DNA of 64,000 nt from Sediminibacterium sp. (GTDB lineage Bacteria; Bacteroidota; Bacteroidia; Chitinophagales; Chitinophagaceae). Positions 1 through 64,000 of the stretch are shown piece after piece; within the stretch, counting starts at the first letter, position 1; every line of letters starts with the position of its first letter. A program made the translations under genes and the position numbers. Under the pieces are notes generated by a model. The model saw nothing but the letters and a program-made list of their open reading frames with translations, was not told where the DNA came from and searched no databases. Location: assembly GCF_030695065.1 (NCBI RefSeq), contig NZ_JAUYTR010000016.1:124001-188000 (forward strand). The letters are read 5' to 3'.

Positions 1-873
1 TTATTAGGTGATGCCGATATTATTGTTGCCGGCGGTATGGAGAGCATGAGTAATGTTCCTTATTACAGCCCGAATATGCGTTGGGGTAATAAGTATGGCA
101 ATGTTCAATTGGTAGATGGATTGTCAAAAGATGGGTTAACAGATGTGTATCATAATTATGCAATGGGAAACTCTGCAGAATTATGTGCCAAAGAGTGCAA
201 TATTTCTAGAGCAGACCAAGATGCTTTTGCCATTGAAAGTTATCAGAGAAGTCAATTAGCATGGAACAAAGGTTGGTTTAATGAAGAAATTGTTCCTGTT
301 GAAATTCCTCAAAGAAAAGGGGATCCTATTTTATTTGCTAAAGACGAAGAACCGTTTAATGTTAAGTTCGATAAAATTCCTGAATTAAAACCTGCATTTA
401 TTAAAGATGGAACTGTAACTGCTGCAAATGCAAGTACCATGAACGATGGAGCTGCTGCAGTGGTATTAATGAGTAAAGAAAAAGCAGAAGAGTTAGGCAT
501 TAAGCCGTTGGCAATTATTAAGTCATATGCAGATGCGGAGCAAGCTCCCGAATGGTTTACCACTACGCCTTCATTGGCGATACCTAAAGCAGTTGCCAAA
601 GCAGGATTATCTATGGGAGATATTGACTTTGTTGAATTAAACGAAGCATTTTCTGTTGTGGGTATTGCCAATACACAAAAATTGGGTTTAAACCCTGCAA
701 AAGTAAATGCACATGGTGGGGCAGTTTCTATTGGGCATCCATTGGGTTGCAGTGGTGCCAGAATTATTGTTACATTAATTAATGTGTTGAAGCAGCAAGG
801 AGGTAAAATAGGAGCGGCTGGTATTTGCAATGGAGGTGGAGGTGCTAGTGCAATGGTGATAGAACTGGCTTAG
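1..873 (+). CDS. acetyl-CoA C-acyltransferase (thiolase), 5' truncated by window edge
   Basis: Frame 1 is open from base 1 (LLGDADIIVAGGMESMSN...); thiolase motifs NEAFSVV, NAHGGAVSIGHPLGCSGARI and CNGGGGASAMVIE. Confidence 0.95.
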   Translation, partial: LLGDADIIVAGGMESMSNVPYYSPNMRWGNKYGNVQLVDGLSKDGLTDVYHNYAMGNSAELCAKECNISRADQDAFAIESYQRSQLAWNKGWFNEEIVPVEIPQRKGDPILFAKDEEPFNVKFDKIPELKPAFIKDGTVTAANASTMNDGAAAVVLMSKEKAEELGIKPLAIIKSYADAEQAPEWFTTTPSLAIPKAVAKAGLSMGDIDFVELNEAFSVVGIANTQKLGLNPAKVNAHGGAVSIGHPLGCSGARIIVTLINVLKQQGGKIGAAGICNGGGGASAMVIELA

Positions 874-1508
874 TAATTACTAATACCCACTCTTTGTTGA
901 ATATATTCTTGATTGGTTGCTGCTTTTAGCATGGCCATTGCAAGGTCTCCGGCATTTATTCTAAAATGGTTGGGGTCTGGTGCATAGTTAACACTGGTTA
1001 TAAAAATGCCTGTTTCGTCTTTATCATGAATATCTGCCGGACAAAAAAAGGTCCAATCTAAATTGCTTTCTAACAAAAGTTCAAATGCTTTTAAGTGTTC
1101 CATTCCTACTGCAAGATATTCTTCGGGATAATCTTCGGCGTGTAATAATAAAGTGTTGTCTTCTGCATTTAATATGCCCATTCCTCCCAAAGCAATGATT
1201 CTTTTCTTTCCTTTTTTTTGCATCTGTTTGATGATCTGTTTTATTCCTAAACTTCTGGTTTTATCTGAACCATCTGAAGCGCCACCTAAAACAGAGATGA
1301 TAACGTCTGCTTTGTCTATTGCTTTTGCAACATCTTTTTCATCAAAAAGGTACCCTTTTTGAGCGGTCAATTTTTCATTTATATTGTCTTGATCAATCAA
1401 TGATTCCACATTTCTTCCAAAGGCAGTTACTTGATTCCCTTGGTTTAATGCCTGTTGAACAATTCTTTTACCCACCTGGCCTGTTGCTCCAAAAACAGTG
1501 ATATGCAT
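870..1508 (-). CDS. NAD(P)-binding Rossmann/SDR-like protein
   Basis: MHITVFGATGQVGKRIVQQAL N-terminal nucleotide-binding motif. Confidence 0.85.
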   Translation of the reverse strand: MHITVFGATGQVGKRIVQQALNQGNQVTAFGRNVESLIDQDNINEKLTAQKGYLFDEKDVAKAIDKADVIISVLGGASDGSDKTRSLGIKQIIKQMQKKGKKRIIALGGMGILNAEDNTLLLHAEDYPEEYLAVGMEHLKAFELLLESNLDWTFFCPADIHDKDETGIFITSVNYAPDPNHFRINAGDLAMAMLKAATNQEYIQQRVGISNY

Positions 1509-1529
1509 ACAATACAATTTAAAAGCAAA

Positions 1530-1859
1530 CTATGCTACTTGTTCCGCAATTTCATTCATGTTAATGCCTTGATGACTCTCGTCGTATATGCATTCTCCAT
1601 TTTTGATAACTAAGATTTGTGGAGACTCATGATACACATTAAACCGTTCGGCTATTAAACCAGAAATTGTACGAAATTTAATAAGGTCAAGGTAATAAAA
1701 ATCGATATTAGATGGGGGAGTTTCTCTTTCAAGTCTATTTAAAGCCATAGAACTGATACTGCAACGAGTACTATGTTTAAAAATAACCTGAGGAGCTTCA
1801 AATGATTTTTTGCTGATATTATCTAGTTGATCTAATTCTGTTAAAGGAATCCAATTCAT
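1530..1859 (-). CDS. YtxJ-like bacilliredoxin (monothiol thioredoxin-like)
   Basis: 109 aa; FKHSTRCSISSMAL resembles the YtxJ active-site segment. Confidence 0.75.
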   Translation of the reverse strand: MNWIPLTELDQLDNISKKSFEAPQVIFKHSTRCSISSMALNRLERETPPSNIDFYYLDLIKFRTISGLIAERFNVYHESPQILVIKNGECIYDESHQGINMNEIAEQVA

Positions 1860-1894
1860 GCAAATATTTTTTGCAAAATTAATTCATTTACAGC

Positions 1895-2014
1895 TTATCC
1901 CCTGAAATATCGTGGGTTGGTGGTAGGGCAACCTTTGCCTTTAACAGATGCGCAAGAACTCACAAGTACACTTGTAAAAACGGCAAGTAAAATGATGAAA
2001 CTAATCTTTTTCAT
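1895..2014 (-). CDS. small lipoprotein, 39 aa
   Basis: MKKISFIILLAVFTSVLVSSCASVKGKGCPTTNPRYFRG; lipobox-like VSSC; internal start inside the 1895..2149 ORF. Confidence 0.6.
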   Translation of the reverse strand: MKKISFIILLAVFTSVLVSSCASVKGKGCPTTNPRYFRG

Positions 2015-2137
2015 ACGTTGGGCTTTGTGTTGGAAGCTGTATTTTGCAGTGAAACAAAGATATTGATTCAGGTTAATATGCAGCCTGTAAATACCATTGA
2101 GATTGTTAAAAATATCGATTTCTATAAATATAAACGT

Positions 2138-3505
2138 ATGAAGGTTCATTTTATTTCAATAGGAGGGAGCGTAATGCATCAATTGGCTATTGCATTGAGT
2201 AAAAAAGGCTATCAAGTTACAGGAACGGATGATGAGATATTTGAACCTGCATGGGGTAATTTAGAAAATGCAGGGTTGTTGCCTGCACAAATTGGTTGGG
2301 ATGAAACAAAGATTCAACCCGATTTGGATGCCGTTATTCTAGGCATGCATGCGCGAGCTGATAACCCAGAACTATTGAAAGCCAAAGCTTTAGGATTAAA
2401 TATCTATTCATTTCCGGAATATATTTATAAAGTGTCTTTGCAAAAAAAGAGAGTAGTAGTAGGAGGTAGTCACGGTAAAACTACCACTACTAGTATGATC
2501 ATGCATGTACTTAAAAAGCAAAAAATGGCTTTTGATTATTTGGTGGGAGCAAAGCTGTCTGGCTTTGAGCAGTCTGTAAATATTACCAATGCCCCAATTA
2601 TAGTGTGCGAAGGAGACGAATACCCGGCGAGCGCAATTGAGAAAAAGCCAAAATTCCATTTTTTATATCCTCATATTGCAATATTAACGGGAATAGCATG
2701 GGATCATATTAATGTATTTCCCACTTTTGATTTCTATTTAGAACAATTTGTCATTTTTATCAATCGAATTGAGAAGGGTGGCCTTCTAATTTATAATGAG
2801 TCTGATAATGTTTTAGCAGACTTGGTTGCTAAAAATAAAAGAGCCGATATTCAATATCAACCTTATCAGGTTCCTCCTTTTAACATTGAAAATGGAATTA
2901 CCACAATTCAAATAGCTGGTCAAACTGGAACTTTAAGTGTTTTCGGAAATCACAATTTAATGAACTGTTTGGCAGCCTATTATGCCTGTGCAGCTTTAGG
3001 TGTTAATGCCAAAGATTTTTTAGAGGCAATGAATGATTTTACTGGTGCTGCTAAAAGATTGGAGTTGCTAGAGGCGAATGATTCCATGTGTATTTATAGA
3101 GATTTTGCTCATGCTCCAAGTAAAGTAAAAGCCACTGTTCAAGCTGTTAAACAGCAGTTTCCTAAAAGAAAATTGTATGGAATACTTGAATTGCATACTT
3201 ATAGTAGTTTGAATGTCAACTTTATGAATGAGTACAGGGGTGCATTAGATGATTTAGATGAGAGTGTGGTTTTTTATGCTAAACACGCATTAGAAATCAA
3301 GAAGATGCCTGAACTACCCGCACAAAAAGTAATTGAAGGATTTGCCAAACCCAGACTTATTGTAATGAATGAAAAGAATGACTTAGAAAAATGGTTATTA
3401 ACCATACCCAACCATGACGCAAATATTCTGTTCATGAGTAGTGGTAATTATGATGGATTAAACATAAATTCGTTGGCTGAAGCAATCATACAAAATCATC
3501 CTTAA
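2138..3505 (+). CDS. mpl: UDP-N-acetylmuramate:L-alanyl-gamma-D-glutamyl-meso-diaminopimelate ligase
   Basis: MKVHFISIGGSVMHQLA, GGSHGKTTTTSM ATP-binding motif; Mur ligase family; start revised from 2018. Confidence 0.88.
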   Translation: MKVHFISIGGSVMHQLAIALSKKGYQVTGTDDEIFEPAWGNLENAGLLPAQIGWDETKIQPDLDAVILGMHARADNPELLKAKALGLNIYSFPEYIYKVSLQKKRVVVGGSHGKTTTTSMIMHVLKKQKMAFDYLVGAKLSGFEQSVNITNAPIIVCEGDEYPASAIEKKPKFHFLYPHIAILTGIAWDHINVFPTFDFYLEQFVIFINRIEKGGLLIYNESDNVLADLVAKNKRADIQYQPYQVPPFNIENGITTIQIAGQTGTLSVFGNHNLMNCLAAYYACAALGVNAKDFLEAMNDFTGAAKRLELLEANDSMCIYRDFAHAPSKVKATVQAVKQQFPKRKLYGILELHTYSSLNVNFMNEYRGALDDLDESVVFYAKHALEIKKMPELPAQKVIEGFAKPRLIVMNEKNDLEKWLLTIPNHDANILFMSSGNYDGLNINSLAEAIIQNHP

Positions 3506-3513
3506 GGATCACA

Positions 3514-4281
3514 ATGAAATTAAATTTAACCAGACCCATCGCTTTTATTGATCTTGAAACAACTGGTGTTAATATCAGTAACGACAGAATTGTTGAAATA
3601 GCTATTGTTAAAATTTTGCCAGATGGCACAAGTCAAGTGAAGCGTAAATTAATCAACCCATTAATACCTATTCCTTCAGGGGCTTCTGATGTTCATGGAA
3701 TAACAGATGATATGGTTAAAGACGCACCTAGTTTTAAACAGGTTGCTAATGAAATAAAACAATTCATGGACAATTGTGATATGGGTGGCTATAATAGCAA
3801 TCGATTTGATGTGCCTATGTTAATTGAGGAATTTTTAAGAGCAGGTGTCTCCTTTTCAGTTGATGGTAGAAAGTTGGTAGATGTGCAAAAAGTGTTTCAT
3901 ATGATGGAACAAAGAACCCTTGGGGCAGCATATAAATTTTATTGTAATAAAGTATTAGACGGTGCACATAGCGCCGAAGTAGATGCAACGGCTACCTGGG
4001 AGGTTTTAGAAGCACAAATTGAAAGGTATCCTCAAATTGGTGATACAGTAGAAAGCATTGTAAAGTTTACTGGCGAAGATGATATAGTAGACTTTGCAAG
4101 AAGATTTGTGAAAGAAAATGGTATTGAGGTTTTTAATTTTGGGAAACATAAAGGGAAGCCAGTTACACAAGTATTAAAAGAAGAGCCACAATACTATGAT
4201 TGGATGATGAAGGGTGATTTTGCAATGAATACCAAACAAAAACTAACTGAAATTTTAAACAGAACATTACTGAAGAAATAG
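3514..4281 (+). CDS. DnaQ-like 3'-5' exonuclease
   Basis: FIDLETTGVNISNDRIVEIAIVK exonuclease motif I; HSAEVDATATWEVL motif III. Confidence 0.88.
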   Translation: MKLNLTRPIAFIDLETTGVNISNDRIVEIAIVKILPDGTSQVKRKLINPLIPIPSGASDVHGITDDMVKDAPSFKQVANEIKQFMDNCDMGGYNSNRFDVPMLIEEFLRAGVSFSVDGRKLVDVQKVFHMMEQRTLGAAYKFYCNKVLDGAHSAEVDATATWEVLEAQIERYPQIGDTVESIVKFTGEDDIVDFARRFVKENGIEVFNFGKHKGKPVTQVLKEEPQYYDWMMKGDFAMNTKQKLTEILNRTLLKK

Positions 4282-4283
4282 CA

Positions 4284-5027
4284 TTGGAAAAAATTGTAAT
4301 CATACCAACTTTTAATGAGAAGGATAATATTGCTTCCATTATTCAAGCAGTTTTTTCCTTGAATCAAGGCTACCATATATTAGTGATAGACGATGGTTCA
4401 CCTGATGGCACTGCTGAAATTGTAAAACAACTCATTCAATCATACCCCAATTATTTATTTCTAGAAGAACGAAAAGGAAAGCTTGGACTTGGCACTGCGT
4501 ATATACATGGCTTTAAGTGGTGTTTAAATAGATCTTATCAATATATTTTTGAAATGGATGCAGATTTTTCTCATGATCCTAAAGATTTAGAAAGGTTGTA
4601 TTTTTCTTGTAAAAATGATGGGGCACAAGTAGCAGTTGGAAGTAGGTATGTAAAAGGAGGGCAAACAGAAAATTGGCCGTTAGACAGGCAATTGTATTCT
4701 AGAGGAGGGGCGCTTTATACAAAAATGCTTACTTGGATGCCTGTGCAAGATCCTACTGCGGGCTTTGTTTGTTATAAAAGAGAAGTATTAGAAGCCATCA
4801 ATTTTGATATGATTTCTTTTGTTGGATATGCTTTTCAAATTGAAATGAAATTTGCTGCTTGGAAACTTGGTTTTATCATCAAAGAAGTGCCCATCATATT
4901 TAAAGACCGAAAAATTGGGGTCAGCAAAATGAATAAAGGCATCATTAAAGAAGGTGTTTTAGGGGTTATTAGTATTCAGTGGCAGAGTATGTTTAAAAAT
5001 TATCGCAAAAGGGTTAAAGCTACCTAA
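4284..5027 (+). CDS. polyprenol monophosphomannose synthase-like GT2 glycosyltransferase
   Basis: IIPTFNEKDNIASII, VIDDGSPDGTAEIV, EMDADFSHDP; TTG start. Confidence 0.88.
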   Translation: MEKIVIIPTFNEKDNIASIIQAVFSLNQGYHILVIDDGSPDGTAEIVKQLIQSYPNYLFLEERKGKLGLGTAYIHGFKWCLNRSYQYIFEMDADFSHDPKDLERLYFSCKNDGAQVAVGSRYVKGGQTENWPLDRQLYSRGGALYTKMLTWMPVQDPTAGFVCYKREVLEAINFDMISFVGYAFQIEMKFAAWKLGFIIKEVPIIFKDRKIGVSKMNKGIIKEGVLGVISIQWQSMFKNYRKRVKAT

Positions 5028-5035
5028 ATTGTATT

Positions 5036-5917
5036 GTGAAACAAGCACTCATTAAATTACATATCTCCGTTTTCTTAGCAGGCTTTACTGGCATATTAGG
5101 GGTGTTGATTAGTTTGAATGAAATGAGTTTGGTTTGGTATAGAATTATGATTACCGTTGTTAGTTTATCTGTATTATTCAAGATAACTGGCAAGTCTGCT
5201 CAACTTCCAAAGACTACAGTAATACGATTTTTATTAATTGGTTGTTTAATTGCATTGCATTGGGTGGCTTTTTATGGAAGTATTAAGTTGTCGAATGTGT
5301 CTATTGGATTGGTTTGTTTTTCTGCAACCGGATTATTCACTGCTTTATTAGAACCATTATTGGTTACTAAAAAAATTCAATGGGCCGAAGTGGGGTTGGG
5401 GTTAATTAGTTTGCTGGGCATTTATTTAATTTTTCATTTTGATCAGCAATACCAAACGGGAATTATTGTAGGAATTCTTTCTGCATTTTTAGCTGCTTTG
5501 TTTTCAGTGCTTAACAAAAAACAAGTGAATAAAGCGGAGCCCTTGGTTATTATGCTATACGAATTAACAGGAGGCTTATTGGTACTTACCCTTTTGATGC
5601 CCCTTTATGGCTATTTTTTTCCTGAAATGAGTTTAATTCCAACTTTATCAGACTGGGGATGGTTATTGGTTTTAAGTTGGCTTTGCACCATTGTAGCAAT
5701 GCAACTAATGTTAGACTCTCTAAAAAAAGTATCTGCTTTTACCCAAAACCTAAGTTTAAATTTAGAGCCGGTATATGCCATCATTATGGCATTCATTTTA
5801 TTTGATGAAAACAAACACCTCTCTAATAGCTTTTATTATGGGGTAACATTAATCATTTTATCTGTGGTATTACAAATGATTAGACTTATTTATAATAAAA
5901 AAATTAAAACTCAATAA
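5036..5917 (+). CDS. EamA/DMT family transporter
   Basis: About 10 hydrophobic segments, two EamA-like halves; GTG start. Confidence 0.82.
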   Translation: MKQALIKLHISVFLAGFTGILGVLISLNEMSLVWYRIMITVVSLSVLFKITGKSAQLPKTTVIRFLLIGCLIALHWVAFYGSIKLSNVSIGLVCFSATGLFTALLEPLLVTKKIQWAEVGLGLISLLGIYLIFHFDQQYQTGIIVGILSAFLAALFSVLNKKQVNKAEPLVIMLYELTGGLLVLTLLMPLYGYFFPEMSLIPTLSDWGWLLVLSWLCTIVAMQLMLDSLKKVSAFTQNLSLNLEPVYAIIMAFILFDENKHLSNSFYYGVTLIILSVVLQMIRLIYNKKIKTQ

Positions 5918-8354
5918 TGAATCCAATTGTTGGGGTAACATTTCTATCATTATTTCTAAGTAAAAAGGGTTCTGCATTACTTCCGTTCGATTGAATAGGT
6001 TGCCCATTGGTTGTTATGAATCCTGTATTGTCTGCATTCCTTTGAAAAGTATATACGTCTTGAGCAGGACTACTTGCTAAATACCAATTAGTAATATCTA
6101 CAAATAAGTCTAAAGTAAATCTTTTGTAATACCATTTTTTATCTATTCTGATATCACTACTATTAAAAGCATTTAAGCGTTGTGTATTAATATTATTATA
6201 ATCAAGTGTTCCTGTCCCTAATGCTAAATAGTTTTGTCTACTTGCATTTAAATCATAAGGGGTAAATGGTACTCCGCCTTGGTAACGGAACTTAAGCCCA
6301 ATTTCCCAGTTTCTTTTCATTTTATAACCTATCACTGCGCTCAATAAATGTCTATTATCCCATGAACTTGGGGCATAAGTATTATTTGCATTGGTGTATT
6401 TACTAACAAACCAAGTATAACTTAAGACACCGTAAAAACGTTGAGTCAATTTTTGCTGTGCAAAGAACTCAAATCCATAAGCTTTACCTCTGCCAGTTGT
6501 ACTTACTGCTTCATTTCCTAATACATTAAAGTCTGCCCCTTGGTTGGATAAGCTAATGCCATTTCTAACGCTGATGGGTACATTATTGTATTGTTTGTAA
6601 AAGCCTTCAAAAGTAAATCGGGTAGCAGATGAAGGTAAATATTCAAACCCTGCAACATAGTGGGTACTCCTTGTGTAATCGGTGTTTTTATTAATCAATT
6701 CATTGTTGTTGTTTCTATATCCCAGTGCAGTATAAGGAAGCATTTTAAAGTAGGTTCCTATAGAAGCGTTGAAAGTAAGTTTATCTGTTATAACGTAACT
6801 GGCAGCAATTCTGGGTGATAATGTTTTAAATGGGTTCATACCGCTTTGTGTAAACGTATTCTGATCGAATCTTATACCTGCACTTAGCCCTAATTTATTT
6901 TCTAAAAAACGTTTCCCTATTTGTGTAAACGCACCCATCCTTGCAAATTGTATTTTACTATTGAAGTTGTACACCACTGCGGGTTGAACAATATTATTGT
7001 TGTTGTCTACAATGGCATTGCTGATTAGTTGATTGGTATTATTGCTAAAAGAAACCAATTGAGCCACAAAGCCATAGCTTAATTTGAAACCATTGATGTT
7101 TTGGTTAACATCAAATCGCAGCTTGTTTTCTACTTCAGATGAATTTAATGCAATTGTTCTAATGCCTCTAATTGGGCCAAGGTTATTCTCGTATTTTTCC
7201 AATTGGTTATTGAAAGCGTTTCTGCTAATAGCTAAATTCCAATAGCCATTGATTAATTGACGTCTAATGGAAGCCCCAACGGTATAATTCCATTGTTGAA
7301 TGGATGGATTGCTATTTAATACATATAACTTTTCAGGGGTAGCTTCTTTAGGCGCAGCAAAATTAAATTCATCAATGGCACCTACTCCTAATAATGTTAG
7401 GGTAGTTTTTTTATTTAACTGATGCGTAATTTTATATTGAAAATCCCAATAATTGGGCCTGATGGGTAAGTCAATTGCTTTGAAAAGTAATTGTAAGTAA
7501 CTTCTTCTAGCCGATGCCAAGAAAGTGGTTTTGCCTGATTTGCCTATTGGCCCATCAAAAGTAGTTGCTAGCTCAGTCCCACTCAATCTAATATTACCCT
7601 GTACTCGGTTATTGTTACCTCGCTTTTGTTTAAACTCAAATACCGAGGAAAGCGTATTGTCAAATCTTGCGTCGAAAGCAGAGGACGACAATTTTACTTC
7701 TTCAATAAAACTCACGTTTAATATTCCAGTTGGGCCTCCTGCACTTCCTTGAGTGGCAAAATGGTTTATTACTGGTATCTCTATTCCATCTAAATAAAAT
7801 ACATTTTCATTGGGTGCGCCCCCTCTAATAATGATATCGTTTCTGAATCCAGCAGTACTAGAAGAACCTCCCACACCTGGCAATGCTTGTATTACCCTTG
7901 ATATATCAAAATTGCCTCCTGGATTGGCTTTTATTTCTTCGCTGGTTAATCTTTGTACACTTAGTGGTGTTTCTAAAGTAGCGGCTTTAGCAGACTTATT
8001 TCTATTGGTGCTGTTAACAGTTACTGCGGCTAGCTCTTGAACCGTTGATTCTAGTTCAATCACCATAGTATTTTCGTTTCCGCTCGCAATGGTTACATTG
8101 AATTTTGATTGAGTTGAGTATCCTAAGGCGCTGAAAATGAATGTATAGTAGCCAGATTTGATTCGATTAAACTGAAATTTCCCTGCACTATCTGTTACAA
8201 CTGATTGGTCTACTTGTACCAACTTAACTACAGCCCCTTGAATGGGTTTTTGTAGTTGTTTATCTAAAATAATACCAGAAAATACACCTGTATTTTGTGC
8301 TTTTGTCTGCAAAAAAGAAAACGATACAATTAGTAAAAAAAGTAAATACCTCAT
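5904..8354 (-). CDS. TonB-dependent receptor with carboxypeptidase-regulatory-like N-terminus
   Basis: Signal peptide; GVFSGIILDKQLQKPIQGAVVKL; plug motif DIIIRGGAPNENVFYLDGIEIP; terminal F. Confidence 0.9.
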   Translation of the reverse strand: MRYLLFLLIVSFSFLQTKAQNTGVFSGIILDKQLQKPIQGAVVKLVQVDQSVVTDSAGKFQFNRIKSGYYTFIFSALGYSTQSKFNVTIASGNENTMVIELESTVQELAAVTVNSTNRNKSAKAATLETPLSVQRLTSEEIKANPGGNFDISRVIQALPGVGGSSSTAGFRNDIIIRGGAPNENVFYLDGIEIPVINHFATQGSAGGPTGILNVSFIEEVKLSSSAFDARFDNTLSSVFEFKQKRGNNNRVQGNIRLSGTELATTFDGPIGKSGKTTFLASARRSYLQLLFKAIDLPIRPNYWDFQYKITHQLNKKTTLTLLGVGAIDEFNFAAPKEATPEKLYVLNSNPSIQQWNYTVGASIRRQLINGYWNLAISRNAFNNQLEKYENNLGPIRGIRTIALNSSEVENKLRFDVNQNINGFKLSYGFVAQLVSFSNNTNQLISNAIVDNNNNIVQPAVVYNFNSKIQFARMGAFTQIGKRFLENKLGLSAGIRFDQNTFTQSGMNPFKTLSPRIAASYVITDKLTFNASIGTYFKMLPYTALGYRNNNNELINKNTDYTRSTHYVAGFEYLPSSATRFTFEGFYKQYNNVPISVRNGISLSNQGADFNVLGNEAVSTTGRGKAYGFEFFAQQKLTQRFYGVLSYTWFVSKYTNANNTYAPSSWDNRHLLSAVIGYKMKRNWEIGLKFRYQGGVPFTPYDLNASRQNYLALGTGTLDYNNINTQRLNAFNSSDIRIDKKWYYKRFTLDLFVDITNWYLASSPAQDVYTFQRNADNTGFITTNGQPIQSNGSNAEPFLLRNNDRNVTPTIGFIIEF

Positions 8355-8436
8355 AGTTCATCCATTTATCAAATACCTATCATCAACAATAGGTTTTGAC
8401 TATTGTTTAATTATCTTCGGAATACCCAAAATTATT

Positions 8437-11298
8437 ATGAACATGAGAATCACCACATTTATTGTTTTGTTATTTCTTAGTATAGCTAGCTATGCCCAAA
8501 AAAAACCATTGGACCATAGTGTATATGACGGTTGGCAAAATATTGCAGAACGTTTAATTAGCGATGATGGAAACTATGTTGCTTTTACGGTTACCCCACA
8601 AGAAGGAGATGGTCATTTGTACATCAAGAAGAAAGATGGAATTAATGTGGCAGAGATTGCTAGAGGATACAATGCCAATATAACCGACAATAGTCGTTTT
8701 TTAATTTGTAGAATTAAACCCTTTTTTAAAGACACCAGAGATGCCAAAATTAAAAAGAAGCGTCCTGAAGAAATGCCAAAAGATTCTTTAGCAGTGGTAG
8801 ATTTACTATCAGGAAAAATTACCAAAATTGCTCAGGTAAAGAGTTTTAAAATTGCAGATGAACAAGCGCAATTTTTGGCCTATCATCTAGAGAAAAAACC
8901 GGCCATTCCTGCGCCAAAGACTGGTCAAACAGATAGTACTACTAAGCCCGCAGCGCCCGTTGCTCCCCCCACACCAAGAGCTGCTGCAGATCCTTTTGAA
9001 GAGGGAACAAATTTGATAGTTCATAATTTACTAACAGGAGATACACTTGTATACAATCTAGTTAGTGAGTATTTTTTCAATAAAAAAGGAAATATTTTAT
9101 TAATTGAAACCACTAAAAAAACAGGAGATGCCAAAATTAAACCACAGGTAATTAAAATTGATTTAGTCAATAAAAAATCGGCGGTTGTATTTACTGGATT
9201 TAATGATGCAAAGGGATATAGAATGGATGAGTCTGGGTCTCAATTGGCTTTTATAGCAGAGAGAGATAGCAGTGCTAAATCGTTACAGAAATTTTACAAA
9301 CTATTTTATCATAAAAACGGAGCTGACAGTGCTGTATTATTAGTTCAAAAAAATACAAGTGGAATGCCCGCTAATTTTACTTTAAGTGAGAATGCACAAG
9401 CAATTAGCTTTAGTAAATCGGGAAGTCGTTTGTTTTTTGGCACTGCTCCAATTTTGCCAATAAAAGATACAATAACGCCTGACTTTGAAAGAGTAAGTGT
9501 AGATGTTTGGCATTATAAGGATGATTATTTACAACCCTTACAATTGCGTAATCTTCAGCAAGAATTAAATAGGGCTTATTTGGCTAGATTCGATTTTAAT
9601 AATGGTTCAGTAGTACAAATTGGTAGCCCTACTTTTAGAAATATTATACAAACCAATGAAGGAGATGGAGCTGTCTTTTATGGCGTTGCCGACGAGGGTA
9701 AAAGAATTGCTTCTCAGTGGCAAGGTGCATCATTTTCTGATTTGTTTGCTATCAACTCATTAACGGGACAAAAGCAATTAATCTTGCAAAATTTTAAAGG
9801 GAATACTTATCCTTCTTCTACAGGAAAATATTTGGTCGTTTATGATGAGATAAAAAAGAAGTATAGTGCTTACAATAGCGAATCTCAAAAAATGATCTCC
9901 ATAGCTGCTGATATTAAAGTGCCATTGTTTGATGTTGAGAATGATGTTCCAGATGATCCCAATGCTTATGGTTTAGTTGGATGGTTAGAAAATGATGAGA
10001 CTTTATTACTTTACGATCAGTATGATATTTGGCAAATTGATCCATTAGGAACCAAACCCTCTATCAATATTACTGGTGGTTTAGGCAGAAAAAACAATCT
10101 TGTTTTAAGGAATATTACTTTAGATAGAGAGGCAAGATTTATTAAAAAGAATCAGACTTTACTTTTAAACGTACTCAATAAAAAAAATAAGGGTAGTGGA
10201 TTGAAGTCTCATATAATGGGAACATTATTTGAAATAAATACTTCTAATGCAACTTTGCCTTTAAGAATCTCTGCTGTGGCTAAAGCTAAAGATGCAGCTG
10301 TAATTAGTTTTGGTACCGAGACTTTTCAACGTTCTACTAATATTTCTGTGATTGATTGGAAAACCAATTCTATTTTACAAGATGTGCAAAACGCACAATC
10401 ATTGCATCAGCCCAATCCTCAACAAAATCAATACAATTGGGGTACAGCTGAATTGTTTACTTGGAAAGCGTATACTGGTAAAACAGCTGAAGGCATTGTT
10501 TACAAACCAGAAAACTTTGATCCAAATAAAAAGTATCCAATGATTGCTTATTTCTATGAAAGAAGCAGTGATGGGTTATACGGATACAGTGCTCCTGCGC
10601 CTACGCCATCTAGATTAAATATTCCTTTTTTTGTAAGTAGGGGGTATATTGTTTTTGTTCCAGATATCTGGTATAAAACGGGTTATCCTGGCCAAAGTGC
10701 TTATGATTACATTGTAAGCGGAACAAGGGCATTGGTTGCAAAAGGATATGTAGATAGTACCAAATTAGGATTGCAGGGCCAAAGTTGGGGAGGATATCAA
10801 ATTGCGCATTTAATCACCCGCACCAATTTATATGCGGCTGCTTGGGCTGGTGCGCCGGTTGCAAATATGACCAGTGCTTATGGTGGAATCCGTTGGGGTA
10901 CTGGTTTGAACAGACAGTTTCAATACGAAAAAACGCAAAGTAGAATTGGAGCAACCTTATGGGAGAAGCCTAATTTGTATATAGAAAACTCGCCGTTGTT
11001 TCATTTCCCTAAAGTTAAAACACCTGTTGTGATTATGCACAATGATGCAGATGGAGCAGTTCCATGGTATCAGGGTATTGAAATGTTTACGGCCCTTCGC
11101 AGATTAGGGAAACCTGTTTGGATGTTGAATTACAATAACGAAGACCATAATTTAGTAGAGCGAAGAAATAGAAAAGATATTCAAATTCGTGAACAGCAAT
11201 TTTTTGATTATTTATTAAAGGGAGATAAGCCTGCTAAGTGGATTGCTGAAGGCGTTCCTGCAGTTCTTAAGGGAAGAGATTGGGGGTTAGGTTATTAA
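8437..11298 (+). CDS. S9 family peptidase (prolyl oligopeptidase type)
   Basis: GLQGQSWGGYQIAHL nucleophile elbow; C-terminal NNEDHNLVERRNRKD; signal peptide after revised start. Confidence 0.88.
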   Translation: MNMRITTFIVLLFLSIASYAQKKPLDHSVYDGWQNIAERLISDDGNYVAFTVTPQEGDGHLYIKKKDGINVAEIARGYNANITDNSRFLICRIKPFFKDTRDAKIKKKRPEEMPKDSLAVVDLLSGKITKIAQVKSFKIADEQAQFLAYHLEKKPAIPAPKTGQTDSTTKPAAPVAPPTPRAAADPFEEGTNLIVHNLLTGDTLVYNLVSEYFFNKKGNILLIETTKKTGDAKIKPQVIKIDLVNKKSAVVFTGFNDAKGYRMDESGSQLAFIAERDSSAKSLQKFYKLFYHKNGADSAVLLVQKNTSGMPANFTLSENAQAISFSKSGSRLFFGTAPILPIKDTITPDFERVSVDVWHYKDDYLQPLQLRNLQQELNRAYLARFDFNNGSVVQIGSPTFRNIIQTNEGDGAVFYGVADEGKRIASQWQGASFSDLFAINSLTGQKQLILQNFKGNTYPSSTGKYLVVYDEIKKKYSAYNSESQKMISIAADIKVPLFDVENDVPDDPNAYGLVGWLENDETLLLYDQYDIWQIDPLGTKPSINITGGLGRKNNLVLRNITLDREARFIKKNQTLLLNVLNKKNKGSGLKSHIMGTLFEINTSNATLPLRISAVAKAKDAAVISFGTETFQRSTNISVIDWKTNSILQDVQNAQSLHQPNPQQNQYNWGTAELFTWKAYTGKTAEGIVYKPENFDPNKKYPMIAYFYERSSDGLYGYSAPAPTPSRLNIPFFVSRGYIVFVPDIWYKTGYPGQSAYDYIVSGTRALVAKGYVDSTKLGLQGQSWGGYQIAHLITRTNLYAAAWAGAPVANMTSAYGGIRWGTGLNRQFQYEKTQSRIGATLWEKPNLYIENSPLFHFPKVKTPVVIMHNDADGAVPWYQGIEMFTALRRLGKPVWMLNYNNEDHNLVERRNRKDIQIREQQFFDYLLKGDKPAKWIAEGVPAVLKGRDWGLGY

Positions 11299-11372
11299 TA
11301 ATTGCAGTTATTTAATTTTTTTTGCATAACTTTTTGCTGAACTAATTAGATGTAAAACCTGCATTATCATAC

Positions 11373-12200
11373 ATGTTAACTTTCTTAAAACAGAAATATG
11401 CTGCTATTTGGGTATTTGTAATTTTTATTGCAATTACTCAAATAGCTTCTTTTCAAATTTATAAAATTGAAAAGAAGCGGGAATTTAACATGGTGCAGAA
11501 TGAGTCTACTCATGTTAAACAAAGAATAGAATCTGCATTGAGTCAAAGTAATAATGCTACAAGCTTACTGGCCGTTCTAATTGAGCATGATTTGTTGAAA
11601 GACCATTTTGAAGAAGTGGCTAAAGAGCTACTAATTCATAACCAGTACTTAGATGCCATACAGTTGGTTCAAGACATGGTAATTATCAATACTTATCCTT
11701 TAAAAGGGAATGAACAAACCATAGGCTACGATTTAAGAACTGATAATGAACATGTTCGTGAAATCATGTTGTCATCTAGTTTAAATAGCCTTCATTTTGA
11801 GGGGCCTTTTAATTTAAAACAAGGTGGTGTAGGTTTTGTTGGTAGATACCCAATTATTCAGCATGATTCTTTATGGGGGTACTCTGCTGTGGTTATTAAA
11901 AAGCAAAGTTTTATTCGTTTGCTTGGACTAGATAGTACTGGTATAAATGAAACCTACTTTTATCAGGTGAAAAAGCAACAAGAAGGAAAAAAGTATATTC
12001 CCTTATTTAGTAATAACAGAACTGATTTCTCAACAGGTATTTCGCACGAACAATATATGCCTATTGGAGATTGGATCATACAAGTTAAGTTGCGAAAGCC
12101 AGTTTACTTATCTAGAACTATTGTGTTTTCAATAGGAGGGATTGTTGTTTCGTTGGTTTTTAGCTTGCTTATACAATGTAAAAGACTGAGATTAGATTAA
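11373..12200 (+). CDS. CHASE-domain-like membrane protein without output domain
   Basis: N-terminal TM, extracytoplasmic CHASE-like region (YLDAIQLVQD...GFVGRYPI), C-terminal TM, ends LLIQCKRLRLD. Confidence 0.6.
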   Translation: MLTFLKQKYAAIWVFVIFIAITQIASFQIYKIEKKREFNMVQNESTHVKQRIESALSQSNNATSLLAVLIEHDLLKDHFEEVAKELLIHNQYLDAIQLVQDMVIINTYPLKGNEQTIGYDLRTDNEHVREIMLSSSLNSLHFEGPFNLKQGGVGFVGRYPIIQHDSLWGYSAVVIKKQSFIRLLGLDSTGINETYFYQVKKQQEGKKYIPLFSNNRTDFSTGISHEQYMPIGDWIIQVKLRKPVYLSRTIVFSIGGIVVSLVFSLLIQCKRLRLD

Positions 12201-12203
12201 GTT

Positions 12204-12233
12204 AAAATGGGTCCTGAATTCAGGACCCATTTT
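12204..12233. terminator. bidirectional intrinsic terminator between convergent genes
   Basis: Perfect 30-nt palindrome AAAATGGGTCCTGAATTCAGGACCCATTTT. Confidence 0.85.
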
Positions 12234-12250
12234 GCTTCAACTTTAAAGTA

Positions 12251-14668
12251 TTATTTTGAATTCTTAACGTACTTTTCCAACCATTGGAATTGCTCCCACA
12301 ATGTATGTAAAACATTTTCTTTGCCCCTGTATCCGTGTGCTTCATAGGGCAAGTATATAAACCTCACAGTTCCTCCATTTCCTTTGATAGCAGCAAATAA
12401 GCGTTCGCTGTTAATTGGATAAGTACCTGTATTATCGTCGGCTTCTCCATGTATTAATAAAATAGGTGTTTTAATTTTATCTGCATAGCTAAAAGGGCTC
12501 ATATTGTGATACAATTCTGGTGCTTGCCAATAAGTTCTGTCTTCATTTTGAAACCCAAATGGAGTAAGGGTTCTGTTGTAAGCACCACTTCTAGCAATAC
12601 CAGCCTTGAACCAATTGGTATGTGCCAATAAATTGGCAGTCATGAATGCGCCATAACTATGCCCTCCTACAGCAATTCTGTTTTTATCTGCGATGCCCAA
12701 TCCTGATAAATATTCTATAGCAGAAGCTGCATTCAATTTTAATTGTTCAATAAAGTTGTCATTCGGCTTCTTGTCTTTTCCTGCAGCAACAATAGGCATT
12801 TCTGCATTGTCTAAAACTGCATAACCTTGTGTTGCATAGTAAATAGGTGACCCCCAACTTAATGTAGTAAACCTGTCCTTACTACCTCTTATTTGAGCCG
12901 CATCTGCAGCAGAGTTGAATTCTCTGGGATAAGCCCAAATAATTAATGGAAGAGGACCTTTGTCTTTGCTGTATCCACTAGGTAAATAAAGATCACCTGT
13001 TAAGTCTACACCGTCTGCTCTTTTATATTTTATTTTTTCTTTACTAATGCTTTCTAATGCAGGATAAGGATTGGTAAAGTTGGTAATTGCTTTGTCTGCA
13101 ATTCTTAATTGTAGATTTTTGATAAAATAATTGGGTACTTGTTTTTGAGACTCTTTTCTACTTAATAAAGTCAAATTATTTGCATCTAGTACTTCTACTA
13201 TATATTCAAAAGCGCCAACATTTGATCTCCAGATAATTTCATTTTGTTTGGTTGTTAAATCAAACTTTGCTAAAAATGGTAAATCACCATTTGGAGAAGA
13301 TCCAGTAGTATTATTCATTAGTAGTTTGGTCCCATTTTCAATAGTTGTAATTACATTGCGACCATATTTGTTTTTACTAGTAACTGGAGAGCCAGGGTTT
13401 CCATAAGCATCTGTTTGGTTTCGCTCTAAGAGTAGTTCTAAGCTTCCTTTACTTGAATTAAATAAGTTTACTCTTATCAACTGTTTGCTTCTAGATATTT
13501 CATTCACTAATGCAATATTTTCGTTTCCCCAAGTAGTACCTCCATATCTTAACTTAGTTTTAAATAGCAGGGTGGCATTACCTGAAAATGGCGCACTTAA
13601 AGCATATACAGCGTCTCTAAATTCTACTTGTTTTTTAATTAATCCACTGTCTAAAGGTTCTGCCCAAGTAATGGTTGCTGCTTCATCATCTCTCCAGTCA
13701 AAACTTCTAGGAACATTTTGTGTATTGTCGTAACCTGAAGGGGTGCCTTCTGTTGAAGGTAATTCGGCTAAAACCTTTACAGGTTTACCTGATAGGTCGG
13801 TTACAATCATTTTAGAAGGGAAACCATTTGCTGTTACTAAATAGGAGAATGGTTGCTGTAGTTGTTTTTGTAACAAATATTTTTTATCTGGCGATAAGCT
13901 AAAATTACTCAAAATACAAGGCTTGCCAGATAGGGTTTCTACTCCATTTTTGTTCATTACTAACTGTGATGTTGCATAGAACTGAAACAATTGTTCGTCG
14001 TATGGACTTTTTATTAAGTCTTGATAAGTAGGGCTTGGGGCTGCTTTCCCAAGGTTTTGCTGAATGGTAGGCCCTTTAGGAGTAATGGGTCTTTTGGGTG
14101 CATTTGCAGCATTTGCAGTTGCTGATTTGTATAGAATAGTGTTGTCGTCAACCCAGGTATAGGGGCTGCCTAAAACTGAATTAAGTGCCTTTTTGCTCAC
14201 TAAGCTGGCTTTTTTTGTTGCAATATCAATAATGTATAACTCTACCTTATTGTTGCTGGTATGTGTAAAAGCAATTTTATTTTCTGAAGGACTCCAACTA
14301 ACAGCTCCAGCTAAAAGGTTTGCAGGTAATCCTGCAATTGAATATATTTTATCTTCTTTTAGATTTTTAAGCTGAAAGTTGTTGATAAAAGTTTGTCTGC
14401 TTGGCGAAAAGTTATTGGGGTTTAATCTTAATCCAGCAACCCTTATTTCTGGTTGTCCTAATTCTTCCACAGTTGGGTAAGAGTTTCTTTCTGAAAGCAA
14501 CATCCATACTGCTTTTCCATCAATACTAACAGATGGTGTTGGCTTAGCAAGCAATAAATCTTCAATAACTTTAGGTGGATTTTGGTAACTGGCGGCATCT
14601 TGGCCAATGGCCATTGTGGCACTAACAATTACAGTTAATACGGTAAAGAAATGTTTAATCATTTTCAT
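12251..14668 (-). CDS. S9 family peptidase (exported)
   Basis: AVGGHSYGAFMTANLLAHT catalytic Ser; IHGEADDNTG; EAHGYRGKENVLH. Confidence 0.9.
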   Translation of the reverse strand: MKMIKHFFTVLTVIVSATMAIGQDAASYQNPPKVIEDLLLAKPTPSVSIDGKAVWMLLSERNSYPTVEELGQPEIRVAGLRLNPNNFSPSRQTFINNFQLKNLKEDKIYSIAGLPANLLAGAVSWSPSENKIAFTHTSNNKVELYIIDIATKKASLVSKKALNSVLGSPYTWVDDNTILYKSATANAANAPKRPITPKGPTIQQNLGKAAPSPTYQDLIKSPYDEQLFQFYATSQLVMNKNGVETLSGKPCILSNFSLSPDKKYLLQKQLQQPFSYLVTANGFPSKMIVTDLSGKPVKVLAELPSTEGTPSGYDNTQNVPRSFDWRDDEAATITWAEPLDSGLIKKQVEFRDAVYALSAPFSGNATLLFKTKLRYGGTTWGNENIALVNEISRSKQLIRVNLFNSSKGSLELLLERNQTDAYGNPGSPVTSKNKYGRNVITTIENGTKLLMNNTTGSSPNGDLPFLAKFDLTTKQNEIIWRSNVGAFEYIVEVLDANNLTLLSRKESQKQVPNYFIKNLQLRIADKAITNFTNPYPALESISKEKIKYKRADGVDLTGDLYLPSGYSKDKGPLPLIIWAYPREFNSAADAAQIRGSKDRFTTLSWGSPIYYATQGYAVLDNAEMPIVAAGKDKKPNDNFIEQLKLNAASAIEYLSGLGIADKNRIAVGGHSYGAFMTANLLAHTNWFKAGIARSGAYNRTLTPFGFQNEDRTYWQAPELYHNMSPFSYADKIKTPILLIHGEADDNTGTYPINSERLFAAIKGNGGTVRFIYLPYEAHGYRGKENVLHTLWEQFQWLEKYVKNSK

Positions 14669-14759
14669 TTTAGCATTATTTAATTGGGCAATTCAATGAT
14701 GCTCAAATTACCAATAAATAGTCTAGTAAATACAGGGATATGTTGAACTTGAAAAAATA

Positions 14760-14791
14760 TTTGTAGATATTGAAATAGGGGCTTAGTTTTG
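14760..14791 (+). promoter_or_regulatory. his operon promoter, Bacteroidota type
   Basis: TTTG (14760-14763) - 20 nt - TAGTTTTG (14784-14791), matching TTTG-N19-21-TAnnTTTG. Confidence 0.7.
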
Positions 14792-14798
14792 CAATCTA

Positions 14799-14849
14799 AT
14801 GTTACAGAATCTACATATACATCACCATCATATGCATCCCAAAGGGTAG
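14799..14849 (+). CDS. hisL: his leader peptide MLQNLHIHHHHMHPKG*
   Basis: ATG TTA CAG AAT CTA CAT ATA CAT CAC CAT CAT ATG CAT CCC AAA GGG TAG; six His codons directly upstream of a terminator and hisG. Confidence 0.9.
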   Translation: MLQNLHIHHHHMHPKG

Positions 14850-14883
14850 GCATCGGTGTATTTGTACTAATATATTGAATTCT

Positions 14884-14911
14884 AGCTTACCAGACGGTAG
14901 GCTTTTTTTTT
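14884..14911 (+). terminator. his attenuator (intrinsic terminator upstream of hisG)
   Basis: AGCTTACC-AGAC-GGTAGGCT 8-bp stem followed by a T run; preceding GGTAGGC (14845-14851) can pair with GCTTACC as antiterminator. Confidence 0.88.
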
Positions 14912-14940
14912 GCTTTAATGTTAAGAATAAATAATGGATC

Positions 14941-15816
14941 ATGAAAAATAACAATGTGAACAACAAATTGAGATTAGCTATTCAAAAAAGTGGAAGATTA
15001 CACGACGATTCTATGCGTTTGTTGAAGGAATGTGGTATTGATATCAGTAACGGAGTAAACAAGTTGAAAGCAGACGCAACTAATTTTCCAATAGAAGTGT
15101 TTTTCTTGAGAGACGATGATATTCCTCAATACGTAGAAGATGGAGTAGCCGATATTGGATTTGTAGGAGAGAATGTGGTATTTGAAAAAAACAAAAAAGT
15201 AGAAATTGAAGAAAAGCTGGGTTTTGGTAAATGTAGGCTCAGTATGGCAGTTCAAAGAAATGAATTGTATGAAAATGCACAGTTTTTGCAGAACAAAAAA
15301 ATTGCTACTAGTTACCCAGTGATTGTGTCCAATTTTTTGAAAACCAAAGGAATTGATGCTGAAATTCACGAAATCAGTGGTAGCGTTGAAATTGCTCCAG
15401 GAATTGGCTTGGCAGATGCAATTTGTGATTTAGTTAGTAGTGGGTCTACTTTGTTTATGAATGGATTAAAAGAAGTGGAAGTTATTTTTGAGTCGCAAGC
15501 AGTATTAATCAAAAACAACTCATTGAATGAAGTGCAACAGCAATTATTGCAAAGACTCATTTTTAGAATTCAGTCGGTTAAGAAAGCAAAGAATAATAAG
15601 TACATACTTCTAAATGCCCCCAATAATAAATTGGATGAAATTATTGGATTATTGCCAGGAATGAAAAGTCCTACTGTTTTACCCTTAGCAACAGAAGGTT
15701 GGAGCAGTGTACACAGTGTTTTAAATGAAAATGATTTTTGGAATATTATTGAGCAATTGAAAGCAGCAGGTGCCGAAGGCATTTTAGTAGTTCCAATTGA
15801 AAAAATGATTATTTAA
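14941..15816 (+). CDS. hisG: ATP phosphoribosyltransferase (long form)
   Basis: LRLAIQKSGRLHDDSMRLLKECGI, VADIGFVGENV, C-terminal regulatory domain. Confidence 0.96.
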   Translation: MKNNNVNNKLRLAIQKSGRLHDDSMRLLKECGIDISNGVNKLKADATNFPIEVFFLRDDDIPQYVEDGVADIGFVGENVVFEKNKKVEIEEKLGFGKCRLSMAVQRNELYENAQFLQNKKIATSYPVIVSNFLKTKGIDAEIHEISGSVEIAPGIGLADAICDLVSSGSTLFMNGLKEVEVIFESQAVLIKNNSLNEVQQQLLQRLIFRIQSVKKAKNNKYILLNAPNNKLDEIIGLLPGMKSPTVLPLATEGWSSVHSVLNENDFWNIIEQLKAAGAEGILVVPIEKMII

Positions 15817-15819
15817 GTT

Positions 15820-17097
15820 ATGATGAATATTCTTGAATTTCCTGAAAGAGCAAACTGGGCTTCTATTATTAAAAGACCAGTTGCAGATTATATTTCCCTG
15901 AATGAAAAAGTTTCTACTGTTTTAAATGGGGTTAAATTGGGTGGAGATAAAGCTGTTAAGCAATACACCAAGGAGTTTGATGGGGTAAACCTAGACCATT
16001 TACTAGTAACCGACGCTGAAATGCAAGAAGCCCAAACCTTGCTTAGTGTTGAATTAAAAATAGCAATTGAAACTGCGGCGTCTAATATTCGTAAGTTTCA
16101 CTTAACGCAAATTAATAAAGAACGCCCTGTAGAAACAATGCCAGGTATAACCTGCTGGCGTAAATGGGTTGGGATAGATAAAGTAGGCTTGTATATACCT
16201 GGTGGTTCTGCTCCTTTGTTTTCAACTATTTTAATGTTGGGTATTCCAGCTGAAATAGCCCGTTGTAAACAAGTAATTCTTTGCTCGCCTCCAGATAAAA
16301 CCGGGAAATTGCACCCTGCAATCATTTATGCAGCCAATTTGGTTGGGATAAAGCAATTGTATAAAATTGGGGGTGTTCAGGCAATTGCTGCAATGGCATA
16401 TGGAACAGAAACTGTTCCTGCTGTGTACAAAATTTTCGGTCCAGGTAATCAATATGTAACAGCAGCCAAACAAATGGTTCAGCAGCACGGTGTAGCCATT
16501 GATATGCCTGCAGGACCTAGTGAAGTTTGCGTATTGTCCGATGAAACAGCTGTGCCTGAATTTGTTGCTGCAGATTTATTAAGTCAAGCAGAACATGGCC
16601 CAGACAGTCAAGTATTATTGGTTAGTACTTCTAAACAATTAATAGATAAAGTAAATTTAGCCTTAACAAGTCAACTATCATTATTGCCACGGAAAGAATT
16701 GGCATCAAAAGCGCTTCAAAATAGTCGGGCTGTATTGATGAACAGTTTGTCTGATGCAGTTGATCTAGTGAATGAATATGCAGCAGAGCACTTAATTATT
16801 GCTTGCAATAATGCCAATGAAATTGCCGATCAAATTTCTAATGCAGGCTCTGTATTTATTGGTAATTATTCTCCGGAAGCAGTAGGAGATTATGCTAGCG
16901 GAACCAATCATACATTGCCTACTAATGCTTATGCCAGAATGTATAGTGGAGTAAGTGTAGATAGCTTTATCAAAAAAATTACATTTCAGCAATTGACCAA
17001 AGAAGGATTAACCGCAATAGCAAATACAGTTGAAACTATGGCAGAAGCAGAAGGGTTAAAAGCCCATGCTGAAGCAGTAAGAGTTAGATTAAAATAA
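15820..17097 (+). CDS. hisD: histidinol dehydrogenase
   Basis: GLYIPGGSAPLFSTILMLGIPA, PAGPSEVCVLSDE, AEHGPDSQ, SGTNHTLPT. Confidence 0.97.
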   Translation: MMNILEFPERANWASIIKRPVADYISLNEKVSTVLNGVKLGGDKAVKQYTKEFDGVNLDHLLVTDAEMQEAQTLLSVELKIAIETAASNIRKFHLTQINKERPVETMPGITCWRKWVGIDKVGLYIPGGSAPLFSTILMLGIPAEIARCKQVILCSPPDKTGKLHPAIIYAANLVGIKQLYKIGGVQAIAAMAYGTETVPAVYKIFGPGNQYVTAAKQMVQQHGVAIDMPAGPSEVCVLSDETAVPEFVAADLLSQAEHGPDSQVLLVSTSKQLIDKVNLALTSQLSLLPRKELASKALQNSRAVLMNSLSDAVDLVNEYAAEHLIIACNNANEIADQISNAGSVFIGNYSPEAVGDYASGTNHTLPTNAYARMYSGVSVDSFIKKITFQQLTKEGLTAIANTVETMAEAEGLKAHAEAVRVRLK

Positions 17098-17103
17098 AAT
17101 TCT

Positions 17104-18165
17104 ATGTTGTTTAATTTAAATAACCTTGTTCGTCCCAATATTGCCCAATTAACACCTTACTCATCTGCAAGAGATGAGTTTAGTGGGGAGGCAAAAGTAT
17201 TTTTAGATGCCAATGAAAATAGTTTAGGCTCACCTTTATCTAAATGGTATAATCGTTACCCAGACCCTCACCAGGTTGCAATAAAAAATAAGCTAGCAGT
17301 TGTAAAAGGGATTGCAGCGGAACATATTTTCTTGGGTAATGGAAGTGATGAATGCATAGACCTGTTATACAGAAGCTTTTGTGTTCCATCTAAAGACAAT
17401 GTGATTATTTGTCCTCCCACCTATGGCATGTATGAGGTAAGTGCGCATATTAATGATATTGAGCTAAAAAAAATCCCTTTATTGCCCAATTTTCAACTGA
17501 ACTTAATTGAAATAGAGCAGGCCATTGATGTCAATACTAAGTTGATTTGGATTTGTTCACCTAATAATCCAACTGGAAATTCAATTAATCGTTTAGACAT
17601 AGAAACCATCCTAAATAATTTTAATGGGATTGTTGTTATAGATGAAGCCTATATAAATTTTTCTAAGCAAAAATCATTTGTACAAGAGCTTACCGAATAT
17701 CCCAATTTGGTTGTACTGCAAACATTCAGTAAAGCTTGGGGTTTGGCAGGATTGAGGCTGGGTATGGCTTTTGCTTCAACTGCTATTATTGAAGTACTTA
17801 ATAGAGTTAAGCCTCCATATAATATTAATCAATCTACACAAGAGTTGGTTTTAAAGGCATTAGAAGAAGTTGGCCAAGTAAATGATATGATTCGTTTATT
17901 GGTAGATATGCGCGATGCATTAGCAGAAGTGTTTACTACAATGCCTACCGTGCAAACTGTATATCCTTCAGACGCCAATTTTTTATTGATTAAAATAAAC
18001 GATGCCAGAAAAGTGTATGAATTTTTATTAACTAAAGGAATTGTATTAAGAGACAGAAGCAATGTGCAACTATGCAATGATTGCTTAAGAATTACAGTAG
18101 GTTCAGAACAAGATAATACCAGCTTAGTAGAAGCAATGCAAGATTGGTATCAATTGAATGCATAA
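17104..18165 (+). CDS. hisC: histidinol-phosphate aminotransferase
   Basis: LGNGSDECIDLLYR, CSPNNPTGNS, TFSKAWGLAGLRLG. Confidence 0.97.
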   Translation: MLFNLNNLVRPNIAQLTPYSSARDEFSGEAKVFLDANENSLGSPLSKWYNRYPDPHQVAIKNKLAVVKGIAAEHIFLGNGSDECIDLLYRSFCVPSKDNVIICPPTYGMYEVSAHINDIELKKIPLLPNFQLNLIEIEQAIDVNTKLIWICSPNNPTGNSINRLDIETILNNFNGIVVIDEAYINFSKQKSFVQELTEYPNLVVLQTFSKAWGLAGLRLGMAFASTAIIEVLNRVKPPYNINQSTQELVLKALEEVGQVNDMIRLLVDMRDALAEVFTTMPTVQTVYPSDANFLLIKINDARKVYEFLLTKGIVLRDRSNVQLCNDCLRITVGSEQDNTSLVEAMQDWYQLNA

Positions 18166-18190
18166 ATTCATGTTTTAATATTATACATAT

Positions 18191-19435
18191 ATGCAAAAAA
18201 TAAAATTAGTTGTTGCAATGTTAATGCTCTTGAATGTTGCTGCTGCACAACCGAAGCTTCAAGTTGCCATACAATTACCTACTGGGTTTACAAGTAAAGT
18301 TGTTGCCAACGACTTGGGTAGAGTAAGACATATTGCAGTAAATAGCAATGGAGACTTATATATGAAGTTAGATCGCTTGGTTAATGGAAAGGGGATTTAT
18401 AGACTTCGCGACAATAACGGTGATGGTGTTATGGAAGACACATTAGCATTTGGTAATTATACCGGAACGGGTATTGGTATTAACAATGGATATTTGTATG
18501 CTACTTCTGATCAAACTATTTATCGTTACAAATTTGATGCGAACCAAAATATTGTTAATCTAGATCAACCTGAAATTGTAGTTGATGGATTAATGAATAA
18601 AAGACAGCATGCATCCAAGTCAATTACTTTTGATAAAGTAGGAAACCTTTATGTAAATATTGGTGCTCCTTCTAATGTTTGCCAAGAACAAGATAGGCAA
18701 AAGGGCTCTCCAGGTTTAACCCCATGTCCAATATTAGAAAATGCGGGAGGAATTTGGCAGTTTAATACAAGTAAAACCAATCAAACATTAAGTGATGGCA
18801 TAAGATATGCAACTGGTATGAGAAATGCACTAGGGATTGATTGGAACAATGAAGTGAATGATTTATTTGTAACTATTCACGGTAGAGATATGTTGTATCA
18901 ATATTTTCCAGAAATGTACAATCAAAAACGTGGTGCTGAACTACCATCGGAAACTTTCTACAGAGTAAAGAAAGGGGATGATTGTGGTTGGCCTTATATT
19001 CACTGGGATCATTTTCAGAATAAAAAAATATTGAATCCTGAATATGGAGGTGATGGTAAAAAAGAAGGTGCTCCAAATGCCATTTCTCCATTGGTAGGAT
19101 TCCCTGGTCATATGGCACCTAATGCTTTATTAATTTATTCTGGGAATCAATTTCCAGCAAAATACAAGAACGGCGCGTTCATTGCTTTTCATGGTAGTTG
19201 GAATAGAACACCAGAACCTCAAGAAGGTTTTTATGTAGTATTTGTTCCAATGAAAAATGGACTGCCTACTGGAAAGTGGGAAGTGTTTGCAGATGGGTTC
19301 TCAGGCATGTCACCAGTTACCAATTTATCTGCAGCTAAGCATCGTCCAACTGGATTAGCCCAAGGTGAAGATGGGTCTCTTTATGTTTCTGATGATAAAG
19401 CTGGCTATGTTTGGAAAATTTCTTACAATAAATAA
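18191..19435 (+). CDS. PQQ-dependent sugar dehydrogenase-like beta-propeller protein (exported)
   Basis: Signal peptide; YATGMRNALGIDWN, FIAFHGSWNRTPEPQEGF; sorbosone dehydrogenase/GDH-like. Confidence 0.82.
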   Translation: MQKIKLVVAMLMLLNVAAAQPKLQVAIQLPTGFTSKVVANDLGRVRHIAVNSNGDLYMKLDRLVNGKGIYRLRDNNGDGVMEDTLAFGNYTGTGIGINNGYLYATSDQTIYRYKFDANQNIVNLDQPEIVVDGLMNKRQHASKSITFDKVGNLYVNIGAPSNVCQEQDRQKGSPGLTPCPILENAGGIWQFNTSKTNQTLSDGIRYATGMRNALGIDWNNEVNDLFVTIHGRDMLYQYFPEMYNQKRGAELPSETFYRVKKGDDCGWPYIHWDHFQNKKILNPEYGGDGKKEGAPNAISPLVGFPGHMAPNALLIYSGNQFPAKYKNGAFIAFHGSWNRTPEPQEGFYVVFVPMKNGLPTGKWEVFADGFSGMSPVTNLSAAKHRPTGLAQGEDGSLYVSDDKAGYVWKISYNK

Positions 19436-19447
19436 TTGCAATAATTA

Positions 19448-19864
19448 ATGAGAATAAAACTTGCCATATTTGGATTAGGGTTGATTTTGCTCTCTAATTT
19501 TTCAAATGCTCAAACATCTGTACAAGGGAAGTCTAAGCAAATGCTGAATGGGAAAAAAGTGTACGATATGTATTGTCAGGCTTGTCATCAGGCCGATGGG
19601 AATGGAGTGCCCAGATTAAACCCTCCATTAGCTGGAACAGTTTATGTTACTGGAAGTAAAACAAGATTAATTGATATTGTTTTAAACGGCTTGACCGATC
19701 CAATAGAAATTAATGGAGAAGAGTATAATAATCCAATGGCAGCTCATTCTTTCTTAACCGACCAACAAATTGCTGATGTGTTAACTTATATCAGAAATAG
19801 TTTTGGAAATAAAGCAGGTGCGGTTTCTGTTGCTGAAGTTAAAAAACAAAGGGCAAAAAAATAA
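19448..19864 (+). CDS. class I cytochrome c (exported)
   Basis: Signal peptide; YCQACHQADGNGVPRLNPPLAG heme-binding CxxCH; distal NPMAAH. Confidence 0.92.
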   Translation: MRIKLAIFGLGLILLSNFSNAQTSVQGKSKQMLNGKKVYDMYCQACHQADGNGVPRLNPPLAGTVYVTGSKTRLIDIVLNGLTDPIEINGEEYNNPMAAHSFLTDQQIADVLTYIRNSFGNKAGAVSVAEVKKQRAKK

Positions 19865-19866
19865 TC

Positions 19867-20997
19867 ATGAAACGAATTTTATTCATAGATAGAGACGGTG
19901 TGGTATTAGAAGAGCCACCGGTTGATTTTCAAATTGATACAATTGCTAAAACAAATTTTGTTAAAGGGGCACTTACTAATTTATCTAGGATTGCTTCCCA
20001 TTTTGATTTTTATAAAGTGATGGTGACCAATCAAGATGGATTAGGAACAACATCTTATCCTGAAGAACAGTTTTATCCTTACCATGATTTAATGATTAGA
20101 ACCCTCGATTCTGTTGGGTTTCAATTTGATGAAATGATAATTGATAAAACATTTGCATCTGAAAACTTGCCTACCCGCAAGCCAGGTACTGGGTTGTTAA
20201 AACATTTGATGGGGAATGATCATTTTGATTTGTCTAATTCATTTGTTATTGGTGATAGATGGAGTGATATTCAGCTAGCCATTAATTTGGGTGCTAAAGC
20301 AATTTATTTTAAATCTGGATTACATGAGTTAACTGCTGACCAATATTTGGCTTTTAAAGATGTTATTGTTTTAGAAACCAATTCTTGGGAGGAAATATAT
20401 TCATTTCTAAAACTAGGCTTAAGAATTGTTCATCATGAACGTAATACCAACGAAACAAAAATTTCGATTGATGTAAATATGGATGGGGCTGGAAAGGCGA
20501 CCATAAATACAGGATTGGGTTTTTTTGATCATATGTTAGACCAAATTGCTCGTCATGGCAAAATTGATCTAGCCATTACTACCCATGGTGATTTACATAT
20601 AGATGAACACCATACAATTGAAGATACCGGAATTGCTTTAGGTGAAGCATTCGCAAAAGCATTGGTTGATAAGCGAGGAATGGAGAGATATGGGTTTGCT
20701 TTGCCTATGGACGAAGCAGATGCAAAAGTATTAATTGATTTTGGAGGTAGAAATTGGTTGGTTTGGAATGCTGAATTTAAAAGAGAAAAAATTGGTGATA
20801 TGCCTACTGAAATGTTTTATCACTTTTTTAAGTCGTTCAGTGATGGGGCCAAATGCAATTTAAATATATCATGCAAAGGAGATAATGAGCACCATAAAAT
20901 TGAAGTTATTTTTAAGGCATTTGCAAAAGCAATTCGGATGGCTGTTAAAAGAGATCCAATTAGTAATTACTTGCCTTCTACTAAAGGAGTATTATAA
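19867..20997 (+). CDS. hisB: bifunctional histidinol-phosphatase/imidazoleglycerol-phosphate dehydratase
   Basis: N-terminal HAD FIDRDGVVLEEP; C-terminal IGPD GLGFFDHMLDQIARHG, DEHHTIEDTGIALGEA. Confidence 0.97.
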   Translation: MKRILFIDRDGVVLEEPPVDFQIDTIAKTNFVKGALTNLSRIASHFDFYKVMVTNQDGLGTTSYPEEQFYPYHDLMIRTLDSVGFQFDEMIIDKTFASENLPTRKPGTGLLKHLMGNDHFDLSNSFVIGDRWSDIQLAINLGAKAIYFKSGLHELTADQYLAFKDVIVLETNSWEEIYSFLKLGLRIVHHERNTNETKISIDVNMDGAGKATINTGLGFFDHMLDQIARHGKIDLAITTHGDLHIDEHHTIEDTGIALGEAFAKALVDKRGMERYGFALPMDEADAKVLIDFGGRNWLVWNAEFKREKIGDMPTEMFYHFFKSFSDGAKCNLNISCKGDNEHHKIEVIFKAFAKAIRMAVKRDPISNYLPSTKGVL

Positions 20998-21450
20998 GTT
21001 AGATTGTCTTTTCCAAACATCTGTTCTGCCTAATAACGAAATGCCAATATAACCACGTACCTCAATGGTATTAGGGTCTTTCATGGTTATTTTGCAGCTA
21101 TAATCGTCTCCAGATTTTGGGTCATATATCTTGCCATCCTTCCATGAATTATTTTTATGAAAGCTGAAGTTTCTTAAATTAACTAAACCTAGTAATGGGG
21201 AGTTTCTTTTTGCAGGGTCACTGTTTTTTGCATCCACTCTTGGTTTGCCAGTAGTTGGATTGTTGGGTTCTTTTAGCCAAACAATTTTACCATAATAATT
21301 ATTCCCCTGTTTATAAATCTGAACCACTGCAGTTCCTTCACTAGTTTTCCAATTTCCAAGAATTGCATCAGGATTATTATTTGAAATGGGTGCGCTGTAA
21401 GCTGGTAATATGTATAAAGCACATAACAATAGGGTATATAGTATTTTCAT
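20992..21450 (-). CDS. DUF2147-like exported protein
   Basis: Signal peptide; ILGNWKTSEGTAVVQIYKQGNNYYGKIVWL, GRTDVWKR. Confidence 0.82.
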   Translation of the reverse strand: MKILYTLLLCALYILPAYSAPISNNNPDAILGNWKTSEGTAVVQIYKQGNNYYGKIVWLKEPNNPTTGKPRVDAKNSDPAKRNSPLLGLVNLRNFSFHKNNSWKDGKIYDPKSGDDYSCKITMKDPNTIEVRGYIGISLLGRTDVWKRQSNL

Positions 21451-21511
21451 TATTTATTATGTTGTTTGTTTAATGAAATTGCGCTATTGGTGGTATAGTA
21501 TCAAATTATTT

Positions 21512-21542
21512 TTTGTTAATTCATTACTAAACTTCATATTTG
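21512..21542 (+). promoter_or_regulatory. trp operon promoter, Bacteroidota type
   Basis: TTTG (21512-21515) - 19 nt - CATATTTG (21535-21542; one mismatch to TAnnTTTG). Confidence 0.6.
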
Positions 21543-21546
21543 TACA

Positions 21547-21600
21547 ATGATTATCATAAATAAGCATTGGTGGTGGCATTCTAACTCTTTACGGGGATAG
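21547..21600 (+). CDS. trpL: trp leader peptide MIIINKHWWWHSNSLRG*
   Basis: ATG ATT ATC ATA AAT AAG CAT TGG TGG TGG CAT TCT AAC TCT TTA CGG GGA TAG; three tandem Trp codons upstream of a terminator and trpE. Confidence 0.9.
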   Translation: MIIINKHWWWHSNSLRG

Positions 21601-21633
21601 TAATGGTATAACCAATACTCATTGAATATATTC

Positions 21634-21663
21634 AAAGCCCCGGATTAATCTGGGGCTTTTTTT
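21634..21663 (+). terminator. trp attenuator (intrinsic terminator upstream of trpE)
   Basis: AAAGCCCCGGATTAATCTGGGGCTTT hairpin plus T run; CGGGG (21592-21596) at leader end can pair with CCCCG of left arm. Confidence 0.9.
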
Positions 21664-21684
21664 ATGGATTATAATTGACAAAAA

Positions 21685-23097
21685 ATGAATAAAATGCATT
21701 TAGTTACCACAGGCAAAAAAATACTGGGTGATATTTATACGCCTGTAGGCATTTATTTAAGACTAAGAGATCGTTTTAGAGACACCATCTTACTAGAAAG
21801 TACCGATCATCATGCAAATGAAAACAGTTATTCGTTTATATGCATCAACGCAATTGGCGGTATTGAAGTAAAAAATAATTCAACACTAGAATATAAATTA
21901 CCAGGGGATGATGCTGTAAAGTTGGCGTTAGGTAACAAATTAAATGTGCCCCAGTATTTGTGGGATTTCATGAACAAGTTTGAAGTAGAGAAATCATTGG
22001 ATAGTCAATTCCAATTTGCACAAGGATTGTTTGGCTACACTTGTTTTGATGCCGTATCTTTTTTTGATACTGCAATTCCTTCAGAACAAACAATGCCACT
22101 AATTCCACTTATACGATATCGTTTATACCAATATGTAATTGCATTTAATCATTTTAAAGATGAACTGATTATATGTGAAAATAAAATTGCAGGATTAGCC
22201 GGAGATTTGCAAGTAATTGAAACGCTAATCCGTAGTAAAGATGTGCCTGTTTATCCCTTCAGTTTAGAAGGTACTGAAAGGTCTAATATGACCAATGAAG
22301 CTTATATTGAATTGGTTCAAAAAGGCATTAAAAGATGTTTACGAGGAGATGTTTTTCAAATAGTATTGAGTAGACAGTTTGAACATTCTTTCACTGGAGA
22401 TGAGTTCAATGTTTATAGGGCTTTGCGAAGTATCAATCCGTCTCCTTATTTGTTTTTCTTTGATTATGGCGATTATAAAATCATGGGGTCTTCGCCAGAA
22501 GCGCAATTGGTTATAAAAAACGGCAAAGCAATTGTGCATCCCATAGCCGGAACTTTTAAAAGAACTGGAGATGATGCAACTGATCAGTTGGCTGCCGAAG
22601 AACTATTAAAAGACAAAAAAGAAAACGCAGAACATGTAATGCTGGTTGATTTAGCAAGAAATGATTTGAGCAGGGTATGTGATGAAGTGAAAGTAGCACA
22701 TTATAGACAGGTTCAATACTATAGTCATGTAATTCATTTAGTAAGTGAGGTGGAGGGAATACTAAGACCAGAACATAATCCATTTGAAATTTTTGCAGGA
22801 ACTTTTCCTGCTGGAACACTTAGTGGTGCTCCCAAATTAAAGGCTTTGGAAATTATATCATCTTATGAGCCAACACCTAGGAGCTTTTATGGTGGCGCAA
22901 TTGGATTTGTTGGTTTTGATGGAAGCTTTAATCATGCCATTATGATTAGAACATTTCTAAGCAAAAACAACCAGTTAATTTGTCAAGCAGGTGCCGGTGT
23001 TGTGGCAGCAAGCATTCCTGAGAATGAGTTACAGGAAGTGAACAATAAACTGAATGCATTAAAACAAGCTGCTGCATTTGCTGCACAGGTTCATTAA
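21685..23097 (+). CDS. trpE: anthranilate synthase component I
   Basis: SPSPYLFFFDYGDYKIMGSSPE, HPIAGTFKRTGD, FPAGTLSGAPKLKALEII. Confidence 0.95.
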   Translation: MNKMHLVTTGKKILGDIYTPVGIYLRLRDRFRDTILLESTDHHANENSYSFICINAIGGIEVKNNSTLEYKLPGDDAVKLALGNKLNVPQYLWDFMNKFEVEKSLDSQFQFAQGLFGYTCFDAVSFFDTAIPSEQTMPLIPLIRYRLYQYVIAFNHFKDELIICENKIAGLAGDLQVIETLIRSKDVPVYPFSLEGTERSNMTNEAYIELVQKGIKRCLRGDVFQIVLSRQFEHSFTGDEFNVYRALRSINPSPYLFFFDYGDYKIMGSSPEAQLVIKNGKAIVHPIAGTFKRTGDDATDQLAAEELLKDKKENAEHVMLVDLARNDLSRVCDEVKVAHYRQVQYYSHVIHLVSEVEGILRPEHNPFEIFAGTFPAGTLSGAPKLKALEIISSYEPTPRSFYGGAIGFVGFDGSFNHAIMIRTFLSKNNQLICQAGAGVVAASIPENELQEVNNKLNALKQAAAFAAQVH

Positions 23098-23110
23098 TTA
23101 AAACAACTGT

Positions 23111-23692
23111 ATGAAAATTTTGGTTTTTGATAATTACGATTCGTTTACCTATAATCTGGTTCATTTAATTTCACAGATAAGTGGTACCCATCCAGTAGTG
23201 TGTAGGAATGATGAAATTGAGTTGTCTCAAATAAATCAATACGATAAAATATTGCTTTCTCCAGGACCGGGTATTCCATCTGAAGCAGGACTCTTACAAC
23301 CATTAATTAAAGCCTATGCTGCAAGCAAAAGTATATTGGGCGTGTGTTTAGGGCATCAAGCTATTGGCGAAGTATTTGGCGCTAAGCTGACCAATCTAGC
23401 TAATGTTTTCCATGGTGTAGCAACACCTATACAAATTGAGAAAACAACCAATGGTAAACCCTCTACATTGTATGATGGATTGCCTAGCCAAATAGAAGTA
23501 GGGCGTTATCATAGTTGGGTGGTAAGTGATAGCAATTTCCCTGATTGTTTAAATATCACCGCTAAGGATGACAATGGGTTCATTATGGGATTGGCTCATA
23601 CTACTTACGATGTAGAGGGGGTTCAGTTTCACCCTGAAAGCATTTTAACTCCTGATGGAGAAACAATTATCAAAAATTGGTTAAAAAGATAA
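23111..23692 (+). CDS. trpG: anthranilate synthase component II (glutamine amidotransferase)
   Basis: LLSPGPGIPSEAG, GVCLGHQAIGE, VQFHPESILTPDG. Confidence 0.95.
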   Translation: MKILVFDNYDSFTYNLVHLISQISGTHPVVCRNDEIELSQINQYDKILLSPGPGIPSEAGLLQPLIKAYAASKSILGVCLGHQAIGEVFGAKLTNLANVFHGVATPIQIEKTTNGKPSTLYDGLPSQIEVGRYHSWVVSDSNFPDCLNITAKDDNGFIMGLAHTTYDVEGVQFHPESILTPDGETIIKNWLKR

Positions 23693-23693
23693 G

Positions 23694-24689
23694 ATGAAAA
23701 AAATATTACAATACTTATTTGAATATAAAACACTTACTAGGGTTAAAGCCTATGAAGTGATGGTAAATATGGCAAAGGGCCAATACAATGATGCGGAAAT
23801 TGCCTCGTTTATAACGGTTTATTTAATGAGAAGTGTTACCATTGAAGAGCTCAATGGATTTAGAGATGCTTTGTTAGAACTGTGCATTAAAACTGAATTA
23901 GGTACAACTGATTTGGTAGATATTGTAGGAACGGGTGGTGATGGAAAGAACTCATTTAATATTTCTACATTATCATGCTTTATTGTTGCAGGAGCTGGGC
24001 AAAAAGTTGCAAAGCATGGAAATTATGGAGCTTCAACCATAAGTGGAGCATCAAATGTGATGGAGCAATTAGGATACCGTTTTAAACAAGATGGAAGTGC
24101 GCTAAAAAATGAAATTGACCAGGCCAATATTTGTTTTATGCATGCTCCTCTTTTTCATCCTGCTCTAAAAGTAGTAGGACCCATTCGAAAACAATTAGGC
24201 GTAAGAACATTTTTTAATATGCTTGGCCCAATGGTGAATCCTGCAAACCCCGATTATCAATTGGTAGGAGTGTATAATTTGGAAATGGCTAGAATATATA
24301 ATTATCTGCTACAGCAAACGGGTAAGTCATTTACTATCATACATAGTTTAGACGGATATGATGAAATATCTTTAACTAGCGACACTAAAGTAATTACCAA
24401 AGAAGGAGAATCCATTTTTTCTGCTATTGAATTAGGGAAAAAAATAGTGATGCCAGAAGCAATATATGGAGGGAATACTGTTGAAGAGTCTGCAGCAATT
24501 TTTATTAAAATTATTAAAGGGGAAGGAAGTTGGTCACAAAATGCAGTGGTATTAGCCAATGCGGCAATGGCCTTAAACTGCACAGGTAAATTCAATAATT
24601 ACCAGTCTGCCTATCAAGCCGCAGTAGAAAGCTTAGAATCAGGGGCTGCATTAAATTCATTCAATAAATTGATTGCCTTACAAGGCTAG
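23694..24689 (+). CDS. trpD: anthranilate phosphoribosyltransferase
   Basis: DIVGTGGDGKNSFNISTLS, AKHGNYGASTISGASNVMEQLG. Confidence 0.96.
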   Translation: MKKILQYLFEYKTLTRVKAYEVMVNMAKGQYNDAEIASFITVYLMRSVTIEELNGFRDALLELCIKTELGTTDLVDIVGTGGDGKNSFNISTLSCFIVAGAGQKVAKHGNYGASTISGASNVMEQLGYRFKQDGSALKNEIDQANICFMHAPLFHPALKVVGPIRKQLGVRTFFNMLGPMVNPANPDYQLVGVYNLEMARIYNYLLQQTGKSFTIIHSLDGYDEISLTSDTKVITKEGESIFSAIELGKKIVMPEAIYGGNTVEESAAIFIKIIKGEGSWSQNAVVLANAAMALNCTGKFNNYQSAYQAAVESLESGAALNSFNKLIALQG

Positions 24690-24707
24690 TATTTTCAATT
24701 ATTCATT

Positions 24708-25505
24708 ATGACCATTTTAGATACCATAGTAGCACAAAAAAAGATAGAAGTAGCCGCCAAACAGTCAATAAAATCAATTGCTCAATTAGAGCAATCTATT
24801 TTTTTTAAGTTGCCTTGTTTGTCTTTAAAATCATCGTTGCTTGATAGTAATAAAACAGGAATCATAGCAGAATATAAAAGAAAGTCTCCAAGCAAAGGAA
24901 TCATTAATAATACCGCCACTATTAAAGAGGTAACGAAGGCTTATACCCAATTTGGTGCAGCTGGAATTTCTGTTTTAACAGATGAACCATTTTTTGGAGG
25001 TAGATTATCCGACTTGGAAGAAGCTACTTTTAATAAAATTCCGCTGCTAAGAAAGGATTTTATGATTAGCGAATATCAGATTATTGAAGCCAAAGCTAGT
25101 GGTGCTTCAGTTATTTTGTTAATTGCTGCTTGCCTAAGCCCTCAACAAGTAAAAACTATGACCAAATTGGCGCATGACTTAGGTTTAGAAGTATTGCTCG
25201 AGATTCATAACCAAGAAGAATTGGCTCATATTAATGAAGCTGTTGACTTAGTAGGGGTAAATAATAGGAACTTGAAAAATTTTGAAGTGAGTATCAATAT
25301 TTCTTTAGATCTTATTCAGCAAATACCATCTTCTATACCTGCAATTGCAGAAAGTGGGATAGATAATCCTAATACCATTGTAACTTTACAAAAAGCAGGT
25401 TTTGCCGGCTTTTTAATAGGAGAGCGTTTCATGAAAGAATCGAATCCGTCAATTGCTTTTGCCAATTTTGTAAATGAATTAAAATTAAAACAAAATGCGG
25501 GCTAA
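24708..25505 (+). CDS. trpC: indole-3-glycerol phosphate synthase
   Basis: IIAEYKRKSPSKGIIN, LLRKDFMISEYQIIEAKASGAS, GVNNRNLKNFEV. Confidence 0.96.
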   Translation: MTILDTIVAQKKIEVAAKQSIKSIAQLEQSIFFKLPCLSLKSSLLDSNKTGIIAEYKRKSPSKGIINNTATIKEVTKAYTQFGAAGISVLTDEPFFGGRLSDLEEATFNKIPLLRKDFMISEYQIIEAKASGASVILLIAACLSPQQVKTMTKLAHDLGLEVLLEIHNQEELAHINEAVDLVGVNNRNLKNFEVSINISLDLIQQIPSSIPAIAESGIDNPNTIVTLQKAGFAGFLIGERFMKESNPSIAFANFVNELKLKQNAG

Positions 25506-26136
25506 AGTATGTGGGTTAAACAGTGTGAATCAAATGATGCAGTTGGATGAAGTAGGGGTAGACTTTGCTGGTTTTATTTTCTATCCTAAATCGCCTAGAT
25601 ATGTCTTGAATACTGTTTCTAAAACTGACTTAAAAAAAGCAAGGGGATCCAATATTAATAAAGTTGGTGTTTTTGTAAATGAAGACCCTGACCAATTATT
25701 GGCTTTGGTAGACGATTGTGGTTTGTACTTGGCACAATTACATGGCGACGAAACTCCAAGGTATTGCGAAAAGATTGCTGATTATATTTCTGTAATTAAG
25801 GCATTCAGATTAAGGGATGATGATGATGTGCTATGGAAAATCAAAGATTACCAAGATATAGTAGATATGTTTTTATTTGATACGGCTGGGGCTGAATATG
25901 GTGGAACTGGAAAGCGATTCAATTGGGAAATATTACAGTCTCTAAATATCAACAAACCTTTTTTTCTTAGTGGCGGAATTGGGCCCTCTGATATAGATGC
26001 ATTAAAAGCATTCTCAAATACACCTGTTGCAAAAGACTTATTTGCGATTGATGTAAATAGCCAATTTGAAATAACACCCGGTATTAAGGATATGGCAAAA
26101 GTTAAACCCTTTATAAAAGAATTAAACAATATATGA
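25495..26136 (+). CDS. trpF: phosphoribosylanthranilate isomerase
   Basis: KVCGLNSVNQMMQL, FAGFIFYPKSPRYV, QLHGDE; 11-nt overlap with trpC. Confidence 0.94.
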   Translation: MRAKVCGLNSVNQMMQLDEVGVDFAGFIFYPKSPRYVLNTVSKTDLKKARGSNINKVGVFVNEDPDQLLALVDDCGLYLAQLHGDETPRYCEKIADYISVIKAFRLRDDDDVLWKIKDYQDIVDMFLFDTAGAEYGGTGKRFNWEILQSLNINKPFFLSGGIGPSDIDALKAFSNTPVAKDLFAIDVNSQFEITPGIKDMAKVKPFIKELNNI

Positions 26137-26645
26137 AAAAACAGTATTTTCTCCTTTGTTTTTTTATTTGTGCAACAATAAATTCGCATTCGCAACAATT
26201 GGTGAATGTATTACTTACAACCAATGGAAAAGCTACTTATAAAATTGCAGCGGGCAAGTTTGTTATTTTATTAAGCGATCAAGGCAAAATACAAACCATT
26301 GATGCTGATGCCTCAGGCGAAATTGTCTTTAATAAAAATTTACTCCCACAACAAATTGGGGAATTGGGCTTAGGGTTCAATTATGAGGGTTGGTTAAGTA
26401 AAATAGGAGATGTAACAATAATGTACGATTATACTGGAAGAATTGATCGGGTAGGTAATTTAGTATTTAGATACAATTATAATCAACAAATAGGATCAAT
26501 TGGCGGTTATACAATTACCTATAATTCAAATAAAACAATTGATCAAATTGGGCAGTATAAGATTTATTACAATTATAGTGGCAGTGTATTTAGAATTGAT
26601 CAGAGTAAGGGTCTTATTTTATTACAATTAAATTTTTCAAAATGA
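26133..26645 (+). CDS. exported protein with about 4 short tandem repeats, unknown function, embedded in trp operon
   Basis: Signal peptide MKKQYFLLCFFICATINSHSQ; repeats IGDVTIMYDYTGRIDRVG / NLVFRYNYNQQIGSIG / GYTITYNSNKTIDQIG / QYKIYYNYSGSVFRID; ATGA overlaps with trpF and trpB. Confidence 0.85.
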   Translation: MKKQYFLLCFFICATINSHSQQLVNVLLTTNGKATYKIAAGKFVILLSDQGKIQTIDADASGEIVFNKNLLPQQIGELGLGFNYEGWLSKIGDVTIMYDYTGRIDRVGNLVFRYNYNQQIGSIGGYTITYNSNKTIDQIGQYKIYYNYSGSVFRIDQSKGLILLQLNFSK

Positions 26646-27847
26646 TTAAAGAGGCAGTCAACTATCAAGTGCCTGATTTGCATGGATACTATGGTGACTT
26701 TGGAGGTGCCTATATTCCAGAAATGTTACAGCAAAATGTTGCAGAGCTTAAGGAACAGTATTTGAAAATAATGGCTGAACCTGCTTTTCTTCAAGAATTT
26801 GATTTGTTATTAAAAGATTATGTAGGAAGACCTACCCCTTTGTTTAAAGCAGAAAGATTAAGTGCAGAGTTTAATACCAATATTTATTTGAAACGCGAAG
26901 ATTTATGCCATACTGGTGCACACAAAATCAATAATACAATTGGTCAAATTTTATTGGCACAACGATTGGGGAAAACCAGAATAATTGCCGAAACTGGGGC
27001 TGGACAACATGGGGTTGCAACTGCTACTGTTTGTGCTCTAAAGGGGATGGAGTGCATTGTTTATATGGGTGAAAAAGACATTGAAAGACAAGCCCCAAAT
27101 GTTGCTAGAATGCAAATGTTAGGCGCAAAAGTAGTACCAGCAACAAGTGGAAGTAAAACCCTTAAAGATGCTACCAATGAAGCAATAAGAGATTGGATTA
27201 ATCATCCAAACGATACGCATTATATTATTGGAAGCGTAGTAGGGCCTCATCCTTATCCTGATATGGTTGCTAAGTTTCAAAGTGTTATTAGTAAAGAAAT
27301 AAGAATACAATTAAAGGAAAAGACCAATAGCGAATTGCCTACGCATATTATTGCTTGTGTAGGTGGAGGAAGCAATGCTGCAGGAGCATTTTATCATTTC
27401 TTAAATGAGCCATCTGTAAAGATTGTTGCTGTTGAAGCTGCGGGAATGGGCGTTCATTCTGGAATGAGTGCTGCTACTACACAATTAGGAAAGCAAGGGA
27501 TTTTGCATGGAAGCAAAAGTTTATTAATGCAAACTGCTGATGGACAAGTAGTAGAGCCACATAGTATTTCTGCAGGATTAGATTATCCAGGTATTGGACC
27601 AATGCATGCTAATTTGTATTCAAGCGGAAGAGGTCATTTTATAAGTGCTACAGATGATGAAGCTTTAGACGCCGCCTTTCATTTGAGCAAAACAGAGGGG
27701 ATTATTCCAGCACTAGAAACGGCTCATGCTTTTGCTGTTTTGGGTCAATTAAATTTAACTCCTTCAGATACCGTGGTGGTTTGCTTAAGTGGCCGTGGCG
27801 ACAAAGATTTAGCCACTTACATGAAAAGTATTCAAACGCATCCTTAA
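26642..27847 (+). CDS. trpB: tryptophan synthase beta subunit
   Basis: YLKREDLCHTGAHKINN (PLP Lys), AETGAGQHGVATAT, CVGGGSNAAG. Confidence 0.97.
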   Translation: MIKEAVNYQVPDLHGYYGDFGGAYIPEMLQQNVAELKEQYLKIMAEPAFLQEFDLLLKDYVGRPTPLFKAERLSAEFNTNIYLKREDLCHTGAHKINNTIGQILLAQRLGKTRIIAETGAGQHGVATATVCALKGMECIVYMGEKDIERQAPNVARMQMLGAKVVPATSGSKTLKDATNEAIRDWINHPNDTHYIIGSVVGPHPYPDMVAKFQSVISKEIRIQLKEKTNSELPTHIIACVGGGSNAAGAFYHFLNEPSVKIVAVEAAGMGVHSGMSAATTQLGKQGILHGSKSLLMQTADGQVVEPHSISAGLDYPGIGPMHANLYSSGRGHFISATDDEALDAAFHLSKTEGIIPALETAHAFAVLGQLNLTPSDTVVVCLSGRGDKDLATYMKSIQTHP

Positions 27848-27856
27848 TTTGATTTT

Positions 27857-28636
27857 ATGAGTAGAATTCAATCCATTTTTTCCACTACTAAGCAGCCAGT
27901 ACTAAATATCTATTTTACTGCTGGTTACCCAACATTAGATAGTACGTTAACTGTGATGGATTTGTTGGCCAATGCAGGAGTGGATATTATTGAAATAGGG
28001 ATGCCCTATAGTGACCCTTTGGCAGATGGGCCTGTTATTCAAGAAAGCAGTAGTATAGCTATTGCCAATGGTATGACTATAGAGTTATTGTTTAGTCAAT
28101 TAAAGGCTTGTAGATCTCAACCATCTTTGTCTAAAACAGGAATAGTGTTAATGGGGTATATGAACCCCGTTCTTCAATATGGATTTAATCGATTTTGTGC
28201 TGATGCAGCAAATGCAGGAGTAGATGGCTTAATTTTACCTGATTTGCCTGAATATGAATTTGAGAAAGAATATGGGCAAATCATTAAAGCATATGGTCTC
28301 GATTTTATTTTTCTAGTTACACCTGAAACTTCCGAAGAGAGAGTTAGAAAGTTAGACAGTTTGAGCACTGGTTTTTTATATGCAGTAAGTTCTTCTGCTA
28401 CTACAGGCGGAGAAACCAGTTTTAATCTTGTATTAAATTACCTTCAAAAGCTACAGTCTTATCAACTAAAAAATCCTGTAATGGTTGGGTTTGGAATAAA
28501 AGATAAAGCAAGTTTTGATGCAGTTGCTGCCAATTCACAAGGGGCAATTATTGGTAGTGCCTTTATTAAAGCACTTTCTAATAATGATTCTTTAAATGAA
28601 CTCGTACCGTCTTTCGTTAAATCTATAAGACCATAA
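27857..28636 (+). CDS. trpA: tryptophan synthase alpha subunit
   Basis: IIEIGMPYSDPLADGPVIQ, GLILPDLPEYE, GFGIKDKASF. Confidence 0.96.
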   Translation: MSRIQSIFSTTKQPVLNIYFTAGYPTLDSTLTVMDLLANAGVDIIEIGMPYSDPLADGPVIQESSSIAIANGMTIELLFSQLKACRSQPSLSKTGIVLMGYMNPVLQYGFNRFCADAANAGVDGLILPDLPEYEFEKEYGQIIKAYGLDFIFLVTPETSEERVRKLDSLSTGFLYAVSSSATTGGETSFNLVLNYLQKLQSYQLKNPVMVGFGIKDKASFDAVAANSQGAIIGSAFIKALSNNDSLNELVPSFVKSIRP

Positions 28637-28646
28637 TTTTAAATCA

Positions 28647-29237
28647 GTGAAAACAGTTATAATACAATACAATGCAGGCAATATTCAATCGGTGCTTTTT
28701 GCACTTGATCGAATAGGGGTTGAGGCAATTGTTACCGATGATGAAGAACAAATTCTGCAAGCAGATAAAGTGATTTTTCCTGGTGTTGGCGAAGCAAGTA
28801 CAGCAATGCAATACTTGAAAAAAAGAAAGCTGGATCAATTGATTATTCAGCTAAAACAACCTGTATTAGGTATATGTTTGGGTATGCAATTGATGTGTAA
28901 GTTTAGTGAAGAAAATAATACTCAATGTTTGGGAATATTTGATGAGCAGGTAGCTAAGTTTAAGCCAGTTGAGGAACAGTTGAAAATACCACAAATTGGA
29001 TGGAATAATATTTATGATTTGCAATCCAACTTGTTTAAAGGCATTGAAAATAATGCATACTGTTATTTTGTTCATGGGTATTTTGCCACAAAGGGCAAGC
29101 ATACTATTGCTTCAACAGATTATGGAATAGCTTATAGTTCGGCATTGCATAAGGATAATTTTTATGGAGTGCAATTTCATCCTGAAAAAAGTGCATTAGT
29201 GGGAGAGCAAATTCTTAAAAACTTTATTGAATTATAA
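28647..29237 (+). CDS. hisH: imidazole glycerol phosphate synthase subunit HisH
   Basis: VIFPGVGEASTAM, LGICLGMQLMCKFSEE, GVQFHPEKSA; GTG start. Confidence 0.95.
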   Translation: MKTVIIQYNAGNIQSVLFALDRIGVEAIVTDDEEQILQADKVIFPGVGEASTAMQYLKKRKLDQLIIQLKQPVLGICLGMQLMCKFSEENNTQCLGIFDEQVAKFKPVEEQLKIPQIGWNNIYDLQSNLFKGIENNAYCYFVHGYFATKGKHTIASTDYGIAYSSALHKDNFYGVQFHPEKSALVGEQILKNFIEL

Positions 29238-29238
29238 T

Positions 29239-29946
29239 ATGGAAATTATTCCCGCAATAGATATTATTGATGGCAAATGTGTAAGACTTACTGAAGGTGA
29301 TTATACACAAAAAACCGTGTACAATGAAAACCCATTGGAAGTAGCAAAGTCGTTTGAAGACGCTGGAATTAAGCGCCTTCATTTGGTAGATTTAGATGGA
29401 GCAAAAGCGGGTAAAGTGACCAATTGGAAAGTATTGGAATCTATAGCCAAAAATACCCAATTGGTGATTGATTTTGGTGGAGGAATTAAAAAAGAGTCCG
29501 ATTTAAAAATAGTATTCGAGTCTGGCGCTGAATTGGCCACAATTGGCAGTTTGGCTGTAAAAGAGCCAGCTCTATTTGAAACATGGTTAAAACAATATGG
29601 AGAAAGTCGGTTTTTATTAGGTGCAGATGTTAAGGGCGAAAATATTGCCATTGGGGGATGGCTTGAAACTACCAATGAAACAATTATTGAGTTTATTCAC
29701 AAATATATTTCTAAGGGAGTTACCCAGCTATTCTGCACAGATATTAGTAAGGATGGTAAATTAGAGGGACCTTCCATTGAATTATATAAAAAAATTATTC
29801 AACAATTTCCTGAATTATATTTTATTGCAAGTGGTGGTGTGAGTTCTATGCACGATATAGATGAATTGAGATTAATTGGTTGTAGTGGAGTGATTGTGGG
29901 GAAAGCTATTTATGAAGGAAGAATTAAAATTAGTGAGTTGTGTTAA
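29239..29946 (+). CDS. hisA: ProFAR isomerase HisA
   Basis: [36 protein letters not shown]; start revised from 29227. Confidence 0.96.
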
Positions 29947-30698
29947 CAAAAAGAATTATACCCTGCTTAGACATTAAAGAGGGTAGAACCGTAAAGGGAG
30001 TTAATTTTGAGCAAATAAGAGATGCAGGTGATCCTGTAGAGCTGGCAACTATTTATGCAAATGAAGGTGCTGATGAATTGGTCTTTTTAGATATTACTGC
30101 TACCAATGAACGTAGAAAAACCTTAAGTGAATTGGTAAATAAAATTGCACATCATATTAATATACCTTTCACAGTTGGTGGTGGTATTTCTTCTATTGAA
30201 GATGTTCAATTGCTTTTAAAAAATGGAGCAGATAAAATTTCTATTAATACCTCCGCATTTAAAAATCCTATTTTGATAGACCAGTTGGCCTTGGAATTTG
30301 GAACACAGTGTGTTGTTTTGGCCATTGATACCAAAAAAGAATCGGATGGTAATTGGTATGTCTATTTAAATGGGGGTAGAGTAAAAACAAACATGCTATG
30401 TATTGATTGGGCTAAGGAAGCAGTTGGTAGAGGAGCAGGTGAAATTCTATTAACCTCTATGAACAATGACGGCACGAAGAAGGGTTTTGCTTTAGATATA
30501 ACCCATCAATTGTCCACACAATTAAGTGTGCCAGTTATTGCTTCTGGAGGAGCTGGAACCATGCAAGATTTTGCCGATGTATTTAATACTGCTAAGGCGG
30601 ATGCCGCTTTAGCAGCTAGTATTTTCCATTTTAAAGAAATTGCTGTACCATCGTTGAAACAATTTTTATTGAACAAAGGAATTCCAATAAGGATATAA
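29940..30698 (+). CDS. hisF: imidazole glycerol phosphate synthase subunit HisF
   Basis: [48 protein letters not shown]. Confidence 0.97.
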
Positions 30699-30708
30699 AA
30701 TTAGTATT

Positions 30709-31305
30709 ATGAATATTGATTATAATAAATACCAGGATGGATTAGTGCCTGCAGTAATACAAGATCATCAAACCAATAAAGTACTCATGCTTGGTTTCAT
30801 GAACAAAGAAGCACTCGATAAAACTTTAGAAACCCAAAAAGTCACTTTTTTTAGCAGAACAAAAAATCGTTTATGGACCAAGGGTGAAGAAAGTGGACAT
30901 TTTCTGAATTTAAAGTCAATTCAATTAGACTGTGACAATGATACTTTATTAATAAAAGTTCATCCTATTGGGCCTACTTGTCATACTGGTTCAGATACCT
31001 GTTTTAGTGAAACCAATCATTCAGGTAATTTTTTAGAATACCTAGAGCAAATAATTGAGTTGAGAAAACAGGGGGATCCCAAAGATTCTTATGTAGCCAG
31101 CATGTTCGAAAAAGGCCTTAATAAAATTGCGCAGAAAGTGGGCGAAGAAGCCGTTGAAATGGTTATTGAAGCCAAAGACAATAACAAAGAATTGTTTTTA
31201 AATGAATCAGCGGACCTGCTTTTCCATTATTTGCTTTTGCTTAACGCTAAAGGTCATAATTTAGCAGAAGTATTAAACATTTTACAATTACGTCACGCCA
31301 AATAA
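30709..31305 (+). CDS. hisIE: bifunctional phosphoribosyl-AMP cyclohydrolase/phosphoribosyl-ATP diphosphatase
   Basis: VTFFSRTKNRLWTKGEESGHFL, DCDNDTLLIKVHPIGPTCHTG; C-terminal HisE KVGEEAVEMVIEAK. Confidence 0.96.
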   Translation: MNIDYNKYQDGLVPAVIQDHQTNKVLMLGFMNKEALDKTLETQKVTFFSRTKNRLWTKGEESGHFLNLKSIQLDCDNDTLLIKVHPIGPTCHTGSDTCFSETNHSGNFLEYLEQIIELRKQGDPKDSYVASMFEKGLNKIAQKVGEEAVEMVIEAKDNNKELFLNESADLLFHYLLLLNAKGHNLAEVLNILQLRHAK

Positions 31306-31308
31306 ACC

Positions 31309-32388
31309 ATGAAAACCAATTTTTTCTTACTCCTTTTATTGACTTTTTTTTCAGTTTCTGCGCAAACAGGATTTCAAATATCCGGTAATATCAGTAATAC
31401 TAAACCCAATATGCTGGTTTTCTTGATGAATGGAACCGATGGGAAAACAATTGCCACTGATACAGTGAGAGACGGTAAGTTTATTTTAAAAGGAATCATT
31501 TCAGAACCTGATATTTTTCAGCTGGGTTTTGTAGGCTACAAAGAAGCATTAGATATCTTTCTTTTTAATGATCAAGTAACTATTACTGCCGACTTTAATA
31601 ATATTGCAGCTGCTAGTATTATTGGATCTTCTGTAGAAACAGACTACCAGCAGTTTAAAGCATCTTTTAATCCCATAAGAGAAAGACTTAATTACCTGGT
31701 GCAACAAATTAATCCAGAAAAAAACAGGTTTAAAAGGGATTCGTTAATTCTGTTATACGAACAAGCGAAGGGTAAAGTATTGCAAGAGGCAACCAAATTT
31801 GCGAAAGAAAAAACTGCTTCACCCGTAAGCTCATTTGTTTTGTTTGCTATTAGCCCTTTATTAAATGGTACAGAAGATTTAGAAAATCGTTATAATGCCT
31901 TAGATCCTGCTGCAAAAAAAGGTTCATTTGCAAGAATGATTGAGCAAACAATTGCAGAAGCCAATATTAATAAAATTGGAACTGAAGCGTTAGATTTTAG
32001 TCAAAAAGATACTTTGGGTAAGTTAGTATCATTAAAATCATTTAGAGGTAAATATGTCTTAATTGATTTCTGGGCTAGTTGGTGTGGGCCATGTAGAGCA
32101 GAGAACCCTAATTTGGTTAACGCTTTCAATAAATATGCGAATAAGAATTTTACCGTGCTGGGTGTTTCTTTAGACGACAACAAAGCAAGTTGGATGAATG
32201 CAATTCGTAAAGACAAATTAACCTGGACTCAAGTAAGCGATTTGCAAAGCTGGAATAATAAGGTAGCTCAATTGTATAAAATACAAAGTATACCCGCCAA
32301 TTACTTATTAGACCCTTCTGGGAAGATCATTGCGAAAGATTTACGAGGGAACGAATTACAAGTTAAGCTGAAAGAATTGCTTCAATAG
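31309..32388 (+). CDS. TlpA-like thiol-disulfide oxidoreductase with N-terminal DUF4369-like domain
   Basis: Signal peptide; LIDFWASWCGPCRAENPNLV thioredoxin motif; 3 nt after hisIE. Confidence 0.88.
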   Translation: MKTNFFLLLLLTFFSVSAQTGFQISGNISNTKPNMLVFLMNGTDGKTIATDTVRDGKFILKGIISEPDIFQLGFVGYKEALDIFLFNDQVTITADFNNIAAASIIGSSVETDYQQFKASFNPIRERLNYLVQQINPEKNRFKRDSLILLYEQAKGKVLQEATKFAKEKTASPVSSFVLFAISPLLNGTEDLENRYNALDPAAKKGSFARMIEQTIAEANINKIGTEALDFSQKDTLGKLVSLKSFRGKYVLIDFWASWCGPCRAENPNLVNAFNKYANKNFTVLGVSLDDNKASWMNAIRKDKLTWTQVSDLQSWNNKVAQLYKIQSIPANYLLDPSGKIIAKDLRGNELQVKLKELLQ

Positions 32389-32439
32389 CCAATCATCCAT
32401 CTTTTGCCTTAAACAAAAGGGTAATAGTTAAATTGCAAG

Positions 32440-34914
32440 ATGTTTATATATAGGGCTGCCCCAATCTTATTCTTTTTTTTTGCCAGTATTGGGGTGATTG
32501 CTCAAACCAACCAGAATAAGGATAAGCTGAACTTAGGAATCATTATGGGTAGTATTTTAGATGCTACTAAAGGGGATGCTGTTCCTTTTGCAAGAATAGA
32601 TTTAAATAGATTATCAATTGACTCCTTAAAGCGGACTACTTTATCTGACAAGAATGGAAGTTTTGAATTTAATAAGCTTCCTTTAGGGTATTATTCACTA
32701 AAAATAAGTTCAATGGGTTTTGTGCTAACTCAGTTGGACAGTGTTTTTTTAAGAGAAGAAAGATACGACTTCAATTTAGGCGATATTAAATTAAAGCCTG
32801 CCTCCGATTTATCACTTTCTGAAGTAATTGTTTACGCCGAGAAACCTTTGTTTGAAAATAAAGATGATAAACTCACTTATAATATAGGGGAGAGTGCGCT
32901 TAGTAGTGGTTCTAGTACTGCTGAATTATTAAAAAATATTCCTTTAGTAAACAACGACCCCAATGGCAGACTGTTGCTTAAAGGTAGGGAACCCAAAATC
33001 TTAATTGATGATAAGCCAACTGAATTAAACGCACAACAGCTTCAAGATTTATTAGAAAGCTTGCCTGGTAGTAGTATTGAAAAAATTGAAATCATGACCA
33101 ATCCGCCACCTCAGTTTGCAACAGAAACAGGTGGAGTAATTAACATCATTACAAAGAAAGGAAAAATTGGATGGGTGGGAAGATTGAATATTAGTGCTGG
33201 AACCAGGGGGGAAGGCAATTTTTCTGGTAATATAAGTTATCGAAACAAAAAGTTCACATATAACCAAACCGTTGGTTTGGGGGCTAGTCAATTGATGGGG
33301 AATAGCTATAATAATCGTACGAATATTTATACAGACTCCATTAATCGTTTATATAGTACAGCTAATTATACCAATAAAAATACTAGACCAAACTTAAGGA
33401 GTCAGCTTGATTACGAATTTTCTAAATCACATTTAATTGGTCTGGTATACCAAGGCAATATGAACTTCTTTAACAATATTAGTAATAATAGTTTTACTAA
33501 TTATAATCGATTTAATGAAGCATATAAAATAAGTAATCGGGAGAATAGAAGTGAAGGGGAAGGGTATACCCATAGTGTTCAAGGTTCTTATATATATAAA
33601 GCGCCCAAGAATTTAGCAGAACAGCTTAGATTTTTTATTTCTGCGAATACAAGTAAAAACGACAATGATCGTGATTTTTATCAACAGTTTTTAAGCGCCG
33701 GTATGGTGCCTACTGGTGTAGATTCTACACAATCACAATTCTTTAATAATTTAAATAAAAGTTTTTCAACAAGAGTTGAATATATTAAACCATTAAAATT
33801 TAAAAATAGTCAATTTACAACTGGCGCCACTTACTATTCTTCTTGGTTTCATAATACTCTAAACACCAATTTCCTAAGGAAATCGGATGGTGTCATGATT
33901 ACCAATGATTTATTAAGCAATGACTTTTATTTTAAACAGCAGATTCTCACTTTTAGGGCTGGATTCAGCTTGTGGTTTAAAAAAGACTTCAGACTAACTT
34001 TTGGAGCCCAAGCCGAACAAACCAATATTGGATTTGATTTTGTAAAAGGAAATGTGTCTAATACACAAAGTAATTACTGGAATGTTTTACCTAATCTTAC
34101 ATTAAGAAGAGATTTTAATAAAGTATTTAATACTTCTTTAATTTATAGAGCTACTATACGTAGGCCTGGAATTGGGGAATTGAATCCGAATATAGACTAT
34201 TCTGACCCATATAATTTGCGTTATGGTAACCCAGATTTGCAACCTACTTTATCTCATAATTTCGACTTGAATTTCAATTACACTAAGGGGAAATATTATT
34301 TCAATACATCTATTGGTTATAATAAAGTTTCACAGGTATTTAATACAATTAGAACCCTTGGTGAAGCTGGTAAAACTAATGTTACTTGGTTGAATATTGC
34401 CGACCGAAATGAGTATGAAGCAAGTGCATTTGGGGGCTATACATTCAGTAAACAGTTTAGAATGAATGGAAGTGTTGGCTTTACCTATAACCAATACGGG
34501 GAGAGTGAAAAAAAGCTTTATTTATACCAAGATGGAGGTTCATTTTATTCCAACCTAAACTATACTTATACGCCTAATAGCGTTTGGACTTTTGAGGGCA
34601 CTGCTCGATACAATCGTTATGCCAATCCACAAGGTATCAGTAGAACCAATATCAATACCAATATTGGCGTTCAACATAAATTATTTAACAGGAGGCTAAT
34701 CGTTTCTTTCAATGCCATTGATCCTTTTACGCCACAAGAATTAAGCACAATTACGAATGGGCCAAGGTTTCAATTAGAAAGTTTTAGTACCACAAGAAGT
34801 AGAAACTATAGAATTTCCATTAGTTATCAATTAAACCGAATGGTTCAAAAAAGTAGTTTAAGCGAAAAAGAGAAAAATAAACTATTGAATCAGGTTAAAA
34901 AATCGAAAGCTTAA
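32440..34914 (+). CDS. outer membrane beta-barrel/TonB-dependent receptor-like protein
   Basis: Carboxypeptidase-regulatory-like N-terminus, plug-like region PKILIDDKPTELNAQQLQDLLESLPGSSIEKIEIMTNPP. Confidence 0.88.
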   Translation: MFIYRAAPILFFFFASIGVIAQTNQNKDKLNLGIIMGSILDATKGDAVPFARIDLNRLSIDSLKRTTLSDKNGSFEFNKLPLGYYSLKISSMGFVLTQLDSVFLREERYDFNLGDIKLKPASDLSLSEVIVYAEKPLFENKDDKLTYNIGESALSSGSSTAELLKNIPLVNNDPNGRLLLKGREPKILIDDKPTELNAQQLQDLLESLPGSSIEKIEIMTNPPPQFATETGGVINIITKKGKIGWVGRLNISAGTRGEGNFSGNISYRNKKFTYNQTVGLGASQLMGNSYNNRTNIYTDSINRLYSTANYTNKNTRPNLRSQLDYEFSKSHLIGLVYQGNMNFFNNISNNSFTNYNRFNEAYKISNRENRSEGEGYTHSVQGSYIYKAPKNLAEQLRFFISANTSKNDNDRDFYQQFLSAGMVPTGVDSTQSQFFNNLNKSFSTRVEYIKPLKFKNSQFTTGATYYSSWFHNTLNTNFLRKSDGVMITNDLLSNDFYFKQQILTFRAGFSLWFKKDFRLTFGAQAEQTNIGFDFVKGNVSNTQSNYWNVLPNLTLRRDFNKVFNTSLIYRATIRRPGIGELNPNIDYSDPYNLRYGNPDLQPTLSHNFDLNFNYTKGKYYFNTSIGYNKVSQVFNTIRTLGEAGKTNVTWLNIADRNEYEASAFGGYTFSKQFRMNGSVGFTYNQYGESEKKLYLYQDGGSFYSNLNYTYTPNSVWTFEGTARYNRYANPQGISRTNINTNIGVQHKLFNRRLIVSFNAIDPFTPQELSTITNGPRFQLESFSTTRSRNYRISISYQLNRMVQKSSLSEKEKNKLLNQVKKSKA

Positions 34915-35429
34915 GCAAAAGACAGTGCCTTAATTTTTGATTTCAACCAACTTGACTTTAAGGGGATTAACCAGTCATTTAAAAAACGCTCTTTCGTAGT
35001 TACTGTATTATTAAAGTATATCGTTTCTCCATTTATAAAATTATTTTCCCAGGCGTAGTTTATTTGAGCAAGGGGCAATAATTGAACTTTCTCTTTTATA
35101 TAAAAAGCAAGGTTTTGTCTGTTAAATAAATCTACTTTAAATAACTGCTCTATTTTTTTAATTACATGAACTGAACTATCTGTACTGCAACCGCCTACCG
35201 TAGTGTTTGTTTCATCGGCCATTAATACTATAAATTGGCCAAAGAATAAATTGGCGAAACCCTTAACAGGGGCTCCATGACTTTGCCAATTGGATACGAA
35301 CTCACTTAATATTGCTTCAATTTCAAATGCTTCGCTAATGCTAAATAAACGATTACTCTGGTATATCCATACTTTAGACTGGTTACTAAAATTGGCAGGG
35401 CAATGTAATTGATAGTCTGTTAAGTTCAT
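34911..35429 (-). CDS. conserved hypothetical protein (Bacteroidota type)
   Basis: 172 aa intact ORF; GGCSTDSSVHVIKKIEQLF; no clear enzymatic motif. Confidence 0.7.
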   Translation of the reverse strand: MNLTDYQLHCPANFSNQSKVWIYQSNRLFSISEAFEIEAILSEFVSNWQSHGAPVKGFANLFFGQFIVLMADETNTTVGGCSTDSSVHVIKKIEQLFKVDLFNRQNLAFYIKEKVQLLPLAQINYAWENNFINGETIYFNNTVTTKERFLNDWLIPLKSSWLKSKIKALSFA

Positions 35430-35445
35430 ACCGCAAATTTACAAA

Positions 35446-36225
35446 TTAAACCATGCTTTCTGCTATCATTTCAGCAATATCCAAAACAGCCACTTCGTTT
35501 TCTTTTTCTCTATTTTTAACCCCATCAGACATCATGGTATTACAAAAGGGGCAGGCTGCAGCAATAAATTTTGCACCAGTTTCAAGTGCTTCATCTGCTC
35601 TATCCATATTAATTCTAGAAGTTCCTGGTTCATCTTCCTTAAACATTTGAGCTCCACCTGCTCCACAGCAAAGCCCATTTGTTCTACAGCGTTTCATTTC
35701 TATTAATTCAGCATCTAAAGCTTCTAGTACCTTTCTTGGTGCTTCATAAATATCATTTGCCCTACCTAAATAACAACTATCGTGATAAGATATTTTTTTA
35801 CCTTTAAAACTACCCCCTTCCTTCATAATGATTTTTCCTTCATTAATTAATTCTTGTAATAAGGTAGTATGATGAATCACTTCATAAGTACCCCCCAATT
35901 CAGGATACTCATTTTTAAGTGTATTAAAACAATGGGGGCAAGTGGTAACAATTTTTTTGATATTATAGCCATTTAATACCTGAATATTCTGGTAAGCCAT
36001 CATTTGAAATAAGAATTCATTGCCGGCTCTTCTTGCAGGGTCTCCAGTGCATGCTTCTTCCTTTCCTAGTATTGCAAATTTCACTCCCACTTTGGTTAGA
36101 ATTGTAGCAAATGCTTTGGTGATTTTTTGTGCACGTAAATCAAAGCTTCCTGCACATCCAACCCAAAAAAGGATTTCAGGGGTTTCGCCATTTGCTATCA
36201 TTTCAGCCATTGTATTAATTTTCAT
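35446..36225 (-). CDS. (Fe-S)-binding protein with cysteine-rich CCG domains
   Basis: FWVGCAGSFD, CPHCFNTLKNEYP, CCGAGGAQMF, AACPFCNTMM; start revised. Confidence 0.88.
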   Translation of the reverse strand: MKINTMAEMIANGETPEILFWVGCAGSFDLRAQKITKAFATILTKVGVKFAILGKEEACTGDPARRAGNEFLFQMMAYQNIQVLNGYNIKKIVTTCPHCFNTLKNEYPELGGTYEVIHHTTLLQELINEGKIIMKEGGSFKGKKISYHDSCYLGRANDIYEAPRKVLEALDAELIEMKRCRTNGLCCGAGGAQMFKEDEPGTSRINMDRADEALETGAKFIAAACPFCNTMMSDGVKNREKENEVAVLDIAEMIAESMV

Positions 36226-36260
36226 CTCAATATTTTTAGTAGTTAAGTTTAAGGTAATTA

Positions 36261-37580
36261 TTAAGCCATTTCCGATACCCAATTATCTCTATCGTCTGGA
36301 GAAAATTTCCACGGAGCAAAATTGTTTTCGATATTACTAAATGTACTATTCCATTCTTGTGGAGCATTACTTTCTTCCATTATTAATGATCTCCTTAATT
36401 CTACAATAATGTCTAAGGGAGATATACTAACCGGACAAGCTTCTACGCAGGCGTTGCAAGTAGTACAAGCTCTTAATTCTTCAACAGAAATATAATCGTG
36501 TAATAAGGATTTGTTGTCTTGAATAAATGATTGGTTTTGGTTGATATTTTTTCCTACTTCTTCTAAACGATCCCTAGTAGCCATCATTATTTTTCTTGGG
36601 CTCAATAATTTGCCGGTTATATTAGCAGGGCATTCATCTGTACATCTTCCACATTCTGTGCAACTATATGCATCTAATAAGTTCTTCCAACTTAAATCAA
36701 AAACATCTTTGGCGCCAAAGCTTGCAGGTGGTGCGGCATTTGCAGGTGCTAATTCGGGTTGCATTGCATATAATACTTCATTTTGCACTTCAGGCATATT
36801 CTTCATTTTACCAATTGAGTCCAATTTTGCATAATATGCATTGGGGAATGCTAGGGCAATATGTAAATGTTTGGAATAAGGTAGGTAATTCAAAAATGCA
36901 AAAATGCCGCCAATATGAATCCACCACGCTGTTCTTTCAATACCAATTAATGTTGAAGTACTTAAACCTTCAAATAAAGGCATTAATGAAGAGGAAACAA
37001 TAAATGAACCAGTACTAGAATAATGAGCTGCTCCGTTTTGTTGAAGCAACTGATCTGTTGCATTCATAACTAAAAACAAGCTCATTAAAATAATCTCTGT
37101 TATTAAAATAAAATTGGCATCTGTTTTTGGCCAACCATTCAAATCTTTACTAATAAATCTTTTTAATTTTAACCAATTTCTTCTCGCTAAAAATATGACG
37201 CAAACAACTAAAACACCCAAGGCCAATATTTCAAAAATATTGATTAGCCAATTATAAACCTTGCTTAATAGCGGTAAGAACAATCGATGGGTACCTAAAA
37301 TTCCATCCAATACAATTTCAAGGACCTCTATATTGATAATGATGAATCCAGCATATATGATAAAATGCATCAATGCTACGGGGATGTTTTTAAACATTTT
37401 TTTCTGACCCATGGCCAATAATAGAACGTTTTTCCACCGGATTGCAGTGTTGTCTGAGAGGTCAAGGGATTTGCCTAAAAAGATGTTCCGTCTAATTTCA
37501 CCTACTTTTTTGGCAAATAAATAAATGGCAGAAATGGCCATTAGCACAAAAAGGGCTTGTTGTAAATACTGCATAAACAA
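36261..37580 (-). CDS. membrane 4Fe-4S dicluster (Fe-S) oxidoreductase
   Basis: CTECGRCTDECPA and CTTCNACVEACPV ferredoxin motifs, N-terminal TM helices. Confidence 0.9.
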   Translation of the reverse strand: MFMQYLQQALFVLMAISAIYLFAKKVGEIRRNIFLGKSLDLSDNTAIRWKNVLLLAMGQKKMFKNIPVALMHFIIYAGFIIINIEVLEIVLDGILGTHRLFLPLLSKVYNWLINIFEILALGVLVVCVIFLARRNWLKLKRFISKDLNGWPKTDANFILITEIILMSLFLVMNATDQLLQQNGAAHYSSTGSFIVSSSLMPLFEGLSTSTLIGIERTAWWIHIGGIFAFLNYLPYSKHLHIALAFPNAYYAKLDSIGKMKNMPEVQNEVLYAMQPELAPANAAPPASFGAKDVFDLSWKNLLDAYSCTECGRCTDECPANITGKLLSPRKIMMATRDRLEEVGKNINQNQSFIQDNKSLLHDYISVEELRACTTCNACVEACPVSISPLDIIVELRRSLIMEESNAPQEWNSTFSNIENNFAPWKFSPDDRDNWVSEMA

Positions 37581-37670
37581 AGTTATACGCTAAGATAATA
37601 GTTTTAATAGCAGCTGAATGCAATTGTGTAATGCAATTTATTGTTGTTAATTTGGGGTATAATTAATTTT

Positions 37671-38171
37671 ATGTCAGAAAAAAAATATATTCTAAGTGAA
37701 AGCGAAGCGCAACAAAAACTGAAGCGTATGAGCTTGGAAATTGCCGAAAGCTTGAGTGGTCAAGAGGGTCCTATTTTATTGATTGGGGTTCAAAATAGCG
37801 GCGTTGTGATTGCAGAAGCAATAGGGGGCTTATTAAGACCTTTTCTAGATAAAAAAATTGATATTGTATCTGTAAAATTAAACAAACATCATCCAGAGAA
37901 TGTAGAGTTAAGCGATATGGTGCCATTGAACGGGGTTAATATTATTTTGATTGATGACGTTACCAATAGCGGTAAAACTTTATTATATGCCTTGAAGCCA
38001 CTTCTCAATTGGCATCCAAGGACCATTCAAACTTTGGTAATGGTAGAAAGAATGCACAAAATGTATCCAGTAAAGCCCGACTTTGTAGGGTTATCCATTT
38101 CTACAACACTAGAAGAGCATATTCAAGTGGAAACAATAGATGGAAAAATTGTTGGGGCATATGTAGTATAA
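37671..38171 (+). CDS. phosphoribosyltransferase family protein (PyrR-like)
   Basis: IILIDDVTNSGKTLLYAL PRPP-binding motif. Confidence 0.85.
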   Translation: MSEKKYILSESEAQQKLKRMSLEIAESLSGQEGPILLIGVQNSGVVIAEAIGGLLRPFLDKKIDIVSVKLNKHHPENVELSDMVPLNGVNIILIDDVTNSGKTLLYALKPLLNWHPRTIQTLVMVERMHKMYPVKPDFVGLSISTTLEEHIQVETIDGKIVGAYVV

Positions 38172-38235
38172 ATAAATCGCCTATTTTTCTTATATTGAAT
38201 TGATTTTGTAAACATTATAAAAGCAAATAAATAAT

Positions 38236-39963
38236 ATGGACGCTGTTATACAGGAAAGAGTAAATATCTGGCTAAATGGTAATTACGACCAAGAAACCAA
38301 GAATACAATAAAAAAACAACAAGAAAATAATCCCGAAGAATTAGCCGATGCTTTTTATAGAAATTTAGAGTTTGGAACTGGTGGTTTAAGGGGATTAATG
38401 GGTGTAGGAACCAATAGGGTTAACAAATACACCATTGGTATGGCTACTCAAGGATTTGCCAATTATTTAAAGAAAACCTATCCTGGTGTTGAAATTAAGT
38501 TGGCAATTGCCCATGATAGCAGAAATAATAGCCGATTTTTCGCAGAAACAACCGCCAATGTATTTGCTGCAAATGGTATTCAAGTTTTTCTTTTTGAAGC
38601 TTTAAGACCAACGCCAGAATTGAGTTTTGCAATCAGATATTTAGGTTGCAAAGCTGGAGTAGTATGTACTGCATCTCACAATCCCAAAGAATACAATGGG
38701 TATAAAGCTTATTGGAATGACGGTGGGCAATTGGTTCCACCACACGATAAGAATGTAATCACCGAAGTTGAAGCCATTCAAAGTGTAGATGATGTAAAAT
38801 GGAGTGGTGGCGAATCCAATATCACCATCCTTGGAGCCGATTTAGATCAAGCCTATCTAGAAATGGTAAAGGGTTTAAGTGTTTATCCAGATGTAATTGC
38901 TGCACAGAAAGATTTAAAAATAGTATATACCCCCATACATGGAACAGGTATCACATTGGTTCCTCAGGTTTTGGAAAAATTTGGATTTAATAATGTTCAT
39001 ATTGTTGAAGAGCAATCTACCCCAGACGGAAATTTCCCTACTGTTAAATATCCCAATCCAGAAGAAAGTGAAACCATGAGTATTGGCTTAAAGAAAGCCC
39101 AACAATTAGATGCGGATATTTTATTAGGCACAGATCCTGATGCCGACCGTGTTGGAATTGGTGTTAAAAATCACAAAGGTGAGTGGGTATTAATGAATGG
39201 GAATCAAACAGCAGTTTTAGCTTTTGCCTACATGATGGAAGCTAGAAAAGCGAAAGGAATTGCTCAGCCCAACGATATGGTTATTTCAACAATTGTAACT
39301 ACTGAAATGATTAATGAAGTTGCGAAGCAAAACAATGTAGCCTGTTACAATGTATTAACCGGATTTAAATGGATAGCAGAGAAAATCAAGGAATTGGAAG
39401 GCAAAGAAAATTACGTAATAGGTGGCGAAGAAAGTTTTGGATTAATGATTGGAGATCAAATTAGAGATAAAGATGCGGTAAGTGCTGTTGCATTAATGTG
39501 TGAAATGGCTGCTTACGAGAAGAATAAGGGTAAAACCTTATTTGATAAAATGATTGAATTATACATACAGTATGGATTCTATTACGAAAACTTAATCAGC
39601 ATCACAAAAAAAGGAATGAATGGCCAAAAAGAAATTGCAGCTATGATGGAAGGGTATAGAAACAATCCGCCAGCTGAAATTAATGGGTCTGCTGTTGTTA
39701 CATTATTAGACTATCAATTACAAACTGGCACCAATTTACAAACTGGTGAAACATGGACCATTCAACTTCCAAAAAGTAATGTATTGCAGTTTATTACTGC
39801 AGATGGTAGTAAGATTTCTGCAAGGCCATCAGGTACAGAACCAAAAATCAAATTTTATTTTAGTGTAAATACAAGCTTGAGCAGTAAGGCTGAATTTGAT
39901 ACAAAGCAAATGGAGTTAGAGAATAGAATAAATGGAATTATCAGTAGTATGAACCTAAAATAG
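38236..39963 (+). CDS. phospho-sugar mutase (phosphoglucomutase/phosphomannomutase)
   Basis: GTGGLRGLMGVGTNRVN, VCTASHNPKEYNGYKAY, GTDPDADRVGI, RPSGTEPKIKFY. Confidence 0.95.
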   Translation: MDAVIQERVNIWLNGNYDQETKNTIKKQQENNPEELADAFYRNLEFGTGGLRGLMGVGTNRVNKYTIGMATQGFANYLKKTYPGVEIKLAIAHDSRNNSRFFAETTANVFAANGIQVFLFEALRPTPELSFAIRYLGCKAGVVCTASHNPKEYNGYKAYWNDGGQLVPPHDKNVITEVEAIQSVDDVKWSGGESNITILGADLDQAYLEMVKGLSVYPDVIAAQKDLKIVYTPIHGTGITLVPQVLEKFGFNNVHIVEEQSTPDGNFPTVKYPNPEESETMSIGLKKAQQLDADILLGTDPDADRVGIGVKNHKGEWVLMNGNQTAVLAFAYMMEARKAKGIAQPNDMVISTIVTTEMINEVAKQNNVACYNVLTGFKWIAEKIKELEGKENYVIGGEESFGLMIGDQIRDKDAVSAVALMCEMAAYEKNKGKTLFDKMIELYIQYGFYYENLISITKKGMNGQKEIAAMMEGYRNNPPAEINGSAVVTLLDYQLQTGTNLQTGETWTIQLPKSNVLQFITADGSKISARPSGTEPKIKFYFSVNTSLSSKAEFDTKQMELENRINGIISSMNLK

Positions 39964-39980
39964 ATTCCTATATTCGCAAT

Positions 39981-40652
39981 ATGCGAAAGGATAGAGATTA
40001 CAATGATGGCTTTACCCATAAAGGGATGCGCAAGATATTAGTAGATACATTGCGTGAGAAAGGAATTACGGACGAAGCAGTTTTGGATGCAATAAATACC
40101 ATTCCAAGGCATTTTTTTCTAGAATCAGCATTTGAAAAAATTGCTTACGAAAATCGTGCTTTCCCAATTTCTGCAGATCAAACAATTTCTCATCCTTATA
40201 CTGTAGCATATCAAACACAGTTGTTACAAATAAAAAAAGGGGATAAGGTATTAGAAATTGGAACGGGTAGTATTTATCAAACCACCATTCTTGCTGCTTT
40301 GGGAGCACAATGGGTTTATACAATTGAAAGGCAAAAGAAACTGTTTGATGAACAAAAGGAATATTATCATTTTAAAAAACAGTATCCGAATATCAAGTTT
40401 TTTTATGGGGATGGATTTAAAGGGTTGCCTACATACGCACCCTTTGATAAAATTTTAATTACTGCTGCAGCTCCTTTTGTTCCACCATTATTGCTTGAAC
40501 AATTAAAGCCTGGTGGGTTTATGGTTATTCCAGTAGACGAAGGTGAAGCGCAAAGAATGATGCGGATTACTAAAAATATAGATGGCACACTTCAGGAAGA
40601 ATTATTTGAAGAATTCTCTTTCGTTCCAATGCTCCAAGGTAAAAATGTTTAA
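39981..40652 (+). CDS. pcm: protein-L-isoaspartate O-methyltransferase
   Basis: AFPISADQTISHPYTVAYQTQLL, VLEIGTGSIYQTTILAAL. Confidence 0.93.
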   Translation: MRKDRDYNDGFTHKGMRKILVDTLREKGITDEAVLDAINTIPRHFFLESAFEKIAYENRAFPISADQTISHPYTVAYQTQLLQIKKGDKVLEIGTGSIYQTTILAALGAQWVYTIERQKKLFDEQKEYYHFKKQYPNIKFFYGDGFKGLPTYAPFDKILITAAAPFVPPLLLEQLKPGGFMVIPVDEGEAQRMMRITKNIDGTLQEELFEEFSFVPMLQGKNV

Positions 40653-40684
40653 AAAAAAGGGCCCCGATTAAATAATCGAGGCCC
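40651..40684 (-). terminator. intrinsic terminator for the minus-strand gene 40706..43369
   Basis: Minus strand GGGCCTCGATTATTTAATCGGGGCCC hairpin followed by T8. Confidence 0.8.
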
Positions 40685-40705
40685 AACTCTTAAACTAAAA
40701 CTTTT

Positions 40706-43369
40706 CTATTGTTGCATCATATCCATTCCACCGCTTTGATCTGCTTTTGTATTCTTTCTCTTGAATAAACTTGCGTCAAATTTTCCGAAACGGTAACTGA
40801 AGTTTAACCTTAAAACTTGTGGATCTCTTCTTCTTTGGTTAGTTTGGTTAAAGAAAGAGCTTTCAGAATAACTTTGGAATAACTGCGTTCTGAAAATATC
40901 GTTCATGCTCAATGTTAAGTTTCCTGAACGACCATTCTTCCATGTAAATTCTTTGCGAATAGCTAAGTCAAAACCATATCTAGGTAAGTTGTAACCTTGA
41001 GCGCCTGATTGAGGTCCACCTCCCCACATCATACCGCCGCGTCCACCGCCACCACTACTTTGCGGTAGTACTGTTTTAGCTTGATAATCTCCACTTAATT
41101 GGATAGATAATCCTTTAGCTACCTTAAATGTATTGTTCATTTTAGTGAACCAACTCCATTGTTCTTGAACTAAGTCTGGCTGACCAGGAACGGTTGCATT
41201 AATTCTTGAGTTAAAAATATTTAAGTTCACCGTCATTTCCCACCAACTAGTTACAGACATTTTATTGGTTAATTCTAAACCAAATGATCTTGCACTATTG
41301 GCATTGATAAATGTGCTAAAGAATGCACTATCCCCTGGAACTAATGCGTTTGCATCTCTGTAAACATATCTGGTAATTAAATTAGTTGAATGCTTAAAGA
41401 ATGCGGTTGCAAGAAAATTAGCTCCTTTTTTATAGGCATTGTTCCAACTCATTTCAAAAGAATTGGTGAATTCAGGTTTAAGTCCTGCATTACCCATGTT
41501 GATGTTTTGAGGATCTGAATAATCTGGGAAAGGCATTAACTGAAAGAAATTAGGCCTATTCACTCTTCTAGAATAGTTAATTTGAAAGTCTTGCTTCTCA
41601 TCAATTTTATAAGTAATGAAAGCACTAGGGAACAAACTCAAGGGGAATTTTACCGAGAAGGAAGCAGAATCAGCTCCTTTTGAATTCAATAAAGTTCCAG
41701 TGTAATTAGAGCTTTCTGCTCTAAGTCCTAATTGATAACTCCATTTGTTAACTCTAAAGCTATAAGTACTGTAAGCTGCATAAACTGCATCGGTGTATTT
41801 ATATCTACTACTGATTAATGGAACCAGCTCGTACTGTCCAGTTAAGCTATTGAATCTAAACTGGTCTAGTTTATTATTGAAATCTCTAATTGCAACTCTA
41901 CCACCTGCTTCAAATTTTTTATCGTCCGTTAGCGGATTTTCATAATCAATTTGGAAAGTATGGTTGGTGGTACTTCCTTCGCCAATACCTCTTTGTAAAA
42001 TAGGAATACCTTTTTGTGTGCCATCTAAATTATAAGTATAGTTGTTAATATTAGATAGGTTGTCGTTACTGCTTTTATTATAGTTGTAATCAGAAGAAAT
42101 ATTGTGACCATTCTTCATGAAATTGTGCTTATAACTCAACTGTGTACCCACATTTCTAAAATTACTGGTAGACTGGGTTCCAATATTAGAATAGGAGCTT
42201 TTGATTCCCTTAATAGTTGAATCTACTCTTTGTGTTTGATCGTTGTCAAATTGTCCTCTGTTAAAGTTTGCTGTAACAGATAATGTATTTCTATTGTCTA
42301 CAAAATAATCTAATCCACCTCTAAAAAATCCAAAATAACCTTGGTTGGTAGAATTTTGTAGGTTGTAAATATTACTAGGGATTGCTAAAATATTATTTCT
42401 GTCTGTAATACCCTCTGAAATTGATTTTCGCTGATTTAATACCCCACTTCCTGTGAAGTTTAATTTATTCTGACGAATATTGATATCGCCTCCTCCATTA
42501 ATTCTTCCTCGAGAGTCTATACCCATTCTTAATCCACCATTGTAACCAACTTTCTTGTTCTTCTTAAGCACAATATTTAATATACCGGCATTTCCGCCAG
42601 AAGCATCAAATTTTGCAGAAGGATTGGTGATTAATTCTACTCTATCAATAATGTCCGAAGGAATTTGATCTAAAGTAATAGTGGTTGGCCTACCATCAAT
42701 AAACAAAGTAGGAGCTGCGTTTCTTAAAGTAACATTACCGTCAATATCTACATTTAACGCAGGAATATTTCTCATTAATTCTGTTGCTGTTTGCCCTGAC
42801 CCCATTAGGTTCTTGTCAACATTAAATATCTTTCTGTCTATACCTAATTCAAACTGGGGTTTAGTAGATGCAGTTACTGTAACATTACCCAAATTGGTGG
42901 CATCTTCTTCCATTTTAATATTACCCAAATCTTTATCTGCCATTCCAAGCATTTGCTGCATATTACCACCATTTGCTCCACCTGAAGGCATTTTAATACC
43001 AAAACTGATGGTTTGGTCTACCGTTTTATAGGCCAATGCTGTAGCATTTAATTTGAAATTTCCAAATAAAGAAAGGTTTTCAAAACTAAAATCTCCGTTT
43101 GTTTTCGTAATAATGGTACCAAGAATGGCTTCTTTCATTTTTTTTGTGACTGTATCGAATTTGTTTCCTCTCAATTGAACAGTTACTCCTTCAATTCCTT
43201 TGTTTGTTTTACTATCTACTATTTTACCATAAAAATGGCCAATATTCATGTTTTGTCCTGCTCCAGCAGCACCTCCACGACCACCTGCCATTGCAGGCAT
43301 TTGAGCCGAGGTAGTTGCAACGAAAAGGGTTAAAAACCCAATTAATCCTAAAAATTTACGCATATTCAT
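40706..43369 (-). CDS. outer membrane beta-barrel/TonB-dependent receptor-like protein
   Basis: Signal peptide; FYGKIVDSKTNKGIEGVTVQLRG; plug-like APTLFIDGRPTTITLDQIPSDIIDRVELITNPSAKFDASG. Confidence 0.9.
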   Translation of the reverse strand: MNMRKFLGLIGFLTLFVATTSAQMPAMAGGRGGAAGAGQNMNIGHFYGKIVDSKTNKGIEGVTVQLRGNKFDTVTKKMKEAILGTIITKTNGDFSFENLSLFGNFKLNATALAYKTVDQTISFGIKMPSGGANGGNMQQMLGMADKDLGNIKMEEDATNLGNVTVTASTKPQFELGIDRKIFNVDKNLMGSGQTATELMRNIPALNVDIDGNVTLRNAAPTLFIDGRPTTITLDQIPSDIIDRVELITNPSAKFDASGGNAGILNIVLKKNKKVGYNGGLRMGIDSRGRINGGGDINIRQNKLNFTGSGVLNQRKSISEGITDRNNILAIPSNIYNLQNSTNQGYFGFFRGGLDYFVDNRNTLSVTANFNRGQFDNDQTQRVDSTIKGIKSSYSNIGTQSTSNFRNVGTQLSYKHNFMKNGHNISSDYNYNKSSNDNLSNINNYTYNLDGTQKGIPILQRGIGEGSTTNHTFQIDYENPLTDDKKFEAGGRVAIRDFNNKLDQFRFNSLTGQYELVPLISSRYKYTDAVYAAYSTYSFRVNKWSYQLGLRAESSNYTGTLLNSKGADSASFSVKFPLSLFPSAFITYKIDEKQDFQINYSRRVNRPNFFQLMPFPDYSDPQNINMGNAGLKPEFTNSFEMSWNNAYKKGANFLATAFFKHSTNLITRYVYRDANALVPGDSAFFSTFINANSARSFGLELTNKMSVTSWWEMTVNLNIFNSRINATVPGQPDLVQEQWSWFTKMNNTFKVAKGLSIQLSGDYQAKTVLPQSSGGGGRGGMMWGGGPQSGAQGYNLPRYGFDLAIRKEFTWKNGRSGNLTLSMNDIFRTQLFQSYSESSFFNQTNQRRRDPQVLRLNFSYRFGKFDASLFKRKNTKADQSGGMDMMQQ

Positions 43370-43501
43370 CTTTATTAATAAGTGCAAAGTTGGTTTACGC
43401 TATGCTCGAATGGTTCTTGCATTTTATAAGCGGTAATATGACAAGCCTGAGTGGATAAAGTTTAACTAAATCGGCGAATAGGCTGTTTAATCCGTCGGTG
43501 A

Positions 43502-44101
43502 CTATGAAACAAGGGTTAAAATCACTTGAATAATTCCAATTAAAAACCCTAGAACGCCTCCAAGGATTTCAATAAATCGGAATTCTTTAGACATGATATC
43601 ATTTAAGATTTGTTCTAATTTATCTGTTGAAAATCCCTTTACTTTTTCTATTACTATTTTTTCTAAATCTAGCTCTCTTTGTAAATTACCCATATAAGAC
43701 TTCATAATGCCTGGGAACAACTCTTTTAACTCTGTCATGAACACCAATTTCATTTGCTGAATGGTTTTGTCTCCAATAAACATACTGATGACAGGCATTT
43801 GGTCAGCAAGTTTTACCCTCAGAAAATGGTCAATATGAGCATCAATTTGTGGCATTAATTGATCAATATTGGCTGGATTGATAATTTTTGATTCAATATC
43901 TTGAAAAGATAAAAGTTCATCACTTACCAACTTCCCTAATTTTTCGGCAAATTGTACTTGTCTTTTTGGAAATATACCAATGAACGTGATTCCAAGGATT
44001 TTTACAGGTTTTTTTGGATGAAACAACATTTTGATGGCTACCCAATTGGTAAACCAACCAATAAAAGCAGAAATAATAGGAATGAGATATAAAAGCTTCA
44101 T
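43502..44101 (-). CDS. DUF445-like membrane protein
   Basis: IISAFIGWFTNWVAIKMLFHPKKP motif; N- and C-terminal TMs. Confidence 0.85.
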   Translation of the reverse strand: MKLLYLIPIISAFIGWFTNWVAIKMLFHPKKPVKILGITFIGIFPKRQVQFAEKLGKLVSDELLSFQDIESKIINPANIDQLMPQIDAHIDHFLRVKLADQMPVISMFIGDKTIQQMKLVFMTELKELFPGIMKSYMGNLQRELDLEKIVIEKVKGFSTDKLEQILNDIMSKEFRFIEILGGVLGFLIGIIQVILTLVS

Positions 44102-44114
44102 GTATTTAAGTTAA

Positions 44115-44146
44115 AAAACCTATAAAACATACGCTTTATAGGTTTT
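44115..44146 (-). terminator. intrinsic terminator downstream of tRNA-His
   Basis: AAAACCTATAAA-acatacgc-TTTATAGGTTTT perfect 12-bp stem, T-rich on minus strand. Confidence 0.65.
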
Positions 44147-44151
44147 AAGTG

Positions 44152-44226
44152 GGAGAACGAGGGGTCTCGAACCCCCGGCCTTCAGTGCCACAAACTGACG
44201 CTCTAACCAACTGAGCTACGCCCTCC
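44152..44226 (-). tRNA. tRNA-His(GTG)
   Basis: Reverse complement GGAGGGCGTAGCTCAGTTGGTTAGAGCGTCAGTTTGTGGCACTGAAGGCCGGGGGTTCGAGACCCCTCGTTCTCC; cloverleaf, anticodon GTG, encoded G-1 opposite C73. Confidence 0.95.
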
Positions 44227-44342
44227 GTTTTTGTGGATGGCAAAAGTAGTAAATATTTTTTAAAAAAACTTCATCCAAACCTTTGTTAATTGGTTTTATA
44301 CATGCAATTGAAAACTATATTTAGATTATTTTTGGAAAGATC

Positions 44343-46511
44343 ATGCAAAAATTCAAGCAATTTATGAAGAGTAGAAAAGGATTAGTGCTAACGGCCTTGG
44401 TATTATTTGGTTCATTATTTATTGCATTTCGCAGTATCAATGGGGCAGATTCTAATGAAAAAATAGCCCAACAACAAAAACTATTGAATACAGTAGGGGC
44501 GCTTTTAGAACAGCAACATTATAGCCCCCAAAAAATCAATGATGATTTTTCAAGAAAAATATTTAAAGCTTATTTAAGTCAATTGGATGGAGATAAAAGT
44601 ATTTTCACTTCTGCAGATGTAAATGCTGTTAAAAAATTTGAAACAAGCATTGACGATGAAATTCATGGTTCTTCTATTCAATTTCAGCCAGCAGTTAGTG
44701 CTATTTATGAAAAACGTGTTTCAGAGACAATGCTTTATTATAAAGATATATTGTCTAAACCATTCGACTACAGCATTAACGAGTCTGTTCAATTAGATGG
44801 AGATCAATTAAGTTATTCCAACTCAGAATCGGAAAGAAAAGATCGTTGGAGAAAAAAGTTGAAATATTATTCTTTGGAGCGTTTCATAGATTTACAAGAG
44901 GAGCGAGAAAAGAATAAGGGGAAAGACAGTTTTAGGGTATTGCCCGATGATAGTTTAGAATTAGCTGCCAGAACCAGTGTGTTAAAAATGATGGATCGAA
45001 CTTTTAATCGTATCAAAACTACATTTACCGAAGAGCAGCGATTCAATTCTTTTATAAATGTAATCACCAATACAATGGATCCGCATACCGATTACTATCC
45101 ACCCATAGAAAAAAGAGCATTTGACGAAAGAATGAGTAATCAATTCTATGGCATTGGTGCACAATTGCAACAAGATGATAATGGAATAAAGATTGCTAGT
45201 GTTGTAACAGGAGGACCTGCTTGGAAATCTGGTACAATAGTAGCTGGTGATATTATTATAAAAGTAGCGCAAGGTGCAAATGAGCCAGTTGATGTAAGCG
45301 GATATGGTACAGAAGATGCAGTTAAATTAATTAGAGGAGATAAGGGAACAGAAGTTAGAATTACTTTTAAAAAGCAAGATGGTACAACTAAAACAGTGTC
45401 ATTAATCAGAGAAAAAATTGAGCAGGATGAAGGTCTTGCTAGAAGTGCAGTAATCATGCAAGGAAAAGATAAAATTGGGTACATAGCACTGCCTGATTTC
45501 TACGCAAATTTTGAAGATAAAAATGGTTTTAAGTGTTCTGAAGATGTTGCTGCTGAAGTTAAAAAATTGAAGGCAGAAAATGTAAAGGGAATTGTAATAG
45601 ATTTAAGAAATAATGGGGGTGGATCTTTGCTTGAAGTAGTAAAGATGGTAGGACTATTCATTAAAACAGGGCCCGTTGTTCAAGTAAAAGAAAGAGATGG
45701 GAGAGTAGATCAACAAACTTGGAGAGACAATGATGAGTCTGTATTATATGATGGTCCTTTAACGGTTATGGTAAATGAGCTTAGCGCTTCTGCTAGTGAA
45801 ATATTTGCTGCAGCAATTCAAGATTATAAAAGAGGTATTGTAATAGGAAGTAGTTCAACTTATGGAAAAGGAACAGTTCAAAGACCCATACCATTTGGAA
45901 GACCTATTGATTTTTACAGTAGTAGAACTGAATTTGGAGCTGTTAGTTTAACTTTTCAAAAATTCTATAGAGTAAATGGCGGAAGTACCCAGCTAAAAGG
46001 GGTTGTGCCAGATATTATTATGCCTGATACTTATGAGTATTTAAAAATTAGAGAAAAAGACAACCCCAATTCCTTGCCTTGGGATGCCATACCTCAAACA
46101 GCTTACCAGCCATGGCAAGGAATTGAGTCTAATAACTTAACCCAAATAATCAAAAAAGAACAAACTAGAATTTCTTCGGATGCAAATTTGAATTTATTGC
46201 AAGACAACTTAAAATGGCTATCTAAAAACAGTGAAAACCCCATCAATTTGCAAATTGATCAGTTTAAACAAATGCAAAAGCAAATCACCAACACAGTTAA
46301 TCAAAATAATAACTTGTTGAAACTTAAATCTGAAATGAGCGTGCAAACCCTTGAAGCAGACAAAGACAAATTTTACAACAATCCAGATAAAAATAAAGGA
46401 ATCAGATACCAAGAATGGTTAAAGCTGTTAAAGCAAGACTTACAAATTGATGCAAGTACTAAAATTATACAAGAGTTAGCTACTCAGCAATATAATACTG
46501 CTAAAAATTAA
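44343..46511 (+). CDS. prc: carboxy-terminal processing protease (tail-specific protease, S41)
   Basis: DPHTDYYPPIEKRAFDERMSNQFYGIGAQL, PDZ, SASASEIFAAAIQDYKRGIVIGSSSTYGKGTVQ. Confidence 0.94.
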   Translation: MQKFKQFMKSRKGLVLTALVLFGSLFIAFRSINGADSNEKIAQQQKLLNTVGALLEQQHYSPQKINDDFSRKIFKAYLSQLDGDKSIFTSADVNAVKKFETSIDDEIHGSSIQFQPAVSAIYEKRVSETMLYYKDILSKPFDYSINESVQLDGDQLSYSNSESERKDRWRKKLKYYSLERFIDLQEEREKNKGKDSFRVLPDDSLELAARTSVLKMMDRTFNRIKTTFTEEQRFNSFINVITNTMDPHTDYYPPIEKRAFDERMSNQFYGIGAQLQQDDNGIKIASVVTGGPAWKSGTIVAGDIIIKVAQGANEPVDVSGYGTEDAVKLIRGDKGTEVRITFKKQDGTTKTVSLIREKIEQDEGLARSAVIMQGKDKIGYIALPDFYANFEDKNGFKCSEDVAAEVKKLKAENVKGIVIDLRNNGGGSLLEVVKMVGLFIKTGPVVQVKERDGRVDQQTWRDNDESVLYDGPLTVMVNELSASASEIFAAAIQDYKRGIVIGSSSTYGKGTVQRPIPFGRPIDFYSSRTEFGAVSLTFQKFYRVNGGSTQLKGVVPDIIMPDTYEYLKIREKDNPNSLPWDAIPQTAYQPWQGIESNNLTQIIKKEQTRISSDANLNLLQDNLKWLSKNSENPINLQIDQFKQMQKQITNTVNQNNNLLKLKSEMSVQTLEADKDKFYNNPDKNKGIRYQEWLKLLKQDLQIDASTKIIQELATQQYNTAKN

Positions 46512-46546
46512 ACTACTTTTTTATATTGAACGATTACTAGCACATT

Positions 46547-47056
46547 ATGGAAAAGAAGTTAGAAAAGAAATGGTATGCCGTTTATACCAAGCCAAGATGG
46601 GAAAAAAAGATTGATACGGTACTTGTTAGAAAAGGTATAGAAAGTTGGTGCCCACTTCAAAAAGTAGAGCGCCAATGGACCGATAGGAAAAAAATAATTG
46701 AAGAACCTCTCTTCAAATCTTATGTGTTTGTATATATAGATGATACCGAAAGATCTAAAGTGTTAATGACTGATGGCGCATTAAATTTTGTTTATTATTT
46801 GGGCAAACCTGCTGTTATTAAAGAAGACGAAATAAACAATATTAAAGCTTATTTATCGGAGAAAGATGCAAAAATATCCATCATTTCAGACCAGGGCTTT
46901 TCAAGTGGAGATTTAATAAAAGTTAATTACGGTGTATTTATGGATAAGGAAGGAACTGTAATTAGAGGCGGCAAGAAAAAAGTATATGTAGAATTACAAA
47001 GTCTTGGACAAGTAATGATTGTAGAATTTCCTGCTGTTTTCCTAACCTCTAAATAA
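46547..47056 (+). CDS. UpxY-family NusG-like transcription antiterminator
   Basis: KKWYAVYTKPRWEKKIDTVLVRKGIESWCPLQKVERQWTDRKK NGN-like domain; C-terminal KOW-like segment. Confidence 0.88.
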   Translation: MEKKLEKKWYAVYTKPRWEKKIDTVLVRKGIESWCPLQKVERQWTDRKKIIEEPLFKSYVFVYIDDTERSKVLMTDGALNFVYYLGKPAVIKEDEINNIKAYLSEKDAKISIISDQGFSSGDLIKVNYGVFMDKEGTVIRGGKKKVYVELQSLGQVMIVEFPAVFLTSK

Positions 47057-48326
47057 TCCAATCAATTAGTTGGTTGGCCCATTCATTTCTATAAGGAGTA
47101 CTAATTCTAATGTAATTATCGGTATATCCTTCCATCATGCCTTCTTTATTATAGGCTTCAAATAGAACAGGTCTAGTTTTTCCACTATGCTGTTGTGAAA
47201 AATATTGTTGCTTCATGTAAGAAAGATTCCGCAATATTTTATTGCGCTCATTTCGAATATGGATGGGAACAATTGGAGTGATTTCTAAAGCTTTTGTATT
47301 ATCTCTTTCAGAATAGGTGAATACGTGTAAGTAAGATACATCTAATGAATGTATGAAATCAAAAGTTTCTTTAAAGTCTTCATCTGATTCGCCAGGAAAT
47401 CCTACTATTACGTCAACACCTATAGAAGCATATGGCATTAATTGTTTAATTAAAGCAACACGTTCTGCATACAATTCTCTTTTATATCTCCTTCGCATTA
47501 GTCCCAATATTTTATTAGACCCACTTTGCAATGGGATATGAAAATGGGGCATGAATTGATCACTACTCGAAACCCATTCAATTAATTCATTGGTGATTAA
47601 GTTGGGTTCTATAGAGGAGATGCGATATCTATTAATTCCAGAAACAGCATCTAAAGCTTTAACCAGGTCTAAAAAAGATTCTCCATGCACTTTGTCTCCA
47701 TGTGCTCCTTTGCCAAAATCTCCCAAATTAACACCGGTCAAAACAATTTCTTTAACGCCTTCCGATGCCAAATGAGCTGCGTTTGTAACCACATTGTCAA
47801 TGGTATCACTTCTGCTTTTTCCGCGTGCCATTGGAATAGTGCAAAATGAACAGTTGTAATCGCAGCCATCTTGCACTTTCAAAAATGTTCGGGTTCTGTC
47901 GTGTTGAGAAAAAGAAGCATTAAATCCAGTTACATCAGCAATATCGCAACTACAAATTTTGGCAGGGTCGTTTGTTTTGGTAAGCGCTTTAATATGATCA
48001 GTAATATTAAACTTTTCAGCTGCGCCTAAAACGAGGTCTACCCCTGGAATGGAAGCAATTTCAGCAGGTTTTAGTTGCGCATAACAGCCTGTGATAATAA
48101 CGAAGCTATCTGGTGATTTTCGTTGAATTCTTCTAACCAACTGCCTACATTCTTTGTCGGCGTTATCAGTTACTGAGCAAGTATTAATTACATAAACATC
48201 CGCAGAGTCGGTGAAATCCCTCTTTTCGAAACCTTCTTTTTCCATAATCCTAGATAGGGTAGAGGTTTCCGAAAAGTTAAGTTTACAGCCAAGTGTATGA
48301 AATGCTACTGTTTGTTTCTGATTCAT
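47049..48326 (-). CDS. mtaB: tRNA t6A37 methylthiotransferase MtaB
   Basis: TLGCKLNFSETSTLSR, VQDGCDYNCSFCTIPMARG radical-SAM motif, LQSGSNKILGLMRRRY. Confidence 0.93.
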   Translation of the reverse strand: MNQKQTVAFHTLGCKLNFSETSTLSRIMEKEGFEKRDFTDSADVYVINTCSVTDNADKECRQLVRRIQRKSPDSFVIITGCYAQLKPAEIASIPGVDLVLGAAEKFNITDHIKALTKTNDPAKICSCDIADVTGFNASFSQHDRTRTFLKVQDGCDYNCSFCTIPMARGKSRSDTIDNVVTNAAHLASEGVKEIVLTGVNLGDFGKGAHGDKVHGESFLDLVKALDAVSGINRYRISSIEPNLITNELIEWVSSSDQFMPHFHIPLQSGSNKILGLMRRRYKRELYAERVALIKQLMPYASIGVDVIVGFPGESDEDFKETFDFIHSLDVSYLHVFTYSERDNTKALEITPIVPIHIRNERNKILRNLSYMKQQYFSQQHSGKTRPVLFEAYNKEGMMEGYTDNYIRISTPYRNEWANQLIDWII

Positions 48327-48512
48327 GCAAATGCAAAGTTAATACAGCTACCCCAAAAATCATTCATTGAAGCATCTTATGACTGTTATAACTTTAAATA
48401 AGGCCATTTTACAGCTGTAAAAACTTTCTTAAATCTGCGGAAACAGCCCTTTGTATTTCAAATTTTACCTATAATCAACTATGTTTGCCAGTCTTTAAAA
48501 ACCAAAACAAAT

Positions 48513-51500
48513 ATGCAGTTTAATAAGATCAATAACATTACGGGCTGGCTGGTTTTCATTGTTGCCAGCGCAGTGTATACCCTTACTGCCGAAGCTGGTG
48601 GAAGCTTATGGGATTGTGGTGAGTTTGTAAGTAGTTGTTTTAAATTACAAATACCCCATCCTCCAGGTGCCCCTTTGTTTGTAATTTTAGGTAGAATATT
48701 TATTATTTTATTTGGAGATGATCCAATGAGTGCTGCAAAAGCAGTTAATATGATGAGTGCTATTGCAAGTGCATTCACCATTTTGTTTCTTTTCTGGACT
48801 ATTACCCATTTTGCCCGCAGAATTATCAATATAAAAACAACCGATACGCCCAATAGTTATCAAATTTGGAGTATAATGGGTGCAGGAGTGGTAGGTGCAC
48901 TGGCCTATACATTTAGCGATTCCTTTTGGTATAGTGCTGTTGAAGGTGAAGTATATGCTTTGTCTTCTTTTTTTACTGCAATTGTTTTTTGGGCTATACT
49001 TAAATGGGAAAACCATGCAGATGAGCCAGGTGCAGACCGCTGGATTGTGTTTATCTTTTTCATGATGGGATTGTCTATAGGTGTTCACTTGTTGAATCTA
49101 TTAACTATACCAGCTATTGTGATGGTTTATTATTTTAGAAAAAGAGACAACTTTAATTATGAATTAATTCGTTCTTGGTTTATTAAAATTGTATCTATTG
49201 GTGGAGCGTTAGCCTTTATTGCTGCCTTAGTTAGCGCAGCTGCTGAAGCTACCGACAATGTTCCAATGGATGGAACAATTGGGGGACTAATGATATTGGC
49301 TACCATTGTTGGCGTAGGATTATTGTTTGTTATTGAAAAATGGAAGCCTGCCCAAAAAGCTTATTATGGTGGTGTTTATATCTTCTTTGTTATTGGATGT
49401 GTTATTACTGGTGCTGTTCAAGTAGGCGTTATTCAATATTCAATTAAAATGGCTGGTTCATTTGATAGATGGATGGTAAACGGAGCAGGGATGCCTTTCT
49501 TTAGTGGGTTCACCCTATTCTTTGTTTTAGTTGCTGCATTATTATGGTATGGATTAAAATTAGCTGCTAAGAAAGCATGGCCTTATTTAACTCTATCGAT
49601 CTGGTGCATCAGCTTTATGTTTATAGGCTACAGTACTTATTTAACAACAATGGTTAGGAGTAGTGCAAATCCTTCAGTGGATATGTACAACGTAGACAAC
49701 CCAATGAGTTTAGTGGGTTACTTAGGTCGTGAACAATATGGTGATTTCCCATTACTATACGGTCAAAAATTCACCGCACAGCCCGTTGATTTAAAAAATA
49801 CGGGTATGCGTTATCAGAAAGCCCGGGATAAATACATTGAAGTAGGTCAGGATAAAAAATACGTGTACAATCCCGAGGACAAAATGTTGTTCCCAAGGGT
49901 TTGGGATGCAAGCGATGATCAATACCATGCTTACTATTATTCTGCATTTTTGAATATTGCGAAATTAAAAGATGGTACTTATGAAAGAGCCCCTAATCAG
50001 GTAGACAACGTTAAATTCTTTGTAGGCTATCAGGTTTATTGGATGTACTTCCGCTATTTCATGTGGAATTTTTCGGGTAAGCAAAATGATATTCAAGGTG
50101 TTTACACAGGGAATGTTCGTGATGGAAACTGGATTACTGGGATATCTTTTGTTGACAATTTAATTTATGGAGATCAGTCAAAATTGCCCGATTCTCTAAA
50201 AAATAACAAGGCCAACAATAAGCTATTTGCATTGCCATTTATCTTAGGTATTTTGGGTTTTGTATATCACCGTAAAAAAAGAGGTGATGATGCCTTTGCC
50301 AATTTATTAATGTTCTTCTTTACCGGCTTTGCAATTGTTTTATACTTAAATCAAGCCGGTAACCAGCCTCGTGAGCGTGATTATGCTTATGTAGGAAGTT
50401 TTTATGCATTTGCGGTTTGGATTGGATTGGGAGTAATGGCAGTTATTTCTTACTTAGAGAAAAAAATGAAGCCTGCCGTAGCTGCTATATTAGCAACTGT
50501 TATTTGTTTGCTTGCCGTTCCGGCCTTAATGGCTCAACAAGAGTGGGATGACCATGATAGAAGTAAGAAAGTTTTGGCTCGTGATTTAGCGCGCGATTAT
50601 TTAGAAAGCTGCGCTCCTAATGCCATTCTATTCACATTTGGAGACAATGACACTTATCCATTGTGGTATGCACAAGAAGTGGAAGGTATTAGACCAGATA
50701 TTCGGGTTATTAACTATAGTTTATTGGGTATAGATTGGTACATTAATGAAATGAGATACAAAGTAAATGAGAGTGCACCTATTGATGTAATTTGGTCTGC
50801 CGAACAAATTGAAGGTGGTAAAAGAGATTATGCTTTGTATCGTCCTAAGCCCAATATTCCTGAAGATCGTTATTATGACCTATACGATTTAATGAAAAAT
50901 TATGTAGGAAGTGATGACCCAATTAATATGGAAGATAGGGGCAATGGAGAAGCGTTGAGTACTTTCCCTGTTAGAAAATTCTCTGTTCCTGTAGACAAGG
51001 TTCAGGTGTTGGCTAATAAAACAGTGAACGCCAACGATAGTGTTGTTGCTGAATTAAGATTTGAATTACCTAAGAGTTCAATGATGAAAAATGATATGGC
51101 TGTTTTGAATATCATTGCTGCCAATAAATGGAATCGTCCTATCTATTTCACTAATCCTCAAGTTGATTTAGGATTTGATGAATTTTTACGCAGAGATGGA
51201 TTGAGTCATAGACTGGTTCCAGTTCAGGGCTCTAAAGTAAACACCGATTGGATGATGTCTAAAGCAATGAATGTATTTGCTGCAGGAAATGCCAATGTAA
51301 AAGGGGTCTATTTTGATGAAGAGAATAGAAGACACTTGAATAGTATTAGAACTGCTTATACTGAATTAGCTATTGATTTAGCAGCTAAAGGCAGAAAAGA
51401 AGATGCTAGAAAAGTTTTACAGAAAGTAGACAAGTTAATGGATGAAGAAAATTTCCCTTATGGAATGGTTAGTAGAGGGAATATGCATAATAGAAATACT

Positions 51501-51755
51501 TTGATGTTCTTAGAAGCTTGTTATATGGCAGAAGATAAAAGTTTAATTGAAAAAGTAGCTGCTTCTGTTGGTAAAGATCTTCAGCAACAAATCAACTATT
51601 ATAATTCGCTTACTGGTAGGAAGGCCGAATTAATGGAAGATGAAAAAAGAATTGCAGAAGGTTATATGGAAGGGATGGAGAGAATGAAGTCTGTATATAA
51701 TCCAGCCATACAAATTCCAGGTAAGTTAATGGCCCCGAGAGACAGCAGTAAATAG
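48513..51755 (+). CDS. DUF2723 multi-TM membrane protein
   Basis: TAEAGGSLWDCGEFVSSCFKLQIPHPPGAPLF N-terminus; many TMs; NQAGNQPRERDYAYVGSFYAF. Confidence 0.92.
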   Translation: MQFNKINNITGWLVFIVASAVYTLTAEAGGSLWDCGEFVSSCFKLQIPHPPGAPLFVILGRIFIILFGDDPMSAAKAVNMMSAIASAFTILFLFWTITHFARRIINIKTTDTPNSYQIWSIMGAGVVGALAYTFSDSFWYSAVEGEVYALSSFFTAIVFWAILKWENHADEPGADRWIVFIFFMMGLSIGVHLLNLLTIPAIVMVYYFRKRDNFNYELIRSWFIKIVSIGGALAFIAALVSAAAEATDNVPMDGTIGGLMILATIVGVGLLFVIEKWKPAQKAYYGGVYIFFVIGCVITGAVQVGVIQYSIKMAGSFDRWMVNGAGMPFFSGFTLFFVLVAALLWYGLKLAAKKAWPYLTLSIWCISFMFIGYSTYLTTMVRSSANPSVDMYNVDNPMSLVGYLGREQYGDFPLLYGQKFTAQPVDLKNTGMRYQKARDKYIEVGQDKKYVYNPEDKMLFPRVWDASDDQYHAYYYSAFLNIAKLKDGTYERAPNQVDNVKFFVGYQVYWMYFRYFMWNFSGKQNDIQGVYTGNVRDGNWITGISFVDNLIYGDQSKLPDSLKNNKANNKLFALPFILGILGFVYHRKKRGDDAFANLLMFFFTGFAIVLYLNQAGNQPRERDYAYVGSFYAFAVWIGLGVMAVISYLEKKMKPAVAAILATVICLLAVPALMAQQEWDDHDRSKKVLARDLARDYLESCAPNAILFTFGDNDTYPLWYAQEVEGIRPDIRVINYSLLGIDWYINEMRYKVNESAPIDVIWSAEQIEGGKRDYALYRPKPNIPEDRYYDLYDLMKNYVGSDDPINMEDRGNGEALSTFPVRKFSVPVDKVQVLANKTVNANDSVVAELRFELPKSSMMKNDMAVLNIIAANKWNRPIYFTNPQVDLGFDEFLRRDGLSHRLVPVQGSKVNTDWMMSKAMNVFAAGNANVKGVYFDEENRRHLNSIRTAYTELAIDLAAKGRKEDARKVLQKVDKLMDEENFPYGMVSRGNMHNRNTLMFLEACYMAEDKSLIEKVAASVGKDLQQQINYYNSLTGRKAELMEDEKRIAEGYMEGMERMKSVYNPAIQIPGKLMAPRDSSK

Positions 51756-51774
51756 TATTAAAAAGAGTATATTG

Positions 51775-51807
51775 AATCGTCCCGAGTTTTCGGGGCGATT
51801 TTTTTTT
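51775..51807 (+). terminator. intrinsic terminator after DUF2723 gene
   Basis: AATCGTCCCGAGTTTTCGGGGCGATT hairpin followed by T run. Confidence 0.85.
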
Positions 51808-51841
51808 GAACTTAATAGACTTATAACTGTTATTAAATAAT

Positions 51842-52939
51842 ATGATTGGGCACCAATTTTTTGCTTTTAATCCTGAAAACACTGGCAAATCAAAGTTTGA
51901 GCAGTTGCTCGATATATTTATGCAATTGCTTACCTATACTAGCGGAGATGCTTCAGAATCGTTGAGCTGGATGAATGAGTTAGATAAGCAATACCATTTT
52001 ACTGATAAGGATTATGGGATGGGCGACTTTATTGAAGACCTTAAGCAAAATGGCTACTTAAAAGAAGACCCAGCAAATGGTGATTTTAGTATTACGGGCA
52101 AGTCAGAACAGACTATCCGAAAGAAAAGCTTAGAAGAAATTTTTGGGAAACTGAAGAAAGCAGGTAAAGGGAACCATCAAACATTCAAGCCAGGTCAAGG
52201 TGATGAAGTTAATTCAGATACTAGGCCATTTCAGTTTGGTGATATGCTAGAGCAGATTGATTTTACGGAGAGTATAAGAAACGCACAAATAAATAGAGGG
52301 GTAGAAGCATTCTCTATGCACGAAGACGATTTGCAAATTAGAGAAGCAGATTTTAAAACACAAACTTCTACAGTGCTAATGATTGATATCTCTCATTCCA
52401 TGATACTATATGGAGAAGATAGAATTACCCCTGCTAAGAAAGTGGCCATGGCCTTATGTGAGTTGATCACTACCAAGTATCCGAAAGATACCATTGATAT
52501 AGTAGTATTTGGAAATGATGCTTGGAGTATAGAAATGAAAGACCTTACTTATTTAAAAGTTGGGCCTTATCATACTAATACGGTTGCAGGTTTAGAATTG
52601 GCCATGGATTTGCTTAGAAGAAGAAAGAATCCCAACAAGCAAATTTTTATGATAACAGATGGTAAACCTACTTGTTTGAAAATTGGTAAACAGTACTATA
52701 AAAATAGTTTTGGATTAGATAGAAAAGTAGTGAATCGATGCATCAATTTAGCAGCACAATGTAAAAAATTAAAGATACCCATCACCACGTTTATGATTGC
52801 TTCAGATCCCTATCTGCAGCAGTTTGTACAGGAATTTACCGAAATGAATAACGGCAAAGCATACTTTGCTTCATTGGATAAATTAGGTGCATTTATATTT
52901 AAAGATTTTGAAAGCGGAAAAAGAAAAACAGTTTATTAA
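51842..52939 (+). CDS. VWA-domain protein
   Basis: TVLMIDISHSMILYGEDRITPAKKVAMAL MIDAS DxSxS; paired with AAA+ gene. Confidence 0.88.
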   Translation: MIGHQFFAFNPENTGKSKFEQLLDIFMQLLTYTSGDASESLSWMNELDKQYHFTDKDYGMGDFIEDLKQNGYLKEDPANGDFSITGKSEQTIRKKSLEEIFGKLKKAGKGNHQTFKPGQGDEVNSDTRPFQFGDMLEQIDFTESIRNAQINRGVEAFSMHEDDLQIREADFKTQTSTVLMIDISHSMILYGEDRITPAKKVAMALCELITTKYPKDTIDIVVFGNDAWSIEMKDLTYLKVGPYHTNTVAGLELAMDLLRRRKNPNKQIFMITDGKPTCLKIGKQYYKNSFGLDRKVVNRCINLAAQCKKLKIPITTFMIASDPYLQQFVQEFTEMNNGKAYFASLDKLGAFIFKDFESGKRKTVY

Positions 52940-52940
52940 A

Positions 52941-54491
52941 ATGAAAAAAGCAAAGAAAGTTCAATACGATACTATTTATAATTTAGGTCAACTGAAAGCA
53001 AGTGGATATCAATCTAAGTCGGTTAAAGAAGAAGTAAGAAACAACCTAATTAAAACCATACAGGATAAAGAGAATCCTTTTGTTGGTATAATGGGATATG
53101 AAGACACTGTTATACCTGATACAGAAAGGGCTTTACTGAGTCAGCATAATATTTTGTTTTTAGGTCTTCGCGGGCAGGCCAAAACAAGGATGGCAAGGCA
53201 AATGATTGACCTGTTAGATGAATACATACCTGTTATCGCAGGTTCCGAGGTAAACGACGATCCTTTTAAACCATTAAGCAGGTATGCCCATGATTTGATA
53301 GCAAAAAAAGGCGATGATACACCCATTGAATGGGTACACCGATCTGCACGTTATGGAGAAAAGTTGGCTACGCCAGATGTGAGTGTTGCAGACTTAATTG
53401 GAGACATTGATCCTATTAAAGCGGCTAATTTAAAGTTGAGTTTTTCAGATGAAAAAGTCATCCATTACGGAATTATTCCAAGAAGCAACAGAGGAATTTT
53501 TGTCATTAATGAATTACCCGATTTACAAGCCAGAATTCAAGTAGCATTGTTTAATATTTTACAAGAAGGTGATATACAAATCAGGGGCTTTAAATTAAGA
53601 ATGCCTTTAGATATTTTATTTGTATTCACTGCAAATCCAGAAGATTATACCAATAGAGGAAGTATTGTTACGCCATTAAAAGACCGTATTGAAAGCCAAA
53701 TACTTACTCACTATCCTAAAAATATTGAAACCTCATTGGCTATTACAGAGCAAGAAGCCAATATTTTACCAGCTCAAAAAGAAAGAGTTAATATAAGCGA
53801 TTTAGTAAAACGCATTATTGAACAAGTTGCATTTGAAGCAAGGTCTAATGAATATGTTGATAGAAAGAGCGGGGTTAGTGCAAGGCTAACTATTGCGGCA
53901 CTAGAGAATGCGGTGAGCAGTGCCGAAAGACGCGCCATCATACACAATGAAGCCAATACACAGGTTTGGATTAGTGATTTAACTGGCATTATACCCGCAA
54001 TAACTGGTAAAATTGAATTGGTATACGAGGGAGAACAAGAAGGACCCTATCAGGTTGCCGTAAATTTGATAGATAAATCGGTTCGGAATTTGTTTATCCA
54101 ATATTTCCCCAATCCTGAGCAAGCAAAAAAGAGAAGAAATACTGGTAAAAAGTCAGTAGAAGAAACTGGGGCAAACGAAAGTCCATACAAAACCATAACT
54201 CGTTGGTTCGACGCTGGTAATCATATTGAATTGCTATTAGACATGAAAGATGCTACTAAAATTGAAACCCTATACCAAATAGATGGTTTGTATGCATTGG
54301 TTAAAAAATATTATCCGCAAGCTAATGCCAATGAAAATGCATTGTTGATGGAATTTGTATTACATGGGTTGGCAGCTTATTCTATGATCAGCAAAAAGTC
54401 TTTGGATGGCAAATTAACTTTTAATGATTTAATGGGAAGCATGATGAATTTTGAAAATTTTGGAACTGAAGAAGAAGAGGAAGATATCTAA
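52941..54491 (+). CDS. MoxR/Mg-chelatase ChlI-like AAA+ ATPase
   Basis: FLGLRGQAKTRMARQMIDLL (variant Walker A), GIFVINELPDLQARIQVALFNILQEGDIQIRG. Confidence 0.88.
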   Translation: MKKAKKVQYDTIYNLGQLKASGYQSKSVKEEVRNNLIKTIQDKENPFVGIMGYEDTVIPDTERALLSQHNILFLGLRGQAKTRMARQMIDLLDEYIPVIAGSEVNDDPFKPLSRYAHDLIAKKGDDTPIEWVHRSARYGEKLATPDVSVADLIGDIDPIKAANLKLSFSDEKVIHYGIIPRSNRGIFVINELPDLQARIQVALFNILQEGDIQIRGFKLRMPLDILFVFTANPEDYTNRGSIVTPLKDRIESQILTHYPKNIETSLAITEQEANILPAQKERVNISDLVKRIIEQVAFEARSNEYVDRKSGVSARLTIAALENAVSSAERRAIIHNEANTQVWISDLTGIIPAITGKIELVYEGEQEGPYQVAVNLIDKSVRNLFIQYFPNPEQAKKRRNTGKKSVEETGANESPYKTITRWFDAGNHIELLLDMKDATKIETLYQIDGLYALVKKYYPQANANENALLMEFVLHGLAAYSMISKKSLDGKLTFNDLMGSMMNFENFGTEEEEEDI

Positions 54492-55615
54492 ATTAGTTCT
54501 TTTAATTTTTCAACAACAGCATCTATTTCGGCTTTGGTATTGTGTTTGCTAAAGCTAAATCTAACAGTAACCTGATTGGGGTTATTGTTAATTGCTCTAA
54601 TAACATGAGATCCTTGGTCGGCACCACTAGTACAGGCACTTCCTCCACTAGCACAAATATTATTGATGTCTAGGTTGAATAATATCATTTCGCTTTTCTC
54701 TGTCTTAGGAAAACTAACGCTTAAAACAGCATACAAGGATTTGCCAGTTGGATCTCCATTAAATGAAATGCCTTTAATATTTTTTTTGAGTTGATCCATC
54801 ATGTATAGCTTCAACTCGGTAATATATGCACTATCATTTTCGTAATTACTAGTTGCCAATTCAAGGGCTTTTGCAAAACCTACAATGCCGTACAAATTTT
54901 CTGTGCCAGCACGCATATTTCTTTCTTGGCTTCCCCCATGTACAAAAGGCTTGATTTTTACATTTTCATTAATATACAACATGCCAACTCCTTTAGGGCC
55001 ATGAAATTTATGCCCCGCTCCGGTAATAAAATGCACCGGTGTATTTCTTAAATTAAATGGGAAATGACCAACTGTTTGCACAGTATCAGAATGGAAAATA
55101 GCATTGTGTTTTTTACAAAGCTCGCCCACTCCATGAATATCCAACATATTACCTATTTCGTTATTGGCATGCATTAAAGTAACCAAACATTTTTCCTCAC
55201 TTCCGGCTATTAAATTTTCCAAATCATTCAAATCTATATGCCCGTCTGGTAAAAGCTTCACATAGCTTAATGCGGCTTCTCCATTTTGGTATAAATATTC
55301 TACAGTATGACTTGTGGCATGGTGTTCAATAGGAGAACTAATAATATGCTTACATCCTAGGTCTCTTACAGACGCAGTAATGGCCATATTGCTACTTTCT
55401 GTACCCCCGCTAGTAAAGAAAATTTCAGCAGGGTGTGCATTCAATATTTTAGCAACTAATTTTCTGGAATTTTCTATTGCCATCCTAGATTCTCTACCAT
55501 ATGAATAAATAGAAGATGGATTACCAAAATGCTTCGTTAAATAAGGCATCATAGCTTCTAATACTGCAGGGTCTAGCGAAGTTGTTGCTGCATTGTCTAG
55601 GTAGATTCTTTCCAT
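54488..55615 (-). CDS. cysteine desulfurase (NifS/IscS-like)
   Basis: IYLDNAATTSLDPAVLEAM, FTSGGTESSNMAI, GAGHKFHGPKGVGMLYI, ASGGSACTSG. Confidence 0.94.
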   Translation of the reverse strand: MERIYLDNAATTSLDPAVLEAMMPYLTKHFGNPSSIYSYGRESRMAIENSRKLVAKILNAHPAEIFFTSGGTESSNMAITASVRDLGCKHIISSPIEHHATSHTVEYLYQNGEAALSYVKLLPDGHIDLNDLENLIAGSEEKCLVTLMHANNEIGNMLDIHGVGELCKKHNAIFHSDTVQTVGHFPFNLRNTPVHFITGAGHKFHGPKGVGMLYINENVKIKPFVHGGSQERNMRAGTENLYGIVGFAKALELATSNYENDSAYITELKLYMMDQLKKNIKGISFNGDPTGKSLYAVLSVSFPKTEKSEMILFNLDINNICASGGSACTSGADQGSHVIRAINNNPNQVTVRFSFSKHNTKAEIDAVVEKLKELI

Positions 55616-55634
55616 AAAAACGTTTGATCAATTA

Positions 55635-57026
55635 TTAATTTAATCCAGCTGCTTCCTTAATATCATTCATCAATCTTTTTGCAATATTTGCTGCAACAGT
55701 TTCACTATTGCTTTCGGCGTAAATTCGAATAATAGGTTCTGTATTACTGCTTCTTAAATGAACCCAGTCGTTGTCAAATTCAATCTTAAGTCCATCTTCC
55801 GTATTAATCGGATTCTTTTTATACTTCTTCTTAATTTGTTCAAATATGTTAGCTAAGTTAACTCCTGGGGTTAGTTCTATCTTATTTTTACTCATGAAGT
55901 AATCAGGATAGGTATTCCGGAGTTGTTTTATCGATTTTTTTTCTTTTGCAAGATGGGTTAAAAACAAAGCAATTCCAATTAGTGCATCTCTACCATAATG
56001 TAAGTCGGGTACAATAATTCCTCCATTACCTTCTCCTCCAATCACTGCATTTACTTCTTTCATTTTGGTAACCACATTTACCTCGCCAACTGCACTTGCA
56101 GAATATATGCCACCATGCTTAATTGTAATGTCTTTTAATGCACGAGTACTACTCATATTGCTAACAGTATTGCCTTTGCGATGTTGCAAAACATAGTCTG
56201 CAACAGCAACTAAAGTATACTCTTCTCCAAACAAACTACCATCTTCACATACAAAGCAAAGCCTGTCTACATCGGGGTCTACCGCAATACCCATACTTGC
56301 TTTTTGTTTATTTACTTCATTACATAAATCTCTTAAGTGTTCAGGTAATGGTTCAGGGTTATGGGCAAACTGACCATTGACCTCCCCGTTTAAAACGGTA
56401 TATTTTTTTACCCCTAATGCATTTAACAAAGCAGGAACTGCAATAGCTCCTGTGCTATTGATGGCGTCAATTACAATAGAGAAATTGGCAGCTTTAATGG
56501 CGTCTTTATCTACCAATGGGTAATTTACACAAGCTTCAATATGTTTTTCCAATAAATTTTCTCCATCTGTTACCTTGCCCAATTGATCTACAGATACAAA
56601 TTGAAAATCTTCTTTGGATGCTATTTCAAGTAATTTTGCTCCATCTGCGCCACTTATAAATTCTCCTTTTTGGTTGAGTAATTTTAAAGCATTCCATTCT
56701 TTGGGATTATGGCTGGCAGTTAATATAATTCCTCCAACCGCTTTCTCAGACACTACGGCCATTTCAACAGTTGGAGTGGTGCTTAATCCTAAATTAATTA
56801 CATCTAGCCCCATTGAAATTAGGGTGTTAACTACTAATGCTTGAACCATTTCTCCACTAATTCTACCATCTCTTCCAATGACTACTTTTTTATTTTGATC
56901 ATTCGATTGTATGAGTAAAGTGCCGAATGCAGCAGTAAATCTTACTATATCTACCGGACTCAATGTGTCTCCTGGTTTACCTCCAATAGTGCCTCTAATG
57001 CCTGAAATGCTTTTTATCAATGCCAT
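55635..57026 (-). CDS. glmM: phosphoglucosamine mutase
   Basis: SISGIRGTIGGKPG, ILTASHNPKEWNALK, AVDPDVDRL, RSSNTEPIIRIY. Confidence 0.9.
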   Translation of the reverse strand: MALIKSISGIRGTIGGKPGDTLSPVDIVRFTAAFGTLLIQSNDQNKKVVIGRDGRISGEMVQALVVNTLISMGLDVINLGLSTTPTVEMAVVSEKAVGGIILTASHNPKEWNALKLLNQKGEFISGADGAKLLEIASKEDFQFVSVDQLGKVTDGENLLEKHIEACVNYPLVDKDAIKAANFSIVIDAINSTGAIAVPALLNALGVKKYTVLNGEVNGQFAHNPEPLPEHLRDLCNEVNKQKASMGIAVDPDVDRLCFVCEDGSLFGEEYTLVAVADYVLQHRKGNTVSNMSSTRALKDITIKHGGIYSASAVGEVNVVTKMKEVNAVIGGEGNGGIIVPDLHYGRDALIGIALFLTHLAKEKKSIKQLRNTYPDYFMSKNKIELTPGVNLANIFEQIKKKYKKNPINTEDGLKIEFDNDWVHLRSSNTEPIIRIYAESNSETVAANIAKRLMNDIKEAAGLN

Positions 57027-57108
57027 ATGTAAATGCTTAAACGGCGGCGAATATAATTCAAATTTTTTGTATGGCTAGGTAACGTAACTTCGCAGTTGAA
57101 ACATTAAT

Positions 57109-57867
57109 ATGGCAGACAAAGCATGGTTTAAGGACTGGTTTAATTCTCCTTACTACCATTTATTATACCAACATAGAGACGAAAATGAGGCTGAGCTGTT
57201 TATTAATACACTCATACACTATTTGCAGCCTGCTATTGGAGCAACTATGTTAGATATTGCATGTGGAAAGGGTAGGCATAGTATGGCTTTGGCAGAAATG
57301 GGATTTGATGTAACTGGAATTGATTTATCTGAGGCATCAATCAGTGAAGCCAAAGCAGCCGAGTCAGCGCAATTGCATTTCTATCAGCATGATATGCGAA
57401 GGGGGTTTAGAATTAATTATTTTGATTATGCCTTTAATTTTTTCACCAGCTTTGGTTATTTCAAAACAAGAAGAGAACATGATAATGCAATAAGGATGAT
57501 GGCTGATAGTATTAAACCGGGGGCAATATTGGTTATTGACTATTTAAATGTTCATTTTGTAGAATCCCAATTAGATCCAATTGTTACAACTGAAGTTGAA
57601 GACGTTAAATTTCATATTAGCAAATGGCAAACAGCTGATCATTTTTTTAAACAAATTCAAATTACCGACAAAGAGCATGCTGCCCCAAGGCATTTATATA
57701 CAGAGCGAGTGGCTAAGTTTTCCCTTGGTGATTTTAATGATATGCTCAGTTATCAGCATATGCAAATCGTTGAAGTTTTTGGCAACTATCAACTCGGACA
57801 TTATGATGTTAAAAATTCTCCAAGAATGATTATAGTTGCAAAAAAATTACACGAAAAATCACTATAG
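57109..57867 (+). CDS. class I SAM-dependent methyltransferase
   Basis: MLDIACGKGRHSMALAEMGFDVTGIDLSE. Confidence 0.9.
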   Translation: MADKAWFKDWFNSPYYHLLYQHRDENEAELFINTLIHYLQPAIGATMLDIACGKGRHSMALAEMGFDVTGIDLSEASISEAKAAESAQLHFYQHDMRRGFRINYFDYAFNFFTSFGYFKTRREHDNAIRMMADSIKPGAILVIDYLNVHFVESQLDPIVTTEVEDVKFHISKWQTADHFFKQIQITDKEHAAPRHLYTERVAKFSLGDFNDMLSYQHMQIVEVFGNYQLGHYDVKNSPRMIIVAKKLHEKSL

Positions 57868-58971
57868 GTTAAACCCCAAATACTTTATAAGACTTTCTGG
57901 GAGTTTAGGTAAATTCTTACGCTCAATTAAATAGGTTGATAAGCCAGACAAGTCTCTGTAAACATAATGCTTGTTTAAAGCCCCTTCTAAATAACCGGCC
58001 CCTGAAGTATTACCTGTGCCCACCCGCATTCCAATCATTCTTCTAACCATGATTAGGTGTTTGTGTCTCCAGTTACTCATTAAATGATCCATTTCAATTA
58101 ATGAATCCAATATTTGATAGGAAGTTTGAAAAACGGGAAAATCTCTATAAAGCATAATAAACAATGCAGCACGCATTGCGGCAGGGCTAAAACTACAGTT
58201 AAATAATTGCTGTTGTTCCTTACTCATTTCAGGGGCAAAATGTTGAAAGAAAACGGCGTCAAAATCTGCTTGTTTCGATTGCTCTCTTTCAGATAAACCT
58301 GCGCTGTAAACGGCTTTGTATTGTTTCCAAAAAGGGTGATTAATAGGATCTGTAGACAACTGATCTTCCCAATATGCGTTATCAAAAAACGGCATCCGCT
58401 CTAACCAGTCATTCACCAATTGTAACAAATTTTTTCCTTCTTCTGTTTGAGTGATATGCTGATAGTCTGGTTGAGTAAATCCACCTTCATTGGTTCTCTT
58501 ATAATAATCTTTTTGGTGTCTCTTTTCTATTTCTAGCCCTAGTTTGGCTTCAATGAGCCTGAATTGCTTGCTTTGAAAGCCAGAGGAAGGTGTTAATAGG
58601 TTTCGAAATGCTAAAAAGTCCATTGGTGTCATGGTGTCTAGCACATTTACTTGCTGATTCAGCAGTTCTAATATTTTTATGATTCTTTTAAACCGATGTC
58701 TTACAAGGTTTAAATCTTCTGAATTGTCGTTAATTTTTTCTTTTTGGAAAATGCCCATGCAATAGTCTAATTCAAACAGAATTTGCTTAAACCAAAGCTC
58801 ATAAGACTGATGAATAATAATGAATAACATTTCATCATGGGCAGGTTCATTTCCCGGCTCAAAGCTAACTGGATATTGGCTTTCAATAATTTTATCTAAT
58901 TGTAAATAAGTACCGTAATACATTGGCTCTTTTTCCATGGCAGAATAGTTAGGCTTCAAATATAGCTTCAT
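57862..58971 (-). CDS. kynA: tryptophan 2,3-dioxygenase
   Basis: YGTYLQLDKIIESQYP, DEMLFIIIHQSYELWFKQILFELD, WRHKHLIMVRRMIGMRVGTGNTSG. Confidence 0.93.
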   Translation of the reverse strand: MKLYLKPNYSAMEKEPMYYGTYLQLDKIIESQYPVSFEPGNEPAHDEMLFIIIHQSYELWFKQILFELDYCMGIFQKEKINDNSEDLNLVRHRFKRIIKILELLNQQVNVLDTMTPMDFLAFRNLLTPSSGFQSKQFRLIEAKLGLEIEKRHQKDYYKRTNEGGFTQPDYQHITQTEEGKNLLQLVNDWLERMPFFDNAYWEDQLSTDPINHPFWKQYKAVYSAGLSEREQSKQADFDAVFFQHFAPEMSKEQQQLFNCSFSPAAMRAALFIMLYRDFPVFQTSYQILDSLIEMDHLMSNWRHKHLIMVRRMIGMRVGTGNTSGAGYLEGALNKHYVYRDLSGLSTYLIERKNLPKLPESLIKYLGFNL

Positions 58972-59006
58972 TCATTCAATTGCAAAAGAACCACTAAATT
59001 CGTAGC

Positions 59007-59867
59007 ATGACAGCAACTTCATTAACTGAGCAAATTTTATTGAAGCAATCTTATTTATGTGTAGGATTAGATTCAGATATTACCAAATTACCTGCCCATT
59101 TAAAAGCTAATCCAGATGGAGTACTTGAGTTTAATAAATCAATCATAGACGCAACCCTGCCTTATTGTGTTAGTTATAAAATCAATACTGCATTTTATGA
59201 GTCTCAAGGATTAAAAGGTTGGGAAATAATGAAGGAAACATTGGACTATATACCCAATACGCATTTTACTATTGCTGATGCTAAAAGAGGTGATATTGGT
59301 AACACTTCAACACAATACGCAAAGGCTTTTTTTGAAGCACTCAATTTTGATGCTATAACAGTTGCTCCTTATATGGGCGAGGATAGCATTAGGCCTTTTT
59401 TAGAATATGAAAATAAAGTAACCATTGTTTTAGGCTTAACTTCTAATATTGGCAGCAACGATTTTCAGCAACTTTTATTGGAAGAATATGACGAATCATT
59501 AACTATGGTACCACATATAACACAAGGCTCAGTAGAAAAAAGGTTATATGAACATGTTTTAGAACGCGTATCTACTTGGGGTACTAAAGAGAATCTAATG
59601 TTTGTAGTGGGTGCAACGCAAGCAACTGAATTAGAACGTATCCGAAATATTGTTCCCAATAATTTTCTATTGGTTCCTGGTGTTGGTGCACAGGGGGGGA
59701 GTTTGAAAGACGTTAGTAGATTCGGACTCAACAAATCGGTAGGTTTATTAGTGAATGCAAGTAGAGCCATCATTTTTGCATCCGGTGGAGAAGATTTTGC
59801 TAATCAAGCGGCTTTAGTAGCTAAGGAATATCAATCAGAAATGGCTGGGTATCTGCAAATGATGTAA
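59007..59867 (+). CDS. pyrF: orotidine 5'-phosphate decarboxylase
   Basis: LCVGLDSDITKLP, TIADAKRGDIGNTSTQYAKA, LLVPGVGAQGG. Confidence 0.95.
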   Translation: MTATSLTEQILLKQSYLCVGLDSDITKLPAHLKANPDGVLEFNKSIIDATLPYCVSYKINTAFYESQGLKGWEIMKETLDYIPNTHFTIADAKRGDIGNTSTQYAKAFFEALNFDAITVAPYMGEDSIRPFLEYENKVTIVLGLTSNIGSNDFQQLLLEEYDESLTMVPHITQGSVEKRLYEHVLERVSTWGTKENLMFVVGATQATELERIRNIVPNNFLLVPGVGAQGGSLKDVSRFGLNKSVGLLVNASRAIIFASGGEDFANQAALVAKEYQSEMAGYLQMM

Positions 59868-59923
59868 TATATTCTCATTGTTATGTAACAATGGTTTAGT
59901 TGGTAACAATCAACTTTACCATT

Positions 59924-60631
59924 ATGAAAATTACAATTGTCAAATTTATCTTTATTGTTTCTGGGTCATTAATTATGAACGGATGCGAAACAATAAAACA
60001 ATCAACTAATCAACAAAAGGGTGTAGCAGTTGGTGCAACAAGTGGCGCAGTAATAGGAGGCGTGCTAGGCAATAATATAGGGAACAAGAACAATACAGCT
60101 TTAGGGGCAATTTTAGGTGCGGCTATTGGTGGAGTTGCTGGAGGTATTATTGGTAATAAAATGGATAAACAAGCAGCAGAAATAAAAACCGCTATTCCAG
60201 GAGCAACAGTGGAAAGAGTGGGAGAGGGAATTAATGTAACTTTTGATGAAAAGAATCCAGACGGATCTCAAGCTGGGGTATATTTTGCCAATAACCAATA
60301 CAATATCAATAGCAATGCTCAATTGGCTTTAAATAAATTGAACAATGTATTCACTGAATATCCCGATACCAATATTTTAATTGAAGGTCATACAGATAAT
60401 ACCGGTTCTGAAAATTATAATTTATCATTGTCTGAACGTAGAGCAAATGCAGTTGCTGCGGCATTACTTGCAACTGGAATTTCTTCTAGTAGAATTACCA
60501 CAAAGTGGTATGGCGAAAGTCAGCCCAAAATGGAAAATAACAGTGACGAGAATAGGGCTTTAAATAGAAGGGTTCATTTTGTTATAACAGCAAATGAAAA
60601 AATGAAAGCAGAAGCAAAGCAAAACCAATAG
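59924..60631 (+). CDS. OmpA-family lipoprotein with glycine-zipper region
   Basis: Lipobox-like MNGC; AVGATSGAVIGGVLGNNIGNK...GAAIGGVAGGIIGNKMDKQ; OmpA motif LIEGHTDNTGSENYNLSLSERRA. Confidence 0.92.
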   Translation: MKITIVKFIFIVSGSLIMNGCETIKQSTNQQKGVAVGATSGAVIGGVLGNNIGNKNNTALGAILGAAIGGVAGGIIGNKMDKQAAEIKTAIPGATVERVGEGINVTFDEKNPDGSQAGVYFANNQYNINSNAQLALNKLNNVFTEYPDTNILIEGHTDNTGSENYNLSLSERRANAVAAALLATGISSSRITTKWYGESQPKMENNSDENRALNRRVHFVITANEKMKAEAKQNQ

Positions 60632-60634
60632 AAC

Positions 60635-61243
60635 TTACTGGCAAATTTCAATCATATGATTTGCCAATTTGGTAGCCCAATGCAAGTGGGTTATTCCAGA
60701 ATAATGTAACTGATCAGAAGCAAGTGCTGCAGGGTTTTTACTCTCTTCTCTTGTTTCTTCAGTTATGTTAATAAAGCCAGTTTGATACTTTTTTGCAAAT
60801 TGATTGCAAACATGGTTAAAGGAGTCAATCTCAATAGCTATTTCTGCCCCATTTTTATCAGCAGCATAAGGCGTGCAACCCCAGTCAGGTATAGATAGTA
60901 CAATTACTCGTTCCGATTTTCCTCCAGTTAAGTGGATTGCTTTCTTAAGTAAATATTCAAAATCGTTTCTAAAATTGTCTAAAGACAAATGCCTGTATTG
61001 ATTATTGACTCCAATTAATATACTTACAAAATCGTAGTGTAAATTTAATTCTGTTTTAAGTAATTGTTCTGCTAACTCCGTGCTAGTCCAGCCAGTTTGG
61101 GCAATTATTTCAGGAGCATGAATAGCCATTTTCTGCTTTCGTATAAGTTGGGTTGTCAAATACGGGAAAGATTCATGCAATGGAACCGATTCGCCAATGG
61201 TATAAGAATCGCCTAATGCTAAATAGCTGATTGGATGGTGCAT
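60635..61243 (-). CDS. SGNH/GDSL hydrolase
   Basis: YLALGDSYTIGESVP block I; SILIGVNNQYR; DQLHYSGITH. Confidence 0.9.
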   Translation of the reverse strand: MHHPISYLALGDSYTIGESVPLHESFPYLTTQLIRKQKMAIHAPEIIAQTGWTSTELAEQLLKTELNLHYDFVSILIGVNNQYRHLSLDNFRNDFEYLLKKAIHLTGGKSERVIVLSIPDWGCTPYAADKNGAEIAIEIDSFNHVCNQFAKKYQTGFINITEETREESKNPAALASDQLHYSGITHLHWATKLANHMIEICQ

Positions 61244-61244
61244 A

Positions 61245-62510
61245 TTAAAAATTGTTTTTTAATATTTCATAAAATTTGTACACGTCTTCAAAACTACAAT
61301 ACAATGGGGCAGGGGCAACTCTAATGACTCCAGGCTCACGAAAATCTACAATTACTCCGTTGTCAATTAATTTATTGTGTATTTCTTTGGCCCTTTCTTT
61401 AAAGTATAAAGAAAGTTGTGCTCCTCTTTCATCTTTTTCATCTGGTGTGATAATTTCAAAAGATATTCGATCTAGTTGATTTAGTAAAAATGCTAGATAG
61501 GCCGTTAATACAATGCTTTTTTCTCTCAAGCGATGAATGTTGGCTTGGTCTATAATTGAAAGAGAAGCTTTTAATCCTACCATATTAAATACTTGAGCAG
61601 TGCTAATATTCCAACCGCTGGCATTTGTTTTTGGAATAAATCCTTTCTCCATTTTAAACCGCTCCTTCTCATCGTTGCCCCACCATCCTGCAAGTCTAGG
61701 AATATTGGCATTAATTGCATGTTTTTCGTGCACATAATAACCCCCAACTGCCCCTGGGCCAGCGTTGAGGTATTTATAACTACACCAAGCTGCAAAATCA
61801 ACGTCCCAGTCGTGTAATGAAAGCGGAATATTACCGGTTACATGCGCAAGATCAAATCCTGCAATAGCCCCCACATTATGCGCTGCAGAAGTAATGGCTT
61901 TTAAATCAAAAAATTGACCAGTATAGTAATTAATACCACCAAATAAAACCATCGCTAATGAATTTCCTGCATGATCAATGGCATCAATAATTTGTTCAGT
62001 ACTAAGTGTTTTTTTACCATTTAATGGAGCAATCTCAATAATTGCATCAGATGGATGGAGGTCAAAATGTTTAACCAATGTTTCAACTGCATATTGATCT
62101 GAGGGGAAAGCCCCAGCTTCCATTATAATTTTAAAACGCTCTTTTGTGGGGGTATAAAAACTAAGCATTAATAAATGCAAATTCACAGTAAGGGCGTTCA
62201 TTGCACTTACCTCTATTTCTTTTGCCCCTACTAGTTTGGCTAAACTCGGTTTTAGGTATTCTTGGTAGTGTAACCAAGGATTTGGCCCATTAAAATAACC
62301 TCCAACTGCCAATTCTTTCCAGGTATTTAATTCTGTTTCTATAGCGGCTGATACCGATTTTGGTTGAAGTCCAAGGGAATTGCCACAAAAATATATGGCA
62401 GGTTGATTATTATGTTGAGGGAAATGGAACAAATTTTTAAACTCAGCAAGTGGGTCTTGTTTGTCGAGTTGTTTGGCAAAATCCAATGTAGCTTCAAAAT
62501 TAGGCAGCAT
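61245..62510 (-). CDS. kynU: kynureninase
   Basis: IYFCGNSLGLQPKSV, FDLAHVTGNIPLSLHDWDVDFAAWCSYKYLNAGPGAVGG. Confidence 0.95.
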   Translation of the reverse strand: MLPNFEATLDFAKQLDKQDPLAEFKNLFHFPQHNNQPAIYFCGNSLGLQPKSVSAAIETELNTWKELAVGGYFNGPNPWLHYQEYLKPSLAKLVGAKEIEVSAMNALTVNLHLLMLSFYTPTKERFKIIMEAGAFPSDQYAVETLVKHFDLHPSDAIIEIAPLNGKKTLSTEQIIDAIDHAGNSLAMVLFGGINYYTGQFFDLKAITSAAHNVGAIAGFDLAHVTGNIPLSLHDWDVDFAAWCSYKYLNAGPGAVGGYYVHEKHAINANIPRLAGWWGNDEKERFKMEKGFIPKTNASGWNISTAQVFNMVGLKASLSIIDQANIHRLREKSIVLTAYLAFLLNQLDRISFEIITPDEKDERGAQLSLYFKERAKEIHNKLIDNGVIVDFREPGVIRVAPAPLYCSFEDVYKFYEILKNNF

Positions 62511-62618
62511 AGTCTTATTTTACCGCAAAGTAAAGCTATCCACCGATTATTTTATAAATGGTGCACAGTTAAAGCCCGAATCCTTTATTTTGAGCATCCA
62601 AAAAATCAATATACTGTT

Positions 62619-64000
62619 ATGAGACTATTCCAAATGCTACTGCTACTATTAATAAGCAGTTCGGTTATGGCGCAGCAAACTCCAGTTACCAAAGCAAACT
62701 ATGCATTGGCTGCTCGATTTTCGCCCAATAAAGTGCAAAAAATGATTTTTAGTTTAAATGTAGATCCACATTGGCTAAAAAAATCTGATCGTTTTTGGTA
62801 CATGTATGAAACCTCAGAAGGGAAAAAATGGTACATCGTAGATGCAGCAAAAGGCGAAAAAAAGCAATTATTTGATAATGCTTTACTTGCTGCAAAACTC
62901 ACTCGAATTACCGATGATCCTATGGACGCTCAACATTTGAACATTGATAGCATGAAGTTCATAAAAGATGAGAACTGGATTAGGTTTGAAGTGAAAACAA
63001 CTAAAGATGTTCCAAAGAAAGATACTGCAGCAAAAAAAGGTACCCCGCCTGTAATGGAGAAAAAAGTCTTTTATTTTGAATACAATATTTCAACAGGAGA
63101 CTTGGTAGAAATCACCGATCCTGTTAAAACTAAGCGTAAGCCAATGTGGGCAAGTATTGCGCCAGATAGCTCTATTGTTGTATTTGGTAAGAACAATAAT
63201 CTATATTCAATGGATTGGGCTAATTATAAGAAGGCCTTGGTAAATGACAAAGATTCAAGTATTGTAGAAACACAGCTTACTAAAGATGGAATTGAAAACT
63301 TTGGATACCATAATAATGGTAATGGTGAAACCAATGTAGACAAAGAAAAAAATAAAGGAATAAGAAGACCTGCTTTTATACTTTGGTCTCCTGATTCAAA
63401 ATATTTTGTAATAGATGTTACCGATAATAGAAGGGTAAAGGATCTTTGGGTAATTAATAGTATTGCAGAACCAAGACCTACTTTGGAAACCTATAAATAC
63501 TGGATGCCAGGAGAAAAAGAATCACCTGTTGAGCATCTTAGAATGTTTGAAGTGGCTACCAAAACCATGAAAGAAATTAATACTGGTATGTATAAAGACC
63601 AAACAGTAAATGTTTGGAGTGCGCCTTCAAAAGTGAGTAGTAGAGACGATGAAGGTCGTCCAAATACCTGGTTAGGAACAGCTGATAAATTTTACTTTAG
63701 TAGAACAAGTAGAGATCTAAAAAGAATTGATATTGGATTAGTAGACGTTAAAACAGCCACTGCTAAAACCTTAATTGAAGAAAAAATGAATACCTATGTA
63801 GAAATACGTAGAATTGGTTTAGTAAATGAAGGCAAAGAATTGATTCAATGGAGTGAAGAAGATGGTTGGGGACATTTTTATTTATATGATGAAAACGGTA
63901 AGTTAAAAAACCAAATTACTTCTGGCGCTTGGCATGCTGAAGACATTTTGGCTATTGACGAAAAAGCTAGGGTACTGTATTTTTCTGCTAATGGAAAAGA
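62619..64000 (+). CDS. S9 family peptidase (DPP IV-like beta-propeller), truncated at window end
   Basis: ATG at 62619, MRLFQMLLLLLISSSVMAQQ signal peptide, open to window end; RRPAFILWSPDSKYFVIDVTDNRRV propeller repeats. Confidence 0.85.
   Translation, partial: MRLFQMLLLLLISSSVMAQQTPVTKANYALAARFSPNKVQKMIFSLNVDPHWLKKSDRFWYMYETSEGKKWYIVDAAKGEKKQLFDNALLAAKLTRITDDPMDAQHLNIDSMKFIKDENWIRFEVKTTKDVPKKDTAAKKGTPPVMEKKVFYFEYNISTGDLVEITDPVKTKRKPMWASIAPDSSIVVFGKNNNLYSMDWANYKKALVNDKDSSIVETQLTKDGIENFGYHNNGNGETNVDKEKNKGIRRPAFILWSPDSKYFVIDVTDNRRVKDLWVINSIAEPRPTLETYKYWMPGEKESPVEHLRMFEVATKTMKEINTGMYKDQTVNVWSAPSKVSSRDDEGRPNTWLGTADKFYFSRTSRDLKRIDIGLVDVKTATAKTLIEEKMNTYVEIRRIGLVNEGKELIQWSEEDGWGHFYLYDENGKLKNQITSGAWHAEDILAIDEKARVLYFSANGK

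Follow-up and report, generated by a model that had tools for sequence, protein, structure and literature searches.

The trp genes in the 64,000-nucleotide stretch analysed here (the window) begin with trpE. Named by eye from their translations, the genes run trpE-G-D-C-F, a small unrelated ORF, trpB-A and hisH-A-F; the ORF between trpF and trpB (26133-26645, 170 aa) has a signal-peptide-like start and by appearance nothing to do with Trp synthesis. A sequence-only reading of this DNA had placed a tryptophan attenuator in front of trpE, built from a 17-codon ORF with TGG TGG TGG and a strong terminator shortly before the gene. On re-checking, the coordinates of the ORF proved exact, as did the position of the terminator, which was recovered independently by a terminator scan, and the palindrome described between the arms was confirmed. 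Table 1 lists the features of this region and of a second leader, upstream of hisG.

Table 1. Features of the trp and his leader regions (window coordinates).
Feature	Position	Strand	Basis or remark
Putative -33 element TTTG	21512..21515	+	assigned by Bacteroidota promoter rules, 19 nt ahead of the -7 box
Putative -7 box CATATTTG	21535..21542	+	consensus TAnnTTTG, one mismatch
Leader peptide ORF MIIINKHWWWHSNSLRG, then stop	21547..21600	+	sequence read; ATG 21547, TAG 21598-21600
Three Trp codons TGG TGG TGG, predicted stall site	21568..21576	+	sequence read
Segment 1, ascending arm of the 1:2 hairpin (Trp and following codons)	21566..21588	+	folding, pair counts
ATTGGT; ACCAAT	21566-21571; 21611-21616		sequence read
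Segment 2, CGGGG (21592-21596) and post-stop stretch to ACCAAT; descending arm of the 1:2 hairpin	21592..21616	+	CGGGG is the antiterminator strand
Palindrome TTGAATATATTCAA	21622-21635		sequence read
Intrinsic terminator (3:4) and T run	21634..21663	+	scan; covariation; stem 21634-21659, T run to 21663 (sequence and terminator scan)
Segment 3, CCCCG; partner 21592-21596 (antiterminator) or segment 4 (terminator)	21638..21642	+	
trpE, first gene of the trp run	21685..23097	+	ORF translation; ATG 21 nt beyond the T run
Histidine leader peptide ORF MLQNLHIHHHHMHPKG, then stop	14799..14849	+	upstream of hisG (14941)
his terminator AGCTTACC...GGTAGGCT and T run	14884..14911	+	

Dinucleotide shuffles of positions 21451-21684 yielded an ATG ORF with WWW once in 5,000 and an ORF of this kind together with a terminator in 0/5,000. 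Short ATG ORFs with WWW or HHHH occur just twice on the two strands of the whole window, as the trp leader and as the his leader at 14799. The stretch 21547-21663 has a minimum free energy of -37.8 kcal/mol (z = -4.96 versus shuffles). An upstream ORF, MKLRYWWYSIKLFFVNSLLNFIFVQ (21473-21550), with two Trp codons and a stop overlapping the leader ATG, was considered as a tandem leader and rejected as probably due to chance; WW occurred in 3.2% of shuffles, and the second Trp codon is replaced by a stop in a sister genome whose TrpE is 98% identical (L003).

Among same-genus trpE loci with an intact upstream region, 29/29 have a ...WWWH... leader and a terminator, the peptides ending in RG, RGL, GVL or similar. 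In one sister genome, the leader nearly matches that of a public Sediminibacterium MAG (L070, L073), and the genome, a member of Chitinophagaceae, very probably belongs to Sediminibacterium. A scan of named Bacteroidota genomes yielded 80 trpE loci; in 79 the upstream DNA was long enough to count leaders, and 76 of these 79 carry a leader with at least two Trp codons; the loci are the best-matching ones, so near relatives come first in the sample. Those with a leader range over Chitinophaga, Terrimonas, Flavobacterium, Chryseobacterium, Dyadobacter, Hymenobacter and Bacteroidales. The Trp run in orthologous leaders, on which the sequence-only reading had staked its proposal, is therefore kept; WWW itself is present in 100 of the 106 leaders examined, and within the family the peptide is also kept beyond the Trp run (NN.WWWHTNS). 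One family member (L193; G114:C79, ~48850-48960) has a trpE leader with apparently a single Trp codon (ACGGTTGGCATATC, read NNGWH), possibly a decayed or less sensitive attenuator. The pattern TTTG-ATG-TGGTGG, searched genome-wide, occurred at 253 places against 113 in a reversed control and was of no use for locating more leaders.

These counts bear on a rival reading in which the short ORF is there by accident and the hairpin is a plain terminator or a processing site with no link to Trp. A lone terminator is indeed about as frequent by chance (0.8 expected per shuffle), but the WWW ORF, as seen above, is not. Moreover, the upstream neighbour (20992-21450) is encoded on the minus strand, and there is thus no plus-strand gene whose end the terminator could mark. 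The recurrence of WWW leader and terminator upstream of trpE across the phylum already refutes an incidental ORF in practice, and we regard that explanation as hardly credible.

The leader RNA can form three alternative helices: a 1:2 hairpin, a 2:3 antiterminator (CGGGG:CCCCG) and a 3:4 terminator, with the antiterminator incompatible with both of the others. The 28 distinct leaders of the genus fold into the 1:2 hairpin and the terminator, and in the former the Trp codons and the H-T/S-N-S codons pair against the G run and the post-stop stretch. ATTGGT:ACCAAT, suggested earlier as a further alternative fold, turned out to be the outer part of this conserved protector hairpin. Pairs formed in 95.2% of cells for the 1:2 hairpin and 98.5% for the terminator, compared to 35-48% for the whole structure in a control with partners slid by 1-3 columns, and antiterminator pairs formed in 98% (18 sequences) and 94% (10 sequences) of cells for two leader types scored separately; the sequences behind these counts and the covariation are related and not independent, and few 1:2 pairs changed on both sides.

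The pairing of CGGGG with CCCCG had been put forward from the window alone; its coordinates are exact, and it is kept across relatives with compensatory change. In five leaders, G[TA]TAGGGT replaces GTTGGGGT and CCCT replaces CCCC in the terminator arm, and after this double change the antiterminator remains Watson-Crick while the terminator is left with a U-G wobble. As read from these sequences, the change appears to compensate in the antiterminator and would not be needed by the terminator alone; the five-leader group may be a single event. Covariation across related trpE leaders, proposed beforehand as a check, supports both antiterminator and terminator pairs. Phylum-wide, a duplex test of the leader end against the terminator 5' arm and loop reached the 5% level or better in 51/104 leaders, and in 30/77 when the genus set is left out. 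The outcome is partly positive: it holds overall but is weak in Flavobacteriaceae, where loop and 3' arm may serve the antiterminator. In Flavobacteriaceae trpE leaders (L091-L133), the end of the leader, CGTCGTGA with its stop codon, looks like the complement of the terminator's loop and 3' arm, not of its 5' arm, which suggests a different antiterminator layout in these leaders.

The spacing also fits what a ribosome-stalling mechanism needs: in 29/29 leaders, the G run follows the first Trp codon by 24-26 nt and precedes the stop by 1-5 nt. We modelled stalling by equilibrium folding with nucleotides up to the ribosome's leading edge withheld (A-site codon plus ~9 nt). The antiterminator probability exceeded 0.5 in 28/29 leaders with the ribosome at the first Trp codon and in 29/29 at the third; with the ribosome at the stop codon it is zero by construction. 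In the ribosome-free fold, antiterminator and 1:2 hairpin are about equally favoured (antiterminator probability 0.60 for the window, median 0.66), and a default off state would therefore depend on folding order. The window's antiterminator core comprises 5 bp only.

We propose the following sequence of events. Transcription would begin at or very near the leader ATG. With plentiful charged tRNA-Trp, the ribosome would clear the three Trp codons, reach the stop and cover CGGGG, leaving CCCCG to pair with the downstream GGGG arm, and the polymerase would terminate before trpE. When Trp is short, the ribosome would stall at the Trp codons and open the 1:2 hairpin; CGGGG, left free, would pair with the emerging CCCCG, the terminator would not form and transcription would continue into trpE and onward. 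If no ribosome loads, the 1:2 hairpin would tend to hold CGGGG, favouring termination. The features that define a ribosome-mediated amino-acid attenuator are present: a short ORF with a run of Trp codons is conserved in orthologous leaders, and antiterminator and terminator exclude each other in a geometry suited to a stalled ribosome. Given the anatomy, conservation and alternative pairings observed, we consider the element almost certainly a ribosome-mediated transcription attenuator of the trp operon; its response to Trp, the stalling and the read-through we infer by analogy with the E. coli trp attenuator.

In other phyla, trp genes are served by T-boxes or TRAP, and Trp control here might likewise depend on another RNA sensor (T-box, TRAP or riboswitch) with the leader ORF as a bystander. 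Against this, the window gave no T-box or riboswitch match at gathering threshold with Rfam 15, and a search of the genome for TrpR and TRAP (PF02081) genes found neither while the positive controls matched. A separate sensor is thus very improbable. A further proposal would add to attenuation rather than replace it: the leader peptide or the terminated leader RNA could also act in trans. Peptide conservation beyond the Trp run within the family and the S. meliloti precedent of peTrpL and rnTrpL (PMC7298713) speak for it. However, pairing with the antiterminator strand accounts for the conservation of the codons that follow WWW, with no need for a peptide function, and we judge an additional trans role unlikely. 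Attenuation by the translating ribosome remains our preferred reading in what follows.

Bacteroidota lack Shine-Dalgarno initiation, and the region before the leader ATG carries a candidate promoter (Table 1). The Flavobacterium TAnnTTTG box lies at -12 to -5 (PMC9723704); with the G of CATATTTG at -5, +1 falls on 21547, the A of the leader ATG. A [TC]AnnTTTG box occurs 3-12 nt before the leader ATG in 58/106 leaders versus 2.7% of control positions, and the predicted 5' UTR in boxed leaders measures 0 to ~8 nt, 3 being commonest. The trp leader is accordingly predicted to be leaderless or nearly so, a prediction shared by more than half of the trp leaders examined in Bacteroidota. The mRNAs of F. 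psychrophilum have a median 5' UTR of 24, and 5.5% of them are leaderless (PMC9723704).

Related leaders precede other operons in the same genome. GGTAGGC (14845-14851), located at the stop codon of the his leader, is a possible partner for the 5' arm of the his terminator (14885-14891). Folding the window's his leader with a stalled ribosome gives GGTAGGC:GCTTACC, with the stop codon within the antiterminator strand. A His-rich leader was present in 30/30 same-genus hisG loci fetched. Within the his operon, two secreted-looking ORFs lie between hisC and hisB (18191-19864), by eye a sorbosone-dehydrogenase-like protein and a c-type cytochrome with CQACH. The pheA gene is preceded by a Phe/Tyr-rich leader (MQTAINNWFYSFYYFFFMKRSRVLFAKA, then stop) and a terminator (L185 reverse complement from base 67; G000:C17 near 262434, minus strand), with a TAnnTTTG box 7 nt before the ATG. 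Upstream of leuA, no leu/ilv leader was seen.

Beyond these observations we set a broader, tentative suggestion, which we consider less likely than not: leaderless or near-leaderless leader-peptide attenuation may be the general Bacteroidota way to time the ribosome onto nascent trp, his and phe leaders. If so, its presence throughout the phylum would imply functional coupling of transcription and translation in Bacteroidota as a whole. Because the mechanism needs a ribosome close behind the polymerase, the leaders are ready-made reporters for transcription-translation coupling; they also suit testing of 5'-end start-codon use in a phylum without Shine-Dalgarno initiation. A classical trp attenuator is near-universal before trpE in the sampled Bacteroidota, far past the reach of the current Rfam model, and his and phe counterparts occur beside it in one genome. 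Added by this analysis are the leader ATG at the predicted transcription start, the his attenuator in the same window and the Phe/Tyr leader before pheA; the sequence-only reading had mentioned neither the promoter nor the his attenuator, nor a related Rfam family.

Leader-peptide attenuation is a textbook mechanism; among the papers searched, none studied a Bacteroidota trp attenuator by experiment, and the likeliest earlier survey is that of Lopatovskaya et al. 2010. A transcriptome study of F. psychrophilum reports strong clues that point to attenuation by leader peptides ahead of amino-acid operons (PMC9723704). The named family is RF01692, 'Bacteroidete tryptophan peptide leader RNA', listed as Bacteroid-trp (Weinberg et al. 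2010, PMC2864571). With Rfam 15 at gathering threshold, nothing matched at the window's trp leader; RF01692 (cut-off 49 bits) gave no match in 21300-21800 even at E up to 10 and exceeded its cut-off in 0/61 genus and order genomes, with a sub-threshold match of 34.4 bits at trpE leaders of sister genomes. Among 20 other Bacteroidota loci it scored above cut-off in four, all Flavobacteriaceae. RF00513 (Trp_leader) reached 24.2 bits, below its cut-off of 41. R1, an RNA model built here from these leaders and yielding rough E-values, detects trp leaders across the phylum, including the RF01692 members L117, L099 and L093 (E 1.5e-5 to 9e-5), and matches at E <= 0.01 in 169/200 family genomes, some of the weak matches being due to chance. 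Four further matches to R1 were inspected: one was a trpE leader, and the other three had neither leader peptide nor trp gene next to them and looked chance-like.

The window's leader and RF01692 are probably homologous. They share the phylum, the place before trp genes, a Trp-codon leader ORF and a terminator, and the window's element has what the family description names, a Trp-codon leader ORF and terminator before a Bacteroidota trp gene. The leader end resembles the complement of the terminator's 5' arm in the window; in Flavobacterium, read by eye, it resembles that of the loop and 3' arm. The mechanism is thus a known one, in an element beyond the scored reach of RF01692. With the E. 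coli trpL attenuator, it shares a leader peptide with tandem Trp codons and the alternative 1:2, 2:3 and 3:4 helices; it differs in having three Trp codons rather than two, an antiterminator strand inside the leader ORF, and a predicted start at or near the 5' end in place of a Shine-Dalgarno leader. S. meliloti trpL/rnTrpL, from another phylum and with reported trans action, likewise has a Trp-run leader before trpE(G), and its transcript starts at the ATG, a precedent for a leaderless trp leader (PMC7298713).
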